Source of the DNA: Porphyrobacter sp.
GTDB lineage: Bacteria; Pseudomonadota; Alphaproteobacteria; Sphingomonadales; Sphingomonadaceae
Assembly (NCBI GenBank): GCA_027533455.1
Contig: JAPZUC010000002.1
Location: forward strand, 248,001 to 312,000
Direction: 5' to 3'
Length of the DNA: 64,000 nt
Both the position numbers and the translations under genes were made by a program. The notes beneath the pieces were generated by a model. That model was not told the origin of the DNA and searched no databases. It worked only from the letters and a program-made list of their open reading frames with translations. Shown here piece after piece: positions 1 to 64,000 of the stretch; the first letter of the stretch is position 1; each line of letters begins with the position of its first letter.

Positions 1-616
1 TGAGGTGATAGACCTCGTCGATCCCCTCGGAGCGCAGGAAGGCGGTCGATTTCTCGCAGCGGATGCCGCCGGTGCAGAACATCGCGACTTTCTTCTTGCC
101 GCTGAGCAGTGCCTCGCGGTGCTCGCGGAACCATCCGGGAAAATCGCGGAAGGTGGGCGTTCGCGGATCGACCGCGCCCTTGAAGGTGCCGACCGCCACT
201 TCGTAATCATTGCGGGTGTCGATCACGAGGGTGTCGGGGTCTGCGATCAGCGCGTTCCAGTCGTTCGGGTCGACATAGTGGCCGACGCTCAAGGTCGGGT
301 CGATATCGGGCTCGCCCATGGTGACGATCTCGCGCTTCACGCGCACCTTCATGCGGTGGAAGGGCATTTGGAGCGCGTCCGAATACTTCACGTCCAGGTC
401 GTCGCAGCCGGGCAAGGCGCGGATATGGGCGAGCACCGCCTCCAGCCCCGCAGGCGAGCCTGCGATCGTCCCGTTGATGCCCTCTCGCGCGAGCAGGAGT
501 GTGCCCTTGATACCGTGCGCCTCGCAGGCAGCCAGCAGCGGCGCGCGCAGGGCTTCGGGATCGGGGAAGGGCGTGAAGTGGTAGAGCGCGGCAACGGTGA
601 TCGGATTAGGGATCAA
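1..616 (-). CDS. trhO: tRNA uridine(34) hydroxylase TrhO (rhodanese family), C-terminus cut by window edge
   Basis: The reverse-strand reading frame gives a UPF0176/YceA protein, which hydroxylates uridine 34 of certain tRNAs in the cytoplasm. About 205 codons are visible, with the N-terminal acylphosphatase-like domain followed by the rhodanese domain. The active-site loop [11 protein letters not shown], with its catalytic cysteine, is encoded near position 85. The rest of the protein lies beyond base 1. The best start is TTG at 616, which overlaps the ilvE stop codon as TTGA and so implies translational coupling. The residues after it ([13 protein letters not shown]) match the usual family N-terminus. 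The family call is firm; the exact start is inferred. Confidence 0.88.
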
Positions 617-1689
617 ACCCGCGTCACCCAGCCATGCGTGTCGGCGATCCGGCCGGTCTGGATGCCGACCAGCGTCTCGCGCAGCTTGGCGGTGGTCTGG
701 CCGATGCCGCCTGCGCCAATGGTGAACTCGCCATCCGGCCCTGCGACCTTGCCCACCGCAGTAACGACCGCCGCCGTGCCGCAGGCCATGACCTCGATCA
801 GACGGCCGCTCGCCGCATCCTCGCGCCACTGGTCGATCGAGTAGGGGGCTTCCGAGACCTTCAACCCCTGCTCGCCCAGCAGCGTCATCAGGCTGTTGCG
901 GGTGATGCCGGGCAGGATCGTGCCGGTCAGCGGGGGGGTGATGACGGTGCCATCGGCGAAGACGAAGAACAGGTTCATGCCGCCCAGTTCCTCGACCCAC
1001 TTGTGCTCGGCTGCATCAAGGAACAGCACCTGGTCGTGGCCCTTGGCGAAGGCCTGTCCGGTCGGCACGAGGCTAGCGGCGTAGTTGCCGCCGCACTTGG
1101 CCGCCCCGGTGCCGCCCGGGGCGGCGCGGGTGTAGTCGGAAATCCAGATGCTCACCGCTTTGGCGCCGGACTTGAAGTAGTTGCCGGCCGGCGAGGCGAT
1201 GACGATGAACTTGTACTTCTTGGCCGGACGCACGCCGAGGAAGGCCTCGGTCGCGATCATGAAGGGGCGCAGGTACAGCGAGCCGCCCTCGACCGCCGGA
1301 TACCAGTTACCGTCGACTTCCAGCAGCGTGCGGATCGCGCCAAGGAACAGCTCGGGCGGGAGCGCGGGCATGGCGAGCCGTTCGGCCGAGGCGTTGAAGC
1401 GCGCGGCGTTGGCTTCGGGGCGGAAGAGGCCGAGCGCGCCGTCGGGATGGCGATAGGCTTTCAGCCCCTCGAAGATCTCCTGCGCGTAGTGGAGCACGCT
1501 GGCGGCGGGATCGAGCGGGATGGGCTGGCGCGGGCCAATGGTCGGGGTCTGCCAACCGCCCAGTGCCTCGTCATAATCGATCACCACCATGTAATCGGTG
1601 AATACGGTGCCGAAGCCGGGATCGGTTACCAGCTGTTCACGGACGCTATCGGGTGTGGGCGCGGGGTGGGGGAGGCGGGTGACTTGCAT
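613..1689 (-). CDS. ilvE: Branched-chain amino acid aminotransferase
   Basis: This is a 358-residue PLP-dependent class IV aminotransferase. It carries out the final transamination in leucine, isoleucine and valine synthesis, and the reverse step in their breakdown, using 2-oxoglutarate/glutamate. The sequence has [13 protein letters not shown] near residue 68, the PLP-binding lysine (about K198) in [15 protein letters not shown], and [14 protein letters not shown], all diagnostic of the long bacterial IlvE type. The length is normal for the family. The following gene, trhO, starts within the stop codon, so the two are probably co-transcribed. Upstream of the start at 1689 lies a repeat-containing gap. 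Confidence 0.95.
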
Positions 1690-1747
1690 GGTTTGCGCCT
1701 AATCCTGCGCGTGCCAGAGGGCAAGATGACTATTGTGCGAGACAACC

Positions 1748-1839
1748 GGGCCGCAGGCCCGCGAGGCCACGCGGCCGAGCTGCAGGTGCTCCGAAGCGAA
1801 GCGAAGGAAACGCACCGGGGACGAAACTGCGGAGGCGGG
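1748..1839 (+). repeat. Left arm of a ~90-bp inverted repeat
   Basis: This stretch contains GCAGGTGCTCCGAAGCGAAG and its surroundings, and recurs in opposite orientation at about 2280-2374. The matching core (about 1765-1820 against 2302-2357) is nearly identical, and the similarity continues on both sides (GCGGAGGCGGG inward, GCAGGC...GAGGCCACGCGG outward). The two arms bracket the small transcript unit with the mini-ORF at 1947-2003. Confidence 0.75.
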
Positions 1840-1841
1840 TT

Positions 1842-1893
1842 CGAAAAGCAAAAATGAAAAGGGCGTTTCCTGCCCGTCGGAGGAAACGCCCTT
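1842..1893 (-). terminator. Strong intrinsic terminator of the mini-ORF transcript
   Basis: The arms AAGGGCGTTTCCT and AGGAAACGCCCTT form a perfect 13-bp stem (1859-1893) with a 9-nt loop. On the minus strand the stem is followed by a T-rich tract (TTTTCATTTTTGCTTTT); on the plus strand there is no such tract. It therefore ends a minus-strand transcript coming from the direction of position 2000 and insulates ilvE from it. Confidence 0.85.
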
Positions 1894-1946
1894 GACATGG
1901 TCAGCGGCCGGAAGTGCCGCTCACGAAGCCTTACTTGGCAAGAGGA

Positions 1947-2003
1947 TTACCGAGTATGCTCCGTAGGGATCTTCACCGACCTCGCTACTGAACCATGAGA
2001 CAT
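1947..2003 (-). CDS. Candidate 18-residue mini-ORF with a perfect Shine-Dalgarno sequence
   Basis: ATG at 2003 opens an 18-codon frame, MSHGSVARSVKIPTEHTR, ended by TAA at 1949-1947. Directly upstream (2019-2005) the minus strand reads GAAAGGAGGTGATCC, the full reverse complement of the 3' end of bacterial 16S rRNA. The AGGAGG core sits 7 nt from the ATG. A small hairpin (AGCGGC/GCCGCT) and then the strong terminator at 1893-1842 follow. A second, longer frame upstream ends with a TGA inside this SD (2010-2008). I do not recognise the peptide. The layout (one extreme SD, a tiny ORF, one strong terminator) suggests a real translated mRNA or a ribosome-binding RNA, but expression is not proven. 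Confidence 0.5.
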   Translation of the reverse strand: MSHGSVARSVKIPTEHTR

Positions 2004-2120
2004 CGGATCACCTCCTTTCGCGCTTGTGAGCCAGACCCGCCGCATCACCGGGGGCCGAGAGCCGCGTTCGCCGCTGGCCTCGGGAAGCAATGTGATTCAT
2101 GGGAAAGCAAAGGACAAGTC

Positions 2121-2148
2121 TTGAATAAATCTTTTCCCACGTCATACT
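2121..2148 (+). promoter_or_regulatory. Possible sigma-70-type promoter for a short plus-strand RNA
   Basis: TTGAAT (2121-2126) and CATACT (2143-2148) are separated by 16 bp, and a clear terminator lies 33-58 bp downstream. The match to consensus is only partial, so this rests mainly on the nearby terminator. Confidence 0.3.
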
Positions 2149-2180
2149 CCCCTTCGCCGCGAACCACCGTGGCCTGCTGC

Positions 2181-2208
2181 GCCTGAGGGAAACCTCGGGC
2201 GTTTTTCG
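2181..2208 (+). terminator. Intrinsic terminator on the plus strand with no annotated gene in front of it
   Basis: GCCTGAGG (2181-2188), a GAAA tetraloop and CCTCGGGC (2193-2200) form an 8-bp stem with one G-U pair. The tract GTTTTTCGTTT follows. No plus-strand protein gene precedes it within the gap, so it may end a short non-coding RNA. Confidence 0.65.
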
Positions 2209-2279
2209 TTTCCGGCGCGGACGTGGACAGGCTGGGGGCAAGCCTGTGGATATTAATGTATAGAATCGCTTTGGTTTGC

Positions 2280-2374
2280 ATGCCCGCCTCCGCGGGCACG
2301 TCCTCGGTGCGTTTCCTTCGCTTCGCTTCGGAGCACCTGCGTGGCGGCCGCGTGGCCTTGCAGACCCTGCAGGT
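2280..2374 (-). repeat. Right arm of the ~90-bp inverted repeat
   Basis: This is the reverse-complement partner of 1748-1839. Together the two copies enclose about 440 bp holding the mini-ORF unit and the plus-strand terminator. I see no transposase or clear target-site duplication. The rest of the gap between here and the lipoprotein gene shows nothing else. Confidence 0.75.
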
Positions 2375-2406
2375 CTGGAATCAGCGCGACGGAGCGTCGT
2401 TGTGGC

Positions 2407-2964
2407 TCAACCCCTACAATCCTCGATCACGCGGCTGACTTCGGCATGGCTGGGGAGGATCAGCGTCGCCTCGCCTTCGACCTCGACCGCAAACCGCCCT
2501 TTGGAAAGCGCCATCGCGTCGAGCAGCGGGTCCGAGGCAGAAACCCCTGCCATGATCATTTGCGTGCCCAACCGCTCGGCAGTTAGCGTGCGCTGCGTGG
2601 TTTCGGTGCGGATCGTCATCGCCAGATAGCGCTTGGCCGGCGTGCCTGTCCGCGAGAACAGGACTTTTACCCCATCCGGATCCGTCGCGCAGGAGAGGCT
2701 GAAGTAGAAGGTGTCATCCGGATCGGAAAACAGGCTGCGCTTGCCCATCCCCTCGCCGAAGTTCTGATAGACCCACGCACCTATAGTATCTTGGGCGTCC
2801 ATCCAGTGGGTGTCGGCAGGCGCAGGCATGACCGGGGGAGGGGAGGGCCGTGCCTGCTGGGGGCGCGGCGCAGAAGCGGTGGTAGCCACCGGCGGTTCCT
2901 TGGCCGCTGGCGCGCATGCGGCCAGCACCAGCGTCATGGCAAGGACAGGAAGAGCAGCTTTCAT
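2407..2964 (-). CDS. Hypothetical lipoprotein
   Basis: This is a 185-residue protein starting MKAALPVLAMTLVLAACAPA, a lipoprotein signal peptide with the lipobox LAAC, so it is probably anchored in the outer membrane facing the periplasm. A Pro/Ala/Thr-rich linker (residues about 24-50) precedes a globular domain with FYFSLSCATDPDGVKVLFSRTG. I do not recognise a named family. The start at 2964 is preferred over one 22 codons upstream because it gives a proper signal peptide. It is divergent from tlyA, with only 29 bp between starts, so the two promoters must lie close together or overlap. Confidence 0.75.
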   Translation of the reverse strand: MKAALPVLAMTLVLAACAPAAKEPPVATTASAPRPQQARPSPPPVMPAPADTHWMDAQDTIGAWVYQNFGEGMGKRSLFSDPDDTFYFSLSCATDPDGVKVLFSRTGTPAKRYLAMTIRTETTQRTLTAERLGTQMIMAGVSASDPLLDAMALSKGRFAVEVEGEATLILPSHAEVSRVIEDCRG

Positions 2965-2993
2965 CCCCCCACTTTGCAGGCTAGGAGCCGCTC

Positions 2994-3767
2994 TTGTCCA
3001 TGCCCGATCATCCTCGCTCCCCAACCGCAAAGCCGCAGAAGCGCCGCGTCGATCAGCTGCTGGTCGAGCGTGGCCTCGCCGAAAGCCGTGCGCGCGCGCA
3101 GGCGCTGGTGATGGCGGGGCTGGTGTTCGCTGGCGAGACCAAGATCGATAAGCCGGGCCACCAGATCGCCGAGGACGCGAGCCTTGATGTACGCGGGCGC
3201 GATCATCCCTGGGTGAGCCGCGGAGGGATCAAGCTGGCGCACGCCATCCAACATTTCGGGCTCGATCCGGCTGGCGCGATCGCGATGGATATCGGATCAT
3301 CCACTGGCGGCTTTACCGATGTGCTGCTGACCCATGGCGCATCCCACGTATTCTGCGTCGACAGCGGGACGAACCAGCTCGCGTGGAGGCTGCGCGAGGA
3401 TGCCCGCGTGACGGTTCTTGAGCAACTCTCGGCCCGGCTGCTGACCGGCGATCACATCGACCGTCCCTGCAACTGGGTGGTGTGCGATGCGAGCTTCATA
3501 AGCCTAGCCAAAGTGCTCGACGTGCCCTTGCAACTTGCGGCGACGCCCTGCCAGCTGGTTGCGCTGATCAAGCCGCAGTTCGAAGTCGGGCGCGAGGAGG
3601 TCGGCAAGGGCGGGGTGGTGCGCGATCCTGCGCTGCATGCCCGCGTGTGCGACGAAGTGCGCGGCTGGATCGAGGGGCTCGGATGGGAGGTGCAGGGCAT
3701 CACCGAGAGCCCGATCACCGGGCCGCAGGGCAATGTCGAATTCCTGATCAGCGCCACACGCGGCTGA
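2994..3767 (+). CDS. tlyA: TlyA-family rRNA 2'-O-methyltransferase
   Basis: An N-terminal S4 RNA-binding domain (RVDQLLVERGLAESRARAQ, about residues 18-36) is followed by an FtsJ-like methyltransferase with the SAM motif DIGSSTGGFTDVLL near residue 100 and KPQFEVGR near 200. TlyA proteins ('hemolysin A' in old annotation) 2'-O-methylate cytidines in 16S and/or 23S rRNA and can affect capreomycin sensitivity. The length of 257 residues fits. An AGGAG at 2983-2987 is well spaced for the TTG at 2994; ATG at 3000 is the alternative start. Confidence 0.92.
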   Translation: MSMPDHPRSPTAKPQKRRVDQLLVERGLAESRARAQALVMAGLVFAGETKIDKPGHQIAEDASLDVRGRDHPWVSRGGIKLAHAIQHFGLDPAGAIAMDIGSSTGGFTDVLLTHGASHVFCVDSGTNQLAWRLREDARVTVLEQLSARLLTGDHIDRPCNWVVCDASFISLAKVLDVPLQLAATPCQLVALIKPQFEVGREEVGKGGVVRDPALHARVCDEVRGWIEGLGWEVQGITESPITGPQGNVEFLISATRG

Positions 3768-3796
3768 TATTTGGCGATCTGCACCGCACAAAAGAA

Positions 3797-3831
3797 AAGA
3801 CCGGCAGCAACCCAAGGTTGCCACCGGTCTT
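3797..3831. terminator. Bidirectional terminator between tlyA and a small lipoprotein gene
   Basis: AAGACCGG (3797-3804) and CCGGTCTT (3824-3831) form the base of a stem continued by AGCAACC/GGTTGC. A T-rich run follows on the plus side (TTAATTCTT) and a better one on the minus side (TTTTCTTTTG). It serves the two convergent genes on either side. Confidence 0.8.
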
Positions 3832-3880
3832 AATTCTTAACCCTGTCCCGACCTAGGCCGGGGCTGGTAATCCCGAAGGA

Positions 3881-4081
3881 TTATTCAGCAGCCGGGGTTT
3901 CGGTCGCGGCCGGGGTTTCGGCAGCGGCTTCGGTCGCGTCAGCGGCCGGGGTTTCGGTCACAGCCGGCTCTTCAGCGACGGCCATCGCGTCAGCTTCGGT
4001 TGCAGCTTCTTCAGCCGGCTTCGAGCAAGCGGCGGTGGCGAGAGCGAGGCCGGCGACGGCGACGAGAGCGATCTTCTTCAT
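3881..4081 (-). CDS. Small Ala/Thr/Glu-rich lipoprotein
   Basis: This 66-residue protein starts MKKIALVAVAGLALATAACS, with a clear lipobox (ATAAC). The mature part is low-complexity Ala, Glu, Thr and Pro with repeated ETPAA units, resembling small surface lipoproteins of sphingomonads without assigned function. The start at 4081 is chosen for the signal peptide over the in-frame ATG 16 codons upstream. It ends at a terminator shared with tlyA. Confidence 0.7.
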   Translation of the reverse strand: MKKIALVAVAGLALATAACSKPAEEAATEADAMAVAEEPAVTETPAADATEAAAETPAATETPAAE

Positions 4082-4380
4082 GGTCATTTCCCCTGTGGGT
4101 CCGGCGAAGCCGGGAATGAGCAAAAGCACGGTTTGCTTATCTTCCTGCCGCTACCGCGCTTTCGAATCACGGCAGGAATGTGGCAGCCTCTAGCAGAGAC
4201 TTTTGCAGACCCCAAAGGCTTTCGTCACATTCTGCCCAAAATTTCGCCACATTTTCGCCAAAGTCCCCGAAGATGCCCCGCGGGGTGGTTCATTGCGAGG
4301 CACAGCGCAGCGCAAGGTGGCAAGACGGGCAAGGCTCTGGTAACGCCCGCGCTCCCGGATGGCCGGACATTGGAGACCCG

Positions 4381-4929
4381 ATGAACATTCTTGCTTCCCC
4401 CGCTCAACTGCGCGCAAGTTTCCTCCGGTGGGCCCTGTTCATGGTGCCGCTCGTTCTGCTGATCGGCTTTGCTGCCGGAAAGCTCGGCGGGCCGGATACG
4501 CCGTGGTTTGCGGGGCTGGTGAAGCCGGCGATCTATCCACCGCCGGTTGTTTTCGGGATCGTGTGGAGCGGGCTGTTCGTGCTGATCGGCCTCGCGATGG
4601 CCAATGTGGCGAGCGCCTGGTGCGCATCGGGTCGCGGTCTGGCACTGGCGGTGTTCGCGGTCCACTTCATCGTGACGCAAAGCTGGTCGATGGTGTTCTT
4701 CGGGATGCAGGACATGATGACCGCCCTCATGGTGCTGGGCTTCGGGATCGCCAGCCTGCTGCTTGCTTTGGCGCTGGTGATGCGGGTGCGGCGCACGGCG
4801 GCGCTGCTGCTGCTGCCCTATCTGGCATGGCTGTGCTTTGCCGCGGTGCTCAACTACCAGTTCATCGTGTCCAACCCCGATGGCGGCCAGCAAAGCGCAG
4901 ACGGCGCAGCCACCAAGGTGGAGCTCTGA
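4381..4929 (+). CDS. tspO: TspO/MBR-family membrane protein
   Basis: This 182-residue protein has five predicted membrane helices and the family features KPAIYPPPVVFGIVWSGLFVLIGLA and WLCFAAVLNYQ. TspO proteins bind tetrapyrroles and cholesterol-like ligands; in alphaproteobacteria such as Rhodobacter they modulate tetrapyrrole-dependent gene expression in the outer membrane. The ATG at 4381 gives the canonical N-terminus. The 250 bp upstream shows no other gene. The frame is isolated between the small lipoprotein (divergent) and the ubiK-like gene. Confidence 0.9.
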   Translation: MNILASPAQLRASFLRWALFMVPLVLLIGFAAGKLGGPDTPWFAGLVKPAIYPPPVVFGIVWSGLFVLIGLAMANVASAWCASGRGLALAVFAVHFIVTQSWSMVFFGMQDMMTALMVLGFGIASLLLALALVMRVRRTAALLLLPYLAWLCFAAVLNYQFIVSNPDGGQQSADGAATKVEL

Positions 4930-5073
4930 TCCCTCAACACTAGCGAATGGCGCAAGCCGGGCGGCGCAGCTCGCCCGCAAGCGCGGCCGCGCGTCCGCAG
5001 CGATGCTGCCGGTAAGGCAGCGTGAGCGAGGAGGGTGCTTGCACTTCAGGGCAAGCATCCCCAAAAAGAACAC

Positions 5074-5322
5074 ATGCAAAGCCAGAACCCGATCATCGCC
5101 GACCTTGTTAAACTCGCCAACAGCGCTGCTGGCACGATGGCCGGCATGAGCCGCGAAGCCCGCGCATCCGCGCGCGAGCGGATGCGCGAGGCCTTTGGCG
5201 GGATCGATTTCGTCAGTCGCGAGGAATTCGAAACGGTCAAGGCGATGGCCCAGAAGGCCCGCGAACAGGCCGACGCCCTCGAAGCGCGCCTCGCCGCGCT
5301 GGAAGCGAAATCCACCAAGTAA
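5074..5322 (+). CDS. UbiK/YqiC-type accessory factor (BMFP domain)
   Basis: This is an 82-residue protein with a C-terminal coiled coil. The segment FGGIDFVSREEFETVKAM, followed by an Ala/Glu/Arg-rich heptad region (EQADALEARLAALEAK), is typical of the membrane-fusogenic BMFP family, whose E. coli member UbiK assists ubiquinone synthesis. The role here is inferred from the family only. ATG at 5074 gives the normal length. recO starts 22 bp downstream, so the two probably share a transcript. Confidence 0.82.
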   Translation: MQSQNPIIADLVKLANSAAGTMAGMSREARASARERMREAFGGIDFVSREEFETVKAMAQKAREQADALEARLAALEAKSTK

Positions 5323-5344
5323 TTGCACGAGGGCGGGGGAGCGC

Positions 5345-5944
5345 ATGACCTTGCGCGCTTCCGCGATTCTGCTCGGCTCGCGGCCGCAGGGTGAGACGGG
5401 GGCAATCGCGCGCCTGTTGACCGCCGATGCCGGGCTGATCGCTGCCTATGTCGCAGGCGGGCGGGGGCGGCAGATGCGCGCCGTGATGGTGCCGGGCAAT
5501 AGCGTTTCGCTTGAACTCACCACCAGGGCGGGCAGCCAGCTGCCGTTCGGGCGGCTGGAGCTCGAACAGTCCCGCGCTGCGCTGATGACCGAGCCTTTGC
5601 CGGCCGCCGCGATCCAGTGGGCCTGCGCGCTGGCCGCCGCCACGCTTCCCGAACGCCAGCCTTACCCCGCGCTCCACGCCGCGCTTGGCGGGCTGCTGGA
5701 AGCGATTGCCATCGCCCCGTCCGCGCGGGGCTGGGTGAGCGGGCTGATCAGCTATGAAACGCTGCTCCTGTCCGAACTCGGCTATGGCGGAGAGGCCCCT
5801 CCGCCCGCGTCCGACTGGCCGGCGCAGATGGCAATGCTGGGTATACTCGAGCGCCGCCTTGCGCACTACCTGCTTGCAGGCGACAGGCGCGATGTTATGG
5901 GCGCGCGAACGCGGTTGACCGAGCGGTTGGCGCGGATGGCTTAA
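5345..5944 (+). CDS. recO: DNA repair protein RecO
   Basis: The protein starts with the OB-fold segment MTLRASAILLGSRPQGETGAIARLLTADAGLIAAYVAGGRG and continues with the helical domain (LISYETLLLSELGYG). RecO works with RecR and RecF in loading RecA on SSB-coated gapped DNA. At 199 residues it is shorter than the E. coli protein (about 240), and I see no zinc-binding cysteine cluster. leuB starts 12 bp downstream. Confidence 0.88.
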   Translation: MTLRASAILLGSRPQGETGAIARLLTADAGLIAAYVAGGRGRQMRAVMVPGNSVSLELTTRAGSQLPFGRLELEQSRAALMTEPLPAAAIQWACALAAATLPERQPYPALHAALGGLLEAIAIAPSARGWVSGLISYETLLLSELGYGGEAPPPASDWPAQMAMLGILERRLAHYLLAGDRRDVMGARTRLTERLARMA

Positions 5945-5956
5945 GGGGACCCTCAC

Positions 5957-7015
5957 GTGAAGATTGCAGTCCTGCCCGGCGACGGGATTGGTCCCGAGGT
6001 TACCGCCGAGGCTGTCGCGGTGCTTGAAGCGCTGGGGCTCCCCGGTCTTACCCTGTTCACCGGCGATGTCGGGGGCGCGGCCTATCACCGCCATGATCAC
6101 CCGCTTCCGGAAGAAACGCTCCAGATGGCGCGCGAGGCGGACGCGATCCTGTTCGGCGCGGTCGGCGATCCCACCTGCGACACGCTGGAGCGCCACTTGC
6201 GGCCCGAGCAGGCGATCCTCGGTCTGCGCAAGCATCTCGGCCTGTTTGCCAACCTGCGGCCTGCCAAGGTGTTTGCTGGGCTGGAGCACCTCTCGCCGCT
6301 GCGCGCGGATATCGCCGCCGGGCTCGACATGCTGATCGTGCGCGAGCTTACGGGCGATGTCTATTTCGGCGCCAAGGGCCAGCGCGTGACCGATACGGGC
6401 GAGCGCGAGGGGTGGGACGCCATGTCCTATTCGGAAAGCGAAGTGCGCCGGATTGCCCATGTCGCTTTCCGCGCGGCGCAGGCGGCGGGCCTCCCGCTCA
6501 CCAGCGTCGACAAGGCCAATGTGCTCGAAACCAGCCAGCTGTGGCGCGACGTTGTGGTGGAGATTTCCGCCGAATACCCCGGCGTCACGCTCGATCACAT
6601 GTATGTCGATAATGCCGGGATGCAGACCGTCAGCCACCCCGAGCGGTTCGGCGTGGTGCTGACCGGCAACCTGTTCGGCGATATCCTGTCCGATCTGGCG
6701 AGCGCGGCCGTCGGCTCGATCGGCCTGCTCCCTTCGGCTTCACTGGGCGAGCGCCAGACCGCTTTCGGCACTTTCGGCCTCTATGAGCCCATTCACGGCA
6801 GCGCGCCCGATATTGCCGGGCAGGGCAAGGCCAATCCGATGGCGACGATCCTGTCGGCCGCGATGATGCTGCGCCATTCCTTCGGGATGGAGGCAGAAGC
6901 GGCGCGGATCGAGGCCGCGGTGGGCAAGGCGCTCGCCGACGGCATGCTCGGCGGCGATCTGGGCGGCAGCCACGGCACCGCGGCTATCGGCGCGGGCGTG
7001 CGCGAGCGGCTCTGA
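5957..7015 (+). CDS. leuB: 3-isopropylmalate dehydrogenase
   Basis: This 352-residue enzyme oxidises and decarboxylates 3-isopropylmalate with NAD+, the third step of leucine synthesis. The features are [13 protein letters not shown] at the N-terminus, the [10 protein letters not shown] active-site loop, [15 protein letters not shown], and the metal-binding MYVDNAGMQ and [14 protein letters not shown] segments, with [12 protein letters not shown] near the C-terminus. leuA and leuCD are not in the window. The gene lies 12 bp after recO and 5 bp before the glycosyltransferase, so it is part of an apparent operon. Confidence 0.96.
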
Positions 7016-7020
7016 GCACC

Positions 7021-8115
7021 ATGAGCCTCGACCTCGCGATCATTCTCCCGACGCTTAACGAGCGCGGCAATCTCGGCCCGCTTGTCGAGCGGATCGACCG
7101 CGCCATCGGCACGGCGGCCCTGTGGGAAGTGATCATCGTCGATGATGACAGCAAGGACGGCACGGCAGACGAAGCGCGCGAGATCGCACTCACCGACCCG
7201 CGCGTGCGGGTAATCCAGCGCATCGGACGGCGGGGCCTTGCGAGCGCCGCGATCGAAGGCTTCTGCGCCACCGCCGCGCCTTTCGTAGCGGTGATGGACG
7301 CCGACCATCAGCACGATCCCGCGCTGCTCCCGGGAATGCTCGCCGCGCTGAAAGGCGGCGAGGCCGATATCTGCGTCGCCAGCCGCTTTGCCGAAGGGGC
7401 CAGCACCGCCGACTGGGCCGCGCCCGAGCGCGAGAAGCTGTCGACCTATGCCAATGCCTTGGCGCGCAAGATTACCGGCGTCGAACTCAGCGATCCGATG
7501 AGCGGCTATTTCATGCTGCCCGCCGCCACCGCACGCACGCTGGTGCCGCGTCTGTCCGGGATCGGGTTCAAGATCCTGCTCGATCTGCTGGCGACCTCGG
7601 ACACCACCATGACAGTCAAGGAATTCCCCCTCAATTTCGCGGCGAGACGCGAAGGAGAAAGCAAGCTGGACCGTGCCATCCTGTTCGATTTCCTCGCCGG
7701 CTTGTACGACAAGACGCTCGGCAAGGTCATCCCGACCCGCTTCGCCCTGTTCGGCACTGTCGGCGCGCTGGGTGTGGTGGTGCACTTCGCCGTGCTGAGC
7801 GCGCTGCTTTTCGCATTCGGGGAAGACTTCGCCATCGCGCAGACCGCTGCGGTGCTGGTGGCGATGAGCTTCAACTTCTGGCTCAACAATTGGCTGACCT
7901 ATCGCGACAAGCGGCTGACTGGCCTCTGGGGGCTGATGCGTGGCTGGCTGGGCTTCATCGCGACCTGCGCGGTCGGGGCCTTTGCCAATGTCGCGATCGC
8001 CACCTTCCTTGAAGGGCAAGGCATCCACTGGGCGCTTGCCGCGATGGCGGGGATCGTGGTCGGATCGGTGTGGAACTATGCCCTGTCGAGCCGCTTCGTG
8101 TGGGGAAGGTTTTAG
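7021..8115 (+). CDS. Polyprenol-phosphate mannose synthase-like GT2 fused to a GtrA membrane domain
   Basis: Residues 1-230 are a family 2 glycosyltransferase of the dolichol-phosphate mannosyltransferase type (LAIILPTLNERGN, VDDDSKDGTADEA, VMDADHQHDPALLPGML, SDPMSGYFMLP). Residues about 235-360 are a GtrA-like domain with four membrane helices (LFGTVGALGVVVHFAVLSALL...FNFWLNNWLTYRDKR). The predicted reaction transfers a hexose from a nucleotide sugar to a polyprenyl phosphate at the inner membrane. The next gene, convergent, is a protein mannosyltransferase of the kind that would use this donor. The sugar is an inference. Confidence 0.88.
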   Translation: MSLDLAIILPTLNERGNLGPLVERIDRAIGTAALWEVIIVDDDSKDGTADEAREIALTDPRVRVIQRIGRRGLASAAIEGFCATAAPFVAVMDADHQHDPALLPGMLAALKGGEADICVASRFAEGASTADWAAPEREKLSTYANALARKITGVELSDPMSGYFMLPAATARTLVPRLSGIGFKILLDLLATSDTTMTVKEFPLNFAARREGESKLDRAILFDFLAGLYDKTLGKVIPTRFALFGTVGALGVVVHFAVLSALLFAFGEDFAIAQTAAVLVAMSFNFWLNNWLTYRDKRLTGLWGLMRGWLGFIATCAVGAFANVAIATFLEGQGIHWALAAMAGIVVGSVWNYALSSRFVWGRF

Positions 8116-8128
8116 CCTACCCAGCGTT

Positions 8129-8281
8129 GTAATGCTGTTCGGGCGCGAAGCGACCGCAAGGCCGCCAAGGGGCTCGGGCTCCCGCCCGCAGCGGAAGCGT
8201 AGCTGGACCGCCGCAGGCGGGACACCCGATCTTCAGGTCGCAGGAGCGAGGATTTCGCGCGCCGGATGGCGTGCGGAACAC
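8129..8281 (-). repeat. Dispersed intergenic repeat, copy 1
   Basis: On the minus strand this gap begins GTGTTCCGCACGCCATCC and contains GCGCGAAATCCTCGCTC and CTTGGCGGCCTTGCGG. The same order of blocks occurs at about 9676-9780 and 16651-16755 on the plus strand. It fills most of the space between the convergent glycosyltransferase genes. It contains no gene. Confidence 0.7.
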
Positions 8282-8290
8282 TCAAGCCCC

Positions 8291-9625
8291 CTACATCCAC
8301 CCCGTGAGCCACATCCAGTCGAGATAGGCATCCGGCCCCGCGAGCGGCAGGGCGGCGATGACGGGGAAGAAATAGGCGAACACTGCCAGCGCTCCCGCCA
8401 GCACGCCGCCCGCCAGCCATTCACCCTTGGGCAACCGCCGCAGGTCGCTGCAGGCCAGTGCCAGCGCGGCGAGCAGGAAGAAGCTCGGCACGAAATAGTG
8501 GTAGTAGAACTGCACCGGCTTGGGCGCGATCACCCACAAGCCGAGGCTCACGCCGTAACCCAGTGCCGCCGCCATACGAACGCCGCTCCGCTGCCGTATC
8601 CCCGCCAGCAGGCACCATGCCAGCGCCGGCAAGCCCAGCATCATCGTCAGCGGATTGCCCACCAGCAGCACGCCCCTTTGCGCCCCGTCGGCCGGCTCGT
8701 AGAGATACCAGATCCCGCGGGTGTTCAGCACCCATTGGTGCCACTGGCTCATGTAGCGGTGCGGCACGTTGAGCTGGCTCTGAAGCGCGAAGATCTCCTG
8801 ATGCAGCCCGATCAGGCCCTGCTGCGCGAGCGGAGAGGGGCGCAGATAGGTTGCCAGCCAGTACCCCGGCAGGAAGGTCGCCGCATAGACCAGCAGCGGC
8901 ACGATCCCGAGCCACACGAAGGCCTCCACCAGCGTGATCCCCGGCACCGGCGCGCCGCGGCGCGAAAGCAGCAGGCGGCGGCGTCGGGCAAGTGCGCGGG
9001 CGATGAAGAAGGTGATCCCCGGCACCATCGCCAGCGGGATCGCGTTCCACTTCGCCCCCAGCGCGCAGCCGATCGCAACGCCGGTCAGCGCCAGCCGCCA
9101 GCGGCCCTGTTCGGGTTGGGCGATGGCGGCGGCGAACTGCCAAGCGGCCAGGGCAAGCGCGCTCGCCATCATCACGTCGAGCATCGCGATGCGGGCATGG
9201 ATGAACAGGTGGAAGCCGGTCGCCAGTAGCAGGGCGAAGGCGAGCGTGGCGTAGCGGTCATGGCCTGCGTGCCACATCGCCCGCAGCGCCGCGAAATAGG
9301 CGAGCACTCCGCACAGCCACGGCATCACCCGCCAACCGAGCGGCGTATCCCCGAACAGCCCCATGCCGAGCGCGATCAGCTCCTTGGCGAAGAGCGGGTG
9401 TTCCCTGTTGCGGTAATCACCCGCGCCCGTCTCGAACAGCGCCAGCAGCTCGCGCGCGGCGGGCAGGTAATGGACCTCGTCGAAATAGGGCTTTGAGGGG
9501 ATGCCCAGCCGCCATCCCGTCAGCAGCGCGAACAGCCCGGTCAGCGCCAGACACCACCCCAGCGGATCGCGCGGGTGCGGCGGCGTGTGTGCTGCGTGGG
9601 TGGGGGACGTCTGCGCCTCGGCCAT
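8291..9625 (-). CDS. Dolichyl-phosphate-mannose-protein mannosyltransferase (PMT) family protein
   Basis: This 444-residue polytopic membrane protein has the acidic motif of PMT enzymes in the first periplasmic loop (KPYFDEVHYLPAARELL, about residue 45) and NREHPLFAKELIALG. It also has a C-terminal PMT_4TMC-like part (NVPHRYMSQWHQWVLNTRGIWYLYE). Such proteins move mannose from a polyprenyl carrier to Ser/Thr of exported proteins in actinobacteria and fungi. The start at 9625 is chosen because the frame upstream runs into a dispersed repeat. The convergent GT2-GtrA gene is the likely donor synthase. The acceptor is unknown. Confidence 0.85.
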   Translation of the reverse strand: MAEAQTSPTHAAHTPPHPRDPLGWCLALTGLFALLTGWRLGIPSKPYFDEVHYLPAARELLALFETGAGDYRNREHPLFAKELIALGMGLFGDTPLGWRVMPWLCGVLAYFAALRAMWHAGHDRYATLAFALLLATGFHLFIHARIAMLDVMMASALALAAWQFAAAIAQPEQGRWRLALTGVAIGCALGAKWNAIPLAMVPGITFFIARALARRRRLLLSRRGAPVPGITLVEAFVWLGIVPLLVYAATFLPGYWLATYLRPSPLAQQGLIGLHQEIFALQSQLNVPHRYMSQWHQWVLNTRGIWYLYEPADGAQRGVLLVGNPLTMMLGLPALAWCLLAGIRQRSGVRMAAALGYGVSLGLWVIAPKPVQFYYHYFVPSFFLLAALALACSDLRRLPKGEWLAGGVLAGALAVFAYFFPVIAALPLAGPDAYLDWMWLTGWM

Positions 9626-9675
9626 GTCGGCGCTGGCGCTTAAGGATGCCCAAGCGCTTGGGCAAGGGTGTGTTA

Positions 9676-9780
9676 TTGTCCGCAGGCCCTCCGGGCTGCG
9701 AAATCCCCGCTCACGCGGCCTGACGGCCACATCGCTGCGGGCGGCCGGTCGGCCTTGCGGCAGCGATGCCGCCGATTGTC
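9676..9780 (+). repeat. Dispersed intergenic repeat, copy 2
   Basis: TCCGCAGGCCCTCCGGGCTGC, a GAAATCCCCGCTCACGCGGCC block and GGCGGCCGGTCGGCCTTGCGG occur in the same order as in the copy at 16651-16755, with roughly three quarters of positions matching by eye. It sits between the mannosyltransferase start and the end of the next minus-strand gene. Confidence 0.75.
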
Positions 9781-10183
9781 AGTGCGCGGCTGTAGCGAGG
9801 CGCGCGGCTTCCCGCTCCAGCCAGAACAGCCGCGCGCACATCGCGAGCAGGCCGATGCTGGCCGTGGTGCCCACGAACAGGGCCCAGAGCGGCAGGTTCA
9901 TGCCGGCCCTGCGCGCGCGCGGCGCAATCAGGAACAGGGCGATGAGGGCGCACATGATCAGGTCCCACCACACCTGCAGGCCAGTGAGGCTCTGCGAATG
10001 GTTGGTGTAGAAGCCGATCACGCCTTCGCGCACGATCTGCACGGCGGTGAAGGCGCTGAAGGCTGCGAACAGGAGTGCCGCTATCGCGGTGCTCCCGGTC
10101 TCGCGCTTTGCGCCGAGGATGGTAAGAACGGCGATAAGCCCGCCGACCACGGGGGCGATCCAGATGAGTTGATATGTGGTCAT
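9779..10183 (-). CDS. Hypothetical four-helix membrane protein under TetR control
   Basis: This 134-residue protein has four hydrophobic segments (residues about 5-24, 32-52, 70-88, 97-117). I do not recognise the family. It is divergent from a TetR regulator, and the 86-bp gap holds two copies of a TGTAGC-N4-GCTACA operator, so its expression is very probably repressed by that regulator. A link to export or stress is possible, but nothing in the sequence shows it. Confidence 0.72.
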   Translation of the reverse strand: MTTYQLIWIAPVVGGLIAVLTILGAKRETGSTAIAALLFAAFSAFTAVQIVREGVIGFYTNHSQSLTGLQVWWDLIMCALIALFLIAPRARRAGMNLPLWALFVGTTASIGLLAMCARLFWLEREAARLATAAH

Positions 10184-10201
10184 AGTGCAGTCTCCGCTTC
10201 T

Positions 10202-10219
10202 ATGTAGCGATTGCTACAT
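10202..10219. promoter_or_regulatory. TetR operator 1
   Basis: ATGTAGCGATTGCTACAT is an inverted repeat (TGTAGC / GCTACA) with a 4-bp centre. It lies between two divergent start codons, one of them that of a TetR-family gene. It is nearest the membrane-protein gene. Confidence 0.78.
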
Positions 10220-10234
10220 CAATCGATAGCGCTA

Positions 10235-10250
10235 TGTAGCACTCGCTACA
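10235..10250. promoter_or_regulatory. TetR operator 2
   Basis: TGTAGCACTCGCTACA has the same half-sites as operator 1 with a different 4-bp centre. The centres of the two operators are 32 bp apart, about three helical turns, so two dimers would bind on the same face of the DNA. It lies 20 bp before the regulator's ATG, which indicates autorepression. Confidence 0.78.
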
Positions 10251-10269
10251 AGAGGAAAATCCGGCTTCG

Positions 10270-10818
10270 ATGTCGCCAGCGCAATTGTCCCGCGAAACCC
10301 TGCTCCCGGCTTTGGCCGCCCACGTGCTCGAACAGGGCCTGGGCGGGGCGAGCCTGCGGCCGCTGGCGAAGGCGGCGGGCACGTCTGACCGGATGCTGAT
10401 CTACCATTTCGGCAACAAGGAGACGCTGATCTCCGAACTGCTCGGCTATATCACGGGGCTCTATTCGGGCGCGCTGGACGCCGCGCTGGGATCCGAGCGG
10501 CCGAAGACCCGGCAGGAGTGTGTCGCACGCATCCTCGCCGAGGGGAGCAAGCCCGAGATGCAGGCCTTCCTCGTGCTGTGGTGGGATATCGTCGCGGGTG
10601 CGGCGCGGGGCTTTCCCGGCTACCGCGAGGCGGCGCAGGCGATGATGACCAAGCAGCTCACCTGGCTCGAAGGACAGATGCCCGAGGGCGATCCCGACCC
10701 TGCGGGCGGTGCGCGCATGCTGATGACGATGATCGAGGGCACGTTGATGCTCAGCGCCGTCGGCCACACCGACACCGCGCTTCAAGGCCTGCTTGCGGGC
10801 GGGCTCCCCCCGACGTAG
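10270..10818 (+). CDS. TetR-family transcriptional regulator
   Basis: This 182-residue protein has an N-terminal TetR helix-turn-helix (GGASLRPLAKAAGTSDRMLIYHFGNKETLISELL, residues about 26-60) and a C-terminal ligand-binding domain of the normal size. It is divergent from the four-helix membrane-protein gene and almost certainly binds the two TGTAGC-N4-GCTACA sites between them. The ligand cannot be told from sequence. metZ starts 12 bp downstream and may be co-transcribed. Confidence 0.9.
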   Translation: MSPAQLSRETLLPALAAHVLEQGLGGASLRPLAKAAGTSDRMLIYHFGNKETLISELLGYITGLYSGALDAALGSERPKTRQECVARILAEGSKPEMQAFLVLWWDIVAGAARGFPGYREAAQAMMTKQLTWLEGQMPEGDPDPAGGARMLMTMIEGTLMLSAVGHTDTALQGLLAGGLPPT

Positions 10819-10829
10819 AGACGCGCCCC

Positions 10830-12047
10830 ATGAAGAAGACCACCGGCATGGACCGCGCCGCCACGGCAAACTGGCGCCCCGCAACCCGCGCGCTGCGCGG
10901 CGGCACCTGGCGCTCCGAACATGGCGAGACCAGCGAGGCGCTGTTCCTCTCCTCGGGCTATACCTACGACGACGCGCAGACCGTCGCGGACCGCTTTGCC
11001 GGCACGGCGCAGGGCATGACCTATTCGCGCCTCCAGAACCCCACCGTCGCCATGCTCGAGGAACGCATCGCGCTGATGGAGGGGGCCGAGGCCTGCCGCA
11101 CCCAGGCGACCGGCATGGCGGCGATGACCGCGGCCTTGCTGTGCCAGCTTGCCACCGGCGATCATGTGGTGGCCGCGCGCGCAGCTTTCGGCTCGTGCCG
11201 CTGGCTTTGCGACAGCTTGCTGCCCAAGTTCGGGATCGACGTGACGATCATCGACAGCGCCGACAACGCTGCGTGGGAAGCCGCGATCCGGCACAACACC
11301 AAGGTGTTCTTCTTCGAGACCCCGGCCAACCCGACACTCGATATCGTCGACCTCGCCTATGTTTGCGGCCTCGCCAGATCGCGCGGGATCACCACTGTCG
11401 TCGACAATGCCTTCGCCTCGCCGGTCCTGCAGCGCCCGATGCAGTTCGGCGCGGATGTGGTGGCTTATTCCGCCACGAAGCTGATGGACGGGCAGGGCCG
11501 CGTGCTGGCGGGTGCGATCTGTGCCAGCAAGCAGTGGATTGACGAGGTGCTGATGCCGTTCCAGCGCAACACCGGCCCGACGCTTTCGGCCTTCAACGCC
11601 TGGGTCGTCCTGAAGGGGCTGGAAACGCTCCCCTTGCGCGCCTTCAAGCAGAGCGAGCAGGCCGTCGCGCTCGGCGAATTCCTTGAACCGCGCGTGGTGA
11701 AAGCGGGCGGGCATCTGCTCCACCCGGGCCTGCCGAGCCACCCGCGTCACGATCTTGCTGTCGCGCAGATGGATGCTACCGGGCCGATCTTTGCGCTTGA
11801 TGTAGGCACCCGCGCCCGCGCCTTTGCGCTGCTCGATGCACTGCAACTGATCGATATCTCGAACAACATCGGCGACGCGCGCAGCCTCTTGTGCCACCCC
11901 GCCTCGACCACCCATGCCGGCCTGACGGACGAGGCACGCGCGGCGATGGGCGTGACCGAGGGCCTTTTGCGGATCAATGTGGGCCTCGAAGACATCGACG
12001 ATCTGTTCGAGGACATGGATCAGGCGCTGGCGGCAGCGGGCATCTAG
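10830..12047 (+). CDS. metZ: O-succinylhomoserine sulfhydrylase
   Basis: This 405-residue Cys/Met-metabolism PLP enzyme forms homocysteine directly from O-succinylhomoserine and sulfide. Visible features are the PLP lysine (about K217) in VVAYSATKLMDGQGR, PLP-ring Asp in TTVVDNAFASPVLQ, the substrate segment TYSRLQNPTVAMLEERIALMEG, and the C-terminal LLRINVGLEDIDDLFEDMDQAL. MetZ is preferred over cystathionine gamma-synthase because of the N-terminus WRPATRALRGGTWRSEHGETSEALFLSSGYTYD as seen in alphaproteobacterial MetZ. ATG at 10830 gives the normal length. Confidence 0.9.
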   Translation: MKKTTGMDRAATANWRPATRALRGGTWRSEHGETSEALFLSSGYTYDDAQTVADRFAGTAQGMTYSRLQNPTVAMLEERIALMEGAEACRTQATGMAAMTAALLCQLATGDHVVAARAAFGSCRWLCDSLLPKFGIDVTIIDSADNAAWEAAIRHNTKVFFFETPANPTLDIVDLAYVCGLARSRGITTVVDNAFASPVLQRPMQFGADVVAYSATKLMDGQGRVLAGAICASKQWIDEVLMPFQRNTGPTLSAFNAWVVLKGLETLPLRAFKQSEQAVALGEFLEPRVVKAGGHLLHPGLPSHPRHDLAVAQMDATGPIFALDVGTRARAFALLDALQLIDISNNIGDARSLLCHPASTTHAGLTDEARAAMGVTEGLLRINVGLEDIDDLFEDMDQALAAAGI

Positions 12048-12059
12048 GGAGCGCAAGCA

Positions 12060-12677
12060 ATGGCAAACCGTGTGGAACTCGTCTTCGATTTCGTCTCGCC
12101 CAATGCCTACCTGATCTGGTGGCCGCTGCGCGAACTGCTCGACCGCTACGAGGCGGAGCTGGACGTTGTGCCGGTCTTCCTTGGCGGGATGCACAAGCTG
12201 ACCGGCAATGCCCCGCCGATGATCCGTGACGCCGAGGTCAAGGGCAAGAACGCGTATGCGATGCTCGAAATGCAGCGCTTCATCACGAAGCACGGCCTGA
12301 CGAAATATCGCCTGCACCCGCAGTTCCCGTTCAATTCGATCCTGCTCCAGCGGATGCTGTTCGCTGCCGATCAGGACGGGCGCGGGGTGCAGTTTGCCGA
12401 AACCCTGCTGCGCCCGATCTGGGAGGAGGGTCTGGATATCGCCTCGCCCGAAGCCATCGGCGCGGTCCTGGGCAAGGCCGGGTTCGACGCAGCTGATCTG
12501 TTTGCCCGCGCGCAAACCGACGAGGTCAAGCAGGGCCTCGTCGCCAACACCGATGCCGCAGTCGCGCGCGGTGCCTTCGGCATCCCGACGATGTTTGTCG
12601 GTCCGAAAGGTGAAGGCGAAATCTTCTTCGGCAAGGAACGCCTCGGCCAGATCGAGGAATTGCTCGCCAAAGGGTGA
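12060..12677 (+). CDS. 2-hydroxychromene-2-carboxylate isomerase family protein (DsbA-like fold)
   Basis: This 205-residue protein starts VELVFDFVSPNAYLIWWPLRELL and has NSILLQRMLFAAD and the cis-Pro segment ARGAFGIPTMFVG, as in HCCA isomerases and kappa-class GST relatives. Members use glutathione in naphthalene or similar aromatic breakdown, but many genomic copies have unknown substrates. No aromatic-degradation genes are nearby, so the substrate is open. It follows metZ by 12 bp, and its stop overlaps the start of the next gene (GTGA). Confidence 0.85.
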   Translation: MANRVELVFDFVSPNAYLIWWPLRELLDRYEAELDVVPVFLGGMHKLTGNAPPMIRDAEVKGKNAYAMLEMQRFITKHGLTKYRLHPQFPFNSILLQRMLFAADQDGRGVQFAETLLRPIWEEGLDIASPEAIGAVLGKAGFDAADLFARAQTDEVKQGLVANTDAAVARGAFGIPTMFVGPKGEGEIFFGKERLGQIEELLAKG

Positions 12678-13081
12678 GGCAAAGACGGGATAAGGCGCCC
12701 TTGCTCTTGTGGCACACCTTGACCATCGCATCGCTCGTGATGCTGGCGCTGCCCGTGGCCGCGCAGACTTCGCCTGCGGCCGATGACACAGGCGCGCCGC
12801 AAGCGCAGGTGCTGCCGCTGCGTAGCGCAGAGGTTTATGCCGTGCCGCCGCAGTTCGATTACCCCCCGGCCGCGCTGCGGGCCGAGATCGAGGGGCGCTG
12901 CATGATCTCTTTCACCATCGATGCTGAAGGCGTGCCGCAGGACATCACGCCCGATTGCGACCACCCCCTGTTTACCGAGCCCGCGCGCAGCGGGGTGGCG
13001 CGTGTCCGGATGATCGTCGGCGGGCGCTTCGTTGCAGGCGAAAAGTTCCGGCTGCCGGTCAGCTTCCGGATACCGCTGTAA
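12674..13081 (+). CDS. Secreted TonB C-terminal-domain protein
   Basis: The 135-residue protein has an N-terminal signal segment (LLLWHTLTIASLVMLALPVAAQ) and, after a short linker, a TonB_C-like domain (YPPAALRAEIEGRCMISFTIDAEGVPQDI...). It lacks the long Pro-rich spacer of true TonB, so it is probably a periplasmic stand-alone domain. It starts at GTG overlapping the previous stop codon by 3 nt. Two cysteines in the domain (RCMIS, PDCDHP) could form a disulfide. Confidence 0.72.
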   Translation: MRQRRDKAPLLLWHTLTIASLVMLALPVAAQTSPAADDTGAPQAQVLPLRSAEVYAVPPQFDYPPAALRAEIEGRCMISFTIDAEGVPQDITPDCDHPLFTEPARSGVARVRMIVGGRFVAGEKFRLPVSFRIPL

Positions 13082-13184
13082 TTCTGCGAGCCGCATTGAC
13101 CCGCACGGTCGTATGCCCCTTGCGTTCCCACGGCAAAAACATAGACTTGGCGAATCAGGGGCACGCAGGGGATTTTGGCGTCGC

Positions 13185-15206
13185 ATGAAGGGAATTTACC
13201 GGTTCTGGGCCGGGCTGGCGCTTTGCGCAGCCCTTCCGTTCGTTGGCACCACTGCCGCCGCGCAGGACGCTGCGCCTGCCGCTGCCCCCGCCGAAAGCCC
13301 TCCGCCGCCGATCGCCGCGCGCAATTTTGCCGGACGACCGGCGTTCTGGGACGGCAAGCTTTCGCCCGATGGCACGAAGTTCTCCTTCATGCGTCAGGGG
13401 GCCGAGGCGACCCAGATCGTCGTCACCGAAATTGCGACCGGCAAGCTGGTGCGCGCCTTTGCCTCCGGCCCGACGGACGAGTTGCAATGGTATCGCTGGG
13501 TCTCCACGGACAAGCTGCTGCTGTCGATTTCCAGCCCGGGCAAGTTCTATGATCAGGACGCACGCTATCTCCGGCTGGTGCTGGTCGAGCTTGCCACGGG
13601 CGTCATGACCCGGCTGTTTCCGCGCAGTAACGTGCTCGAGGCTGACAACGTCATCCATGTCGCCAAGGACGGGTCGTACATCCTGGTGGCGATCCAGCCT
13701 TCGGTGACCGAGTTCCCGGCGGTGATGCGTCACGAGCTCAAGCCCGACGGCAAAATCACCACTGTCCAGGCCCCGCGCGACGGCGTGTTCAGCTGGGTGG
13801 CGGACGACAAGGGCGTGGTCCGCATGGGCACGGCCTTCGTGCGCGGGCAGGAGCGGATCTATTACCGTCCCGTCGGCAGCACCGAACTTGTGCTGGTACC
13901 AAGGCCTGCGGAAGAACGTGGGTGGGAGGCACTCCACATCGATGGCGATACAGACTTCGGCTATGTCCTGTCCGAAGGCGAAAACGGCCGCGTTGCCCTG
14001 CGCCGGTTTGATTTTGCCAAGCGCGAGGTGCTGGAGACGGTGTTCGAACACCCTGAATGGGATATCGACAGCGTCGCGTTCAGGAAGGGCAAGCCCTACG
14101 CCGCCTTCTACACCGCAGAGCGTGACGAGGTGCACTGGTTCGATCCGGCTACCGCCAAGGAATACCGCGCCCTGCGCCGGGCGCTTGGCGATGGCGAGGT
14201 GTGGGTGACAAGCCGCGCCGAGGACGAATCCAAGATTCTGGTCTATGCCGGTAACGAAAGCGATCCCGGCGTGCTCTACCTGTTCGATCCGGTTGCGGGG
14301 GCAATGAAGGAAATCTCGCAGTTCCGCCCGGAGCTCGATTTCCGTGCGCTCGCCAAGCCCAAGCCGGTGCAATACACCGCGCGCGACGGGACGGTGATCA
14401 ACGGCTTCCTCACGCTTCCGCGCGGGCGCCAGGCGCGGGGCCTGCCGCTCGTCCTGATGCCCCACGGCGGCCCCTACGGCATCCGCGACAAGCTCGAATA
14501 TAACGACGAGGTGCAGCTGCTCGCCAACCGCGGCTACGCTGTGCTCCAGCCCAATTACCGCGGATCGGGCGGCTACGGCGAAGCGCTGTTCGAGGCCGGC
14601 GCGGGCGAGATCGGGCGCAAGATGCAGGACGATATCGACGACGCGATGGACTGGGCGGTGGCGCAGGGCATCGCCGATCCTGCACGCGTCTGCGTGGTCG
14701 GCGGCTCTTACGGCGGTTACGCGGCGCTGTGGTCGGTGCTGCGCAATCCCGAACGCTACCGCTGCGCGGCAAGCTGGGCGGGGGTAACCGACTGGAACAA
14801 GATGCTGATCTATGACCGCCGCTATCTTGCCACGCGGGTGAACAAGTGGTGGTCGGCGCGGGTGCGCGGCGACGGCAAGTCACAGGACCTTGATCAGGTT
14901 TCGCCCTATCGCACCGCCGGACAGCTCTCGCGCCCGGTGCTTCTGGCGCATGGCACCAAGGACCAGCGTGTGCCGATCGCGCAGTACAACATCTTCGAGA
15001 AAGCGGCGCGCACCGCGCCGGTGCCGCCGCAGACGCTGGTGATCGAGGGCGAGGGCCACAGCTTCTCCAAGCCCGAAAACGCCCGCGCCTGGTACGAAGC
15101 GCTCGAAAGCTTTCTGGCCCGGCACAATCCGGCCGATCCGGCGCCAGCCACAGCCAGTGCGGCCACCGCGCCCGAATCTGCAAAGGTGCCCGCAGCCGCG
15201 CCCTGA
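13185..15206 (+). CDS. Secreted S9 family (prolyl oligopeptidase) peptidase
   Basis: This 673-residue protein has a signal peptide (YRFWAGLALCAALPFVGTTAAAQ), a beta-propeller region (about 60-390) and a C-terminal alpha/beta-hydrolase domain. The catalytic triad is visible as Ser about 508 in GGSYGGYAALWS, Asp in GTKDQRVP near 592 and His in GEGHSFSK near 625. Such enzymes cleave short peptides in the periplasm, often after proline or in dipeptidyl fashion. An Ala/Pro-rich tail follows the domain. ATG at 13185 gives the signal peptide; longer in-frame starts do not. Confidence 0.9.
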   Translation: MKGIYRFWAGLALCAALPFVGTTAAAQDAAPAAAPAESPPPPIAARNFAGRPAFWDGKLSPDGTKFSFMRQGAEATQIVVTEIATGKLVRAFASGPTDELQWYRWVSTDKLLLSISSPGKFYDQDARYLRLVLVELATGVMTRLFPRSNVLEADNVIHVAKDGSYILVAIQPSVTEFPAVMRHELKPDGKITTVQAPRDGVFSWVADDKGVVRMGTAFVRGQERIYYRPVGSTELVLVPRPAEERGWEALHIDGDTDFGYVLSEGENGRVALRRFDFAKREVLETVFEHPEWDIDSVAFRKGKPYAAFYTAERDEVHWFDPATAKEYRALRRALGDGEVWVTSRAEDESKILVYAGNESDPGVLYLFDPVAGAMKEISQFRPELDFRALAKPKPVQYTARDGTVINGFLTLPRGRQARGLPLVLMPHGGPYGIRDKLEYNDEVQLLANRGYAVLQPNYRGSGGYGEALFEAGAGEIGRKMQDDIDDAMDWAVAQGIADPARVCVVGGSYGGYAALWSVLRNPERYRCAASWAGVTDWNKMLIYDRRYLATRVNKWWSARVRGDGKSQDLDQVSPYRTAGQLSRPVLLAHGTKDQRVPIAQYNIFEKAARTAPVPPQTLVIEGEGHSFSKPENARAWYEALESFLARHNPADPAPATASAATAPESAKVPAAAP

Positions 15207-15381
15207 TGCGGGCCTCGACCGTTCCAGGGAAAAGTCCCCGGCAGGGCGCATTGCGGGCGGTCGTTTTGGGCCGTTGCAGGTGCGGCTCGGCGCGAAATGC
15301 GATGGCTGGCGGGATACAGCGGGGATTAAGCGCGTTGCGCCTATTGTGAGGACGCGAAGAATCGCTAACCTTGGAGGCGAC

Positions 15382-15795
15382 ATGAAAGAATTTTTCCAGC
15401 ACGCCGCCACCACCGATGGTGTTACGGTCCGCGTCGCGGTCAACTACCTGCCGGAGCAGTCGCATCCGGAGGCGGGCAAGTGGTTCTGGGTCTATCACAT
15501 CCGCATCGAGAACGGCAGCCACGAGGCGCTGCGCTTGCGCACGCGTCACTGGCGCATCACCGACGGGCGCGGGATGGTGAACCATGTCGACGGTGAAGGC
15601 GTGGTGGGCGAACAGCCGCTGCTCGCGCCGGTGCAAAGCCACGACTATGTGTCCGGCTGCCCGCTGACGACGCCGTTCGGATCGATGGAGGGTTTCTACA
15701 CCTTCGAGCGGGCCGATGGTTCGCCGGTGGAGATCCGCATTCCCTTCTTCCCGCTCGCCGCGCCCGAGACGGCCGAGGGCCGCAGCACGCGCTGA
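15382..15795 (+). CDS. apaG: Co2+/Mg2+ efflux protein ApaG
   Basis: This is a 137-residue single-domain DUF525 protein with a beta-sandwich fold. WFWVYHIRIENGSHEALRLRTRHWRITDG and GVVGEQPLLAPVQSHDYVSGCPL are the family hallmark. ApaG is linked to Co/Mg resistance and to the apaH operon in enterobacteria; the biochemical role is poorly defined. A TTGGAGG ribosome-binding site precedes ATG 15382. It is followed at 39 bp by the LysR gene. Confidence 0.95.
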   Translation: MKEFFQHAATTDGVTVRVAVNYLPEQSHPEAGKWFWVYHIRIENGSHEALRLRTRHWRITDGRGMVNHVDGEGVVGEQPLLAPVQSHDYVSGCPLTTPFGSMEGFYTFERADGSPVEIRIPFFPLAAPETAEGRSTR

Positions 15796-15834
15796 CTCTT
15801 GCGGTGAGGGCCGCTGCGCCCTAATCGGCAGAGC

Positions 15835-16623
15835 GTGAAGCGCACCCATTTGCCCCTCAACGCCCTGCGCGTGTTCGATGCCGCCGCGCGGCACCTCTCC
15901 TTTACCCGCGCTGCGGACGAGCTGGCGGTGACCCCCGCTGCCGTCGGCCAGCAGATCCGCGCGCTGGAGGATGTGCTCGGCGTCGTCCTGTTCCGCCGCA
16001 CCTCCAAGGGCCTCGAACTCACGCCCGAGGGCGAGGCCGGGCTTGATCCCCTGCGCGAAGGGTTCCTCCGCTTCGAGGAGAGCGTCGCCGCGATGCAGGC
16101 GGGCCAGGCGTCCGACCGCTACACCATCGCTGTCCCCCGCGAATTCTACGCCGAGTGGCTCGCCCCGCGCCTTGCGGTGTTCCAGGCCGGAACCCCCGGC
16201 GTGCAATACATCCTCGCGCCCGACGAGCATGCCGATTTCACCGAGGCCAACCTCGACATCGCGATCCGGCTGGCCGACGGGCCGGGCGACTTGCAAGGCG
16301 TCCAGCTTGCCCCCGCGATGAAGGTGACGGTCGCCGCGCCGCAGTTCCGCGATGCGTGGATCGACTGGCCCGGCATGACCATGCCCGATGGCCGGAACCC
16401 CTGCATCCGCGCAGGCTCGCCCGGGCAGGCGCTCGCCTCGGCGCTGGCGGGGATGGGGCGCACGATCCTCCCCCTTGCGCTGGCCGAGCGGGCGATCGCG
16501 GGCGGACAGCTCGAGGCGCTGACCGAGCCCAAGCCTGCCACCCGCGCCTACTGGCTGCTCGCCCCCCCGCCGCAATGGCGGTCCAAGAAGGTGCGGAGTT
16601 TGGTGAGTTATCTGAGTAGTTGA
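15835..16623 (+). CDS. LysR-family transcriptional regulator (GcvA-like)
   Basis: This 262-residue regulator starts at GTG with the winged-helix domain LPLNALRVFDAAARHLSFTRAADELAVTPAAVGQQIRALED, the form seen in the GcvA/AmpR subgroup. An effector-binding domain follows (residues about 90-260), somewhat shorter than usual. It is not divergent from any gene, so its target is not evident from position. Confidence 0.9.
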   Translation: MKRTHLPLNALRVFDAAARHLSFTRAADELAVTPAAVGQQIRALEDVLGVVLFRRTSKGLELTPEGEAGLDPLREGFLRFEESVAAMQAGQASDRYTIAVPREFYAEWLAPRLAVFQAGTPGVQYILAPDEHADFTEANLDIAIRLADGPGDLQGVQLAPAMKVTVAAPQFRDAWIDWPGMTMPDGRNPCIRAGSPGQALASALAGMGRTILPLALAERAIAGGQLEALTEPKPATRAYWLLAPPPQWRSKKVRSLVSYLSS

Positions 16624-16650
16624 GGGGGTTTTGTTTAGCTGATTTTTGTG

Positions 16651-16755
16651 TTCCGCAGCGCCTCCGCGCTGCGAAATCCTCGCTCATGCGGCCTAAAGGC
16701 CGCGTCGCCTCGGGCGGGCGGTCGCCCTTGCGGCGGCTGCGCCGCCGGTTCAGCG
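16651..16755 (+). repeat. Dispersed intergenic repeat, copy 3
   Basis: TTCCGCAGCGCCTCCGCGCTGC, a GAAATCCTCGCTCATGCGGCC block and GGGCGGTCGCCCTTGCGGCGG match the copies at 9676-9780 and (minus) 8129-8281. Several short internal palindromes (GGCGGCTGCGCCGCC) suggest RNA or DNA hairpins. Confidence 0.75.
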
Positions 16756-17214
16756 CCACACGCTTTGTTGGTGGGTGCCACACGCGCGGTTGGTGGTTCC
16801 TCCTGTTGGACGCCTCTATCCCCTCCAACTCCCGCCTTGACCCCCCAGCCAATCCCGCCTAAGGGCTCCCATCTTTCCGGGGCATCCCCTCGGAGCGAGC
16901 TGAACATTGGCGGTGCGCCTTCCCTATCAACGGGGCACGAAGGCAGCCGTCAAAGTAACCCGGTGGCCGAAGGGCCGGACTTGGGTGGAGCGTTTCAGCC
17001 TGACCTTGCTGCGAGGCGAGGGGTTCTCGCGCTACTTCATGTGGCGCTTGCTGCCAGCGCTCCCGGGTCAAGCCCGGGATGACGGGCTCGGGTTTTCGAC
17101 CTTCCATCTGCATCGTCCGGTTCCGGTGTCACCCTCGTATCGATCCCTTCAGGACAAAGTGGCTCCCACTTTTCCGCCCAGAAGGGTCGACCAGACAGGT
17201 GAAGTGAGAACTTA
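16756..17214. other. Gap upstream of the str operon, no gene seen
   Basis: I find no supported reading frame here. It contains a palindrome-like stretch CCCGGGTCAAGCCCGGGATG near 17068, a type of short repeat common in sphingomonad intergenic DNA. The promoter of the ribosomal str operon must lie here or upstream, but I cannot point to a convincing -35/-10 pair. Confidence 0.5.
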
Positions 17215-17586
17215 ATGCCGACGATCAACCAGCTGGTCCGCAAGGGCCGCGTTCCGCAGAAGGCCAAGTCCAAGGTCCCTGCGATGGAGCAGAACCCGCA
17301 GAAGCGCGGCGTTTGCACCCGCGTCTACACGACGACCCCGAAGAAGCCGAACTCGGCGCTGCGCAAAGTGGCCAAGGTCCGCCTGACCAACCAGCGCGAA
17401 GTCATCAGCTACATCCCGGGTGAAGGCCACAACCTGCAGGAACACTCTGTTGTGCTGATCCGCGGCGGCCGTGTGCGCGACCTTCCCGGCGTCCGTTACC
17501 ACGTCCTTCGCGGCGTGCTCGACACGCAGGGCGTCAAGGATCGCAAGAAGAGCCGCTCGAAGTACGGCGCCAAGCGTCCGAAGTAA
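17215..17586 (+). CDS. rpsL: 30S ribosomal protein S12
   Basis: This 123-residue decoding-centre protein is fully conserved ([42 protein letters not shown]). Position 43 is Lys, as in streptomycin-sensitive bacteria. Position 88 is Arg (codon CGC at 17476-17478, in GGRVRDLPG) instead of the usual Lys; Lys88Arg gives streptomycin resistance in other bacteria. It is the first gene of the str operon. Confidence 0.98.
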
Positions 17587-17607
17587 GGTTTAACGTGCGG
17601 TAGGTCC

Positions 17608-17684
17608 GGCTCCGGACCGCTCGCCCTCCCGATCACCCTATGGGGTAGCATCTGGGTGGTCGTGAGGGGGAGCGGGCCGGAGCC
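17608..17684 (+). other. 31-bp imperfect hairpin between rpsL and rpsG
   Basis: The arms 17608-17638 and 17654-17684 pair over 31 positions with three mismatches and one G-U pair, around a 15-nt loop. No U-run follows, so it is not a normal terminator. In the operon mRNA it would be a long double-stranded segment, suitable for RNase III cleavage. Confidence 0.75.
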
Positions 17685-17730
17685 GCAAGGCGAACCGGAC
17701 GGTTCGCCGCACTCCGAAGGAGTTCAAAAT

Positions 17731-18201
17731 ATGTCACGTCGTCGTCGTCCCGAAAAGCGGGTCATCCTGCCCGATCCCCAGTACGGGGATCAGATCCTTT
17801 CCAAGTTCATGAATAACCTCATGTACGACGGTAAGAAGGCTGTTGCCGAAGGTATCGTGTATTCTGCGCTGCAGACGGTGGAAGCGAAGGCCAAGGCCGA
17901 TCCGATCCAGCTGTTCCACGATGCGCTGAACAACGTGAAGCCGCAGGTCGAAGTGCGTAGCCGCCGCGTTGGTGGTGCCACGTACCAGGTGCCGGTCGAG
18001 GTTCGCCCCGAGCGTGCCCAGGCGCTCGCAATCCGCTGGCTGATCACCGCGGCGCGCGGTCGTCCGGAAACCACCATGGCAGCGCGTCTGTCGGGTGAGC
18101 TGCTCGATGCGGCCAACAACCGCGGCAATGCTGTGAAGAAGCGCGAAGACACGCACCGCATGGCGGACGCGAACCGCGCCTTCTCGCACTACCGCTGGTA
18201 A
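17731..18201 (+). CDS. rpsG: 30S ribosomal protein S7
   Basis: This 156-residue protein binds the 3' major domain of 16S rRNA and nucleates assembly of the small-subunit head. It starts [20 protein letters not shown] and ends RAFSHYRW, as in other alphaproteobacteria. GAAGGAG precedes the start. A 7-bp CAGCCGG/CCGGCTG hairpin (about 18218-18243) lies in the gap before fusA. Confidence 0.98.
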
Positions 18202-18310
18202 ATCGCTGATTTGGGGCAGCCGGGGGGAGACGTCTTCCGGCTGTCACAATCCTCCCTATATGGGGTTCTGACCGCGACCCGGCAGACCTCTCACAATCAA
18301 GGAACCTGAT

Positions 18311-20443
<2,133 letters not shown>

Positions 20444-20537
20444 GCTGCTTCAGCAGTCTAGGGGCGGCGCCTGATTCTGCGGGCGCTGCTTTTCTCCCGC
20501 GAACACGCATTTTCATCCAAGAAGGTACACCAGAGAA

Positions 20538-21728
20538 ATGGCCAAGGAAAAGTTCCAGCGGAATAAGCCGCACTGCAACATCGGCACCATCGGTCACGTT
20601 GACCATGGCAAGACCACCCTGACCGCGGCGATCACCAAGGTGATGGCTGAAACCTACGGCGGTAGCGCCGTGGATTTCGCCAACATCGACAAGGCCCCGG
20701 AAGAGCGCGAGCGTGGCATCACCATCTCGACCGCACACGTCGAGTATGAATCGGCTGCCCGTCACTACGCACACGTCGACTGCCCGGGTCACGCTGACTA
20801 CGTGAAGAACATGATCACCGGCGCCGCCCAGATGGACGGCGCGATCCTGGTCGTGAACGCCGCTGACGGCCCGATGCCCCAGACCCGTGAGCACATCCTG
20901 CTCGCCCGTCAGGTCGGCGTGCCGGCGCTGGTCGTGTACATGAACAAGGTCGACCAGGTTGACGACGAGGAAATCCTCGAGCTCGTCGAACTGGAAGTCC
21001 GCGAACTGCTGTCGTCGTACGACTTTGACGGTGATAACATTCCGATCATCAAGGGTTCGGCTCTGGCCGCTCTCGAAGGTCGCGATGACAACATCGGCAA
21101 GGATTCGGTGATTGCGCTGATCGAAGCTGTCGACAGCTTCATCCCGCAGCCCGACCGTCCGGTCGACAAGCCGTTCCTGATGCCGATCGAAGACGTGTTC
21201 TCGATCTCGGGTCGCGGCACCGTGGTGACCGGCCGTATCGAAACCGGCATCGTCAACGTGGGCGAAGAAGTCGAAATCGTCGGCATCAAGGACACCCGCA
21301 AGACCACCGTCACCGGCGTGGAAATGTTCCGCAAGCTGCTTGATCGCGGTGAAGCTGGCGACAACGTCGGCGCCCTGATCCGCGGCGTTGCCCGTGAAGA
21401 AGTCGAGCGTGGCCAGGTTCTCTGCAAGCCCGGTACGGTCAAGCCGCACACCGAGTTCGAAGCCGAAGTCTACGTGCTGTCGAAGGACGAAGGTGGCCGT
21501 CACACGCCGTTCTTCGCCAACTACCGCCCGCAGTTCTACTTCCGCACCACCGACGTCACCGGCGAAGTGATCCTTCCCGAAGGCACCGAAATGGTGATGC
21601 CGGGCGACAACGTTTCGATCGGCGTGAAGCTGATCGCACCGATCGCCATGGACGAAGGTCTGCGCTTCGCAATCCGCGAAGGTGGCCGCACCGTTGGTTC
21701 GGGCGTCGTTGCCAAGATCACCAAGTAA
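20538..21728 (+). CDS. tuf: Elongation factor Tu
   Basis: This 396-residue GTPase delivers aminoacyl-tRNA to the ribosome. It has [15 protein letters not shown], the switch II motif [26 protein letters not shown] and NKVDQVDD. Its codon choice is strongly biased, as expected for a top-expressed gene. It is last in the str operon and is followed by a terminator. A second copy, common in proteobacteria, is not in this window. Confidence 0.98.
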
Positions 21729-21767
21729 GGCTCTGCTCCCGTATGGGAGCTGACCGAACGCAAAACA

Positions 21768-21803
21768 GGCCCGGCCGCTCACATGAGCTGCCGGGCCTTT
21801 TTG
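21768..21803 (+). terminator. Terminator of the str operon after tuf
   Basis: GGCCCGGC (21768-21775) pairs with GCCGGGCC (21790-21797) and is followed directly by TTTTTGTG. It separates the str operon from the S10 operon. The 250 bp between it and rpsJ should hold the S10 promoter, but I see no clear consensus. Confidence 0.88.
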
Positions 21804-22059
21804 TGTGAGGGCAGGTTGCTTTCCGGGAACTTGCGACGGGTCATTTCAGTCCCGCGCAATTTCCTACCGGAAGGCCCTTGCCAGAAGAGGGCGCTCTCCG
21901 TATAGGCGCGCATCCGCAGACGAGATTCGTCCCGTCTGTCACAAGTTTTGAGGAAGGCCGCCCGCCCACGGGAAACCGGAAGGTGCGGGACTGGCCTTTG
22001 TTTTTGGGAAATGCCGGGTGACCGGTTGATCCTTGGCTCTTTCGCATCGGTAGTAGGAC

Positions 22060-22371
<312 letters not shown>

Positions 22372-22383
22372 GCCAGCCGAAAT

Positions 22384-22403
22384 GCCCCCGCTTCGGTGGG
22401 GGC
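22384..22403 (+). other. UUCG-capped stem-loop after rpsJ
   Basis: GCCCCCGC-TTCG-GTGGGGGC makes an 8-bp stem with a stable UUCG loop and no proper U-run. It may be a weak attenuator or a 3'-end processing/stability element between rpsJ and rplC. The remaining 240 bp to rplC hold further short stems but no frame. Confidence 0.6.
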
Positions 22404-22642
22404 CTCTATCGTTGGAGCCTTGATGGCTCCGCCTGACGATAGGGTGGATACCGCCGGAGAAACTCTCCGGGCTGCGTCCCCCGTCTCGCTCCAGCGGCCA
22501 CCCGGCCAGCGGAGCACTCAGCCCGGACGGGGCGATGCATCAAATTTGGGCTGAACGGGGCCGCGATGCTGTTTTGGCGTCGCGGTCTCACACGCACCTT
22601 GCGGATGGTCCGCCGGGTGCCTCTGTTGAGGAGTAACCGACG

Positions 22643-23437
22643 ATGCGCACCGGCGTTATCGCAAAGAAAGTCGGGATGACCCGCCTCTTCCAGGAGGATG
22701 GACGGCACGTGCCCGTGACCGTTCTGTCGCTGGAAGATTGCCAGGTGGTCTCGCACCGTACTGCCGACCGTGATGGTTATTTCGCGGTCCAGCTCGGCGC
22801 GGGCGAAGCCAAGCACAAGAACGTTGCCAAGCCGCAGCGTGAACAATTTGCCAAGGCCGATGTCGGTCTGAAGAAGCAGGTTGCCGAATTCCGTGTCGAC
22901 GGCGCTGAAGCGCTCGTCCCGGTGGGTGCCACCATCAGTGCCGAGCATTTCATTGCCGGCCAGATGGTTGACATCACCGGTCACACGCAGGGCAAGGGCT
23001 TTGCCGGTGCCATGAAGCGCTGGGGCTTCGGCGGTATGCGCGCCACCCACGGCGTTTCGATCTCGCACCGTGCGCACGGTTCGACGGGTAACCGTCAGGA
23101 TCCGGGCCGCGTGTTCAAGGGCAAGAAGATGGCCGGCCACATGGGCGACCGTCAGCGCACCCAGCAGAACCTCGAAATCGTGCGCACCGACGCCGAGCGT
23201 GGTCTTCTCTTCGTCAAGGGCTCGGTCCCGGGCGCGAAGAACGGCTGGCTCCTCGTTCGTGACTCGGTCAAGCTGCGCGCTCCCGAGGGTCTGCCGTTCC
23301 CCGGTGCCATTCTCGAGAAGAAGGCTCCTGTGGCTGACGAGACCCCCTCGGTGGTCGAAGCCGCGGCCGAAGAAGCCATCGTGACCGAAGCCGTCGAAAC
23401 CGACGCGCCGGCCACCGAAGAAAACAAGGAAGGCTGA
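22643..23437 (+). CDS. rplC: 50S ribosomal protein L3
   Basis: This early-assembly protein starts [28 protein letters not shown] and carries [31 protein letters not shown] near the peptidyl-transferase centre. At 264 residues it is about 50 longer than E. coli L3 because of an Ala/Glu/Thr-rich acidic tail (from about 235), a pattern seen in alphaproteobacteria. Confidence 0.97.
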
Positions 23438-23440
23438 GCC

Positions 23441-24070
23441 ATGAAGATCAAGGTTCAGAACATCGACGGGACCGCAGTCAAGGGCGGCGACATCGAGCTT
23501 TCGGACGACGTGTTCGGCATCGAGCCGCGCGCTGACATCCTGCACCGCGTTGTCACCTGGCAGCTCGAGAACCGCCGCGGCACCGCCCGCCCGACGCGTG
23601 AGCGTTCGGACGTGGCCCGCACCGGCAAGAAGTTCGGCAAGCAGAAGGGCGGCGGTACTGCCCGTCACGGCGACCGCGCAGCTCCGATCTTCATCGGCGG
23701 CGGTAAGGCTCACGGTGCGCGCAAGCGTGACTTCGAGCAGTCGATCAACAAGAAGGTCCGTGCACTCGGTCTCAAGATGGCGCTTTCGACCAAGGCCAAG
23801 GCTGGTCTGGTCATTGTCGACAGCCTCGAGCTGAAGGACGTCAAGACCAAGGCGCTCAAGGGTCAGCTCACCAAGGCCGGTCTGACCGGCAAGGTGCTGG
23901 TGATCGACGGCGAGCAGGTTGACGCGGGCTTCAAGAAGGCCGCGGGCAACCTGCCGGGCATCAACGTGCTCCCGGCTATCGGCGCCAATGTCTACGACAT
24001 CCTCAACCACGACACTCTGGTCCTCACCAAGGCCGCTGTCGAAAAGCTGGAGGCACGCTTCAATGGCTAA
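23441..24070 (+). CDS. rplD: 50S ribosomal protein L4
   Basis: This 209-residue exit-tunnel protein has the conserved loop [32 protein letters not shown]. coli L4 represses the S10 operon; whether it does so here is not visible. The stop overlaps the rplW start by 8 nt. Confidence 0.97.
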
Positions 24071-24371
24071 GAAGCAGACTGTCGATGCGCGTCACTACGA
24101 TGTGATCATCGCGCCGCACATCACCGAAAAGTCGACCCTCGCGTCGGAACATAACGCTGTGGTCTTCAAGGTCGCCGGCAACGCGACCAAGCCCCAGATC
24201 AAGGAAGCGATCGAGGCGATCTACGACAAGAAGGTCGTCTCCGTGAACACCCTGATCCAGAAGGGCAAGACCAAGCGCTGGAAGGGCAAGGCCTACCAGC
24301 GCAGCGACGTGAAGAAGGCCATTGTCACCCTCGCCGAGGGTGAAATGATCGACATCACCAGCGGTATCTGA
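24063..24371 (+). CDS. rplW: 50S ribosomal protein L23
   Basis: This 102-residue protein sits at the tunnel exit, a docking site for trigger factor and [22 protein letters not shown] and [15 protein letters not shown] are typical. The ATG lies within the last codons of rplD (8-nt overlap), so the two are translationally coupled. Confidence 0.96.
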
Positions 24372-24394
24372 GGCCAAGGGACAGGACACGAACA

Positions 24395-25231
24395 ATGGCA
24401 CTCAAGAACTATAAGCCGACCAGTCCCGCTCGCCGCGGTCTGATCCTGGTCGACAAGTCCGCCCTGTGGAAGGGCAAGCCGGTCAAGGCGCTTACCGAAG
24501 GTAAGCACAAGACCGGTGGCCGTAACAACAAGGGCCATGTCACCTCGCGTGGCATCGCCGGTGGTCATAAGCAGAAGTACCGCTTCATCGACTTCAAGCG
24601 TCGTAAGTGGGACATGCCGGCGACCGTCGAGCGTCTGGAATATGACCCGAACCGCACCGCCTTCATCGCTCTGGTGAAGTACGAGGACGGCGAGCAGGCC
24701 TACATCATCGCTCCGCAGCGCCTCGCTGTTGGTGACGTGGTTGTGGCTGGCGAGAAGACCGATACCAAGCCGGGCAACGCGATGCTGCTGGGTCAGATGC
24801 CGGTCGGCACGATCTGTCACAACGTCGAAATGAAGCCTGGCAAGGGCGGTCAGATTGCCCGTTCGGCCGGCACCTATGTGCAGGTCGTCGGTCGTGACCG
24901 CGCGATGGTCATCGTCCGCCTGAACTCGGGCGAGCAGCGTTACCTGCGTGCCGATTGCATGGGCACGGTGGGCGCTGTGTCGAACCCCGACAATGGCAAC
25001 CAGAACTTCGCCAAGGCCGGCCGCAAGCGTTGGATGGGCGTCCGCCCGCTGACCCGCGGTGTTGCGAAGAACCCGGTCGACCACCCGCACGGTGGTGGTG
25101 AAGGCCGGACTTCCGGCGGTCGCCATCCGGTTACCCCTTGGGGCAAGCCGACCAAGGGTGCCCGTACGCGCCATAACAAGCAGACGGACAAGATGATCAT
25201 CCGTTCGCGTCACGCGAAGAAGAAGAGGTAA
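24395..25231 (+). CDS. rplB: 50S ribosomal protein L2
   Basis: This 278-residue protein near the peptidyl-transferase centre has [28 protein letters not shown] motifs (here [19 protein letters not shown]) and the invariant [23 protein letters not shown] with its essential histidine. Confidence 0.98.
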
Positions 25232-25237
25232 GAGACG

Positions 25238-25513
25238 ATGGCACGTTCCGTCTGGAAAGGTCCGTTTGTCGAGCTGAGCCTTCTGAAGAAGGCTGAAAGC
25301 GCGCAGGAAGCGAGCAACACCAAGCCGATCAAGACCTGGTCGCGCCGTTCGACGATTCTGCCGCAGTTCGTCGGGCTCACCTTCAATGTCTACAACGGGC
25401 ACAAGTTCATTCCCGTTTCGGTTTCGGAAGAAATGGTCGGCCACAAGCTTGGTGAATTTGCGCCCACGCGCACCTTCCCTGGCCATGCTGCCGACAAGAA
25501 GGGCAAGCGCTAA
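25238..25513 (+). CDS. rpsS: 30S ribosomal protein S19
   Basis: This 91-residue head protein starts [19 protein letters not shown] and has [22 protein letters not shown] and [16 protein letters not shown]. Its stop codon shares one base with the ATG of rplV (TAATG). Confidence 0.98.
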
Positions 25514-25890
25514 TGGGCAAGGCAAAAGCACCCCGCCGCGTGGGCGATAACGAGGCGCTGGCCGTCGGTACCACGATCCGAGGTTCGGCGCAGAAGCTGA
25601 ACCTTGTCGCTGCCCTGATCCGTGGCAAGAAGGCCGAAGATGCGTTGAACATCCTCGCCTTTTCGAAGCGTGCGATGGCGCGTGATGCGAGCAAGGTGCT
25701 CGCATCTGCAATCGCCAACGCCGAGAATAACCACAACCTCGACGTCGATGCGTTGATCGTGGCGGAAGCCTCGGTCGGCAAGTCGGTGACGATGAAGCGT
25801 TTCCACACCCGCGGTCGCGGCAAGTCGACCCGGATCCTCAAGCCGTTCAGCCGGCTGCGGATCGTGGTTCGCGAAGCAGAAGAGGCGTAA
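25513..25890 (+). CDS. rplV: 50S ribosomal protein L22
   Basis: This 125-residue protein lines the exit tunnel next to L4. [30 protein letters not shown] and the C-terminal hairpin [19 protein letters not shown] are conserved. It overlaps rpsS by one base. Confidence 0.97.
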
Positions 25891-25891
25891 G

Positions 25892-26587
25892 ATGGGCCAG
25901 AAGAGCAATCCGATCGGTCTGCGCCTGCAGATCAACCGCACCTGGGACAGCCGCTGGTACGCCGAAGGGCGTGACTATGCGCAGCTGCTCAAGGAAGACG
26001 TCGCGATACGCAAGTACATCATGAAGAACCTGCCGCAGGCGGCAGTTTCTAAGGTGGTGATCGAGCGTCCGGCCAAGCTGTGCCGTGTGTCGATCTATGC
26101 GGCGCGCCCCGGTGTCATCATCGGCAAGAAGGGTGCAGACATCGAAAAGCTGCGCTCGAAGCTGGCGACCATGACCGCGAGCGACGTCAAGCTGAACATC
26201 GTTGAAATACGCAAGCCGGAAATCGATGCCAAGCTCGTTGCGCAGGGCATCGCTGATCAGCTGGTTCGCCGCGTGGCCTTCCGCCGTGCGATGAAGCGCG
26301 CTGTGCAGTCGGCGCTGCGTCTCGGTGCCGAAGGCATCAAGATCGTTTGCGGTGGCCGTCTTGGCGGGGCTGAAATCGCCCGCGTCGAATGGTACCGCGA
26401 GGGCCGCGTGCCGCTTCACACCCTGCGTGCGAACATCGATTACGCCGATACCGAGGCGCTCACCGCCTACGGGATCATCGGGATCAAGGTGTGGATCTTC
26501 AAGGGCGAGATTCTTGCCCACGATCCGACCGCCCAGGACCGCCTGATGATGGAAGCCCAGACTTCCGGCGTCCGCCCGGCTCGTTGA
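25892..26587 (+). CDS. rpsC: 30S ribosomal protein S3
   Basis: This 231-residue protein has a KH domain ([17 protein letters not shown]) and sits at the mRNA entry channel, where it contributes to helicase activity. The N-terminus [24 protein letters not shown] is canonical. It starts one base after the rplV stop. Confidence 0.98.
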
Positions 26588-26598
26588 GGTAACTAACC

Positions 26599-27033
26599 AT
26601 GTTGCAACCGAAAAAGACCAAGTTCCGCAAGGCCTTCAAGGGCCGGATCAAGGGCGACGCAAAGGGTGGCACCACCCTCAACTTCGGCTCCTACGGCCTC
26701 AAGGCCCTCGAGCCGGAGCGGATCACCGCCCGCCAGATCGAAGCGGCACGTCGTGCCATCACCCGTCACATCAAGCGCCAGGGTCGTCTCTGGATCCGCG
26801 TGTTCCCCGATGTGCCCGTGTCCAAGAAGCCTGCCGAAGTCCGTCAGGGTAAGGGCAAGGGTTCGGTCGAATACTGGGCAGCGCGCGTGAAGCCGGGCCG
26901 CATCCTTTTCGAGCTCGACGGCGTTGCCGGCCCGCTGGCCGCTGAAGCGTTCGAGCGTGCAGCGATGAAGCTGCCGATCAAGACCAAGGTTGTCGCCCGT
27001 CTTGGCGACACCAGCCATCTGGGAGGCGAATAA
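26599..27033 (+). CDS. rplP: 50S ribosomal protein L16
   Basis: This 144-residue protein binds near the A-site tRNA. Markers are [37 protein letters not shown] and [21 protein letters not shown]. The final base of the stop codon is the first base of rpmC. Confidence 0.98.
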
Positions 27034-27245
27034 TGGCCGATATCGCGGACCTTCGCACCAAGACCGATGATCAACTGACCGCCGAGCTCACCGAGCTCAA
27101 GCGCGAACAGTACAATCTGCGGTTCCAGGCTGCGACCAACCAGCTCGAGGCTCCCTCGCGCATCCGTCAGGTGCGCCGGAACATCGCGCAGATCAAGACG
27201 CTGCAGAGCGAGCGTGCGGCCAAAGCCGCCGCCGCCAAGGCGTAA
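27033..27245 (+). CDS. rpmC: 50S ribosomal protein L29
   Basis: This 70-residue two-helix protein sits at the tunnel exit (DLRTKTDDQLTAELTELKREQYNLRFQAA...IRQVRRNIAQIKTL), with a short Ala-rich tail. It overlaps rplP by one base (TAATG). Confidence 0.97.
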   Translation: MADIADLRTKTDDQLTAELTELKREQYNLRFQAATNQLEAPSRIRQVRRNIAQIKTLQSERAAKAAAAKA

Positions 27246-27257
27246 GGAGTAAGCACA

Positions 27258-27548
27258 ATGCCCAAGCGCATCCTGGTCGGGACTGTGACCTCCGACAAGA
27301 CCGACAAGACCGTGACCGTGCTGGTCGAACGCAAGGTGAAGCACCCGCTCTACGGGAAGATCATCCGTCGTTCGAAGAAGTACCACGCTCACGACGAAAC
27401 GAACGAATACACCGTGGGTGACGTTGTGCGGATCGAAGAGACCCGTCCGATGTCCAAGACCAAGACCTGGATCGTCAAGGATCGGGTCGTGGCAGGCGGC
27501 GTGCAGGCGGTGGAAGCCGACCTCGACGTCGCAGCCGCGGGTAACTGA
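27258..27548 (+). CDS. rpsQ: 30S ribosomal protein S17
   Basis: This 96-residue OB-fold protein has [29 protein letters not shown] and [18 protein letters not shown]. It is slightly longer than usual, with a short acidic/Ala tail. Confidence 0.97.
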
Positions 27549-27620
27549 ATCGTAGACGGAACTGCCGGGCCCCGGTCGGATCGGGTGTCTTAGTAAGCCA
27601 ATGAGAAGGAAGACGGATCA

Positions 27621-27989
27621 ATGATCCAGATGCAATCCAATCTCGACGTCGCGGACAACAGCGGCGCCAAGCGCGTCCAGTGCATCAAGGTGCTGGGCGG
27701 GTCGAAGCGTCGTACCGCGGGTGTCGGCGATGTGATCGTCGTCTCCATCAAGGAGGCGCAGCCGCGCACCAAGGTCAAGAAGGGCGACGTTCATCGCGCC
27801 GTGATCGTGCGTACCCGCAAGGACGTGCGTCGTCCGGATGGCACCGTCATCCGCTTCGACACCAACGCGGCCGTTCTCGTGAACAAGAACGAGGAGCCGA
27901 TCGGCACCCGTATCTTTGGCCCCGTGGTCCGCGAACTTCGCGGCAAGGGCTTCATGAAGATCATCTCGCTTGCTCCGGAGGTGCTGTGA
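27621..27989 (+). CDS. rplN: 50S ribosomal protein L14
   Basis: This 122-residue protein at the subunit interface has [31 protein letters not shown] and [28 protein letters not shown]. It overlaps rplX by one base (TGATG). The spc operon promoter of enterobacteria lies just before rplN; here the 72-bp gap shows no clear promoter. Confidence 0.98.
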
Positions 27990-28309
27990 TGGCTGCCGCA
28001 AAGATCAAGAAGGGTGACAACGTTGTCGTGCTTTCGGGCAAGGACAAGGGCCGCACCGGTACGGTCGCCCAAGTCATGCCGAAGGACAGCAAGGTTGTTG
28101 TCGAGGGCGTGAACGTCGTCGCTCGTCACCGCAAGCCCAGCCAGACCAACCCTCAGGGTGGCATCGATCGCTTCGCAGCGCCGATGCACATCTCGAAGGT
28201 TGCGCTCGCTGATCCCAAGACCGGCAAGGCCACCCGCGTCCGCTTCGAAGTGAAGGACGGAAAAAAGGTCCGTGTCGCCGTCAAGAGTGGGGAGACCATC
28301 GATGGCTGA
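27989..28309 (+). CDS. rplX: 50S ribosomal protein L24
   Basis: This 106-residue KOW-domain assembly-initiator protein has [40 protein letters not shown]. The stop overlaps the rplE start by 8 nt (ATGGCTGA). Confidence 0.97.
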
Positions 28310-28883
28310 TTATACCGCCCGGATGAAGGCCAAGTACGACAACGAGATCGTCAAGGCCATGACCGAGAAGTTCGGTTACAAGAACCGCATGGAAGTGCCG
28401 AAGCTCGAAAAGATCACGCTCAACATGGGCGTGGGCGAAGCGAGCCAGGACAAGAAGAAGGTTCAGACTGCCGCCGAGGAAATGGCGCTGATTGCTGGCC
28501 AGAAGCCGGTCATCACCATCGCCAAGAAGTCGATCGCGCAGTTCAAGCTGCGTGAAGGCATGCCGATCGGTTGCAAGGTTACCCTTCGCCGTGAGCGGAT
28601 GTACGAATTTGTCGACCGTCTTGTCACTGTTGCAATGCCGCGTATCCGCGACTTCCGCGGGCTGAACGCCAAGTCGTTCGACGGCCGTGGCAACTACGCG
28701 ATGGGGCTGAAGGAACAGATCGTGTTCCCCGAAATCAGCTACGACCGGATCGAGAAGGTGCGTGGGATGGACATCATCGTCACCACCACCGCCAAGACCG
28801 ACGAAGAAGCGCGCGAACTGCTGCGCTTGTTCGGCTTCCCCTTCGCGGGCGAAGCCAAGACCGAACAGAAGGAGGCGGCGTGA
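28302..28883 (+). CDS. rplE: 50S ribosomal protein L5
   Basis: This 193-residue 5S rRNA-binding protein of the central protuberance has [50 protein letters not shown] and [24 protein letters not shown] 28302 is preferred over the in-frame start 10 codons upstream because it gives the conserved N-terminus. Confidence 0.98.
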
Positions 28884-28925
28884 GCCGCTTCCCCTTAGAG
28901 ACACGAAAGCAGAGAGCTTAAGTCC

Positions 28926-29231
28926 ATGGCGAAACTGAGTTCCATCAACAAGAATGAGCGTCGCAAGAAGCTCGTGAAGCAGTACGCTGCGAAGTACGAG
29001 AAGCTGAAGGCGATTGCTGCCGATGAATCGCTTGACGAGACGGAGCGCCTGGTCGCCCGCCTCAAGATGGCGGAGCTTCCGCGCAACGCAAACCCGACAC
29101 GGGTTCGCAACCGTTGCGCCACCACCGGCCGCCCGCGCGGCTATTACCGCAAGTTCGGCATCAACCGCATCGAACTGCGTCAACTTGGCAACAGCGGGAT
29201 GATCCCCGGTCTGACCAAGTCGAGCTGGTGA
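28926..29231 (+). CDS. rpsN: 30S ribosomal protein S14
   Basis: This 101-residue protein is the long type without the zinc CXXC motif ([28 protein letters not shown]...KSSW). It belongs to the head of the 30S subunit. Confidence 0.98.
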
Positions 29232-29241
29232 GGACTGAACA

Positions 29242-29637
29242 ATGGCAATGACCGATCCTCTGGGTGACATGCTCACCCGTATCCGCAACGGCCAGCGCGC
29301 CAAGAAGGACTCTGTCCTTACTCCGGCGAGCAACCTGCGTGCGAGCGTTCTCGAAGTGCTTCAGCGTGAAGGCTACATTCGTGGCTTTAGCGAAGACAAT
29401 TCGGGCAAGCACAAGGCGCTGCGGATCGAACTGAAGTATTTCGAAGGCGAGCCTGCGATCAAGCACGTGGCGCGCGTTTCGAAGCCTGGCCGCCGCGTCT
29501 ACTCGGGTTCCAAGGAACTGCCGACGATCCGCAACGGCCTCGGCATCACCATCGTCTCGACCCCTCGGGGTGTGCTTTCGGATGCCGAAGCGCGCGCCAA
29601 CAACGTCGGTGGCGAAGTGCTGGCGGAGGTGTTCTGA
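29242..29637 (+). CDS. rpsH: 30S ribosomal protein S8
   Basis: This 131-residue primary 16S-binding protein has [18 protein letters not shown] and [34 protein letters not shown]. coli S8 is the spc-operon translational repressor; the target site was not checked here. It overlaps rplF by one base. Confidence 0.98.
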
Positions 29638-30170
29638 TGAGCCGCATCGGTAAAAAGCCGGTCACGATCCCCGGTGGGGTCACGGCGACGATCGAGAACG
29701 GTACGCTCAGCGTGAAGGGCCCCAAGGGCACCCTGACGCTCGGCCTGTCGGATCTGATCGATTACAAGCTCGAAGACGGCGCGATTTCGGTCAAGCCGGC
29801 CAACGACACCCGTCAGGCTCGCGCCTTCTGGGGTATGCAGCGCACGCTGGTCTCGAACCTCGTGGAAGGCGTCACTGATGGCTTCACCAAGGTGCTTGTG
29901 ATCAAGGGCGTCGGTTACCGCGCCAATGCGCAGGGCCGCACCCTGAAGCTGCAGCTCGGCTACAGCCACGATGTCGATCTGCCAATTCCTGATGGTCTTG
30001 AAGTCAAGACCCCGGACCAGACCACGATCGAGATCACTGGCATCGACAAGCAGGCCGTTGGCCAGTTTGCCGCCGAAGTCCGTCGCTGGCGCAAGCCCGA
30101 GCCCTACAAGGGCAAGGGGATCGCCTATCGCGGCGAGTTTATCTTCCGCAAGGAAGGGAAGAAGAGATAA
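29637..30170 (+). CDS. rplF: 50S ribosomal protein L6
   Basis: This 177-residue protein near the sarcin-ricin loop starts [31 protein letters not shown] and ends with [23 protein letters not shown]. It overlaps the rpsH stop (TGATG). Confidence 0.98.
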
Positions 30171-30171
30171 G

Positions 30172-30516
30172 ATGGCAAAGCTTTCCCTTTTCGAACGTCG
30201 CCGTCGCCGGGTCCGCACTGCGCTCCGTGCGCGTGCCGGTGGCAAGCCCCGTCTGTCGGTGCACCGCACCGGCCGTCACATCTATGCCCAGATCATTGAC
30301 GATGCGGCGGGCCGCACCGTTGCTGCTGCTTCGACGCTCGGCGCCAAGGCGAGCGGCGCCAATGTCGATGCTGCTGTCGAAGTCGGCAAGCAGATCGCCG
30401 ATGCTGCCAGGAAGGCTGGCGTGACGACTGTCGTGTTCGATCGCGGCGGTTTCCTGTTCCATGGCCGCGTCAAGGCGCTGGCCGATGCCGCCCGTGAAGG
30501 CGGGCTGGAGTTCTGA
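30172..30516 (+). CDS. rplR: 50S ribosomal protein L18
   Basis: This 114-residue 5S rRNA-binding protein has [12 protein letters not shown] motif (here [20 protein letters not shown]) and [31 protein letters not shown] at 30172 lies one base after the rplF stop. Confidence 0.97.
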
Positions 30517-30518
30517 TC

Positions 30519-31223
30519 ATGGCTGACGAAAACACCATCGAGACCCCCGAGGTCGCGGTCGAAGCCGGCGACGCCGGCGACAACCAGAGCCGTCGTGGTC
30601 GTGGCCGTGGCGGCAACCGCGAAGGCGGTGATCGCGGGCGCGGTCGGGGCGGTCGCGACGACCGTCGCGGCGGCAAGCAGGAAGAAGATGACGGCATCAT
30701 CGAGAAGCTGGTGCACATCAACCGCGTTTCGAAGACCGTGAAGGGCGGTAAGCGCTTCGGCTTTGCTGCGCTGGTCGTGGTCGGTGACGGCCAGGGCCGC
30801 GTCGGCTTTGGTCACGGCAAGGCTCGGGAAGTGCCGGAAGCGATCACCAAGGCGACCGCTTCGGCTCGCAAGAAGATGATCCGCGTACCGCTGAAGGAAG
30901 GCCGCACTCTGCACCATGACGGTAATGGCCGTTTCGGTGCCGGTAAGGTGACCGTCCGTACCGCGCCTCCGGGTACCGGCATCATTGCTGGTGGTCCGAT
31001 GCGCGCCGTGTTCGAGAGCCTCGGCGTTGCCGACGTGGTGACCAAGTCGGTCGGCACCTCGAACCCCTACAACATGATCCGCGCCACCTTCGACGCGCTG
31101 TCCGAGCAGACTTCGCCGAAGTCGGTCGCTCAGCGTCGTGGCAAGAAGGTTGCTGACCTGTTGGGTCGGGGCGGAGCGAGCGCAGCCGAGGCGGAAGCCG
31201 AAGCTACGGCGATTGCGGAGTAA
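30519..31223 (+). CDS. rpsE: 30S ribosomal protein S5 with an Arg-Gly-rich N-terminal extension
   Basis: The core (from about residue 60: [45 protein letters not shown]...) is normal S5, needed for decoding accuracy and mRNA unwinding. Before it lies an acidic stretch (residues 1-22) and an RGG-type segment (about 25-53, [21 protein letters not shown]). This makes the protein 234 residues, about 65 more than in E. coli. Such a tail is likely disordered and RNA-binding. Confidence 0.97.
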
Positions 31224-31229
31224 TCCCAG

Positions 31230-31406
31230 ATGGCTACCATCAAGATCAAGCAGATCGGTTCGCCGATCCGTCGCCCAGAGAGCCAGCGCAAGATCCTCAT
31301 CGGTCTTGGGCTGAACAAGATGCACAAGATCGTCGAACGTCAGGACACCCCAGAGGTGCGCGGCGCGATCGCAAAGATCCCGCATCTGGTCCAGGTGATC
31401 GACTAA
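31230..31406 (+). CDS. rpmD: 50S ribosomal protein L30
   Basis: This is a 58-residue protein, [20 protein letters not shown] and [16 protein letters not shown] at its ends, in the normal place between rpsE and rplO. The ATG is at 31230 and TAA at 31404-31406. Confidence 0.97.
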
Positions 31407-31417
31407 TCAATCGGCAG

Positions 31418-31435
31418 GCCCCGCTTCGGCGGGGC
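31418..31435 (+). other. UUCG-capped stem-loop after rpmD
   Basis: GCCCCGC-TTCG-GCGGGGC is a perfect 7-bp stem with a UUCG loop, followed by TTTCC. It resembles the elements after rpsJ and rpoA and may act as a weak terminator or processing barrier before rplO. Confidence 0.6.
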
Positions 31436-31479
31436 TTTCCATCTATCAGCGCGATAAAAGCGAAAGCGAGTGCACGACT

Positions 31480-32004
31480 ATGAAACTGAATGACATCCGC
31501 GACAACGCCGGTGCCCGCAAGGGCCGCATGCGTGTCGGCCGTGGTATCGGCTCTGGCAAGGGCAAGACCTCTGCTCGCGGCCAGAAGGGCCAGAAGGCTC
31601 GTTCGGGCGTTGCCATCAAGGGCTTCGAGGGCGGCCAGATGCCGCTCCACATGCGTCTTCCGAAGCGCGGCTTCAACAATCCGTTCGGCAAGGACTTTGC
31701 CGAAGTGAACATCGGTATGGTCCAGAAGTTCATCGACGCGGGCAAGCTCGACGCCAAGGCAACCATCACCGAGGAAGCGCTGCGCGCTGCCGGTCTGGTT
31801 CGCGGCGGCAAGGATGGCGTGCGTCTTCTTGGGAAGGGTGAGATCACCGCCAAGGTGACATTCGCCGTGACCGGTGCGACCAATGGCGCGATTGCTGCAG
31901 TCGAAAAGGCCGGCGGCAAGGTGGATGTGGCTCCCGAGCCGACCCCCGAGCACGAGAAGAAGCTCGCCCGCCGCGACGCGAACAAGGCAGCCAAGGCCAA
32001 GTAA
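31480..32004 (+). CDS. rplO: 50S ribosomal protein L15
   Basis: This 174-residue protein has [43 protein letters not shown] and [19 protein letters not shown]. The Lys/Ala-rich C-terminal tail is longer than in E. coli. Confidence 0.97.
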
Positions 32005-32019
32005 TCGACAAAAGGTGGT

Positions 32020-32048
32020 GCGCGGGGGTTCGACAAGAGCCCCCGCGC
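32020..32048 (+). terminator. Possible partial terminator between rplO and secY
   Basis: GCGCGGGGG (32020-32028) and CCCCCGCGC (32040-32048) form a perfect 9-bp stem. It is followed by TCCCTATTTACC, a weak U-tract, so attenuation is more likely than full termination before secY. Confidence 0.5.
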
Positions 32049-32192
32049 TCCCTATTTACCCTCTCGCGCGCCGGACCGGCTCTCCCGATGCAGGGCCAGC
32101 GGTTACCACTGGGGCGCGCTGACGAGGGTGCGAGGGTGGTTCGTTGATGGGACCAGCCACACCGCACCGCGAGCTAGGATCGACAGAACGAC

Positions 32193-33539
32193 ATGGCATC
32201 ACGCGCCGATAACATCGCGAGCAACCTGAACCTCGGCAACTTTGCCAAGGCCACCGAGCTCAAGCAGCGCATCTCGTTCACCATTGGTGCGCTGATTGTT
32301 TTCCGCTTTCTGAGCTTCGTGCCGCTGCCGGGGATCGATCCGGTCGCGCTGGCCGAGTTCAACAGCCGCGCATCGGGCACGATCCTTGACCTGTTCAACA
32401 CCTTCTCGGGCGGTGCGCTGGAGCGCATGAGTCTGATCGCGGTAGGCATCATGCCATACATCACCGCCTCGATCGTTGTGCAGATGGCATCGGCTCTTCA
32501 CCCTGCGCTTGCCGCGCTCAAGAAGGACGGTGCAAGCGGGCGACAGAAGCTCAACCAGTACACCCGCTATGGCGCGGTTCTGCTGTGCATCATTCAGGGC
32601 TATGCCGTCGCGCACAATGCCGTCGGGCAGGGCTTCGCGGTCGACACGAGCTGGTTGTTCTACGTTTCGACCATCATCAACGTGACCGGCGGTACCATGT
32701 TCCTGCTGTGGCTGGGCGAGCAGATCACCAGTCGCGGGATTGGCAACGGCGTCTCCCTGATCATCATGGCCGGGATCGTGGCGCAGTTTCCGAACTTCAT
32801 CGCGAACCTGTTCGAAGGCGGTCGGACGGGCGCAATCTCGTCGATCGTGATCATCGGCTTCATTGTCATGGTGGTTTCACTGATCCTGCTGATCGCATTC
32901 ATGGAGCGAGCGCAGCGCCGCCTGACTATCCAGTACCCCAAGCGGGCGACCGAGCGCGGGATGATGCAGGCGGAGCGTTCCTATCTTCCGCTCAAGATCA
33001 ACACCGCGGGCGTGATCCCTCCGATCTTCGCCAGTTCGCTGCTGCTGCTGCCGCTGACGGTGACGCAGCTTGTGGGCGGTTCGATCGAATCCACCAGCAC
33101 GACCTACTCGGTGCTGCAGACCATGAACCAGTACCTCCAGCACGGCCAGCCGCTCTACATGAGCCTCTATGCCATCGGCATCGTGTTCTTCTGCTTCTTC
33201 TACACTGCGGTTGTCTTCAATCCGGAAGAGACGGCAGAGAACCTGAAGAAGAATGGCGGTTCGATCCCGGGCATCCGTCCCGGCAAGCGCACGTCTGACT
33301 ATCTCGAATATGTGCTCACGCGCATCACGGTTATCGGTGCAGCCTATCTGACGCTTGTCTGCGTGCTGCCCGAATACATGATCGCACAGACCGGCGTTCC
33401 GCTGTTCCTTGGCGGCACCTCGCTGCTGATCGTCGTGAACGTGACGGTTGACACCATCAGCCAGATCCAGTCGCACCTGCTTGCGCTGCAATATGGCGAT
33501 CTCATCAAGAAAGCGAAGCTGAAGGGGCGGATGCGCTGA
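32193..33539 (+). CDS. secY: Protein translocase subunit SecY
   Basis: This 448-residue, ten-helix channel subunit of the SecYEG inner-membrane translocon has the plug region PGIDPVALAEF, IMPYITASIVVQM, GNGVSLIIMAGI and the cytosolic loop PKRATERGMMQAERSYLPLKINTAGVIPPIFASS. It is the standard last membrane gene of the spc operon and is followed by adk. Confidence 0.98.
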   Translation: MASRADNIASNLNLGNFAKATELKQRISFTIGALIVFRFLSFVPLPGIDPVALAEFNSRASGTILDLFNTFSGGALERMSLIAVGIMPYITASIVVQMASALHPALAALKKDGASGRQKLNQYTRYGAVLLCIIQGYAVAHNAVGQGFAVDTSWLFYVSTIINVTGGTMFLLWLGEQITSRGIGNGVSLIIMAGIVAQFPNFIANLFEGGRTGAISSIVIIGFIVMVVSLILLIAFMERAQRRLTIQYPKRATERGMMQAERSYLPLKINTAGVIPPIFASSLLLLPLTVTQLVGGSIESTSTTYSVLQTMNQYLQHGQPLYMSLYAIGIVFFCFFYTAVVFNPEETAENLKKNGGSIPGIRPGKRTSDYLEYVLTRITVIGAAYLTLVCVLPEYMIAQTGVPLFLGGTSLLIVVNVTVDTISQIQSHLLALQYGDLIKKAKLKGRMR

Positions 33540-33641
33540 TATCCGACGTTAGTCGGCTTGACGCGAACCCTTGCTTGGTTGAACCCACTTGTCTGAAAAT
33601 GCGCGCCGGGCGTTAGAACCTGGCGAAATGGGGGACGGATC

Positions 33642-34289
33642 GTGAACATTATTCTTCTAGGCCCTCCCGGTGCTGGCAAGGGAACCCAAAGTGCTGGTCT
33701 GGTCGAGCGGCACGGAATGCGCCAGCTTTCGACCGGCGACATGCTGCGAGCGGCCGTCAAGGCGGGTACCCCAGTGGGCCTGCGCGCCAAGGAAGTCATG
33801 GAGCGCGGCGAGCTCGTCTCCGACGAGATCGTCTCTGATCTTATCGATGCTGAACTTGCTGCGATGTCGCCCGACACGGGCGCGATCTTCGATGGCTATC
33901 CCCGCACGGCGGCTCAGGCCGATGCGCTCGACGCGATCCTGGCAAAGAATGGCCGCGTTCTCGACCATGTGATCGAGCTTGAGGTTAACGAGGATGCGCT
34001 GGTGGAGCGTATCACGGGCCGGTTCTCCTGCGGCAACTGCGGCGCGCTCTATCACGATACCGCCAACCCGCCCTCGATGGCGGGCGTGTGCGACACCTGC
34101 GGCAGCACCGAATTCAAGCGCCGTCCCGATGACAATGAGGAAACGGTGCGCACGCGCATGGCCGAGTACCGCGCGAAGACCGCGCCGATCCTGCCGGGCT
34201 ACGAGGCACGCGGGATCGTGACGCGGATCGACGGCATGGCCGCGATCGACACTGTCGCGGGCGAGATCGACGCGATCCTCGCAAGCTGA
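33642..34289 (+). CDS. adk: Adenylate kinase with zinc-type lid
   Basis: This 215-residue enzyme interconverts ATP + AMP and 2 ADP. The P-loop GPPGAGKGTQ is at residues 7-16 and the AMP-binding DGYPRTAAQ near 85. The lid carries four cysteines as CGNC...CDTC (about residues 129-152), the structural zinc site found in many bacteria but not in E. coli. Confidence 0.97.
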   Translation: MNIILLGPPGAGKGTQSAGLVERHGMRQLSTGDMLRAAVKAGTPVGLRAKEVMERGELVSDEIVSDLIDAELAAMSPDTGAIFDGYPRTAAQADALDAILAKNGRVLDHVIELEVNEDALVERITGRFSCGNCGALYHDTANPPSMAGVCDTCGSTEFKRRPDDNEETVRTRMAEYRAKTAPILPGYEARGIVTRIDGMAAIDTVAGEIDAILAS

Positions 34290-34360
34290 TTGCAGCACGC
34301 TTGCGCAGGCGCGGCTTTTGTCGCAGCCTCGCTTGCGTGACCGCACGGGAGGGTCTTGCC

Positions 34361-35209
34361 ATGAAGCTTTCGACAGCCGCGCGAGTTTGGGCGCTTGGTT
34401 TGAGCGCGGTCGCCGTCTCGCTGCCTGCATCCGCCGAGGTTACCCGCAGCACCGACGATAGCTTTGTGTCGCGCAACGAGGTCGTGGTCGAAGCGACGCC
34501 GAAGGACGTCTGGCTGGCGCTGATCAATCCCGCAATCTGGTGGCAATCAGCACACACATGGTCGGGCGATGCCAAGAACCTAACTTTGGTGCCGCAGGCC
34601 GGGGGATGCTTTTGCGAGACCATCCCTGAAGTTGATGAGCCTGGACGATTCACCCTTCAGGGCAGCGTCGAGCATATGCGCGTGGTGCAAGCCTATCCGG
34701 AAGCGGCGTTGCGGATGGTCGGCAGCCTTGGCCCGCTCCAGAGCGAGCCTGTGACGGGGGTGCTGACGATCGTGATCAGCAAAGTGGCCAAGGGCACGCG
34801 CATCGTGTTCGAGTATAATGTCGGCGGACCGATGCGTTACGAGATCCCGGTGATTTCCAAAGCGGTTGATGGCGTAATGTCGGCGCAGATCGCGACGCTT
34901 GCCAAGCCGCTTGGGGTTGTTGCCGAGCCTCGGACTCCGGTTCCGCCTCCGGCGCCCGAAGCCCCGGCAGCCGAGCCGCCGATGGATAAGCCTGCCGCAG
35001 CAGGGAAGGGTGCGGTGAAGCTTGCGCCTGCCGCCGCGCCTGACAAAGCCGCTGCGCCTGCGACTACGCCCGCCAAATCTGCGGTGCCGGCGCCTGAGAT
35101 TGCTACGCCTGCTAGTGCGACGCCGGCTAAACCGGAGCCTAAACCCAAACCGGAGGCGCCCTCGGTTGAAGATGCGTTCAGCGATCTCGGAGACAAGCCA
35201 GAGGGCTAA
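34361..35209 (+). CDS. Secreted SRPBCC/START-like protein with Pro/Ala-rich tail
   Basis: This 282-residue protein has a signal peptide (MKLSTAARVWALGLSAVAVSLPASAEV), then an SRPBCC-type ligand-binding fold (residues about 35-190: SRNEVVVEATPKDVWLALINPAIWW...TGVLTIVISKVAKGTRIVFEYNVGG). A disordered Pro/Ala/Lys tail follows (from about 195). The ligand is unknown. A good GGGAGGG lies before ATG 34361. The gene interrupts the usual adk-rpsM adjacency. Confidence 0.78.
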   Translation: MKLSTAARVWALGLSAVAVSLPASAEVTRSTDDSFVSRNEVVVEATPKDVWLALINPAIWWQSAHTWSGDAKNLTLVPQAGGCFCETIPEVDEPGRFTLQGSVEHMRVVQAYPEAALRMVGSLGPLQSEPVTGVLTIVISKVAKGTRIVFEYNVGGPMRYEIPVISKAVDGVMSAQIATLAKPLGVVAEPRTPVPPPAPEAPAAEPPMDKPAAAGKGAVKLAPAAAPDKAAAPATTPAKSAVPAPEIATPASATPAKPEPKPKPEAPSVEDAFSDLGDKPEG

Positions 35210-35518
35210 GTCCTTTGGCCGGACCAGACATTGCGCGCCATGTTATCTGCTTGAACCGCGCAGAGGTTTCGCCCGACCGAAAAGCGAGGGGTATGGCGGT
35301 TGACGCCGTATCCGAATCAGCCTATGCGCGCCCCTCATTCGACATGTTCGAAGCAAGTTCGGCAGGCATCGCCCTTGCGCGTGCCGACCGGACTTTTTGC
35401 CGTTTGTGATCTGGCCACAGGCCTTTCATGGCGGCGATCGTACACGAGAATGAATGAGCGTTGAGATAGGGGTGGCCCCGTAAAGGCCGTAAAGCCTCTG
35501 TGGAGCATGGAGAAATAA
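35210..35518. other. Gap before rpsM, no gene seen
   Basis: No reading frame here has support. It holds a candidate promoter at 35301-35329 and otherwise the leader of the rpsM-rpsK-rpoA-rplQ transcript. Confidence 0.5.
35301..35329 (+). promoter_or_regulatory. Candidate sigma-70-type promoter for the alpha operon
   Basis: TTGACG (35301-35306), a 17-bp spacer and TATGCG (35324-35329) precede rpsM by about 190 bp. Together with the non-ribosomal gene inserted upstream, this suggests a separate promoter for the alpha operon. Confidence 0.45.
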
Positions 35519-35887
35519 GTGGCTCGTATTGCCGGGGTCAATATCCCCACCAACAAGCGCGTGATCATCGCGCTCACCTACATTCACGGGATCGGTCGTA
35601 CGACCGCCGTCCAGATCGCTGACAAGCTCGGTATCGCGCACTCGGCGCGCGTGCAAGACCTCTCCGATGAAGAGATCCTGCGCATCCGCGAAACCATCGA
35701 TGCCGATTTCACCGTGGAAGGCGACCTTCGCCGCAACACCGCGATGAACATCAAGCGTCTGATGGATCTGCGTGCCTATCGCGGCCTGCGTCACCGTAGC
35801 GGTCTGCCCGTTCGTGGTCAGCGCACTCACACCAACGCCCGCACCCGCAAGGGCAAGGCCAAGCCCATCGCGGGCAAGAAGAAGTAA
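35519..35887 (+). CDS. rpsM: 30S ribosomal protein S13
   Basis: This 122-residue head protein has [29 protein letters not shown] and [26 protein letters not shown]. The start codon is GTG, preceded by GGAGAAATAA, with no ATG alternative that keeps the conserved N-terminus. Confidence 0.98.
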
Positions 35888-35943
35888 GCTGGAACTCAGG
35901 CTTCCACGCTTTTTCCTTCTGACGAGCTAGAGGAATTCAAACA

Positions 35944-36333
35944 ATGGCACGCGAACCAGGCCGTATCCGGCGCCGTGACAAGAAGAACATCACCAGCGGC
36001 GTTGCACATATCAACGCCAGCTTCAACAACACCATGATCACCATCACCGACGCGCAGGGCAATGCCATTTCGTGGTCGTCTGCCGGCATGATGGGCTTTA
36101 AGGGTAGCCGCAAGTCGACTCCCTATGCAGCGCAGGTTGCTGCCGATGACGCAGGCAAGAAGGCTGCCGAACACGGTGTGCGCACCCTCGAAGTCGAAGT
36201 GAAGGGCCCGGGTTCGGGCCGCGAAAGCGCGCTGCGGGGTCTTGCAGCCGTGGGCTTCAACATTACCTCGATCCGCGACGTTACTCCGATCCCGCACAAC
36301 GGGGTCCGCCCGTCCAAGCGTCGCCGCGTCTGA
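35944..36333 (+). CDS. rpsK: 30S ribosomal protein S11
   Basis: This 129-residue platform protein has [34 protein letters not shown] and [18 protein letters not shown]. It lies in the normal alpha-operon order. Confidence 0.98.
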
Positions 36334-36458
36334 TCCGCCGGGAAGGCGTGGGCGCAAGGCGCCTTCGCCTCCCGATTGGGTCTGATGCCGCGCCGCCGCG
36401 CCCCCGCATCAGGCCCACCCAAGTTTGAACCGCCCGAAAGGCGAATAAGGGGAAATCC

Positions 36459-37514
36459 ATGTCCGTCAACACCAAGAACTGGCAGGAACTCAAGAAACCC
36501 AACTCCCTGGAAATCAAGGATGGCGGCGATCGTCAGCGCAAAGCGACTTTCGTGGCCGAGCCGCTCGAGCGGGGCTTCGGCCTGACGCTCGGCAACGCGC
36601 TGCGCCGTGTGCTGCTTTCGAGCCTCCAGGGCGCTGCGATCACGTCGATCAAGATTGAAAACGTGCTGCACGAATTCTCCTCGCTTGCGGGCGTGCGTGA
36701 AGATGTGACCGACATCGTGCTCAACGTGAAGCAGATCGCGCTGAAGATGGAAGGCGAGGGTCCGAAGCGGCTCCAGCTTTCGGCCACCGGCCCGGGCTCC
36801 GTCACTGCCGGTGACATCGCTGTGACCGGCGATATCGAGGTGAAGAACAAGGATCTTGTGATCTGTCACCTCGATGAAGGCGCGACGCTCAACATGGAGC
36901 TGACCGCTGATACCGGGAAGGGCTACTCGCCTGCCGTGCAGAACCGCCCGGTCGATGCGCCGATCGGTCTGATCCCGGTCGACTCGCTCTATTCGCCTGT
37001 GCGTCAGGTGAGCTACAAGGTCGAGAACGCCCGCGTCGGGCAGGAACTCGATTACGACAAGCTCTCGCTCACCGTCGAGACCGATGGCACCGTCACCCCG
37101 GAAGACGCCGTGGCCTATGCCGCGCGCATCCTCCAGGACCAGCTGACCCTGTTCGTCCACTTCGAAGACGGCATCCCGCAGCCGGTCGGCCAGATGATCG
37201 GCCACGCCGTGCAGCCGGAAGAAAGCGACGCGAACCAGCTCAACCGTTACCTTCTCAAGAAGGTCGACGAGCTGGAACTGTCGGTGCGTTCGGCCAACTG
37301 CCTCAAGAACGACAACATCATTTATATCGGCGATCTGGTCCAGAAGACCGAAGCCGAGATGCTGCGTACGCCGAACTTCGGCCGCAAGTCGCTCAACGAG
37401 ATCAAGGAAGTGCTCTCGAGCATGGGCCTTCGCCTCGGGATGGACATCCCGGGCTGGCCGCCTGAGAACATCGAGGAAATGGCCAAGAAGCTCGAGCAAG
37501 AACTTCTTGGTTGA
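36459..37514 (+). CDS. rpoA: DNA-directed RNA polymerase subunit alpha
   Basis: This 351-residue subunit has the N-terminal assembly domain ([39 protein letters not shown]) and the C-terminal promoter/activator-binding domain ([53 protein letters not shown]). Confidence 0.98.
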
Positions 37515-37526
37515 TGGATTCGGCGG

Positions 37527-37546
37527 GCCCCTGCGAAAGCGGGGGC
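37527..37546 (+). other. GAAA-capped stem-loop after rpoA
   Basis: GCCCCTGC-GAAA-GCGGGGGC is an 8-bp stem with one G-U pair and a GNRA tetraloop. It is followed by TCTCC, not a U-run. Like the loops after rpsJ and rpmD, it may be a processing or attenuation element. Confidence 0.6.
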
Positions 37547-37631
37547 TCTCCATTCGGGCATAGGTGGCGGCCCTGACAGTCACCAGCACTGGGGTACCTG
37601 AAACGGCCCCTTTTCGAACGGAGTAAGAATA

Positions 37632-38051
37632 ATGCGTCATGGTATTTCGGGCCGCAAGCTTGGCCGCAAGACCGGCCACCGCCACGCCCTGCTGCGCAAC
37701 CTTGCGTCGGCTCTGATCAAGCACGAACAGATCACCACCACGCTGCCCAAGGCGAAGGAACTGCGTCCCTATGTAGAAAAGCTGATCACGCTGGCAAAGC
37801 GTGGCGGCCTTTCAAACCGTCGTCTCGCCATGAGCCGTCTGGGTGACGAAGTGCAGCTCAAGAAGCTCTTCGAAGTGCTTGCCGAGCGTTACTCGGACCG
37901 CGATGGCGGTTACACTCGCGTCCTGCGCGCCGGTGTTCGGGCCGGTGACGCCGTGCAGATGGCGATCATCGAATTCGTCGACCGCGACGAAGCTGCCAAG
38001 GGTCAGGATTCGGGCCCGGTGCAGTCGGAAGACGAATACGAAGACGCGTAA
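37632..38051 (+). CDS. rplQ: 50S ribosomal protein L17
   Basis: This 139-residue protein starts [46 protein letters not shown] and has an acidic tail. It is the last gene of the alpha operon and is followed by a terminator. Confidence 0.98.
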
Positions 38052-38077
38052 GGCGCGCTTCCAGCACGACACAAGCG

Positions 38078-38113
38078 AAGGGCCGCGGAGAAATCCGGCG
38101 GCCCTTTTCTTTT
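38078..38113 (+). terminator. Terminator of the alpha operon after rplQ
   Basis: AAGGGCCGC pairs with GCGGCCCTT across a loop, followed by TTTCTTTT. It ends the ribosomal supercluster just before the serine hydrolase gene. Confidence 0.85.
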
Positions 38114-38139
38114 GTCCCGCGAGGGGTAGGTTGCGCACC

Positions 38140-39561
38140 ATGATCCGCACCGCTTTTGCAGCCCCCATTTTGCTTGGCTCGCTGCTCCTCGCTGTTCCCG
38201 CCGCCGCCCAGAACCAGCAGGAGGCGATCGACGCGCGCTATTCCCGTGCGCTGGCGGCGGGATACAAGGCGCTGATGCTGTGCGGGGCAATTGCCAGCGC
38301 CGAACGCAGCGGGGCGGGGGAGCGCAGCGAGGAAAGCGTCCTTGCCTATGAACTCACCGGGATCCAGCAGCCGCTCGACGCGATTGTCCCAAGCCTGCCT
38401 TACAAGATTGTCCGCTGGCCAGATGGTCGGCAGCCGATACGCTATGTGGCTGTCGATTGGGCTGACGATATGCCGCCTCGCATTGCCTTTCAGCGGAAGG
38501 GAGGCGGCTGCTCGCTTGGCCCCATCGGTCTGGACGCCGACACCATTGCGGAAGCATCACCCCCCAAGCAGCCCGAGCAGATCGTGAGCTGGCATATGCG
38601 GATTCCTGGACCTGTCACGCCGATCCTCGAAGCGGCAATTAAGGGAGCCTATGGCGCAAGGGCGCGCACAACTGCGGTGTCGGTCAATTGGGGCGAGAAT
38701 GACTGGGACTGGCGCTTTGCCGATGGATTTACGCCCTTCACTCCGCAGCGCACATGGTCAGTCGCCAAGAGCATTGCCGCGACTTTGGTCGGCGCGACAG
38801 AGCATCGCGGCGCCAATGTGATCGAGCCCAATTCCAGCCTCAGCCAGCCGCCTCCGCCGCTGCCGATCTTCTTGTGGTATAGAGGCGACTGGAGCGATCC
38901 GCGCACAGGGATCGGAATGGACCACCTCCTGCGCATGGCCTCGGGGCGCTATTCCGACACGCCGGGCAATCGCACCGATGCGCTGTATTTCGGCGGCGGG
39001 TCTGTTGACGAGACCGTGCTGCACTGGCCGCTCGTCCATCAGCCCGGCACCGTCTTCCGTTATGCCAACAACGACACGCTGACAGCGATCGAGGCGATTG
39101 CCTATTCCTTCGAGGAGCATCCCCCCGCCGAACTCTTCGCCAAGATCGGGATGCAGGACACCATTGCCGAGACCGACTGGCAGGGCGACTATGTCCTTTC
39201 TTCGCAGGTCTGGGCGAGCACGATGGATCTGATCCGCTTCGGCCAGCTTTACCTGAATGACGGCGTACTCCCCTCCGGCAAGCGCATCCTGCCGGAGGGC
39301 TGGGTCAAGTATGTCACCACCCCGAGCGGACCGCAGCCCACCACCGGTACTTTCGGCTACGGCGCGGGCTTCTGGCTGCTGAACAAGGAAGCGGGCGTGC
39401 CGACCGATACCTTTGCTGCGATCGGCAATCGCGGGCAGTATGTGGTGATCGTCCCGTCGCGTAAGGTCGTGATCGTGCGCCGGGGCGAAGATCCCGCGGG
39501 CAGCGGATTCGACATCGCCGCATTCACTCTCGATGTGCTGGCGGCGCTACCAGCTAAGTAG
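38140..39561 (+). CDS. Secreted serine hydrolase, beta-lactamase/class C family
   Basis: This 473-residue protein has a signal peptide (MIRTAFAAPILLGSLLLAVPAAAQ), a N-terminal domain of unknown type with cysteines at about 48 and 124, then a beta-lactamase-like domain. The SxxK motif is SVAK at about 207-210 and the second motif is YANND near 308. Such proteins include D-aminopeptidases, esterases and low-activity beta-lactamase relatives; the substrate cannot be told. The start at 38140 gives the signal peptide. Confidence 0.85.
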   Translation: MIRTAFAAPILLGSLLLAVPAAAQNQQEAIDARYSRALAAGYKALMLCGAIASAERSGAGERSEESVLAYELTGIQQPLDAIVPSLPYKIVRWPDGRQPIRYVAVDWADDMPPRIAFQRKGGGCSLGPIGLDADTIAEASPPKQPEQIVSWHMRIPGPVTPILEAAIKGAYGARARTTAVSVNWGENDWDWRFADGFTPFTPQRTWSVAKSIAATLVGATEHRGANVIEPNSSLSQPPPPLPIFLWYRGDWSDPRTGIGMDHLLRMASGRYSDTPGNRTDALYFGGGSVDETVLHWPLVHQPGTVFRYANNDTLTAIEAIAYSFEEHPPAELFAKIGMQDTIAETDWQGDYVLSSQVWASTMDLIRFGQLYLNDGVLPSGKRILPEGWVKYVTTPSGPQPTTGTFGYGAGFWLLNKEAGVPTDTFAAIGNRGQYVVIVPSRKVVIVRRGEDPAGSGFDIAAFTLDVLAALPAK

Positions 39562-39710
39562 CCAAACTCGACCGCGACGTTCAGCAAACGTGCCAGGGAA
39601 ATTAACAAAACCTGTCATCCCAATTCAGGCAGGCCTCACGCCGACTCGCGCAAAAGCATCTTCGAGCCCGCCAGCAATCCCGCCCGCGGTGCCACACGAG
39701 GAATGCTCCG

Positions 39711-40259
39711 ATGACCACCACGACCCCCCGGCTGGCCTCCGGCAAAATGGCCCGGCTCGCTCTCGGCGCGGTGGCTGCCACCGCCCTGACCGCAGCCTCC
39801 GTCACCCCCGCCATGGCGCGCGATCACCGTGATCGCGACGGCATCAGCGCAGGCGAAATCATCGCCGGTGCAGTGGTGATTGGCGGCATCGCGGCGCTGG
39901 CAGGGGCCTTCGACGGCGACCGTGACCGCGACCGTTATGACTACCGCGGCGAACGCTGGGACGACCGCAATTACCGGGGCGATCGCTTTGATCGCGGCGG
40001 CTGGGGTGTCAGCCCGCGCGCCGCTGTCGACCGCTGCGTGCGCGCTGCCGAGAACCAGGCGCGGCGCTTTGGCGGCTATCGCTATGCCGACGTGATCGAT
40101 GTCCGCGACATCGACCGCACCCGTGACGGCTTCCGCGTCCGCGGCCGGATCGACGTGGGTGGTGGCTGGAACCGCAATGATCGCGGCAACTTCAGCTGCC
40201 GCATCGATGGCCGGGGTGCCCCGCTCATCGACTTCAGCGGAATTCGCGGCCTTCGCTGA
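39711..40259 (+). CDS. Secreted Asp/Arg-rich protein, paralogue 1
   Basis: This 182-residue protein has a signal peptide (to about residue 36), a Gly/Ala hydrophobic segment (GEIIAGAVVIGGIAALAGAF), a charged DRDRDRYDYRGERWDD region and a C-terminal domain. The domain has cysteines in VDRCVRAAE and NFSCRIDGRG. It shares this whole architecture with the next gene. I do not recognise a function; envelope location is likely. Confidence 0.75.
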   Translation: MTTTTPRLASGKMARLALGAVAATALTAASVTPAMARDHRDRDGISAGEIIAGAVVIGGIAALAGAFDGDRDRDRYDYRGERWDDRNYRGDRFDRGGWGVSPRAAVDRCVRAAENQARRFGGYRYADVIDVRDIDRTRDGFRVRGRIDVGGGWNRNDRGNFSCRIDGRGAPLIDFSGIRGLR

Positions 40260-40460
40260 CGCTGACTGAACTCCCCTTTCGCGCCGTTTTGCCTTTTCTC
40301 TGCGCGCATCCTTGCCGCCTCGCCATTCCTCCAACGGATGGAGGGGCGGTTTGTCACAGCTGAGGGCGGTTCAGCCGAGCGCAAGCCTTGCACCTATAAG
40401 CCGATCAGTATCGCGGTGTTGGTGGGCTCCGCATTTGCTCAACAGGAGGAGAGAGCGGTT

Positions 40461-41321
40461 ATGGCTCTGATGTTCCGTACAGGACTGCTGGCCGGTGCGC
40501 TGGCCGGTACCACCATTTTCGTTGCCCCCGCTTCTGCCGCAACGCTGCCAGCCCGCTCAGAATTTGTAGCACCATCTGCCGTCTTCGATGCGAGCCGCTA
40601 TGATCCTTTGGCCAGCACGGCCGCATGGCACTGCCGCTGGAACTGCGGGTGGGGCCGGGGCTGGGGTCGTCATCGTGGCTGGCGCCGCGACAGGGTCGAT
40701 GCGGGCGACGTTCTGATCGGTGCGGCCATCATTGGCGGGATCGTCGCCATCGCCAATTCCAACAACCGCCGCGAACGCGAGCGGGACGTCGTCGTGGTCG
40801 AGCGGGACCGCGATTTCCGCGATCGGGACCGTGACATCCATTACCGCGACGATCGCCGCGCCGCGCCGCGCGGAACCGGCTCTTCCGGCCTCGATAATGC
40901 CGTGAACATGTGCCTCGACCGCATCGAGCGGGACGTGCGGGTCGACACGGTCGACAATGTCGAGCGCACTGCATCAGGCTGGGAGGTACGCGGCGCGTTG
41001 TTCAACCGGGCATCGTTCCGGTGTCGGATCGGTAACAGCGGCCAGATCGACGATGTGGATTATGGTGATGGGTTCGCCACCAGCGCTGCCCCGCGCAATG
41101 ATGGTGAATGGGATGATCAGTCCTATGCCGATGCCCGCGAGCGCGTGGGCGGGACGGTGCGGCCGGATCTTGCTGTGGGCGAGGCCAGCGTGAAGGGGAC
41201 CGAGGTCGTTCCCGCCGCACCGCGCGCTGCCGCTGGCACGGCGGCCATGCCTGCCTATCCCGGCGGGCCGATCCCGGGTGAAGTCATCCCCGAAACGCTC
41301 GAGGAAGCGAACGGCGGTTAG
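40461..41321 (+). CDS. Secreted Asp/Arg-rich protein, paralogue 2
   Basis: This 286-residue protein has a signal peptide (MALMFRTGLLAGALAGTTIFVAPASA), an Arg/Gly/Trp-rich stretch (NCGWGRGWGRHRGWRR), a Gly/Ile hydrophobic segment (DVLIGAAIIGGIVAIANSN), an RDRDF/RDRDI repeat region and a domain with NMCLDRIERDV and SFRCRIGNSG. The last ~75 residues are extra compared with paralogue 1. A clear AGGAGGAGAG lies before ATG 40461. Function unknown. Confidence 0.75.
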   Translation: MALMFRTGLLAGALAGTTIFVAPASAATLPARSEFVAPSAVFDASRYDPLASTAAWHCRWNCGWGRGWGRHRGWRRDRVDAGDVLIGAAIIGGIVAIANSNNRRERERDVVVVERDRDFRDRDRDIHYRDDRRAAPRGTGSSGLDNAVNMCLDRIERDVRVDTVDNVERTASGWEVRGALFNRASFRCRIGNSGQIDDVDYGDGFATSAAPRNDGEWDDQSYADARERVGGTVRPDLAVGEASVKGTEVVPAAPRAAAGTAAMPAYPGGPIPGEVIPETLEEANGG

Positions 41322-41342
41322 AGTGCATGCGTTCGAGGGGCC

Positions 41343-41996
41343 TCAGTGCCCCTCGCGCCCCTCGCGCCCCTCGCCATAGCTCGGCAGGCCCCATTCCCAT
41401 CGGATGGCTGCGCTGCGCAAGGCGAAGCCGCACAGGAAGGCGAGGCCCAATGCCGCCCCGTCCGGCACGCCCAGACGCGGCGCAGCGATCATGCCCGCAA
41501 CGCTCATCGCGGCGGTGAGTGCGGCCGGCGTGACGTAAAGTTCAGGGCTCATGATGATCGAAGGCCGTCCCGCCACGACATCGCGGATGATCCCGCCGAC
41601 GCAGCCCGTGATCACGCCCATGAGGGCCGCCGGCACAGGCGGGATGCCATAAGCGAGCGCCTTGGCGCTGCCCAACACGGCATAGGCGGCGAGCCCCGCG
41701 CCGTCGGCATAGTCGAAGCCCTTGCCCTCCCACCAGCGCACCGGCGTGAACCACGCGATCAACGCAGTGCCGAGGCATACGACGGCCACCCAGGCATCGG
41801 TCATCCAGAACACCGGCGCACCGATCAGCAGATCGCGCACTGTGCCGCCGCCCACGCCGGTCACCAAGGCGAAGAAGCCCATCGTCACGAAGGTCTGCTT
41901 CAGCCGCGCCGCGAGCACCGCCCCCGACAGCGCGAACAGCGCGATGCCGGCAAGGTCGAGCAGGTCGAGGATCGGGGTGAGAACAGTCGGGGTCAT
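41343..41996 (-). CDS. TRIC-type trimeric intracellular cation channel family protein
   Basis: This 217-residue protein has seven predicted helices in two repeated halves, each with a glycine-rich kink (FFALVTGVGGGTVRDLLIG and LMGVITGCVGGIIRDVVAG). This matches UPF0126/YadS-type bacterial TRIC channels, which pass K+ and related cations across the inner membrane. ATG at 41996 overlaps the previous gene's stop codon (ATGA). Confidence 0.92.
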   Translation of the reverse strand: MTPTVLTPILDLLDLAGIALFALSGAVLAARLKQTFVTMGFFALVTGVGGGTVRDLLIGAPVFWMTDAWVAVVCLGTALIAWFTPVRWWEGKGFDYADGAGLAAYAVLGSAKALAYGIPPVPAALMGVITGCVGGIIRDVVAGRPSIIMSPELYVTPAALTAAMSVAGMIAAPRLGVPDGAALGLAFLCGFALRSAAIRWEWGLPSYGEGREGREGH

Positions 41997-42703
41997 GCGC
42001 GGGGCACGGTGGTGGGCCGCGCCTTGCGGCGACGGAACATCAGCACGCTGCCGATCAGCGCTCCGACAAGCGACAGGGCGGCGAAGATGATCAGCACCGG
42101 ATGGCTGGTATCCTCGCGGTCCGAGAGATCCATGATGTGCAGGCCCCATGCAAAGTCGAAGGCCCGCCACCAGCGGGTGCGCACCGCCTCGATCTCGCCG
42201 GTGTCGCGCCCGACATAGATATTGGCTCCGTCGGCTAGCTGCACCTGCCACACCGCGAGCGGCTGGCGGAAATCGAAGGGGGTGCGATCGGCAGGGAACA
42301 GCGTGACGCGCTCCACCTTGTCGCCGCCCGAGATGCTTTGGGCGACGAGCGCGCGGGCGGCAGCGGCGTCGAGCGGGGGAAGCGCGCTGCCCGAGGTAAA
42401 GTCGACCCGGCGCACGCTGCCATCAAGTCCTGTCAGGATCGCCACCGCGCGGCCCTGCTGCATCGTCACCTGCATCGCTTTCAGCCCTGCTTCGGGCGCG
42501 GCCAGAGTGCTGCCGGGGAGCACCAGCGGCACCGGCTCCGTCTTTGCCCTGAGGTAATCGCCGCGCACGACCTCGATCGGGCGCGCTACCATCAGCAGGC
42601 CCGTCGCCAGCCACATGACGATCGGCACACCCACCAGCCAGCCGAGCCAGATATGCCACTTGGCGAGCGTTCGCATGGAGAGGACTTTCATGGAGCGGGG
42701 CAT
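41993..42703 (-). CDS. PepSY-domain membrane protein
   Basis: This 236-residue protein has an N-terminal membrane helix (WHIWLGWLVGVPIVMWLATGLLMVA), a periplasmic part with a PepSY-like segment (VYVGRDTGEIEAVRTRWWRAFDFAWGLHIMDLSDRED) and a C-terminal helix ending in RRRK. Similar proteins occur near iron-uptake reductases and TonB receptors; no such genes are next to this one. It sits 12 bp after the amidase gene and overlaps the TRIC gene. Confidence 0.82.
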   Translation of the reverse strand: MPRSMKVLSMRTLAKWHIWLGWLVGVPIVMWLATGLLMVARPIEVVRGDYLRAKTEPVPLVLPGSTLAAPEAGLKAMQVTMQQGRAVAILTGLDGSVRRVDFTSGSALPPLDAAAARALVAQSISGGDKVERVTLFPADRTPFDFRQPLAVWQVQLADGANIYVGRDTGEIEAVRTRWWRAFDFAWGLHIMDLSDREDTSHPVLIIFAALSLVGALIGSVLMFRRRKARPTTVPRA

Positions 42704-42715
42704 GACCGAGCCATG

Positions 42716-44074
42716 TCAGGCGTGCAAGATGTTCCCGATCGCCTCGGCAGCCGCGATGCAATCGAGATCGCTCCAGCGCGGCCCGATCACCTGCATCCCG
42801 CATGGCAATTCCGCGCCAAGATAGGTGCCGCTGCCGATGGGGAGCACAGTCGAGGGCAGGCCCGGGAAGGTTGCCATGCCAGACCACACAAGCCCGCTGC
42901 TGCCGGGCTCCTGCGCGCCGTCGATGGAAATCGTCCCGCGGAACACGGCCTTGTCGGAATGGGGCACGGCCAGCACCGAGGCGGGCGGGGCGAGGACGAA
43001 ATCGTACTGCGCGAACAGCGCCTTCCACTGCGCCATGCAGCTCGCCTGGGCGTTCATCAGCGCGAACCAGTCGCGCGCGCTCGCCTGCTTGCCGTCCGGA
43101 GCAGGGGCGCCACCTGACATGGTGATGTTCATCATCTTGAGATAGCTGCGATAGTGCTGCGCCTGATCGGGCAGCAGGTCGCTCGCCCGGTCGATCCGCA
43201 CGCCCGCCCGCGCGAGAGTTTCAAGCGCGGCTTCGATGGGTTCGCGCACGCTCGCGTCCACGGGCGCGCCCGGTAGGGCAGTGATCGCCAGCAGGCGGCA
43301 TTCCTTCAACGGCTTGGGACGGCGACGCAGCGGCACTTCCGCGCCGACCTCGACCAACACGGCAAGATCGGGCGCATTGCGCGCCAGCGGTCCGGCGATC
43401 GAGAGCGGTCCGTCTGCCGCCGCCACAAAGCCCTCCCTGCGCGACATTGAGGGATGATCGTGTCCGTGCTTGGGGACAAGGCCCCAGGTGGTCTTGTGGC
43501 CCCATACCCCGCAGAAATGTGCTGGCACCCGTACCGATCCGCCAATATCGGTGCCGTAGTCGCAAGCGACCATCCCGCTCGCTACCGCCGCGGCGCTCCC
43601 TCCCGATGACCCGCCGGGGGAACGATCCGGGTTGTGCGGGTTGACCGTGCGCCCGTAGACCGGGTTGAAGCTCTGCCAGTCAGTCAGATCGACCGGCACG
43701 TTGGTTTTGCCGATGATCACCGCGCCCGCCGCCTTCAGGCGCCGCACCAGCAGGGCATCGCGCGGGGCGAGCTGTTCGCGGAACTGCTGGTGGCCGAAGG
43801 TGGTCGGCAGGCCCCTAACGTCAAAACTCTCCTTGATGGTCATCGGCACGCCGAACAGCGGCTGGCCGGGCTGCGGGCCTGCCGCATCGAGCGCGCGCGC
43901 CTCGGCATAGGCGGCCTCGAAATTGGGCACGGCAAGCGCGTCGATCGCGCTGTCGAGCTCCTCGATGCGAACGATCGCGGCATCCACCGCCTCGGCGACG
44001 CTGATCTTGCCGGCGAGAACCGCAGCGCTGGTCTCCAGCGCACCCGGATTATCGGTCAATTGCGGATAGGCCAT
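42716..44074 (-). CDS. Amidase signature family enzyme
   Basis: This 452-residue protein has the Ser-cisSer-Lys triad of the family: Lys81 in GVPMTIKESFDV, the cis-Ser in SPGGSSGGSAAAVA (about 156-157) and Ser180 in DYGTDIGGSVRVPA. It hydrolyses an amide of unknown substrate and is not GatA, since no gatB/gatC lie nearby and the C-terminus differs. It is read after lpdA, 58 bp downstream. Confidence 0.92.
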   Translation of the reverse strand: MAYPQLTDNPGALETSAAVLAGKISVAEAVDAAIVRIEELDSAIDALAVPNFEAAYAEARALDAAGPQPGQPLFGVPMTIKESFDVRGLPTTFGHQQFREQLAPRDALLVRRLKAAGAVIIGKTNVPVDLTDWQSFNPVYGRTVNPHNPDRSPGGSSGGSAAAVASGMVACDYGTDIGGSVRVPAHFCGVWGHKTTWGLVPKHGHDHPSMSRREGFVAAADGPLSIAGPLARNAPDLAVLVEVGAEVPLRRRPKPLKECRLLAITALPGAPVDASVREPIEAALETLARAGVRIDRASDLLPDQAQHYRSYLKMMNITMSGGAPAPDGKQASARDWFALMNAQASCMAQWKALFAQYDFVLAPPASVLAVPHSDKAVFRGTISIDGAQEPGSSGLVWSGMATFPGLPSTVLPIGSGTYLGAELPCGMQVIGPRWSDLDCIAAAEAIGNILHA

Positions 44075-44132
44075 GTGTGGTGATCTCCCCCCTATGCCTG
44101 TGGTCTAGGCACTGAGAGGGGGAGGGGTCAAA

Positions 44133-45539
44133 TCACATGTGGATCGGCTTGCCAGTCACCGCCATTGCCGCTTCCTTGAAGGCTTCGGCATGGGTCGGGT
44201 GCGCGTGGCAGGTATAGGCGATGTCTTCCGACGTCGCGCCGAATTCCATCGCCTGTGCGGCCTGCGCGATCATCGTGCCGGCAAGGCTGTTGATCATCCA
44301 CACGCCGACCACGCGGTCGGTTGCGGCATCGGCGATCACCTTGACGAAGCCGTCGGTGTCGCGGTTGGCCTTGGCGCGGCTGTTGGCCATCATCGGGAAC
44401 TTGCCGACCTTGACCGCGAGGCCCTTTTCCTTGGCCTGTTCCTCGCTGATGCCGACGCCTGCGATTTCGGGCGCGGTGTAGACGACGCTGGGGATCACAT
44501 CGTGGTTTACGATACCGGTCAGACCCGCGATGTTTTCGGCCACGGCGATGCCTTCATCCTCGGCCTTGTGCGCGAGCATCGGGCCGGGGACGACGTCACC
44601 GATGCCCCAGATGCCGGGCACCGCCGTACGGAAATCGTGGTCGATTTCAATCTGGCCGCGGTTGTTGACGCTGAGGCCCGCCTTGTCGAGCGCGAGGCCA
44701 TCGGTGTTGGCGCGGCGGCCAATGGCGACCAGCACATGGCTGGAGGTCAAGCTCTTAGCCTCGCCGCCTGCTGCCGGTTCGACGGTCAGGGTCACGGTCT
44801 TGCCATCCACGCTCGCGCCGGTGACCTTCTGGCCGAGCATCATGTCCATGCCCTGCTTCTTGAAAATCTTGGCCGCTTCCTTGCGGACTTCTCCGTCCAT
44901 GCCGGGGAGGAGCTGGTCGAGATATTCGATCACGGTGACCTTGGCACCCAGACGCCGCCACACCGAGCCCAGTTCGAGGCCGATGACCCCGCCGCCGATC
45001 ACCACGAGGTGTTCCGGCACTTCCTCAAGATCAAGCGCGCCGGTGCTGTCGACGATGCGTTTGGCCGCATTATCGACCGGCACGCCAGGGAGCGGGGTGA
45101 CGCTCGATCCGGTGGCGATCACGATGTCCTTGGCGGTCACCTTCTCACCCGCAACGCTGACGGTGTGCGCGTCTTCGAAAGCGGCATGACCCTTCAGCCA
45201 GGTCACCTTGTTCTTCTTGAACAGGAACTCGATCCCGCCGGTCAGCTCGCCAACGGCCTTGGTCTTCTCGGCCATCATACGGCCCAGATCGAGCGTCGGC
45301 GTGGCGGTGATGCCCCAGGTGGCGAAATGGCCGTTGCGCGCCTCGTCGAACAGCTCCGAGCCGTGGAGCAGCGCCTTGGAAGGAATGCACCCGACATTGA
45401 GGCAGGTGCCGCCCAGCGTGGCGCGGCTTTCGACGCAGGCGGTCTTCAGCCCCAGCTGCGCCGCGCGGATCGCCGCGACATAGCCGCCGGGGCCGGCACC
45501 GATGATGAGGACGTCGTAGTCGTAGGAATGGTCAGCCAT
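44133..45539 (-). CDS. lpdA: Dihydrolipoyl dehydrogenase (E3)
   Basis: This 468-residue flavoenzyme reoxidises dihydrolipoamide for 2-oxo acid dehydrogenase complexes. The FAD motif is LIIGAGPGGYVAAIRAAQLG; the redox cysteines are C46 and C51 in GGTCLNVGCIPSK; the NAD motif is VVIGGGVIGLELGS; the His-Glu pair is in HAHPTHAEAFKEA. Position after sucA-sucB marks it as the E3 of the 2-oxoglutarate complex. Confidence 0.97.
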   Translation of the reverse strand: MADHSYDYDVLIIGAGPGGYVAAIRAAQLGLKTACVESRATLGGTCLNVGCIPSKALLHGSELFDEARNGHFATWGITATPTLDLGRMMAEKTKAVGELTGGIEFLFKKNKVTWLKGHAAFEDAHTVSVAGEKVTAKDIVIATGSSVTPLPGVPVDNAAKRIVDSTGALDLEEVPEHLVVIGGGVIGLELGSVWRRLGAKVTVIEYLDQLLPGMDGEVRKEAAKIFKKQGMDMMLGQKVTGASVDGKTVTLTVEPAAGGEAKSLTSSHVLVAIGRRANTDGLALDKAGLSVNNRGQIEIDHDFRTAVPGIWGIGDVVPGPMLAHKAEDEGIAVAENIAGLTGIVNHDVIPSVVYTAPEIAGVGISEEQAKEKGLAVKVGKFPMMANSRAKANRDTDGFVKVIADAATDRVVGVWMINSLAGTMIAQAAQAMEFGATSEDIAYTCHAHPTHAEAFKEAAMAVTGKPIHM

Positions 45540-45638
45540 TATTTTCTCCGTCGCCCCTACAACAGCTGGGGTCTCAGGCTGCGGGGTTCAAGCTTGCCGC
45601 CCTATGCCTCCGGGCTTTCGCCGGGGTGGCGCGTAAGC

Positions 45639-46874
45639 TCAAAGATCGATCAGCATCCGCGTGGGATCCTCGATCGCGTCCTTGATGATCTTCAGCGCCG
45701 TCACCGCCTCGCGCCCGTCGATCAGGCGGTGGTCGTAGGACATGGCGATATACATCATCGGGCGGATCACGATCTCGCCATTGCGGACCACGGTGCGATC
45801 CTCGATGCGGTGGAGGCCGAGTACCGCGCTCTGCGGCGGGTTGATGATCGGTGTGCTCATGAGGCTGCCGAACACGCCGCCGTTGGAGATCGTGAAGGTG
45901 CCGCCGGTCATGTCTTCCATGGTCAGCGTGCCGGCCTTCGCGCGGGCGCCGAAATCGGCGATGTCCTGCTCGATGCGGGCAAAGCCCTTCTTGTCGGCAT
46001 CGCGGATGACCGGAACGACAAGGCCATTGGGCGCGGACACCGCGACCGAGATGTCGACGAAGTCGTGGTAGATGATCTCGTCGCCGTCGATATAGGCGTT
46101 GACCGCAGGCACGTCCTTCAGCGCAAGGCAGGCGGCCTTGGCGAAGAAGCCCATGAAGCCAAGGCGGATATCGTGCTTCTTGGCGAACAGATCCTTGTAC
46201 TTGTCGCGCGCTTCGATGACGGCGGTCATGTCGACATCGTTGAAGGTGGTCAGCATCGCCGCATTGTCCTGCGCGGCCTTCAACCGCTTGGCGATGGTCT
46301 GGCGCATGCGGGTCATCTTGACGCGCTCGGTCCCGCGCGCGCCGCCCGATGCGACGGGGGCGGCCAGCGCAGCCGGCGTTGCCGGGACGGGGGCAGGGGT
46401 GGCCGGGCCCTTGGCCCTGGCTTCTGCGGCGGCCAGCACGTCTTCCTTGGTCAGGCGGCCATCCTTGCCGGTGCCCTTGATGGTCGAGGGATCGACGCCG
46501 TGCTCCAGCACTGCGCGACGCACCGCAGGCGACATGGTCTGGGCAGCACCGGGAACCTCCTCCGTAGCGGCGGCGGGGGCAGGGGTGTCTGCCTTGGCCG
46601 CGGCCGGAGCAGCGGGAGCCGGCGCAGCTGCCGTCGCGCCAGCTTCGATCACCGCGATCACCGCGCCGACTTCCACTGTGTCGCCAACCGCAGCCATGTG
46701 CTGCGACATGATGCCCGCCACCGGCGAAGGCACGTCAACCGCGACCTTGTCGGTTTCGAGGCTGCAGATCGGCTCGTCAGCAGCGACAGCTTCGCCCGGC
46801 TGCTTGAACCATTCGGCAATAGTGCCTTCGGTGACGGATTCGCCGAGGACGGGAACTTTGATTTCGGTGGCCAT
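45639..46874 (-). CDS. sucB: 2-oxoglutarate dehydrogenase E2, dihydrolipoamide succinyltransferase
   Basis: This 411-residue protein has one lipoyl domain (lipoyl Lys about 43 in [10 protein letters not shown]), an Ala/Pro linker, a peripheral-subunit-binding domain ([34 protein letters not shown], about 114-147), a second linker and the catalytic domain with [12 protein letters not shown] near the C-terminus. It forms the core of the complex with SucA and LpdA, its neighbours. Confidence 0.97.
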
Positions 46875-46927
46875 TTGAATGGGTTCCTGAAACTTGCTTT
46901 AATCTCGTGTGAGGAAGGTCGGGCCGA

Positions 46928-49726
46928 TCAGAGCCCCAGCGCGGCAGCGACGAGCGCTTCCTGCTGGGCCTTGTGGCGGCTGGCGAGACCGGTCGCGGGC
47001 GAGGCTGCGGCATCTCGGCCCGCATAGGTCGGACGCATCCCGCTATGCCCGGCGGCAGTCAGCGATTCCTCGATCCGCTCGTTCACGAAGAACCACGCGC
47101 CGTTGTTGCGCGGTTCTTCCTGACACCACACCACGTCCTTGAGATTCGTCATGCGTTGCAGGCGGATCGCCAGAGGATCGCCCGGGAAGGGGAACAGCTG
47201 TTCGATACGGATGATCGAAACATCGTCGATCCCGGCCGCATCGCGCGCTTCGATAAGGTCATAGGCAACCTTGCCCGAACACAGCACCACACGCCGCACC
47301 TTCTCGTCGGCGATTTCCTTTGTGTCCGACATGATGCGCCGGAACTGCTTCTCGCCGAGGAAGTCCGCCTTTGCGCTCTTGGCCATCGGGTGGCGCAGCA
47401 GCGACTTGGGGCTCATGATGACCAGCGGCTTGCGGAAGCTGCGCAGCATCTGGCGGCGCAGCACGTGGAAATAGTTCGCCGGGGTGGTGATGTTGCACAC
47501 GCACATGTTGTCGTCGGCGCATAGCTGGAGGAACCGCTCGAGGCGCGCAGAGCTATGCTCCGGACCTTGCCCTTCATAGCCGTGCGGCAGCAGCATGACG
47601 AGGCCGTTGGCGCGCAGCCACTTGCTCTCGCCGCTCGCGATGTACTGATCGATCATGATCTGCGCGCCGTTGGCGAAATCGCCGAACTGGGCCTCCCACA
47701 GCACGAGGCTCTTGGGATCGGCCATGGCAAAGCCGTATTCGAAGCCAAGCACGCCATATTCTGACAGCGTCGAATCGTGCACTTCGAACTTGCCGTGGGG
47801 CAAAGTCGAGAGCGGCACGAATTTGCGTTCCGATTTCTGGTCGACCCACACCGCATGGCGCTGCGAGAAGGTGCCACGGCCGGAATCCTGCCCGGACAGA
47901 CGCACCCCGTAGCCTTCCATCACGAGACTGCCGAAAGCGAGCGCCTCCGCGGTCGCCCAGTCGAAGCCATCACCTGTGCTGAACATCTCGCGCTTGGCGG
48001 TGAGCACACGGTCGAGGGTCTTGTGGACCTCGAGATCGGCAGGGACTTCGGTCAGCACGCGGCCGAGCGCGTCGAACACCTTGGGCTCGATCGCGGTCTC
48101 GACCGAGCGGCGCGCGGTTTCGGGGTCGGCGGGCTTGTTGAGCCCCGCCCAGCGTCCGCCGAACCAGTCGGCTTCGTTGGCCTTGTAGTTCTTGCCCGCC
48201 TCGAATTCCTCTTCGAGGAGCGCGGTGAATTCACCCGCGATCCGGTCGCGCGTGCCCGGTTCGACCACGCCTTCGCGGATCAGGCGTGCTTCATAGGCCA
48301 CGCTGACCTTGGGGTGGGCGCGGATCTTGTCGTACATCACCGGCTGAGTGAACTTGGGCTCGTCACCCTCGTTGTGGCCGAACCGGCGGTAGCACCACAT
48401 GTCGATCACGACATCGCGGTGGAAGGTCTGGCGATATTCGACCGCGAGCTTGCAGGCGAAGGTCACCGCCTCGGGATCGTCACCGTTGACGTGGAGAATC
48501 GGCGCCATCACGCCCTTGGCGACGTCGCTGGGATAAGGCGAGGACCGCGCAAACTTGGGCGAAGTGGTGAAGCCGATCTGGTTGTTGATGATGAAGTGAA
48601 CGCAGCCGCCGGTGTCGTAGCCGGGGACGCCCGAGAGCGACAGGCTCTCCCACACCACGCCCTGACCCGCAAAGGCCGCATCGCCGTGGATCAGCACGGG
48701 GAGCACCTGATCCTTCTTCTTCAGATCGTCACGGATCGCCTGCTGCGCACGGGTCTTGCCGAGCACCACCGGGTTCACCGTCTCGAGGTGCGAGGGGTTG
48801 GGCACGAGGCTCATGTGCACCGAGATCCCGTCGAACTCACGGTCGGTCGAGGTGCCGAGGTGATACTTCACGTCGCCCGAGCCGCCGACGTCATCGGGGT
48901 TGGCCGAGCCGCCCGAGAATTCGTGGAAGATCACGCGGTAGGGCTTGGCCATCACGTTGGCGAGCACGTTCAACCGGCCGCGGTGGGCCATACCGTAGAT
49001 GATCTCGCGCACGCCCGCGCTTCCGCCGTGCTTGATCACCGCTTCCAGCGCCGGAATCATGGATTCGCCGCCATCAAGGCCGAAACGCTTGGTGCCGACA
49101 TATTTCTTGGCGAGGAATTCCTCGTAGCCTTCCCCGCGCAGCACCGCGGCGAGGATCGCCTTCTTGCCTTCTGGTGTGAACTGGATGGTTTCGCCCGGGC
49201 TTTCGAACTTGTCCTGAAGGAAGCGGCGCTCCTCGGTGTCGGCGATGTGCATGTATTCAAGGCCGACCTTGCCGCAATAGACTTCGCGCAGGCGCTGGTG
49301 GAGCTTGCCCACCGTGGTCCATTCCATGCCGAGCACGCCGCCGACATAGACGTCCTCGTTCTCCTTGCCGGCGAGGCCGTGCCATTCGAGGGTGAGGTCC
49401 GCAGGCCCCTCGCGGTTCGAAAGGCCGAGCGGATCGAGGTCCGCGGCCATGTGCCCGCGCACGCGGTAAAGGCGAACCAGAGTCATCGCCGCGATCGAGA
49501 GCTTGGCGGCCTTTTCGATTGCTGCCGGGTCTGCGGCCTTGCCGGCGTCCTTGGCCGCCTTGGCGACCGCGAGCTTCATCTCGGTCGGGTCCATCGCCGC
49601 GGTCAGATCCGCGCCGCTGTCCGCCAGCGTGTCGAGCCAGCCGCGCTTCGCCCATGAAGGGCCGGGCTGCGGGCCTTCCTGATCGGTGAAGGCGGGGATG
49701 AAGTTCTGCGTTTCGTTGCCCATCAT
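46928..49726 (-). CDS. sucA: 2-oxoglutarate dehydrogenase E1
   Basis: This 932-residue thiamine-diphosphate enzyme decarboxylates 2-oxoglutarate and passes succinyl to SucB. It has MAHRGRLNVLANVMAKP, the ThDP-binding HGDAAFAGQGVV...INNQIGFTTSP, the transketolase-like region ENLLSEYGVLGFEYG-type (here STLSEYGVLGFEYGFA) and LLPHGYEGQGPEHSSARLERFLQLC. The start could be either of the two adjacent ATGs (49726 or 49723). Confidence 0.97.
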   Translation of the reverse strand: MMGNETQNFIPAFTDQEGPQPGPSWAKRGWLDTLADSGADLTAAMDPTEMKLAVAKAAKDAGKAADPAAIEKAAKLSIAAMTLVRLYRVRGHMAADLDPLGLSNREGPADLTLEWHGLAGKENEDVYVGGVLGMEWTTVGKLHQRLREVYCGKVGLEYMHIADTEERRFLQDKFESPGETIQFTPEGKKAILAAVLRGEGYEEFLAKKYVGTKRFGLDGGESMIPALEAVIKHGGSAGVREIIYGMAHRGRLNVLANVMAKPYRVIFHEFSGGSANPDDVGGSGDVKYHLGTSTDREFDGISVHMSLVPNPSHLETVNPVVLGKTRAQQAIRDDLKKKDQVLPVLIHGDAAFAGQGVVWESLSLSGVPGYDTGGCVHFIINNQIGFTTSPKFARSSPYPSDVAKGVMAPILHVNGDDPEAVTFACKLAVEYRQTFHRDVVIDMWCYRRFGHNEGDEPKFTQPVMYDKIRAHPKVSVAYEARLIREGVVEPGTRDRIAGEFTALLEEEFEAGKNYKANEADWFGGRWAGLNKPADPETARRSVETAIEPKVFDALGRVLTEVPADLEVHKTLDRVLTAKREMFSTGDGFDWATAEALAFGSLVMEGYGVRLSGQDSGRGTFSQRHAVWVDQKSERKFVPLSTLPHGKFEVHDSTLSEYGVLGFEYGFAMADPKSLVLWEAQFGDFANGAQIMIDQYIASGESKWLRANGLVMLLPHGYEGQGPEHSSARLERFLQLCADDNMCVCNITTPANYFHVLRRQMLRSFRKPLVIMSPKSLLRHPMAKSAKADFLGEKQFRRIMSDTKEIADEKVRRVVLCSGKVAYDLIEARDAAGIDDVSIIRIEQLFPFPGDPLAIRLQRMTNLKDVVWCQEEPRNNGAWFFVNERIEESLTAAGHSGMRPTYAGRDAAASPATGLASRHKAQQEALVAAALGL

Positions 49727-49790
49727 GGGACTCCCGGGGAGGAGGAAAGGTGGCCCCTCGTTAGGACGCGAGGGGCCGGTAGTCGTTAAC

Positions 49791-50681
49791 TCAGGCGTTC
49801 TCTTTCAGCATCGCGGCGAGGGTTTCGCCGAGCAGGCTGGGCGAGGGCGAGACGCGGATGCCCGCATCTTCCATCGCCGCGATCTTGTCTTCCGCGCCGC
49901 CCTGGCCGCCGCTGACGATGGCGCCAGCGTGGCCCATGCGGCGGCCCGGAGGCGCGGTGCGTCCGGCGATGAAGCCGACCATCGGCTTGGAACGGCCCTT
50001 GGCGCGTTCGGCCTTGATGAAGGCGGCGGCTTCTTCTTCTGCGCTGCCGCCGATTTCGCCGATCATGATGATGCTCTCGGTTTCCGGATCGTCGAGGAAC
50101 AGGTCGAGCACGTCGATGAAGTTGGTGCCGTTGACCGGGTCGCCGCCGATGCCGACCGCGGTGGTCTGGCCGAGGCCCGCCATGGTGGTCTGGTGCACGG
50201 CTTCATAGGTGAGCGTGCCCGAGCGGCTGACGATGCCGACCGAGCCCTTCTTGAAGATGTTGGCCGGCATGATTCCGATCTTGCACTCGTTCGGGGTCAG
50301 CACACCGGGGCAGTTGGGGCCGATCAGGCGCGACTTGGAGCCCGCCAGTGCGCGCTTGGCGCGGACCATGTCGAGCACCGGAATGCCCTCGGTGATGCAG
50401 ATGATGAGCTCGATCTCGGCATCGATCGCTTCGCAGATCGCGTCAGCGGCGAACGGCGGCGGCACGTAGATGCACGAAGCAGTCGCGCCGGTCGCGGCCT
50501 TGGCTTCGCGCACGGTATCGAACTGCGGCAGGCCGATGTGGGTGGTGCCGCCTTTGCCGGGGGTCACACCGCCGACCATCTGCGTTCCATAATCGAGCGC
50601 GGCCTGGGTGTGGAAGGTGCCGGTGTTGCCGGTCATCCCTTGGGTGATGACCTTGGTGTCTTTGTTTACGAGGATGGACAT
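49791..50681 (-). CDS. sucD: Succinyl-CoA synthetase alpha subunit
   Basis: This 296-residue subunit binds CoA ([29 protein letters not shown]) and carries the phosphohistidine in [16 protein letters not shown] (about His 250). The beta subunit gene sucC, usually directly upstream, is absent here; an 87-codon membrane protein gene takes that place. Confidence 0.96.
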
Positions 50682-50694
50682 AGGATTCCTTCGT

Positions 50695-50957
50695 CTAGGT
50701 AAGAAGAGCAGCGGCGGTTACGGGAATGGCGACCACAACTGCGTAGATCGAGAAGAAGTCGTAGATGCGACCGTGCCAACGCTTCTGGTCGAGAATGCCA
50801 AGCAGCGGCACAATCAAAAGCGCGAACAGCATCGACGGCGCGAACGTGAGAATGCCGAAAGCTACCGCAAACACGACAAGCGCGCCTACCCTATAGGCAA
50901 TAGCCTTGTCCCTGAGGGGCGAGGCTCCAATGCGCTTGGGGTAGCCGGAATTTGCCA

Positions 50958-50958
<1 letters not shown>
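50695..50958 (-). CDS. Small two-helix membrane protein between mdh and sucD
   Basis: This 87-residue protein has hydrophobic segments at about residues 24-55 ([33 protein letters not shown]) and 67-86 ([19 protein letters not shown]). Its ATG shares bases with the mdh stop codon (TGATG), so it is translationally coupled to mdh. A GTG one codon upstream is the alternative. I do not recognise the family. Confidence 0.72.
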
Positions 50959-52064
<1,106 letters not shown>

Positions 52065-52180
52065 TCAAAAGGTCGCAAACGGCAACTATCTTTGCAAACA
52101 GTTCGCAGTTGCATTAACCCGCGCAGATCGCCGCATCAGGGAAACGCCATATCCCGCCTGGCGCTAGGGCAAGCGACCGT

Positions 52181-52522
52181 TCATGCCGGGGCAAACTCGC
52201 GCTCGACCCGCGCCGCGAGCCGGCGGTCGAACATCCGGGTGATGGCAAGCCAATGGTCCTGCTCGCCCGCATCCCCGCGCGCGCTGGCCTCGTGCGCCTC
52301 GTCAAAGGCCGCGCTGGCGGAGGCAAGGCCGTGGACGGCAAAGTGACGCAGCGCTTCCACCAGCAGGGGATCAAAGCGGCCGGGTGCTTCGGCAGGATCG
52401 CTCGCCATACGTCCGTTGTCATTCGCCGCCCGTGCGAGCGCAGGGGCGATCAGCCCGCGTCCCGCAGCGCGCCAGCCGAGACGGCGGGCAGGGTGATTGG
52501 CGGAGGCAAATCGGACTGACAT
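52181..52522 (-). CDS. Conserved hypothetical protein
   Basis: This 113-residue protein starts with a basic segment (MSVRFASANHPARRLGWRAAGRG) and a helical C-terminal part (DPLLVEALRHFAVHGLASASAAFDEAHEASARGDAGEQDHWLAITRMFDRRLA). I recall similar short proteins in sphingomonads but no function. The start at 52522 is preferred over a much longer in-frame one because upstream residues look non-coding. Confidence 0.6.
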   Translation of the reverse strand: MSVRFASANHPARRLGWRAAGRGLIAPALARAANDNGRMASDPAEAPGRFDPLLVEALRHFAVHGLASASAAFDEAHEASARGDAGEQDHWLAITRMFDRRLAARVEREFAPA

Positions 52523-52653
52523 AGGGCGGCGCGTTCCTGCTCTGTTGGCCGACACGTTTGCGTGTCCGGCGGGGGAGTAGGTCTCTAGCGGCGTCCCGCT
52601 GAAGGCTTGGTGTGACAACAGGGTTTCCGGCAGCTTAACCCTGTTTTGGATGC

Positions 52654-53775
52654 CTAGCTGGCCGGTGCCGCGCCCGGCTGGCTCTTCCACTGGCCGGCCC
52701 GCGCATATTCGGCCTTTACTGCTCCGGCTCTGGAGGCAGGTTCGCTCGCGGTCGGGGCGGGAGAGGTCACGCTTGCGGTGGGTCGCGCCGCCTGTGTCTT
52801 GGCAGGCGCCGGATCAAGTCCAGGTGCGACCAGCGGACGCTCCGGCAGCGATGCGGCAACTGCCCGCGCAGTGTTCGCAGGCGGTGGGATTGTCCGGCCG
52901 CTCACCAATGGCTCCAAGCCGGCATAGCCGCCGGTAAAGGCGCGCGCCTGTCCGCTCGCCCCGCGCGTGCGGTAGAAGCGATGCGTGCCGATCGTGCCGA
53001 TGTGGTCGAGCGTGCCCGCCCAATAGGGATTGACCCAGAGCGTGTGGTAATGGGTGGGGAGGCCGACGGGGGCATAGACGCGCCCGCTCAAGGCCTCGCT
53101 GGCGATGCGCTGCGCCCGCGCCCAAGTCGCGCCCGAGGGACGCCGCGCAAGGCTGCCGTCGCAGGTGAAGGTGAACTGGCAGCCGGTCGCGCGTTCCGAT
53201 CCCTCATAGACGACCCCGCACACCGAGTTGGGCCAGCCGGGGTGAGCGACACGGTTAAGCACCACCTGCGCGACTGCGCGCTGCCCGGCCTCGCTCTCGC
53301 TGGCGGCTTCGTATCACACGGCTTGCGCAAGGCATTCGGCCGCGCGCATGTGGGTGATACCGGTGCCAGGGGAGTAAAACGGCTTGGCCGCCGCGCCAAC
53401 ATCGATCAGCGCTCCAAGCTCGCGCCCGCTTTCCGCGCCCTCAGCGAGCGGGTTGTCGGTCGGCAGCGCGACCAGCGCGGTGCCGGCGGGGTCGGCCATG
53501 TAGAAGAAGGCCGAGCCGGGAAAGCTCATGCCGGGCCGCTCGAATGGCAACGCCGCCGCGGCTGCCTCGCGGGTGGCGAGGGCTGCGGTGCTCTCGACCG
53601 CAGGGCCGGGTAGTGTGCCGACGCCGCCGGTTGCCGCCATGGCCGGAACAGTGATGGCGGCAAACAGCACGCCCAGACGCTTGCGCCACACGCCGCCCGG
53701 CAAGGCCCAGCGCTGGTGCCCACGAGCGGCCGCGTTGCCGGAGTGTTCGAGGAGAAGGGTGCGCTGGCGGGCCAT
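52654..53775 (-). pseudogene. SleB-like cell-wall hydrolase interrupted by an in-frame UGA
   Basis: The frame opens at 53775 (MARQRTLLLEHSGN) with a membrane/signal segment (LGVLFAAITVPAMAATGGV). It reaches ECLAQAV, then meets TGA (53316-53314), and goes on in the same frame with YEAASESEAGQRAVAQVVLNRVAHPGWPNSVCGVVYEGS...HYHTLWVNPYW to 52654. This second part is the catalytic Hydrolase_2 (SleB) domain; its glutamate lies in YEAA, right after the stop. Relatives usually read (A/V)YYEA here. There is no frameshift, so it is a single nonsense codon: a real mutation, a sequencing error, or read-through. A GTG at 53265 would make only a truncated domain. Confidence 0.75.
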
Positions 53776-53915
53776 GATTGCCTGACCGCTTACGCGCGGG
53801 TGCGAGCACGGGCGAGCGCAGTGCTGCTCCGCGTCACGTTTCCGGACACGTGCTGTCTGCGCGTTAACCCGTTGCGCGCTCTGGCTTGCCGCCCTATCGC
53901 CTTGCCCCACGGGAT

Positions 53916-54776
53916 ATGGCGCGGGATCGCATCACAAAAGGGCCGGGGGGACGGTACGGCGGCGCGCTGCTGGCGACACTTTTGCTCGCGCTGGCCGCCT
54001 GCGCGCCTGCCGCCTCGGCGCCGCCGCCGCACGATGCCGCCCATCCGAGGATCGTCAGCCTCAACCCCTGCCTTGATGCCATTCTGGTCGAGATCGCGCC
54101 TCCGGAACAGGTGCTGGCGCTGTCGCACTACAGCCGCGATGCCAGATCGAGCTCGATCCCGGCAGGTGTGGCCAAACGCTACGGCGTCACGGGCGGAACG
54201 GCGGAGGAGGTGATCGCGCAGGCGCCCGATCTGGTGCTCGCATCGGTCTACTTGCCGCAGCCGACGAAGAGCGCGCTGGAGCGGGCTGGACTGGGGGTCG
54301 CCACCTTCGGCAGCCCCACCAGCATCGCCGAGAGCGCCGCGCAGGTGCGTGAAGTGGCGCGGCTGGCGGGCCGCAGCGAGGCGGGCGAGGCGCTCGCCGC
54401 GCGTATTTCACAGGCCTCGCCGCAAACCCGTCCAGCGGTGAGCGCGCTCCTGTGGCAACCGGGCGAGATTGTCGCGGGCGAGCAGACCCTGATTGCCGAG
54501 CTTATGCGCCAGGAGGGTTTTGTCAGCACTGCAGCCGCGCGCGGATTGAAGCAGGCCGACCGCGTAAGCCTTGAAGACGTGGTCGCTCATCCGCCCATCG
54601 TGCTGCTGGTGGCGGGAGATGCACCGGGCCAGCGCCATCCGCTGCTGGAAGGCGCGCGGAAGCACATGCTGGTTGCGCCCTTCGATCCGGCGCTGCTCTA
54701 TTGCGGCGGGCCGACCATACCCCATGCGCGCGCGCGCCTTCGTGCAATCCGCGCACAGGTGGAGCAGATGCCGTGA
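53916..54776 (+). CDS. ABC importer substrate-binding lipoprotein (BtuF/FhuD type)
   Basis: This 286-residue protein has a lipobox signal (LLATLLLALAACAPAAS) and two Rossmann-like lobes typical of cluster A-II binding proteins (RIVSLNPCLDAILVEIAPPEQVLALSHYSRD; EEVIAQAPDLVLAS). With the permease and ATPase genes that overlap in tandem, it forms an uptake system for cobalamin, haem or a siderophore. I see no cobalamin riboswitch or Fur box upstream to decide which. ATG at 53916 is preferred over an upstream TTG. Confidence 0.82.
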   Translation: MARDRITKGPGGRYGGALLATLLLALAACAPAASAPPPHDAAHPRIVSLNPCLDAILVEIAPPEQVLALSHYSRDARSSSIPAGVAKRYGVTGGTAEEVIAQAPDLVLASVYLPQPTKSALERAGLGVATFGSPTSIAESAAQVREVARLAGRSEAGEALAARISQASPQTRPAVSALLWQPGEIVAGEQTLIAELMRQEGFVSTAAARGLKQADRVSLEDVVAHPPIVLLVAGDAPGQRHPLLEGARKHMLVAPFDPALLYCGGPTIPHARARLRAIRAQVEQMP

Positions 54777-55771
54777 ACCGCGCGAGCCTGATCTTTGCAG
54801 CGCTGCTGGCGGTGCTGGTGCCGTTCTCGCTGCTTGCCGGTCGGGTATGGGTTTTGCCGCTGGCTGACGGTCCGCCCAACTACGCGCTGATCCTGGCCGA
54901 ACTGCGCGCGCCGCGGGCAGTACTGGCTATCGTGATCGGCGCAGGGCTGGGCGCTGCGGGGGCGGCGATGCAGGGCTATCTCCGGAACCCGCTTGCCGAC
55001 CCCGGCCTGTTCGGCATCGCGCCGATGGCAGCGCTGGGTGCGGTGGCGAGTTTCTGGCTCGGCGCGCTTGTGCCGCCCGCGCTTGCCGCATGGAGCCTGC
55101 CGTTGCTGGCGCTGACGGGTGCGGGGCTGGGTATGGCCGCGCTGGCTTTGATAGCGGGGCGCACATCGTCCGATGCTGCAGGCGGGGCGGGGGGCGGCAT
55201 CGCGCTGTTCACGCTCGCCGGTCTGATGCTGGCCAGCCTTGCCGGGGCGCTGACCGCGCTCGCTATAACACTTGCGCCCAATCCCTTCGCCCTTTCCGAG
55301 ATCGTGATGTGGCTTAACGGCGCGCTGACGGATCGATCATGGCGCGAGGTGGCCCTTGCCGCACCGCTTACACTTGCGGGGATCGGCGTGCTGGCGTTGG
55401 CCGCGCGCAGCCTCGATGCGCTCACGCTGGGCGAGGAGGCGGCACGTTCCCTGGGGGTCGAACCGCGGCGGCTGCTGGTGATGCTGGTCGCAGGGGTGGG
55501 CTTGACAGTGGGTGCAGGCGTGGCGGTCGCCGGGATCATCGGCTTTGTCGGCCTTGTCGTGCCGCATCTGGTGCGCCCCCTGACCGACCGCCTGCCATCG
55601 AGCCTGATCCTGCCGAGCGCGCTGGCGGGGGCCTGCCTTGTGCTCGCGGCGGACAGCATTGTGCGTATCCTTCCGTTGGTGACCGAGCTTCGGCTTGGCA
55701 TCGCGCTGTCGCTGATCGGCGCGCCGTTCTTCGGATGGCTCCTGCTGCGCATGCGGAAAGGCGCGCTATGA
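54773..55771 (+). CDS. FecCD/BtuC-family ABC permease
   Basis: This 332-residue protein has about ten membrane helices, with LRAPRAVLAIVIGAGLGAAGAAMQGYLRNPLADPGLFGI and AGIIGFVGLVVPHLVRPL as in all FecCD permeases. The GTG start overlaps the previous stop (GTGA), showing translational coupling. The substrate is unresolved between B12 and iron chelates. Confidence 0.92.
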   Translation: MNRASLIFAALLAVLVPFSLLAGRVWVLPLADGPPNYALILAELRAPRAVLAIVIGAGLGAAGAAMQGYLRNPLADPGLFGIAPMAALGAVASFWLGALVPPALAAWSLPLLALTGAGLGMAALALIAGRTSSDAAGGAGGGIALFTLAGLMLASLAGALTALAITLAPNPFALSEIVMWLNGALTDRSWREVALAAPLTLAGIGVLALAARSLDALTLGEEAARSLGVEPRRLLVMLVAGVGLTVGAGVAVAGIIGFVGLVVPHLVRPLTDRLPSSLILPSALAGACLVLAADSIVRILPLVTELRLGIALSLIGAPFFGWLLLRMRKGAL

Positions 55772-56511
55772 ACCTCGTCGCCGACCATCTGACGCTGCAT
55801 CGGGGCGGGCGCCCCGTGGTGGCAGGCATTTCCGCCGCGTTCGAGCCGGGAAGGATCACCGCCATCGTCGGCCCGAACGGGGCGGGCAAATCTTCGCTGC
55901 TGCTGGGACTGGCAGGCCTGCTGGAGGCCTCGGACGGCGCAGTGACGCTTGGCGGGGAGAGTCTCGCGCGGCTCCACCCGCGCCTGCGTGCGCAGGCCAT
56001 CGGCTACCTGCCGCAGAGTCCGGATATTGCCTGGGACGTCGCGGTGGAGGCACTGGTGGCGCTCGGCCGCCTGCCGTGGCGCGATCGCGGAACGACTGCG
56101 ATCGAAGCCGCGGTGGCCGTGCTTGATCTGGAGGCCCTGCGCCATCGCCCGGTCAGCCAGCTTTCGGGCGGAGAGCGCGCGCGGGTGCTGCTTGCCCGGG
56201 TTCTGGCGGGTGAGCCCCGTTGGATACTTGCCGATGAACCGCTCGCCGCGCTCGATCTGGCGCATCAGCTGGCGCTGGTTTCGCACCTCAAGGCCTGCGC
56301 AGCGGCAGGGCAGGGCGTGGTGGTGGTACTCCACGATCTCGCCATCGCCATGAACAACGCCGATCACGTGCTGGTGCTGAAAGACGGCCGTGTCGCAGCG
56401 GCAGGGGCGCCGCGCGAGGCACTCACGCCGCAGATCATCGCGCATGTTTGGGGCGTGACAGCCCAGTGGCTGGGCGAACCGGGGCGGCTGGGGTTGGTGA
56501 CGGGTGTCTGA
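55768..56511 (+). CDS. ABC transporter ATP-binding protein (BtuD/FecE type)
   Basis: This 247-residue ATPase has Walker A GPNGAGKSSLL, Q-loop GYLPQSPDI, signature LSGGERARVLLARVLAGEP and Walker B WILADEPLAALD, with the H-loop VVLHDLAIA. It starts inside the last codons of the permease gene (ATGA). It energises uptake by the preceding two proteins. Confidence 0.93.
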   Translation: MNLVADHLTLHRGGRPVVAGISAAFEPGRITAIVGPNGAGKSSLLLGLAGLLEASDGAVTLGGESLARLHPRLRAQAIGYLPQSPDIAWDVAVEALVALGRLPWRDRGTTAIEAAVAVLDLEALRHRPVSQLSGGERARVLLARVLAGEPRWILADEPLAALDLAHQLALVSHLKACAAAGQGVVVVLHDLAIAMNNADHVLVLKDGRVAAAGAPREALTPQIIAHVWGVTAQWLGEPGRLGLVTGV

Positions 56512-56917
56512 AGGGGCGTGCGGCGGGGAAGCATCGGTGAAGCTCCACCCGCCGATTTTTGCCCCCGCGTTTCTCACTGCCGCGACGGCCAGGTTGCGAC
56601 CCTCGAAGGGACCCGGCCGGCGACCAGCAGCGAGGCCTTTGACGTGCCGGAAGATACAATGTCTTGCGCCTTCAGATTTTCTGTAGGGTTAGCGCAAACG
56701 GCAGATTTCCGTGGGTTTCGGCTTTGTTAAGATCGTTTTTGGACGTATTCGCTTGTTCTGCGGCGATGCCTTGACGGGGGATCGTGCGCGATCGGATCGC
56801 CGGGGCCGGGCACCATTCCGGGCCTTGCCCGTTGCATCCTAGCGCGCCCATCTCCATCTGGGGAAGACCGGCGTGCTTCTCCCCCGCGCACCCTTGACCC
56901 CTCCCCTTGACCAATGC
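56512..56917. other. Gap between the ABC operon and uvrA, no gene seen
   Basis: I find no supported frame and no clear terminator. The right end carries two TTGACC hexamers (near 56894 and 56907) that may belong to the uvrA promoter. Confidence 0.45.
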
Positions 56918-56932
56918 GAACATTTCCGGAAC
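56918..56932. promoter_or_regulatory. LexA (SOS) box of uvrA
   Basis: GAAC-ATTTCCG-GAAC is the alphaproteobacterial LexA site (the reverse complement reads GTTC-N7-GTTC). It ends 11 bp before ATG 56944. This predicts DNA-damage induction of uvrA. Confidence 0.85.
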
Positions 56933-56943
56933 ACACCACGCCC

Positions 56944-59853
56944 ATGAGCCTTACGACGATCTCCGTGCGCGGTGCGCGCGAACATAACCTCAAGGGTATC
57001 GACATTGATCTGCCGCGCGATGCGCTGATCGTGGTCACCGGGCTTTCGGGCAGCGGCAAATCCTCGCTGGCGTTCGACACGATCTATGCCGAGGGGCAGC
57101 GGCGCTATGTCGAGAGCCTGTCGGCCTATGCGCGCCAGTTCCTCGAGATGATGCAGAAGCCCGATGTCGAGCATATCGACGGGCTCTCGCCGGCCATCAG
57201 CATCGAACAGAAGACTACCAGCCGTAACCCGCGCTCGACCGTGGCGACTGTTACCGAAATCTATGACTACATGCGCCTGCTGTGGGCGCGGGTGGGCACG
57301 CCTTACTCCCCTGCGACCGGTGAGCCGATCAGCGCCCAGACCGTCAGCCAGATGGTCGACCGTGTCATGGCCCTGTCCGAAGGCACGCGTGCCTATCTGC
57401 TCGCCCCTGTGGTGCGCGGTAGGAAGGGCGAATACCGCAAGGAAATAGCCGAATGGCAGCGGCAGGGCTTCACCCGCGTGCGGATCGACGGGGAGATCTA
57501 TCCCATCGAGGAAGCCCCCGCGCTGGACAAGAAGTTCAAACATGACATCGAAGTGGTGGTTGACCGGATCGCAGTGCGGGACGGCATCCAGACGCGGCTG
57601 GCGGATTCTTTCGAACAGGCGCTGAAGCTGGCCGAGGGGCTGACCTATGTCGACCTCGCCGACGGCGTCGTGCCGGGGCGCGAAGCCGAGGCGCAGGGCG
57701 GCGCGATGAAGGGCGCTGGCCTGCCCGTCAACCGCATCGTCTTCAGCGAGAAGTTCGCCTGCCCCGTCAGCGGTTTCACCATCGAGGAGATCGAGCCGCG
57801 CCTGTTCTCCTTTAACGCCCCCCAAGGCGCTTGCCCGGCGTGCGACGGGATCGGCGAGAAGATGCTGTTCGACCCGCAGCTGGTCGTGCCCAACGAGGCG
57901 CTGACGCTTAAGCAGGGCGCGGTCGTGCCTTGGGCCAAGTCCAACCCGCCTTCGCCCTATTACATGCAGGTGCTCGCCAGCCTCGCCAAGGCTTACGACT
58001 TTGATCTGACGACCCCGTGGAAGGACCTCGCCCCCGAACAGAAGCTGATCATCCTCCACGGCACGGGCGGGATGCCGGTGCCGCTGACCTTCAAGGACGG
58101 GCGGCGCGAATACACCGTCCACAAGGCCTTCGAGGGCGTCATCGGCAACCTCAACCGCCGCATGATGCAGACCGAAAGCGCCTGGATGCAGGAGGAGCTT
58201 GCCAAGTACCAGACCGCGCAGGCCTGCGAGACCTGCGGCGGAAAGCGCCTCAATGAAAAGGCGCTCTCCGTGAAGGTCCCGAGTGCCCACGGCCCGACCG
58301 ACATCGCCACCCCCGTGCAGATGAGCGTCGCCGATGCCAAGGCGTGGTTCCTCGGCCTCGACGCGCACCTCTCCCCCCAGCAGTCGCAGATCGCCAAGGC
58401 CATCCTCAAGGAGATCAACGAGCGGCTGGGCTTCCTCGACAATGTCGGGCTCGACTACCTCAACCTTGACCGCACCAGCGGCACCCTGTCGGGCGGCGAG
58501 AGCCAGCGCATCCGCCTCGCCTCCCAGATCGGCTCCGGCCTCTCGGGCGTGCTCTACGTCCTCGACGAGCCCAGCATCGGCCTCCACCAGCGCGACAACG
58601 ACCGCCTGCTCGAAACCCTCAAACGCCTGCGCGACCTCGGCAACACCGTCATCGTCGTCGAGCATGACGAGGACGCCATCCGCGCCGCCGACCATATCGT
58701 CGACCTCGGCCCCGGTGCCGGCGTGCATGGCGGCGAGGTGGTCGCGGAAGGCACCCTCAAGGAGATCCTCAAGGCCAAGGGCAGCCTCACCGCCGACTAC
58801 CTCACCGGCAAGCGCAAGATCGAGGTGCCGGCCAAGCGTCGCAAGGGCAACGGCAAGCACATCACCGTCAAGAACGCGCGCGCCAACAACCTCAAGGGCG
58901 TGACCGCGAAAATCCCGCTCGGCACCTTCACCTGCATCACCGGCGTATCCGGATCGGGCAAATCCTCGCTCACCATCGACACGCTGCAGGCCGGCGCCTC
59001 CCGCGTCCTCAACGGCGCGCGGGTGATCGCGGGCGCGCATGACGTCATCACCGGCCTCGAATATTGCGACAAGGTGATCGAGATCGACCAGTCGCCCATC
59101 GGCCGCACCCCGCGCTCTAACCCCGCCACCTACACCGGCGCCTTCACCCAGATCCGCGACTGGTTCGCGGGCCTGCCCGAAAGCCTCGCCCGCGGCTACA
59201 AGCCCGGGCGCTTCTCCTTCAACGTCAAGGGCGGCCGCTGCGAGAAGTGCCAGGGCGACGGCCTCATCAAGATCGAGATGCACTTCCTCCCCGACGTCTA
59301 TGTCACCTGCGAGGAATGCCACGGCAAACGCTACAACCGCGAAACGCTCGAGGTGAAGTTCAAGGGCCACTCCATCGCCGATGTGCTCGACATGACGATC
59401 GAGGATGCCGAGGAGTTCTTCAAGGCCGTCCCCCCGATCCGCGAGAAGATGCGGATGCTCAACGAGGTCGGCCTCGGCTACGTCAAGGTCGGCCAGCAGG
59501 CGACCACCCTGTCAGGCGGCGAGGCGCAGCGGGTGAAACTCGCCAAGGAACTCGCCCGCCGCTCGACCGGCCAGACCCTCTACATCCTCGACGAGCCCAC
59601 CACCGGCCTCCATTTCGAGGATGTGCGCAAACTGCTCGAAGTGCTGCACCGGCTGGTGGAGCAGGGCAATTCGGTCGTCGTGATCGAGCACAACCTCGAC
59701 GTGATCAAGACCGCCGACTGGATCATCGATCTGGGGCCGGAGGGCGGCGTGCGCGGGGGCGAGATTGTGGCCGAGGGCACGCCGGAGAAGGTGGTGAAGG
59801 AGCCGCGGAGCTTTACGGGGCAGTATCTGGCGCCGCTGCTCCTTCGAACCTAG
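56944..59853 (+). CDS. uvrA: Excinuclease ABC subunit A
   Basis: This 969-residue ATPase finds DNA damage with UvrB in nucleotide excision repair. It has two ABC modules (Walker [15 protein letters not shown] near 35; [15 protein letters not shown] near 665; signatures [35 protein letters not shown] and [16 protein letters not shown]) and zinc-finger cysteine pairs (CPACDG, CETCGG, CEKCQG, CEECHG). ATG 56944 is chosen over 56914 because the LexA box lies between them. There is no good ribosome-binding site before it, so the mRNA may be leaderless. Confidence 0.97.
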
Positions 59854-60567
59854 GCGTGAACGTGGCCGCTCATGTGTCACGAGATTTTTTACGTGCCTCC
59901 GCAAATTGGGTGATCTTCGTGAGTGCTTCAAGCGGTAGGTCTCGCATGATGCGCAAGAGGTTGTCGTCGCCGCTCCCTTTCCTACACCCCCGCACCCCCT
60001 CTACCCTCCCGCGCAGGCGTCGGCCCTGTGCGAGCACTCACCCGCCCCGCGCTCCCGCTTCGTTCACCCCTCGGCGGACCCGCGTGAGGGGCGCGGGCAG
60101 GGGCCTCGGGCGTCCGGTGAGGGGGAGAGCCAGCGGGGGCGGCGCCCTTGTGCTCGCGTCCGGCAAAGGAGCCCCGCGCCGATGATCCGCCCTTGCGTGC
60201 TGGCCGCCACTCCGTGTCCGCCCGCAGCGCCCGGCCGGAAACTCCCCGCCGGGCCGACCGGTCTGTGCGATCCCGGGGGCGCAAGTCTGTGTCGGCCTGC
60301 CGCTGCGCGCCTTAAGGGCGGGGTGATCAACGCGGAAACGCGGGCCATCGTGCGCGCCAGTGCGCGGCTGATGTTCGGGCGGCAGCGCACGATCCGCGAT
60401 TGAGGCACAGGGGAAGGGGCGCGGCGCAAAGAGCCGCCCGAAACCGTGTCGAACACGGCTAACATCATGAAAATTATGAACAACGGGAAAACGCAGGGTG
60501 CGTTTGGCCCCCCGTTCGCGCGATTTTGCTTCGGCCTTGCCCCCGCCAGACCCCCCTTCGACCCCGG
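59854..60567. other. 714-bp gap after uvrA, no convincing gene
   Basis: The stretch is very G/C-rich, with reversed blocks such as GTGAGGGGCGCGGGCAGGGG near 60084. Reading frames are open on both strands but look like composition effects. A 73-codon frame at 60182-60403 has no ribosome-binding site and no recognisable product. No clear terminator of uvrA is visible. Confidence 0.5.
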
Positions 60568-61905
60568 TTAGACCCCCTCCAGACCCCCCTCCGCACGGCG
60601 ATCCAGCACCGCGAGCGCGGCAAACGTCGCAAATCCGGCGGCCAGCATCCACAGGAAGGCGCCCGGCACGCCGAGCATCCGGTCAAGCACCCCCAGCACC
60701 GCGATCTGCACCAGAATGGCCCCCACCGCCGCCCGCCCCGAAGCCCGCATGCCCGCCAGCCCCACGATGATCGGCACCGCCAGCACCGCCGCGATCGCTC
60801 CGGCATCGAGGACGAGGTTGCGAAGGCTCTCCCCCTGCATCGCCAGCCACGCCGCCACCGCCGCCGCGCCCACCGTCGCCGTGCGTGCGGCGCGCAGGAG
60901 CGCGAGGGGAGAAGCGTTCGAATTCAGGCGTTTGTACCCGCTCTCTGTCACCACGGCTGAGACCGCGAGCAGGGCGGAATCGACCGAGGAAAGGATCGCG
61001 GACACCAGCGCTCCGGTGAAGATGATCATCAGCCAGCCGGGCAAAATCGCTGCGGCAAGGCTCGGGAGAAAGGCCTCGTCCGCGCCCAGCTCTATGCCGA
61101 GAAGCGGGGCGAGCTGGGGGCCGAACAGGCCGAAGCTGACCGGGATGAGTCCGACCGTGAGGTAGATCCCCGCCGCCCAGATCGCTCCCCGCCGCGCGAC
61201 CTCGGGCGATTTGGCCGCAAGCGTGCGGGCCAGCGCCTCCTGGCTGACCATGGTGCCGATGATGGGGATGAGCCACAGCTCCACCCGGTCGGCCCAGCTC
61301 TCGCCCGGAGCGGTGAAGGTCCATGCGGTGGAGGGGAGGGTGGCCCACATTTGCGTAGGCCCTCCGAAGGCGAAAACCATCAGCGCGAACATGATGCAGA
61401 TGGCGACAACGATGACGATGCCCTGGAGGATGTCGGTGACAACGTCCCCCGCGAGGCCGCCGTAGAGGGTGTAGCCCATCACCAGCGCCGTCCCCAGCAG
61501 CAGCGCCGGGGTGAAGCCGAGGCCCGACGCGCTCTCGATGATGGTGGCAAAGGCGAACAGCTGGGCGGCCGACCATGTGGTGGCCGACAGGGCGATCACT
61601 CCTGCAGCAAGGCCCTCCGTCCCGCTCCCGAAGCGGTCGCGCAGGAAGTCTGCGAGGGTGATGTAGCCTCCGCTGCGCAAGCGGAAGGCAAAGAACAGCG
61701 CGATCCCGAGGATGCCTATGGCATAGGCGAAGGGCTCCGCACGCGCGCCTGCCAGACCGTCTCGCGCGACCTCGCCCGAGGTGGCGATGAGGCTCTCGGA
61801 GGCGAACCACGTGGCGAACAACGACATGGCGACCGCGAAGGTGGAAAGCGAGCGGCCGGCGACGAGATAGTCGTCGTCCGACTTCGTCCCGCGACCGGCA
61901 CGCAC
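60568..61905 (-). CDS. Sodium:solute symporter family protein, start uncertain
   Basis: This is a 445-residue SSS (SLC5-like) transporter with about a dozen helices. It has YLVAGRSLSTFAVAMSLFATWFASESLIATSGE, ARAEPFAYAIGILGIALFFA and the Na2-site region ILSSVDSALLAVSAVVTESGYKR. The GTG at 61905 would begin inside the first helix: the same frame continues upstream as DFAINFTLVLIFVYVAAQVALAV without a stop until about 61998, but with no ATG, GTG or TTG. The true start may be a non-standard codon such as ATC at 61962. The substrate is unknown. Confidence 0.85.
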   Translation of the reverse strand: MRAGRGTKSDDDYLVAGRSLSTFAVAMSLFATWFASESLIATSGEVARDGLAGARAEPFAYAIGILGIALFFAFRLRSGGYITLADFLRDRFGSGTEGLAAGVIALSATTWSAAQLFAFATIIESASGLGFTPALLLGTALVMGYTLYGGLAGDVVTDILQGIVIVVAICIMFALMVFAFGGPTQMWATLPSTAWTFTAPGESWADRVELWLIPIIGTMVSQEALARTLAAKSPEVARRGAIWAAGIYLTVGLIPVSFGLFGPQLAPLLGIELGADEAFLPSLAAAILPGWLMIIFTGALVSAILSSVDSALLAVSAVVTESGYKRLNSNASPLALLRAARTATVGAAAVAAWLAMQGESLRNLVLDAGAIAAVLAVPIIVGLAGMRASGRAAVGAILVQIAVLGVLDRMLGVPGAFLWMLAAGFATFAALAVLDRRAEGGLEGV

Positions 61906-62124
61906 AGCAAGCGCGACCTGCGCCGCGACATAGACAAAGATCAGGACAAGCGTGAAGTTGATGGCGAAGTCCCCCGAAGCCCGCGCCCCCGCGGCAGCGA
62001 TTACCTAACCGCCGACGAAGGGTGCGCAAAGAGGGCGGTTGCCCGATATCGTCAGGCTGGCGGCATCCGCCAAGACCGGGCCTGCGTAAATCACGGTGGA
62101 CGGGCAGCACAAAGGAGTGCGCGC

Positions 62125-62505
62125 ATGGCTTTTTTCACCACCGGTAGGCTCGCAGTGATCCTCGCATTGGCACTTCCCGCCAGCGGCTTGGCGGCGGGCG
62201 AGATCAACTCGCAGCTCCAGATCGAGGCAGGTCAGACGTTCGAGCTTGGCGGAGGACAGGCGGGCGGCTTTCTGGTCACGGGCAAGAACACTGGCCCGGT
62301 GTCAGTCGAGGTGCTCGCTAAGGCGCCCGGCAAGCCTGTGTCAGTGCGCGGTACAGTGGCGCCGGGAGGAGCCATCAACGCGCAATTCGCGCCGGGCGAA
62401 ACGGCGTTGCTGCGCAATGCTTCGGGTCGGCAGATGGCTCGACTGAAGCTGAAGGTGACGGGGGATACCTCGGGTCTGGGGATGACCTACTCGGCCAATC
62501 CCTAG
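62125..62505 (+). CDS. Hypothetical secreted protein
   Basis: This 126-residue protein has a signal peptide (FFTTGRLAVILALALPASGLAAGE) and a beta-rich mature part (FELGGGQAGGFLVTGKNTGPVSVEVLAKAPGKPVSVRGTVAPGGAINAQF). An AAAGGAG lies 7 nt before ATG 62125. I do not recognise the family. It is divergent from the symporter and convergent with rlpA, whose end lies 5 bp away. Confidence 0.72.
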   Translation: MAFFTTGRLAVILALALPASGLAAGEINSQLQIEAGQTFELGGGQAGGFLVTGKNTGPVSVEVLAKAPGKPVSVRGTVAPGGAINAQFAPGETALLRNASGRQMARLKLKVTGDTSGLGMTYSANP

Positions 62506-62510
62506 GTCCT

Positions 62511-63062
62511 TCAGTCAGCGATCAGAGCCAGTTCCACGTCGCCGTGACCGCGGGCGACAAGGCCCAGTTCCTCGGCGGCGGCGCGGGTCACGTCGATCAG
62601 CCGGCCGCGGGTGAAGGGGCCGCGGTCCGTGATGCGCACCACGACGCTGCGCCCGTTCGCGGTATTGGTGACGCGCACCAGACTGCCGAAGGGCAGGGTG
62701 CGGTGGGCTGCGGTCATCTGGGCATTGTCGAAGCGTTCGCCGCTGGCGGTACGGCGGCCATCGAAGCGCGCGGCGTAATATGAGGCGCTGCCACGGCCAA
62801 GCACGGTTTCCTGCGGGGAAGACGGGCCGGCGATCTCGTCAGTGATCGGCGCGGTTACGTTGCTGACGGGCTGAACCGGCACGAGCTCGACCACGGCGGC
62901 GCTGGCGGCAACTTCGATCTGGGCTTCGGATGGATCGGGCGCGGCAGCTGACGACGCTGCGAGCGGCGCAAGGCCGAGCAGGCCTGCGGCCACCATTGCT
63001 TGCAAGCTCCGGCTGGCGAAGCTGCGGGGCAAGAGGCCCTCGGTGCGATTTCCCGTCCGCAT
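62511..63062 (-). CDS. rlpA: RlpA-family septal ring/peptidoglycan protein
   Basis: This 183-residue protein has an N-terminal signal segment and a double-psi beta-barrel domain (GRGSASYYAARFDGRRTASGERFDNAQMTAAHRTLPFGSLVRVTNTANGRSVVVRITDRGPF). RlpA proteins bind or cleave peptidoglycan lacking stem peptides at the division site. The catalytic Asp and the barrel are present; there is no SPOR domain, so it may not localise by denuded glycan binding. Confidence 0.9.
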   Translation of the reverse strand: MRTGNRTEGLLPRSFASRSLQAMVAAGLLGLAPLAASSAAAPDPSEAQIEVAASAAVVELVPVQPVSNVTAPITDEIAGPSSPQETVLGRGSASYYAARFDGRRTASGERFDNAQMTAAHRTLPFGSLVRVTNTANGRSVVVRITDRGPFTRGRLIDVTRAAAEELGLVARGHGDVELALIAD

Positions 63063-63267
63063 GGAGGCGCAGATAGAGAAGGGTGATTGTGGAAGGCAAA
63101 CCAGGTTAGGCTTTCGTCGTCAGCGTCGTTCATCTGAGGCATGAATCGAGCCGCAAATGCGATGAACTGAGTTGGCTGCGGCATGCCGTTGCGCCGATCT
63201 AAGGCGCTTTGCGTGAAGCGACTCGGAGCAACAGAGATCTCAGGCCGAACGCCAGTGGGGGAGCCAC

Positions 63268-63299
63268 AATGCAAATGGGGCCGGCATTGCTGCCGACCC
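63268..63299 (-). terminator. Possible terminator-like hairpin after the basic mini-ORF
   Basis: On the minus strand GGGGTCGGC, a 6-nt loop (AGCAAT) and GCCGGCCCC form a 9-bp stem with one G-U pair. It is followed by ATTTGCATTG, a poor U-tract. Confidence 0.4.
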
Positions 63300-63304
63300 C
63301 ACTC

Positions 63305-63361
63305 TCACCGGCGTGTGGATGACCCCTGCTCGCGATGCTTCCGGCGAACCTTCAGCTTCAT
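63305..63361 (-). CDS. Candidate 18-residue strongly basic mini-ORF
   Basis: ATG at 63361 gives MKLKVRRKHREQGSSTRR and TGA at 63307-63305; the frame is open for about 11 more codons upstream (SGAKHGSKR), but without a standard start at the expected place. AGGAGG lies at 63401-63396, too far for this ATG. A hairpin follows. The peptide is basic, as in small ribosome-associated proteins. Expression is unproven. Confidence 0.25.
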   Translation of the reverse strand: MKLKVRRKHREQGSSTRR

Positions 63362-63861
63362 CCGCTTGGAGCCATGCTTGGCGCCCGATGTCTAGCCTCC
63401 TGCTGCCCGGCCTTGCGGCTGGCTGACCAGAGATTTGTCACCGGCGCTCGCGCCGGCATCCGGCTTTGCTCCGGCTGGCTTGTGCGTCCGTTATCCGGCC
63501 TGAGCCTTCCTACTTTCGCCGCCGCGCCTTCGCTTGGCCGAGGCCTTTGTCCCTTTACCGTTTACAAGAGCTACGGATGGAGGCCTTCGCCGTTTCCGCT
63601 GCACTTCCGCCCGGCCAGGTTCTTGGCCTGTCCGGTGCCATCGCGTCGCTCCGACCCTTGAATTGATCCGACTTGCCTTTGGCCGAGGCCTCCTGCATGC
63701 CGTCTCCAGATCGGCGCGTGGACAGATGTCACCGCCATCTCTGGGATAAAAACCCCGCTAACTTCAGAGCCTTGCGGCCTTCCGTTCCGGTTGTTTTGTG
63801 TCCCGAAGACAAGTTGAAAGTGCGCCTGAATCGGCGTTCTGGCAACATTCCGGACAGCGAC

Positions 63862-63904
63862 TTTTCCACTTTGGGTGATTTGCGCTGTGGACACGAGTGG
63901 ATAA
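63862..63904. promoter_or_regulatory. Cluster of DnaA-box-like 9-mers
   Basis: TTTTCCACT (63862-63870), TGTGGACAC (63886-63894) and AGTGGATAA (63896-63904) differ from TTATCCACA or its complement at one or two positions. Three such sites in 43 bp is more than expected by chance in GC-rich DNA, but the window ends before any neighbouring replication gene. Confidence 0.3.
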
Positions 63905-64000
63905 CTCAACGGCTCGTCGTATTTTGCGCGAAACCGAGCAAAAAGCGGGAACGAGACCGCATTCAAGATGTCACGTTAGAGGTCTTCAGTCGGCACGGCT

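Follow-up and report, generated by a model that had tools for sequence, protein, structure and literature searches.

A predicted small RNA found across the Alphaproteobacteria joins a 15-nucleotide match to the 16S rRNA tail with a short reading frame of conserved length and free sequence

The minus strand of a 64,000-nucleotide stretch of Porphyrobacter sp. DNA (contig JAPZUC010000002.1, positions 248,001 to 312,000; this whole stretch is hereafter called the window) carries a short element that follows one plan across many alphaproteobacterial orders, namely complementarity to the 16S rRNA tail, followed by a start codon, a frame that varies little in length and freely in sequence, a closing helix and a terminator. 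Because the length of the frame is conserved and the sequence of the encoded peptide is not, the RNA likely works through being translated. We tentatively prefer, without rating it as probable, the explanation that the element is an independent structured mini-mRNA whose function would be the act of translation and not the peptide. If translation is the signal, the element would represent a natural ribosome sensor and an instance of ORF conservation without protein conservation. Its parts, in the direction of the putative transcript, are as follows.

2132 to 2144, minus strand: conserved upstream box TGACGTGGGAAAA of the predicted promoter, recurring with a few changes in the genus alignment
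2115 to 2123, minus strand: CAAGACTTG box, predicted to contain the -35 element, its pattern recurring in other sphingomonad upstream regions
2094 to 2098, minus strand: GAATC, a GANTC (CcrM-type) site near the predicted -10, at a fixed offset from the box
2055 to 2083, minus strand: predicted 5' leader hairpin CCGAG...CTCGG, from the genus alignment and single-sequence folds
2005 to 2019, minus strand: ribosome-binding block GAAAGGAGGTGATCC, complementary to 15 nt of the 16S rRNA tail
1947 to 2003, minus strand: mini-ORF MSHGSVARSVKIPTEHTR, 18 codons from ATG to TAA, with the stop position kept and the amino acids not
1988 to 1997, minus strand: 5' strand CATGGTTCAG of the closing helix, at codons 3-6, pairing with 1904-1896 in the consensus fold
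1922 to 1963, minus strand: hairpin indicated by covariation, with the stop codon within its 5' side
1903 to 1921, minus strand: hairpin AGCGGC...GCCGCT, seen by eye in alignments, its 3' end overlapping the closing helix; absent from the RNAalifold consensus of 57 copies
1896 to 1904, minus strand: 3' strand CTGACCATG of the closing helix, paired in the consensus fold and invariant in 57 aligned copies, which were themselves cut at this motif
1859 to 1893, minus strand: intrinsic terminator read from the sequence, a 13-bp stem and then a T tract to about 1850

The ATG of the mini-ORF lies at 2003-2001 and its TAA at 1949-1947, and in the perfect terminator stem 1893-1881 pairs with 1871-1859, followed by T; the 18-residue ORF with a 13-bp perfect terminator behind it, as described in the initial annotation of this DNA, is thus confirmed in both parts. 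The same annotation placed the block directly before the ATG, which is right as to adjacency and inexact by one base, a G that separates GAAAGGAGGTGATCC from the start codon. A 35-nt inverted repeat, present at 1782-1816 (minus) and 2306-2340 (plus), stands on both sides of the RNA gene and has no further copies in the genome at up to three mismatches. No tRNA or tmRNA was found in the window. An origin of the element as a 16S fragment or pseudogene was rejected, since the short block alone matches and its surroundings are unlike 16S by eye.

The 3' end of the organism's own 16S rRNA gene, read from its own contig, is ...CTGCGGCTGGATCACCTCCTTTCTAAGG, so that all 15 bases of the block pair with it, and the complementarity claimed in the initial annotation holds throughout. 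The paired part of the 16S rRNA begins where its last hairpin stops and reaches almost to the 3' end, with the exact mature 3' end and the border of that hairpin presumed. At no more than one mismatch, GAAAGGAGGTGATCC occurs in 2.88 Mb at the window site and, antisense, in the 16S gene, and nowhere else. The predicted energy of the duplex between the 15-mer and the 16S tail is -26.8 kcal/mol, as against -18.4 kcal/mol for the best of 86 window ORFs of at least 200 aa, which were taken mechanically (six frames, first start); among the 40 best ORFs listed, 36 pair with the 16S tail at -6 to -13 kcal/mol. The impression that the block stands out from the ordinary genes of the window is therefore upheld.

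Conservation in related genomes was one of two checks named beforehand on which the initial annotation could fail, and it did not refute the annotation: among the copies found by BLASTN within the genus, 36 of 37 genomes preserve both block and ATG intact, which makes chance untenable. The annotation's choice of unit, an RNA that contains a mini-ORF and ends in a terminator of its own, likewise proved to be the right one, and the signal is conserved. The remaining genus genome (L038) has neither the block nor most of the mini-ORF but retains the 5' part as well as the 3' hairpins and terminator; either a true deletion or an error of assembly may explain this. The block is also invariant in the 57 aligned sphingomonad copies, for which the search pattern itself contained it. 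A comparison less bound by the pattern comes from 61 model-found loci, of which 6 were scored as lacking the block (one of them, L098, has an intact block outside the stretch searched), 11 were set aside as indels (one, L075, in truth has two substitutions) and 44, including the probably untrue copy L263, were counted. Among these 44 the block is exact in 26, and all 15 pairs, G-U included, are retained in 38; pairing is kept by 16 of the 22 substitutions seen, compared with 7 of the 45 possible ones, and these counts lean towards conservation because the copies are related and the search models contain the block. The commonest substitution, A to G at position 12, accounts for 11 of the 22 and appears in several groups; one genome with this variant (G693) contains an exact copy of the canonical 16S tail, presumably its 16S gene. 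Deletions shorten the full 16S match in eight sphingomonad copies and two others, so the full match is not indispensable everywhere.

With a 319-base stretch as query, BLASTN recovered the element from all 37 genus genomes searched and from none of the 24 that belong to other genera, and the matches in all 37 led us to reject chance or an assembly artefact as its source. The pattern AGGAGGTGATCNNATG is present in 260 of 396 genomes of the order, with none among the genomes listed from families other than the window's own. A search with the model R1, built on 57 copies, was run on 36 genomes picked by hand, and matched 14 of the 30 family genomes without the pattern and none of the 6 from other families. 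The block together with the ATG is seen in twelve of these 14 matches, where in eight the block has lost one base and in four it carries the wobble change GGTGGTCC; both search models (RF01867 and R1) contain the block, and copies without it are under-found by them. Farther afield, the pattern AAAGGAGGTGRTCNNRTG occurs in 58 of 278 genomes of the class, where the reversed pattern gave 0, and a phylum sample has it in 39 of 67 class members, compared with 1 of 182 non-members. Public genomes, when scanned, gave at least 119 stretches; the 80 titles among the matches listed are alphaproteobacterial with the exception of three given as Proteobacteria only and one Gemmatimonadota (L129, a metagenome bin), and the alphaproteobacteria among them include Sphingomonas, Novosphingobium, Paracoccus, Roseovarius, Mesorhizobium, Bradyrhizobium, Methylobacterium, Bosea, Roseococcus and Inquilinus. 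A phage or plasmid origin was set aside after BLASTN at E 1e-5 found no match in either a phage or a plasmid collection, a negative that excludes close copies only, since BLASTN also missed the other genera. One genome of the family (G061) has two copies, at C1:805104-805255 and C1:2921849-2922077, the first (L084) with a Caulobacter-like MSHCH frame and the second with the block AAAGGAGGTGATCCGATG.

The frame that follows the block is conserved in its length. Of 84 diverse copies (below 75% identity), 81 have their first in-frame stop at codon 14-26, a range chosen after seeing those data, as against 16 and 11 of the 84 in the other two frames and a mean of 18.0 and a maximum of 34 in 2000 shuffles. 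The three remaining copies stop at codons 31, 36 and 59, and the last of these (L187) looks like an ordinary gene. For loci L100-L218 the search pattern had fixed the block, the start and a 'TC', and the test uses only the sequence after these. Copies that played no part in choosing the range come from 31 model-found loci, of which 5 lack the block, one (L263, a weak match perhaps inside a protein gene) has the block and no start codon, and 25 have a start; the stop lies at codon 14-26 in 20 of these 25 and at codon 18-30 in all 25, five frames being 27-30 codons long. At below 50% nucleotide identity, in a test restricted to copies with a called terminator, 40 of 42 stops are in range, compared with 7 and 5 in the other frames, and the spread of stop positions is 3.7 codons, compared with 16.8 and 23.0. 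All three stop codons serve (TAA 88, TGA 75 and TAG 32), and the frames start with ATG, GTG or TTG. If ribosomes must cover a set distance, one would expect just this pattern, with the stop retained and the preceding sequence free to drift, and the conserved position of the stop is difficult to account for unless the frame is translated at some time.

These observations bear most directly on the main rival, an unlikely one, in which the RNA would be a trap or reserve for 30S subunits, holding them by the 15-bp duplex with the 16S tail and undergoing no or hardly any translation. Such a trap, which the initial annotation had raised, accounts well for the block, in view of a duplex far stronger than that of any of the 86 longer ORFs and of its retention across the class with changes that mostly keep the pairs. 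It also agrees with the strongest statement against translation that we found in print, the report from ribosome profiling that mostly intergenic ncRNAs of Caulobacter are not translated, although CC2171, the Caulobacter sRNA discussed below, is unnamed in the available part of that source (PMC4117421). A trap does not account for the in-frame stop kept in a narrow range: for a pure trap a stop codon is superfluous, yet its position is conserved by means of three different stop codons, and the model-found copies with a block retain ATG, GTG or TTG, L263 excepted.

A micro-mRNA encoding a functional peptide of 14-30 residues would explain why both start and stop are conserved, but we consider it improbable. 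Selection on the peptide, as expected of a dual-function sRNA, is not seen in the sphingomonads, where pN/pS in frame 0 is 1.71 (over 1520 non-independent pairs) and codon position 2 is the most changed, and the peptide function offered in the initial annotation is not supported there. In the Rhodobacterales the corresponding value of 0.76 lies between those of the other two frames (0.66 and 0.83), and a weak constraint on amino acids is possible. The sphingomonad frame +2, which has no start codon, gives 0.46, below frame 0, and we read this low value as an imprint of RNA structure. Met/Val-Ser at the start of the peptide is almost universal, being partly fixed by the search pattern, and within orders the peptides resemble one another (LERGVGT in Rhodobacterales, KRCHLAG in Bradyrhizobium types), a likeness that RNA structure can also cause; peptides of different orders have little in common beyond the first residues.

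Less probable again is a sponge for regulatory RNAs with anti-Shine-Dalgarno (CCUCC) motifs, comparable to CrfA, which serves SisA-D in Caulobacter. The reported existence of sibling sRNAs with a 10-mer anti-SD signature and of one sponge for them (PMC12559287, available in part) speaks for such a reading, but the 15-nt 16S match of the window RNA includes GATCC and the AAA end, for which CCUCC motifs have no need, and after the block come a start codon and a frame whose length varies little.

The gene downstream of the element in the window, on the same strand, encodes a class IV aminotransferase (ilvE type, 613-1689, minus, PF01063), and a similar cluster, named by eye, provides the nearest long downstream same-strand ORF in 31 of 215 loci. 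A leader peptide attenuating this gene is nevertheless very improbable, since the neighbouring genes differ in other orders so that no downstream gene is conserved in cis, MSHGSVARSVKIPTEHTR lacks any series of Ile, Val or Leu codons that could act as regulatory codons, and the terminator is long and perfect. In the Rhodobacterales the upstream neighbour, judged by eye from the flanking translations, is presumably a queuosine-type transporter. Genes that we take to be ArfB-like or RNase R-like lie near a few copies (L106, L128 and L166, downstream; L118, L123 and L155, downstream), and the SRP RNA adjoins the element in L079 and L082; all of these are tied to the ribosome, and no class-wide arrangement is kept. 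The divergent neighbour in the window (2994-3767, plus) encodes an S4/FtsJ-domain protein, a TlyA-like rRNA methyltransferase. With its strong terminator-like hairpins and varied neighbours, the element looks like an independent transcription unit.

The box predicted to contain the -35 element, in the form CAA[GC]nCTTG, is present in 80 of 91 sphingomonad upstream regions, and in 67 of these 80 boxed loci a GANTC site begins exactly 25 nt from the start of the box, its N being T in 25, C in 24, A in 18 and G in 0. In other groups GANTC shows at most a small excess over shuffles in the tested region. GANTC sites have been reported within 50 bp of 96 cell-cycle-regulated transcription starts in Caulobacter (PMC4287350, in the part available), and the site at the predicted promoter suggests that the sphingomonad RNA may be made at a set point of the cell cycle in a methylation-dependent manner, the distance to the transcription start here being that to a predicted start. 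By eye, the promoter has no likeness to the rrn upstream region of its own genome.

RNAalifold predicts 33 pairs for 57 sphingomonad copies, chosen from 78 unique sphingomonad sequences by removing near-duplicates and long-loop copies by hand; 10 further sphingomonad loci have no CTGACCATG within reach. Under the consensus structure pairing holds in 96.4% of cells. The structure as a whole scores 0.271 for covariation, compared with 0.145 for shuffles, none of which in 500 came as high as the real alignment, and 0.089 at most for slid partners. The pairs changed on both sides number 14 and are all in the hairpin containing the stop codon, where they make up 14 of its 15 pairs. In the closing helix 8 of 10 pairs never vary, and the 57-copy set accordingly gives no support for it. 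Between orders, both sides of this helix differ by eye (CAUGGUUCAG/CUGACCAUG, CAUUGUC/GACAAUG and CGAGA/UCUCG), and in 83 copies the duplex of a copy's own strands is predicted at -10.5 kcal/mol, compared with -7.0 kcal/mol when strands are swapped between lineages, a gain that is large in sphingomonads and VSHC types and nearly nil in Rhodobacterales types (-7.3 vs -6.8). The frame ends a median of 43-74 nt before the called terminator in five named groups; both these medians and the strand swaps rest on lenient terminator calls, some of which are wrong (negative distances). Of 199 copies the lenient finder assigns a hairpin to 195, yet it does so for 99 of 195 shuffled sequences and for 61 of 189 stretches taken at random. 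We accordingly count as evidence for a terminator only the class of strong hairpins (-18 kcal/mol or better) before a T-rich tail, which 147 of 195 copies have, compared with 18 of the 195 shuffled sequences and 17 of the 189 random ones.

Predicted accessibility is mixed. In the sphingomonads the predicted unpaired fraction is no more than moderate for the block, at a mean of 0.42, and is 0.46 for the start. The predicted accessibility of the start is 0.59-0.73 in two groups, 0.08 in Rhodobacterales and 0.01 in Bradyrhizobium types, in the last two of which the start is predicted to be buried; the moderate value of the block and these buried starts speak against the mini-mRNA. Some Rhodobacterales-type copies have 16S-tail-like strands in their 3' part (for example, ACCTCCTT), and in L110, L117, L132, L179, L253 and L265 such a strand stands before the terminator (CATCTCC or ACCTCC; GGATCACCTCC in L179, which is not of Rhodobacterales type). 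These strands could pair with the ribosome-binding block of their own RNA. As a general feature of the family an internal anti-SD was rejected, as the sphingomonads give no signal for it (mean z 0.08); the signal in other groups is weak to moderate (mean z -0.7 to -1.6), in a search region of 115 nt that cuts off part of the Rhodobacterales 3' strand.

Taking these features together with the conserved frame, we propose the following course of events for a mini-mRNA that functions by being translated. The RNA is probably made in this organism, as its homology and the conserved promoter-like region suggest, and its predicted length is roughly 240 nt, from about 2091 to 1850. The block complementary to the 16S tail would capture 30S subunits just before the mini-ORF, and the captured ribosomes would translate the 18-codon frame. 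Their passage would open the closing helix at codons 3-6 and end short of its 3' strand and the terminator; given the distance between the frame end and the terminator, a ribosome would open the 5' strand and the stop-codon hairpin and spare the 3' strand. The 3' strand, once freed or refolded, may then act on a target or on the lifetime of the RNA itself. We further suggest, with more doubt than for the mini-mRNA as such, a regulator common to the class, whose frame would be kept as a track for the ribosome and not as code: a short run of set length would refold or release the RNA and the level of free ribosomes would thereby be read, and in copies of Rhodobacterales type the internal 16S-tail-like strand may compete with the real 16S tail for the block.

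Judged by its sequence, the window element is related, with some divergence, to CC2171, an sRNA family of Caulobacter. Rfam gave no match in the window at the curated bar; at a relaxed threshold RF01867 (CC2171) matches over the full length of its model (1-159) with 45.4 bits, below the curated gathering score of 75 bits, with E 2.4e-8 in a 561-base search and E 2.9e-8 as the sole match in its own genome. Among 289 genomes of the class, 69 match RF01867 at E <= 0.01 and 9 exceed 75 bits, and the matches within a set of 14 named controls are Caulobacter vibrioides (over the bar, the one such in the tool's tally) and Deinobacterium chartae. The two RNAs share, in the same order, the block CGAAAGGAGGUGAUCC, UGUCUCAU, a long-range helix starting at UGUCUCAU and a 3' terminator stem, and they differ in the start (GUG in the consensus, ATG in the window), the inner hairpins and the peptide. 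In the literature passages available, CC2171 is named as an sRNA only, with no function given and the frame and the 16S match unmentioned. A Mesorhizobium homologue annotated as RF01867 is given as a 215-nt RNA-seq product in the available part of PMC5596092. The view in the initial annotation that no system of this form had been described thus falls as regards the block, the helix and the terminator. The RNA family itself is known in Rfam from Caulobacter; the 16S-tail match, the length-conserved frame of free sequence and the extent across the class are what we did not find described in the open-licence literature searched. CcnA of Caulobacter was set aside as a candidate for the same RNA, being located at the replication origin with its action ascribed to a CCCC loop, according to the part of PMC8959179 available.

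Among other known systems, dual-function sRNAs such as rnTrpL of Sinorhizobium (PMC10117765, available in part) and Spot 42 resemble the window RNA in being small RNAs with a short ORF; in those, function lies in the peptide or in the sensing of an amino acid by the frame, whereas the window RNA is without amino-acid constraint in the sphingomonads. The extended Shine-Dalgarno sites reported for Staphylococcus aureus also pair beyond the usual core near a start codon, but, as far as the available part of PMC13009471 describes them, they serve genes generally, and the 15-nt match of the window is found on a terminated RNA with a mini-ORF only. Finally, SisA-D and CrfA, as portrayed in the accessible part of PMC12559287, are likewise small alphaproteobacterial RNAs built around the SD/anti-SD sequence; the window RNA differs from them in bearing the SD strand, together with a start codon, in place of the anti-SD strand, and in its 15-nt match to the 16S tail.
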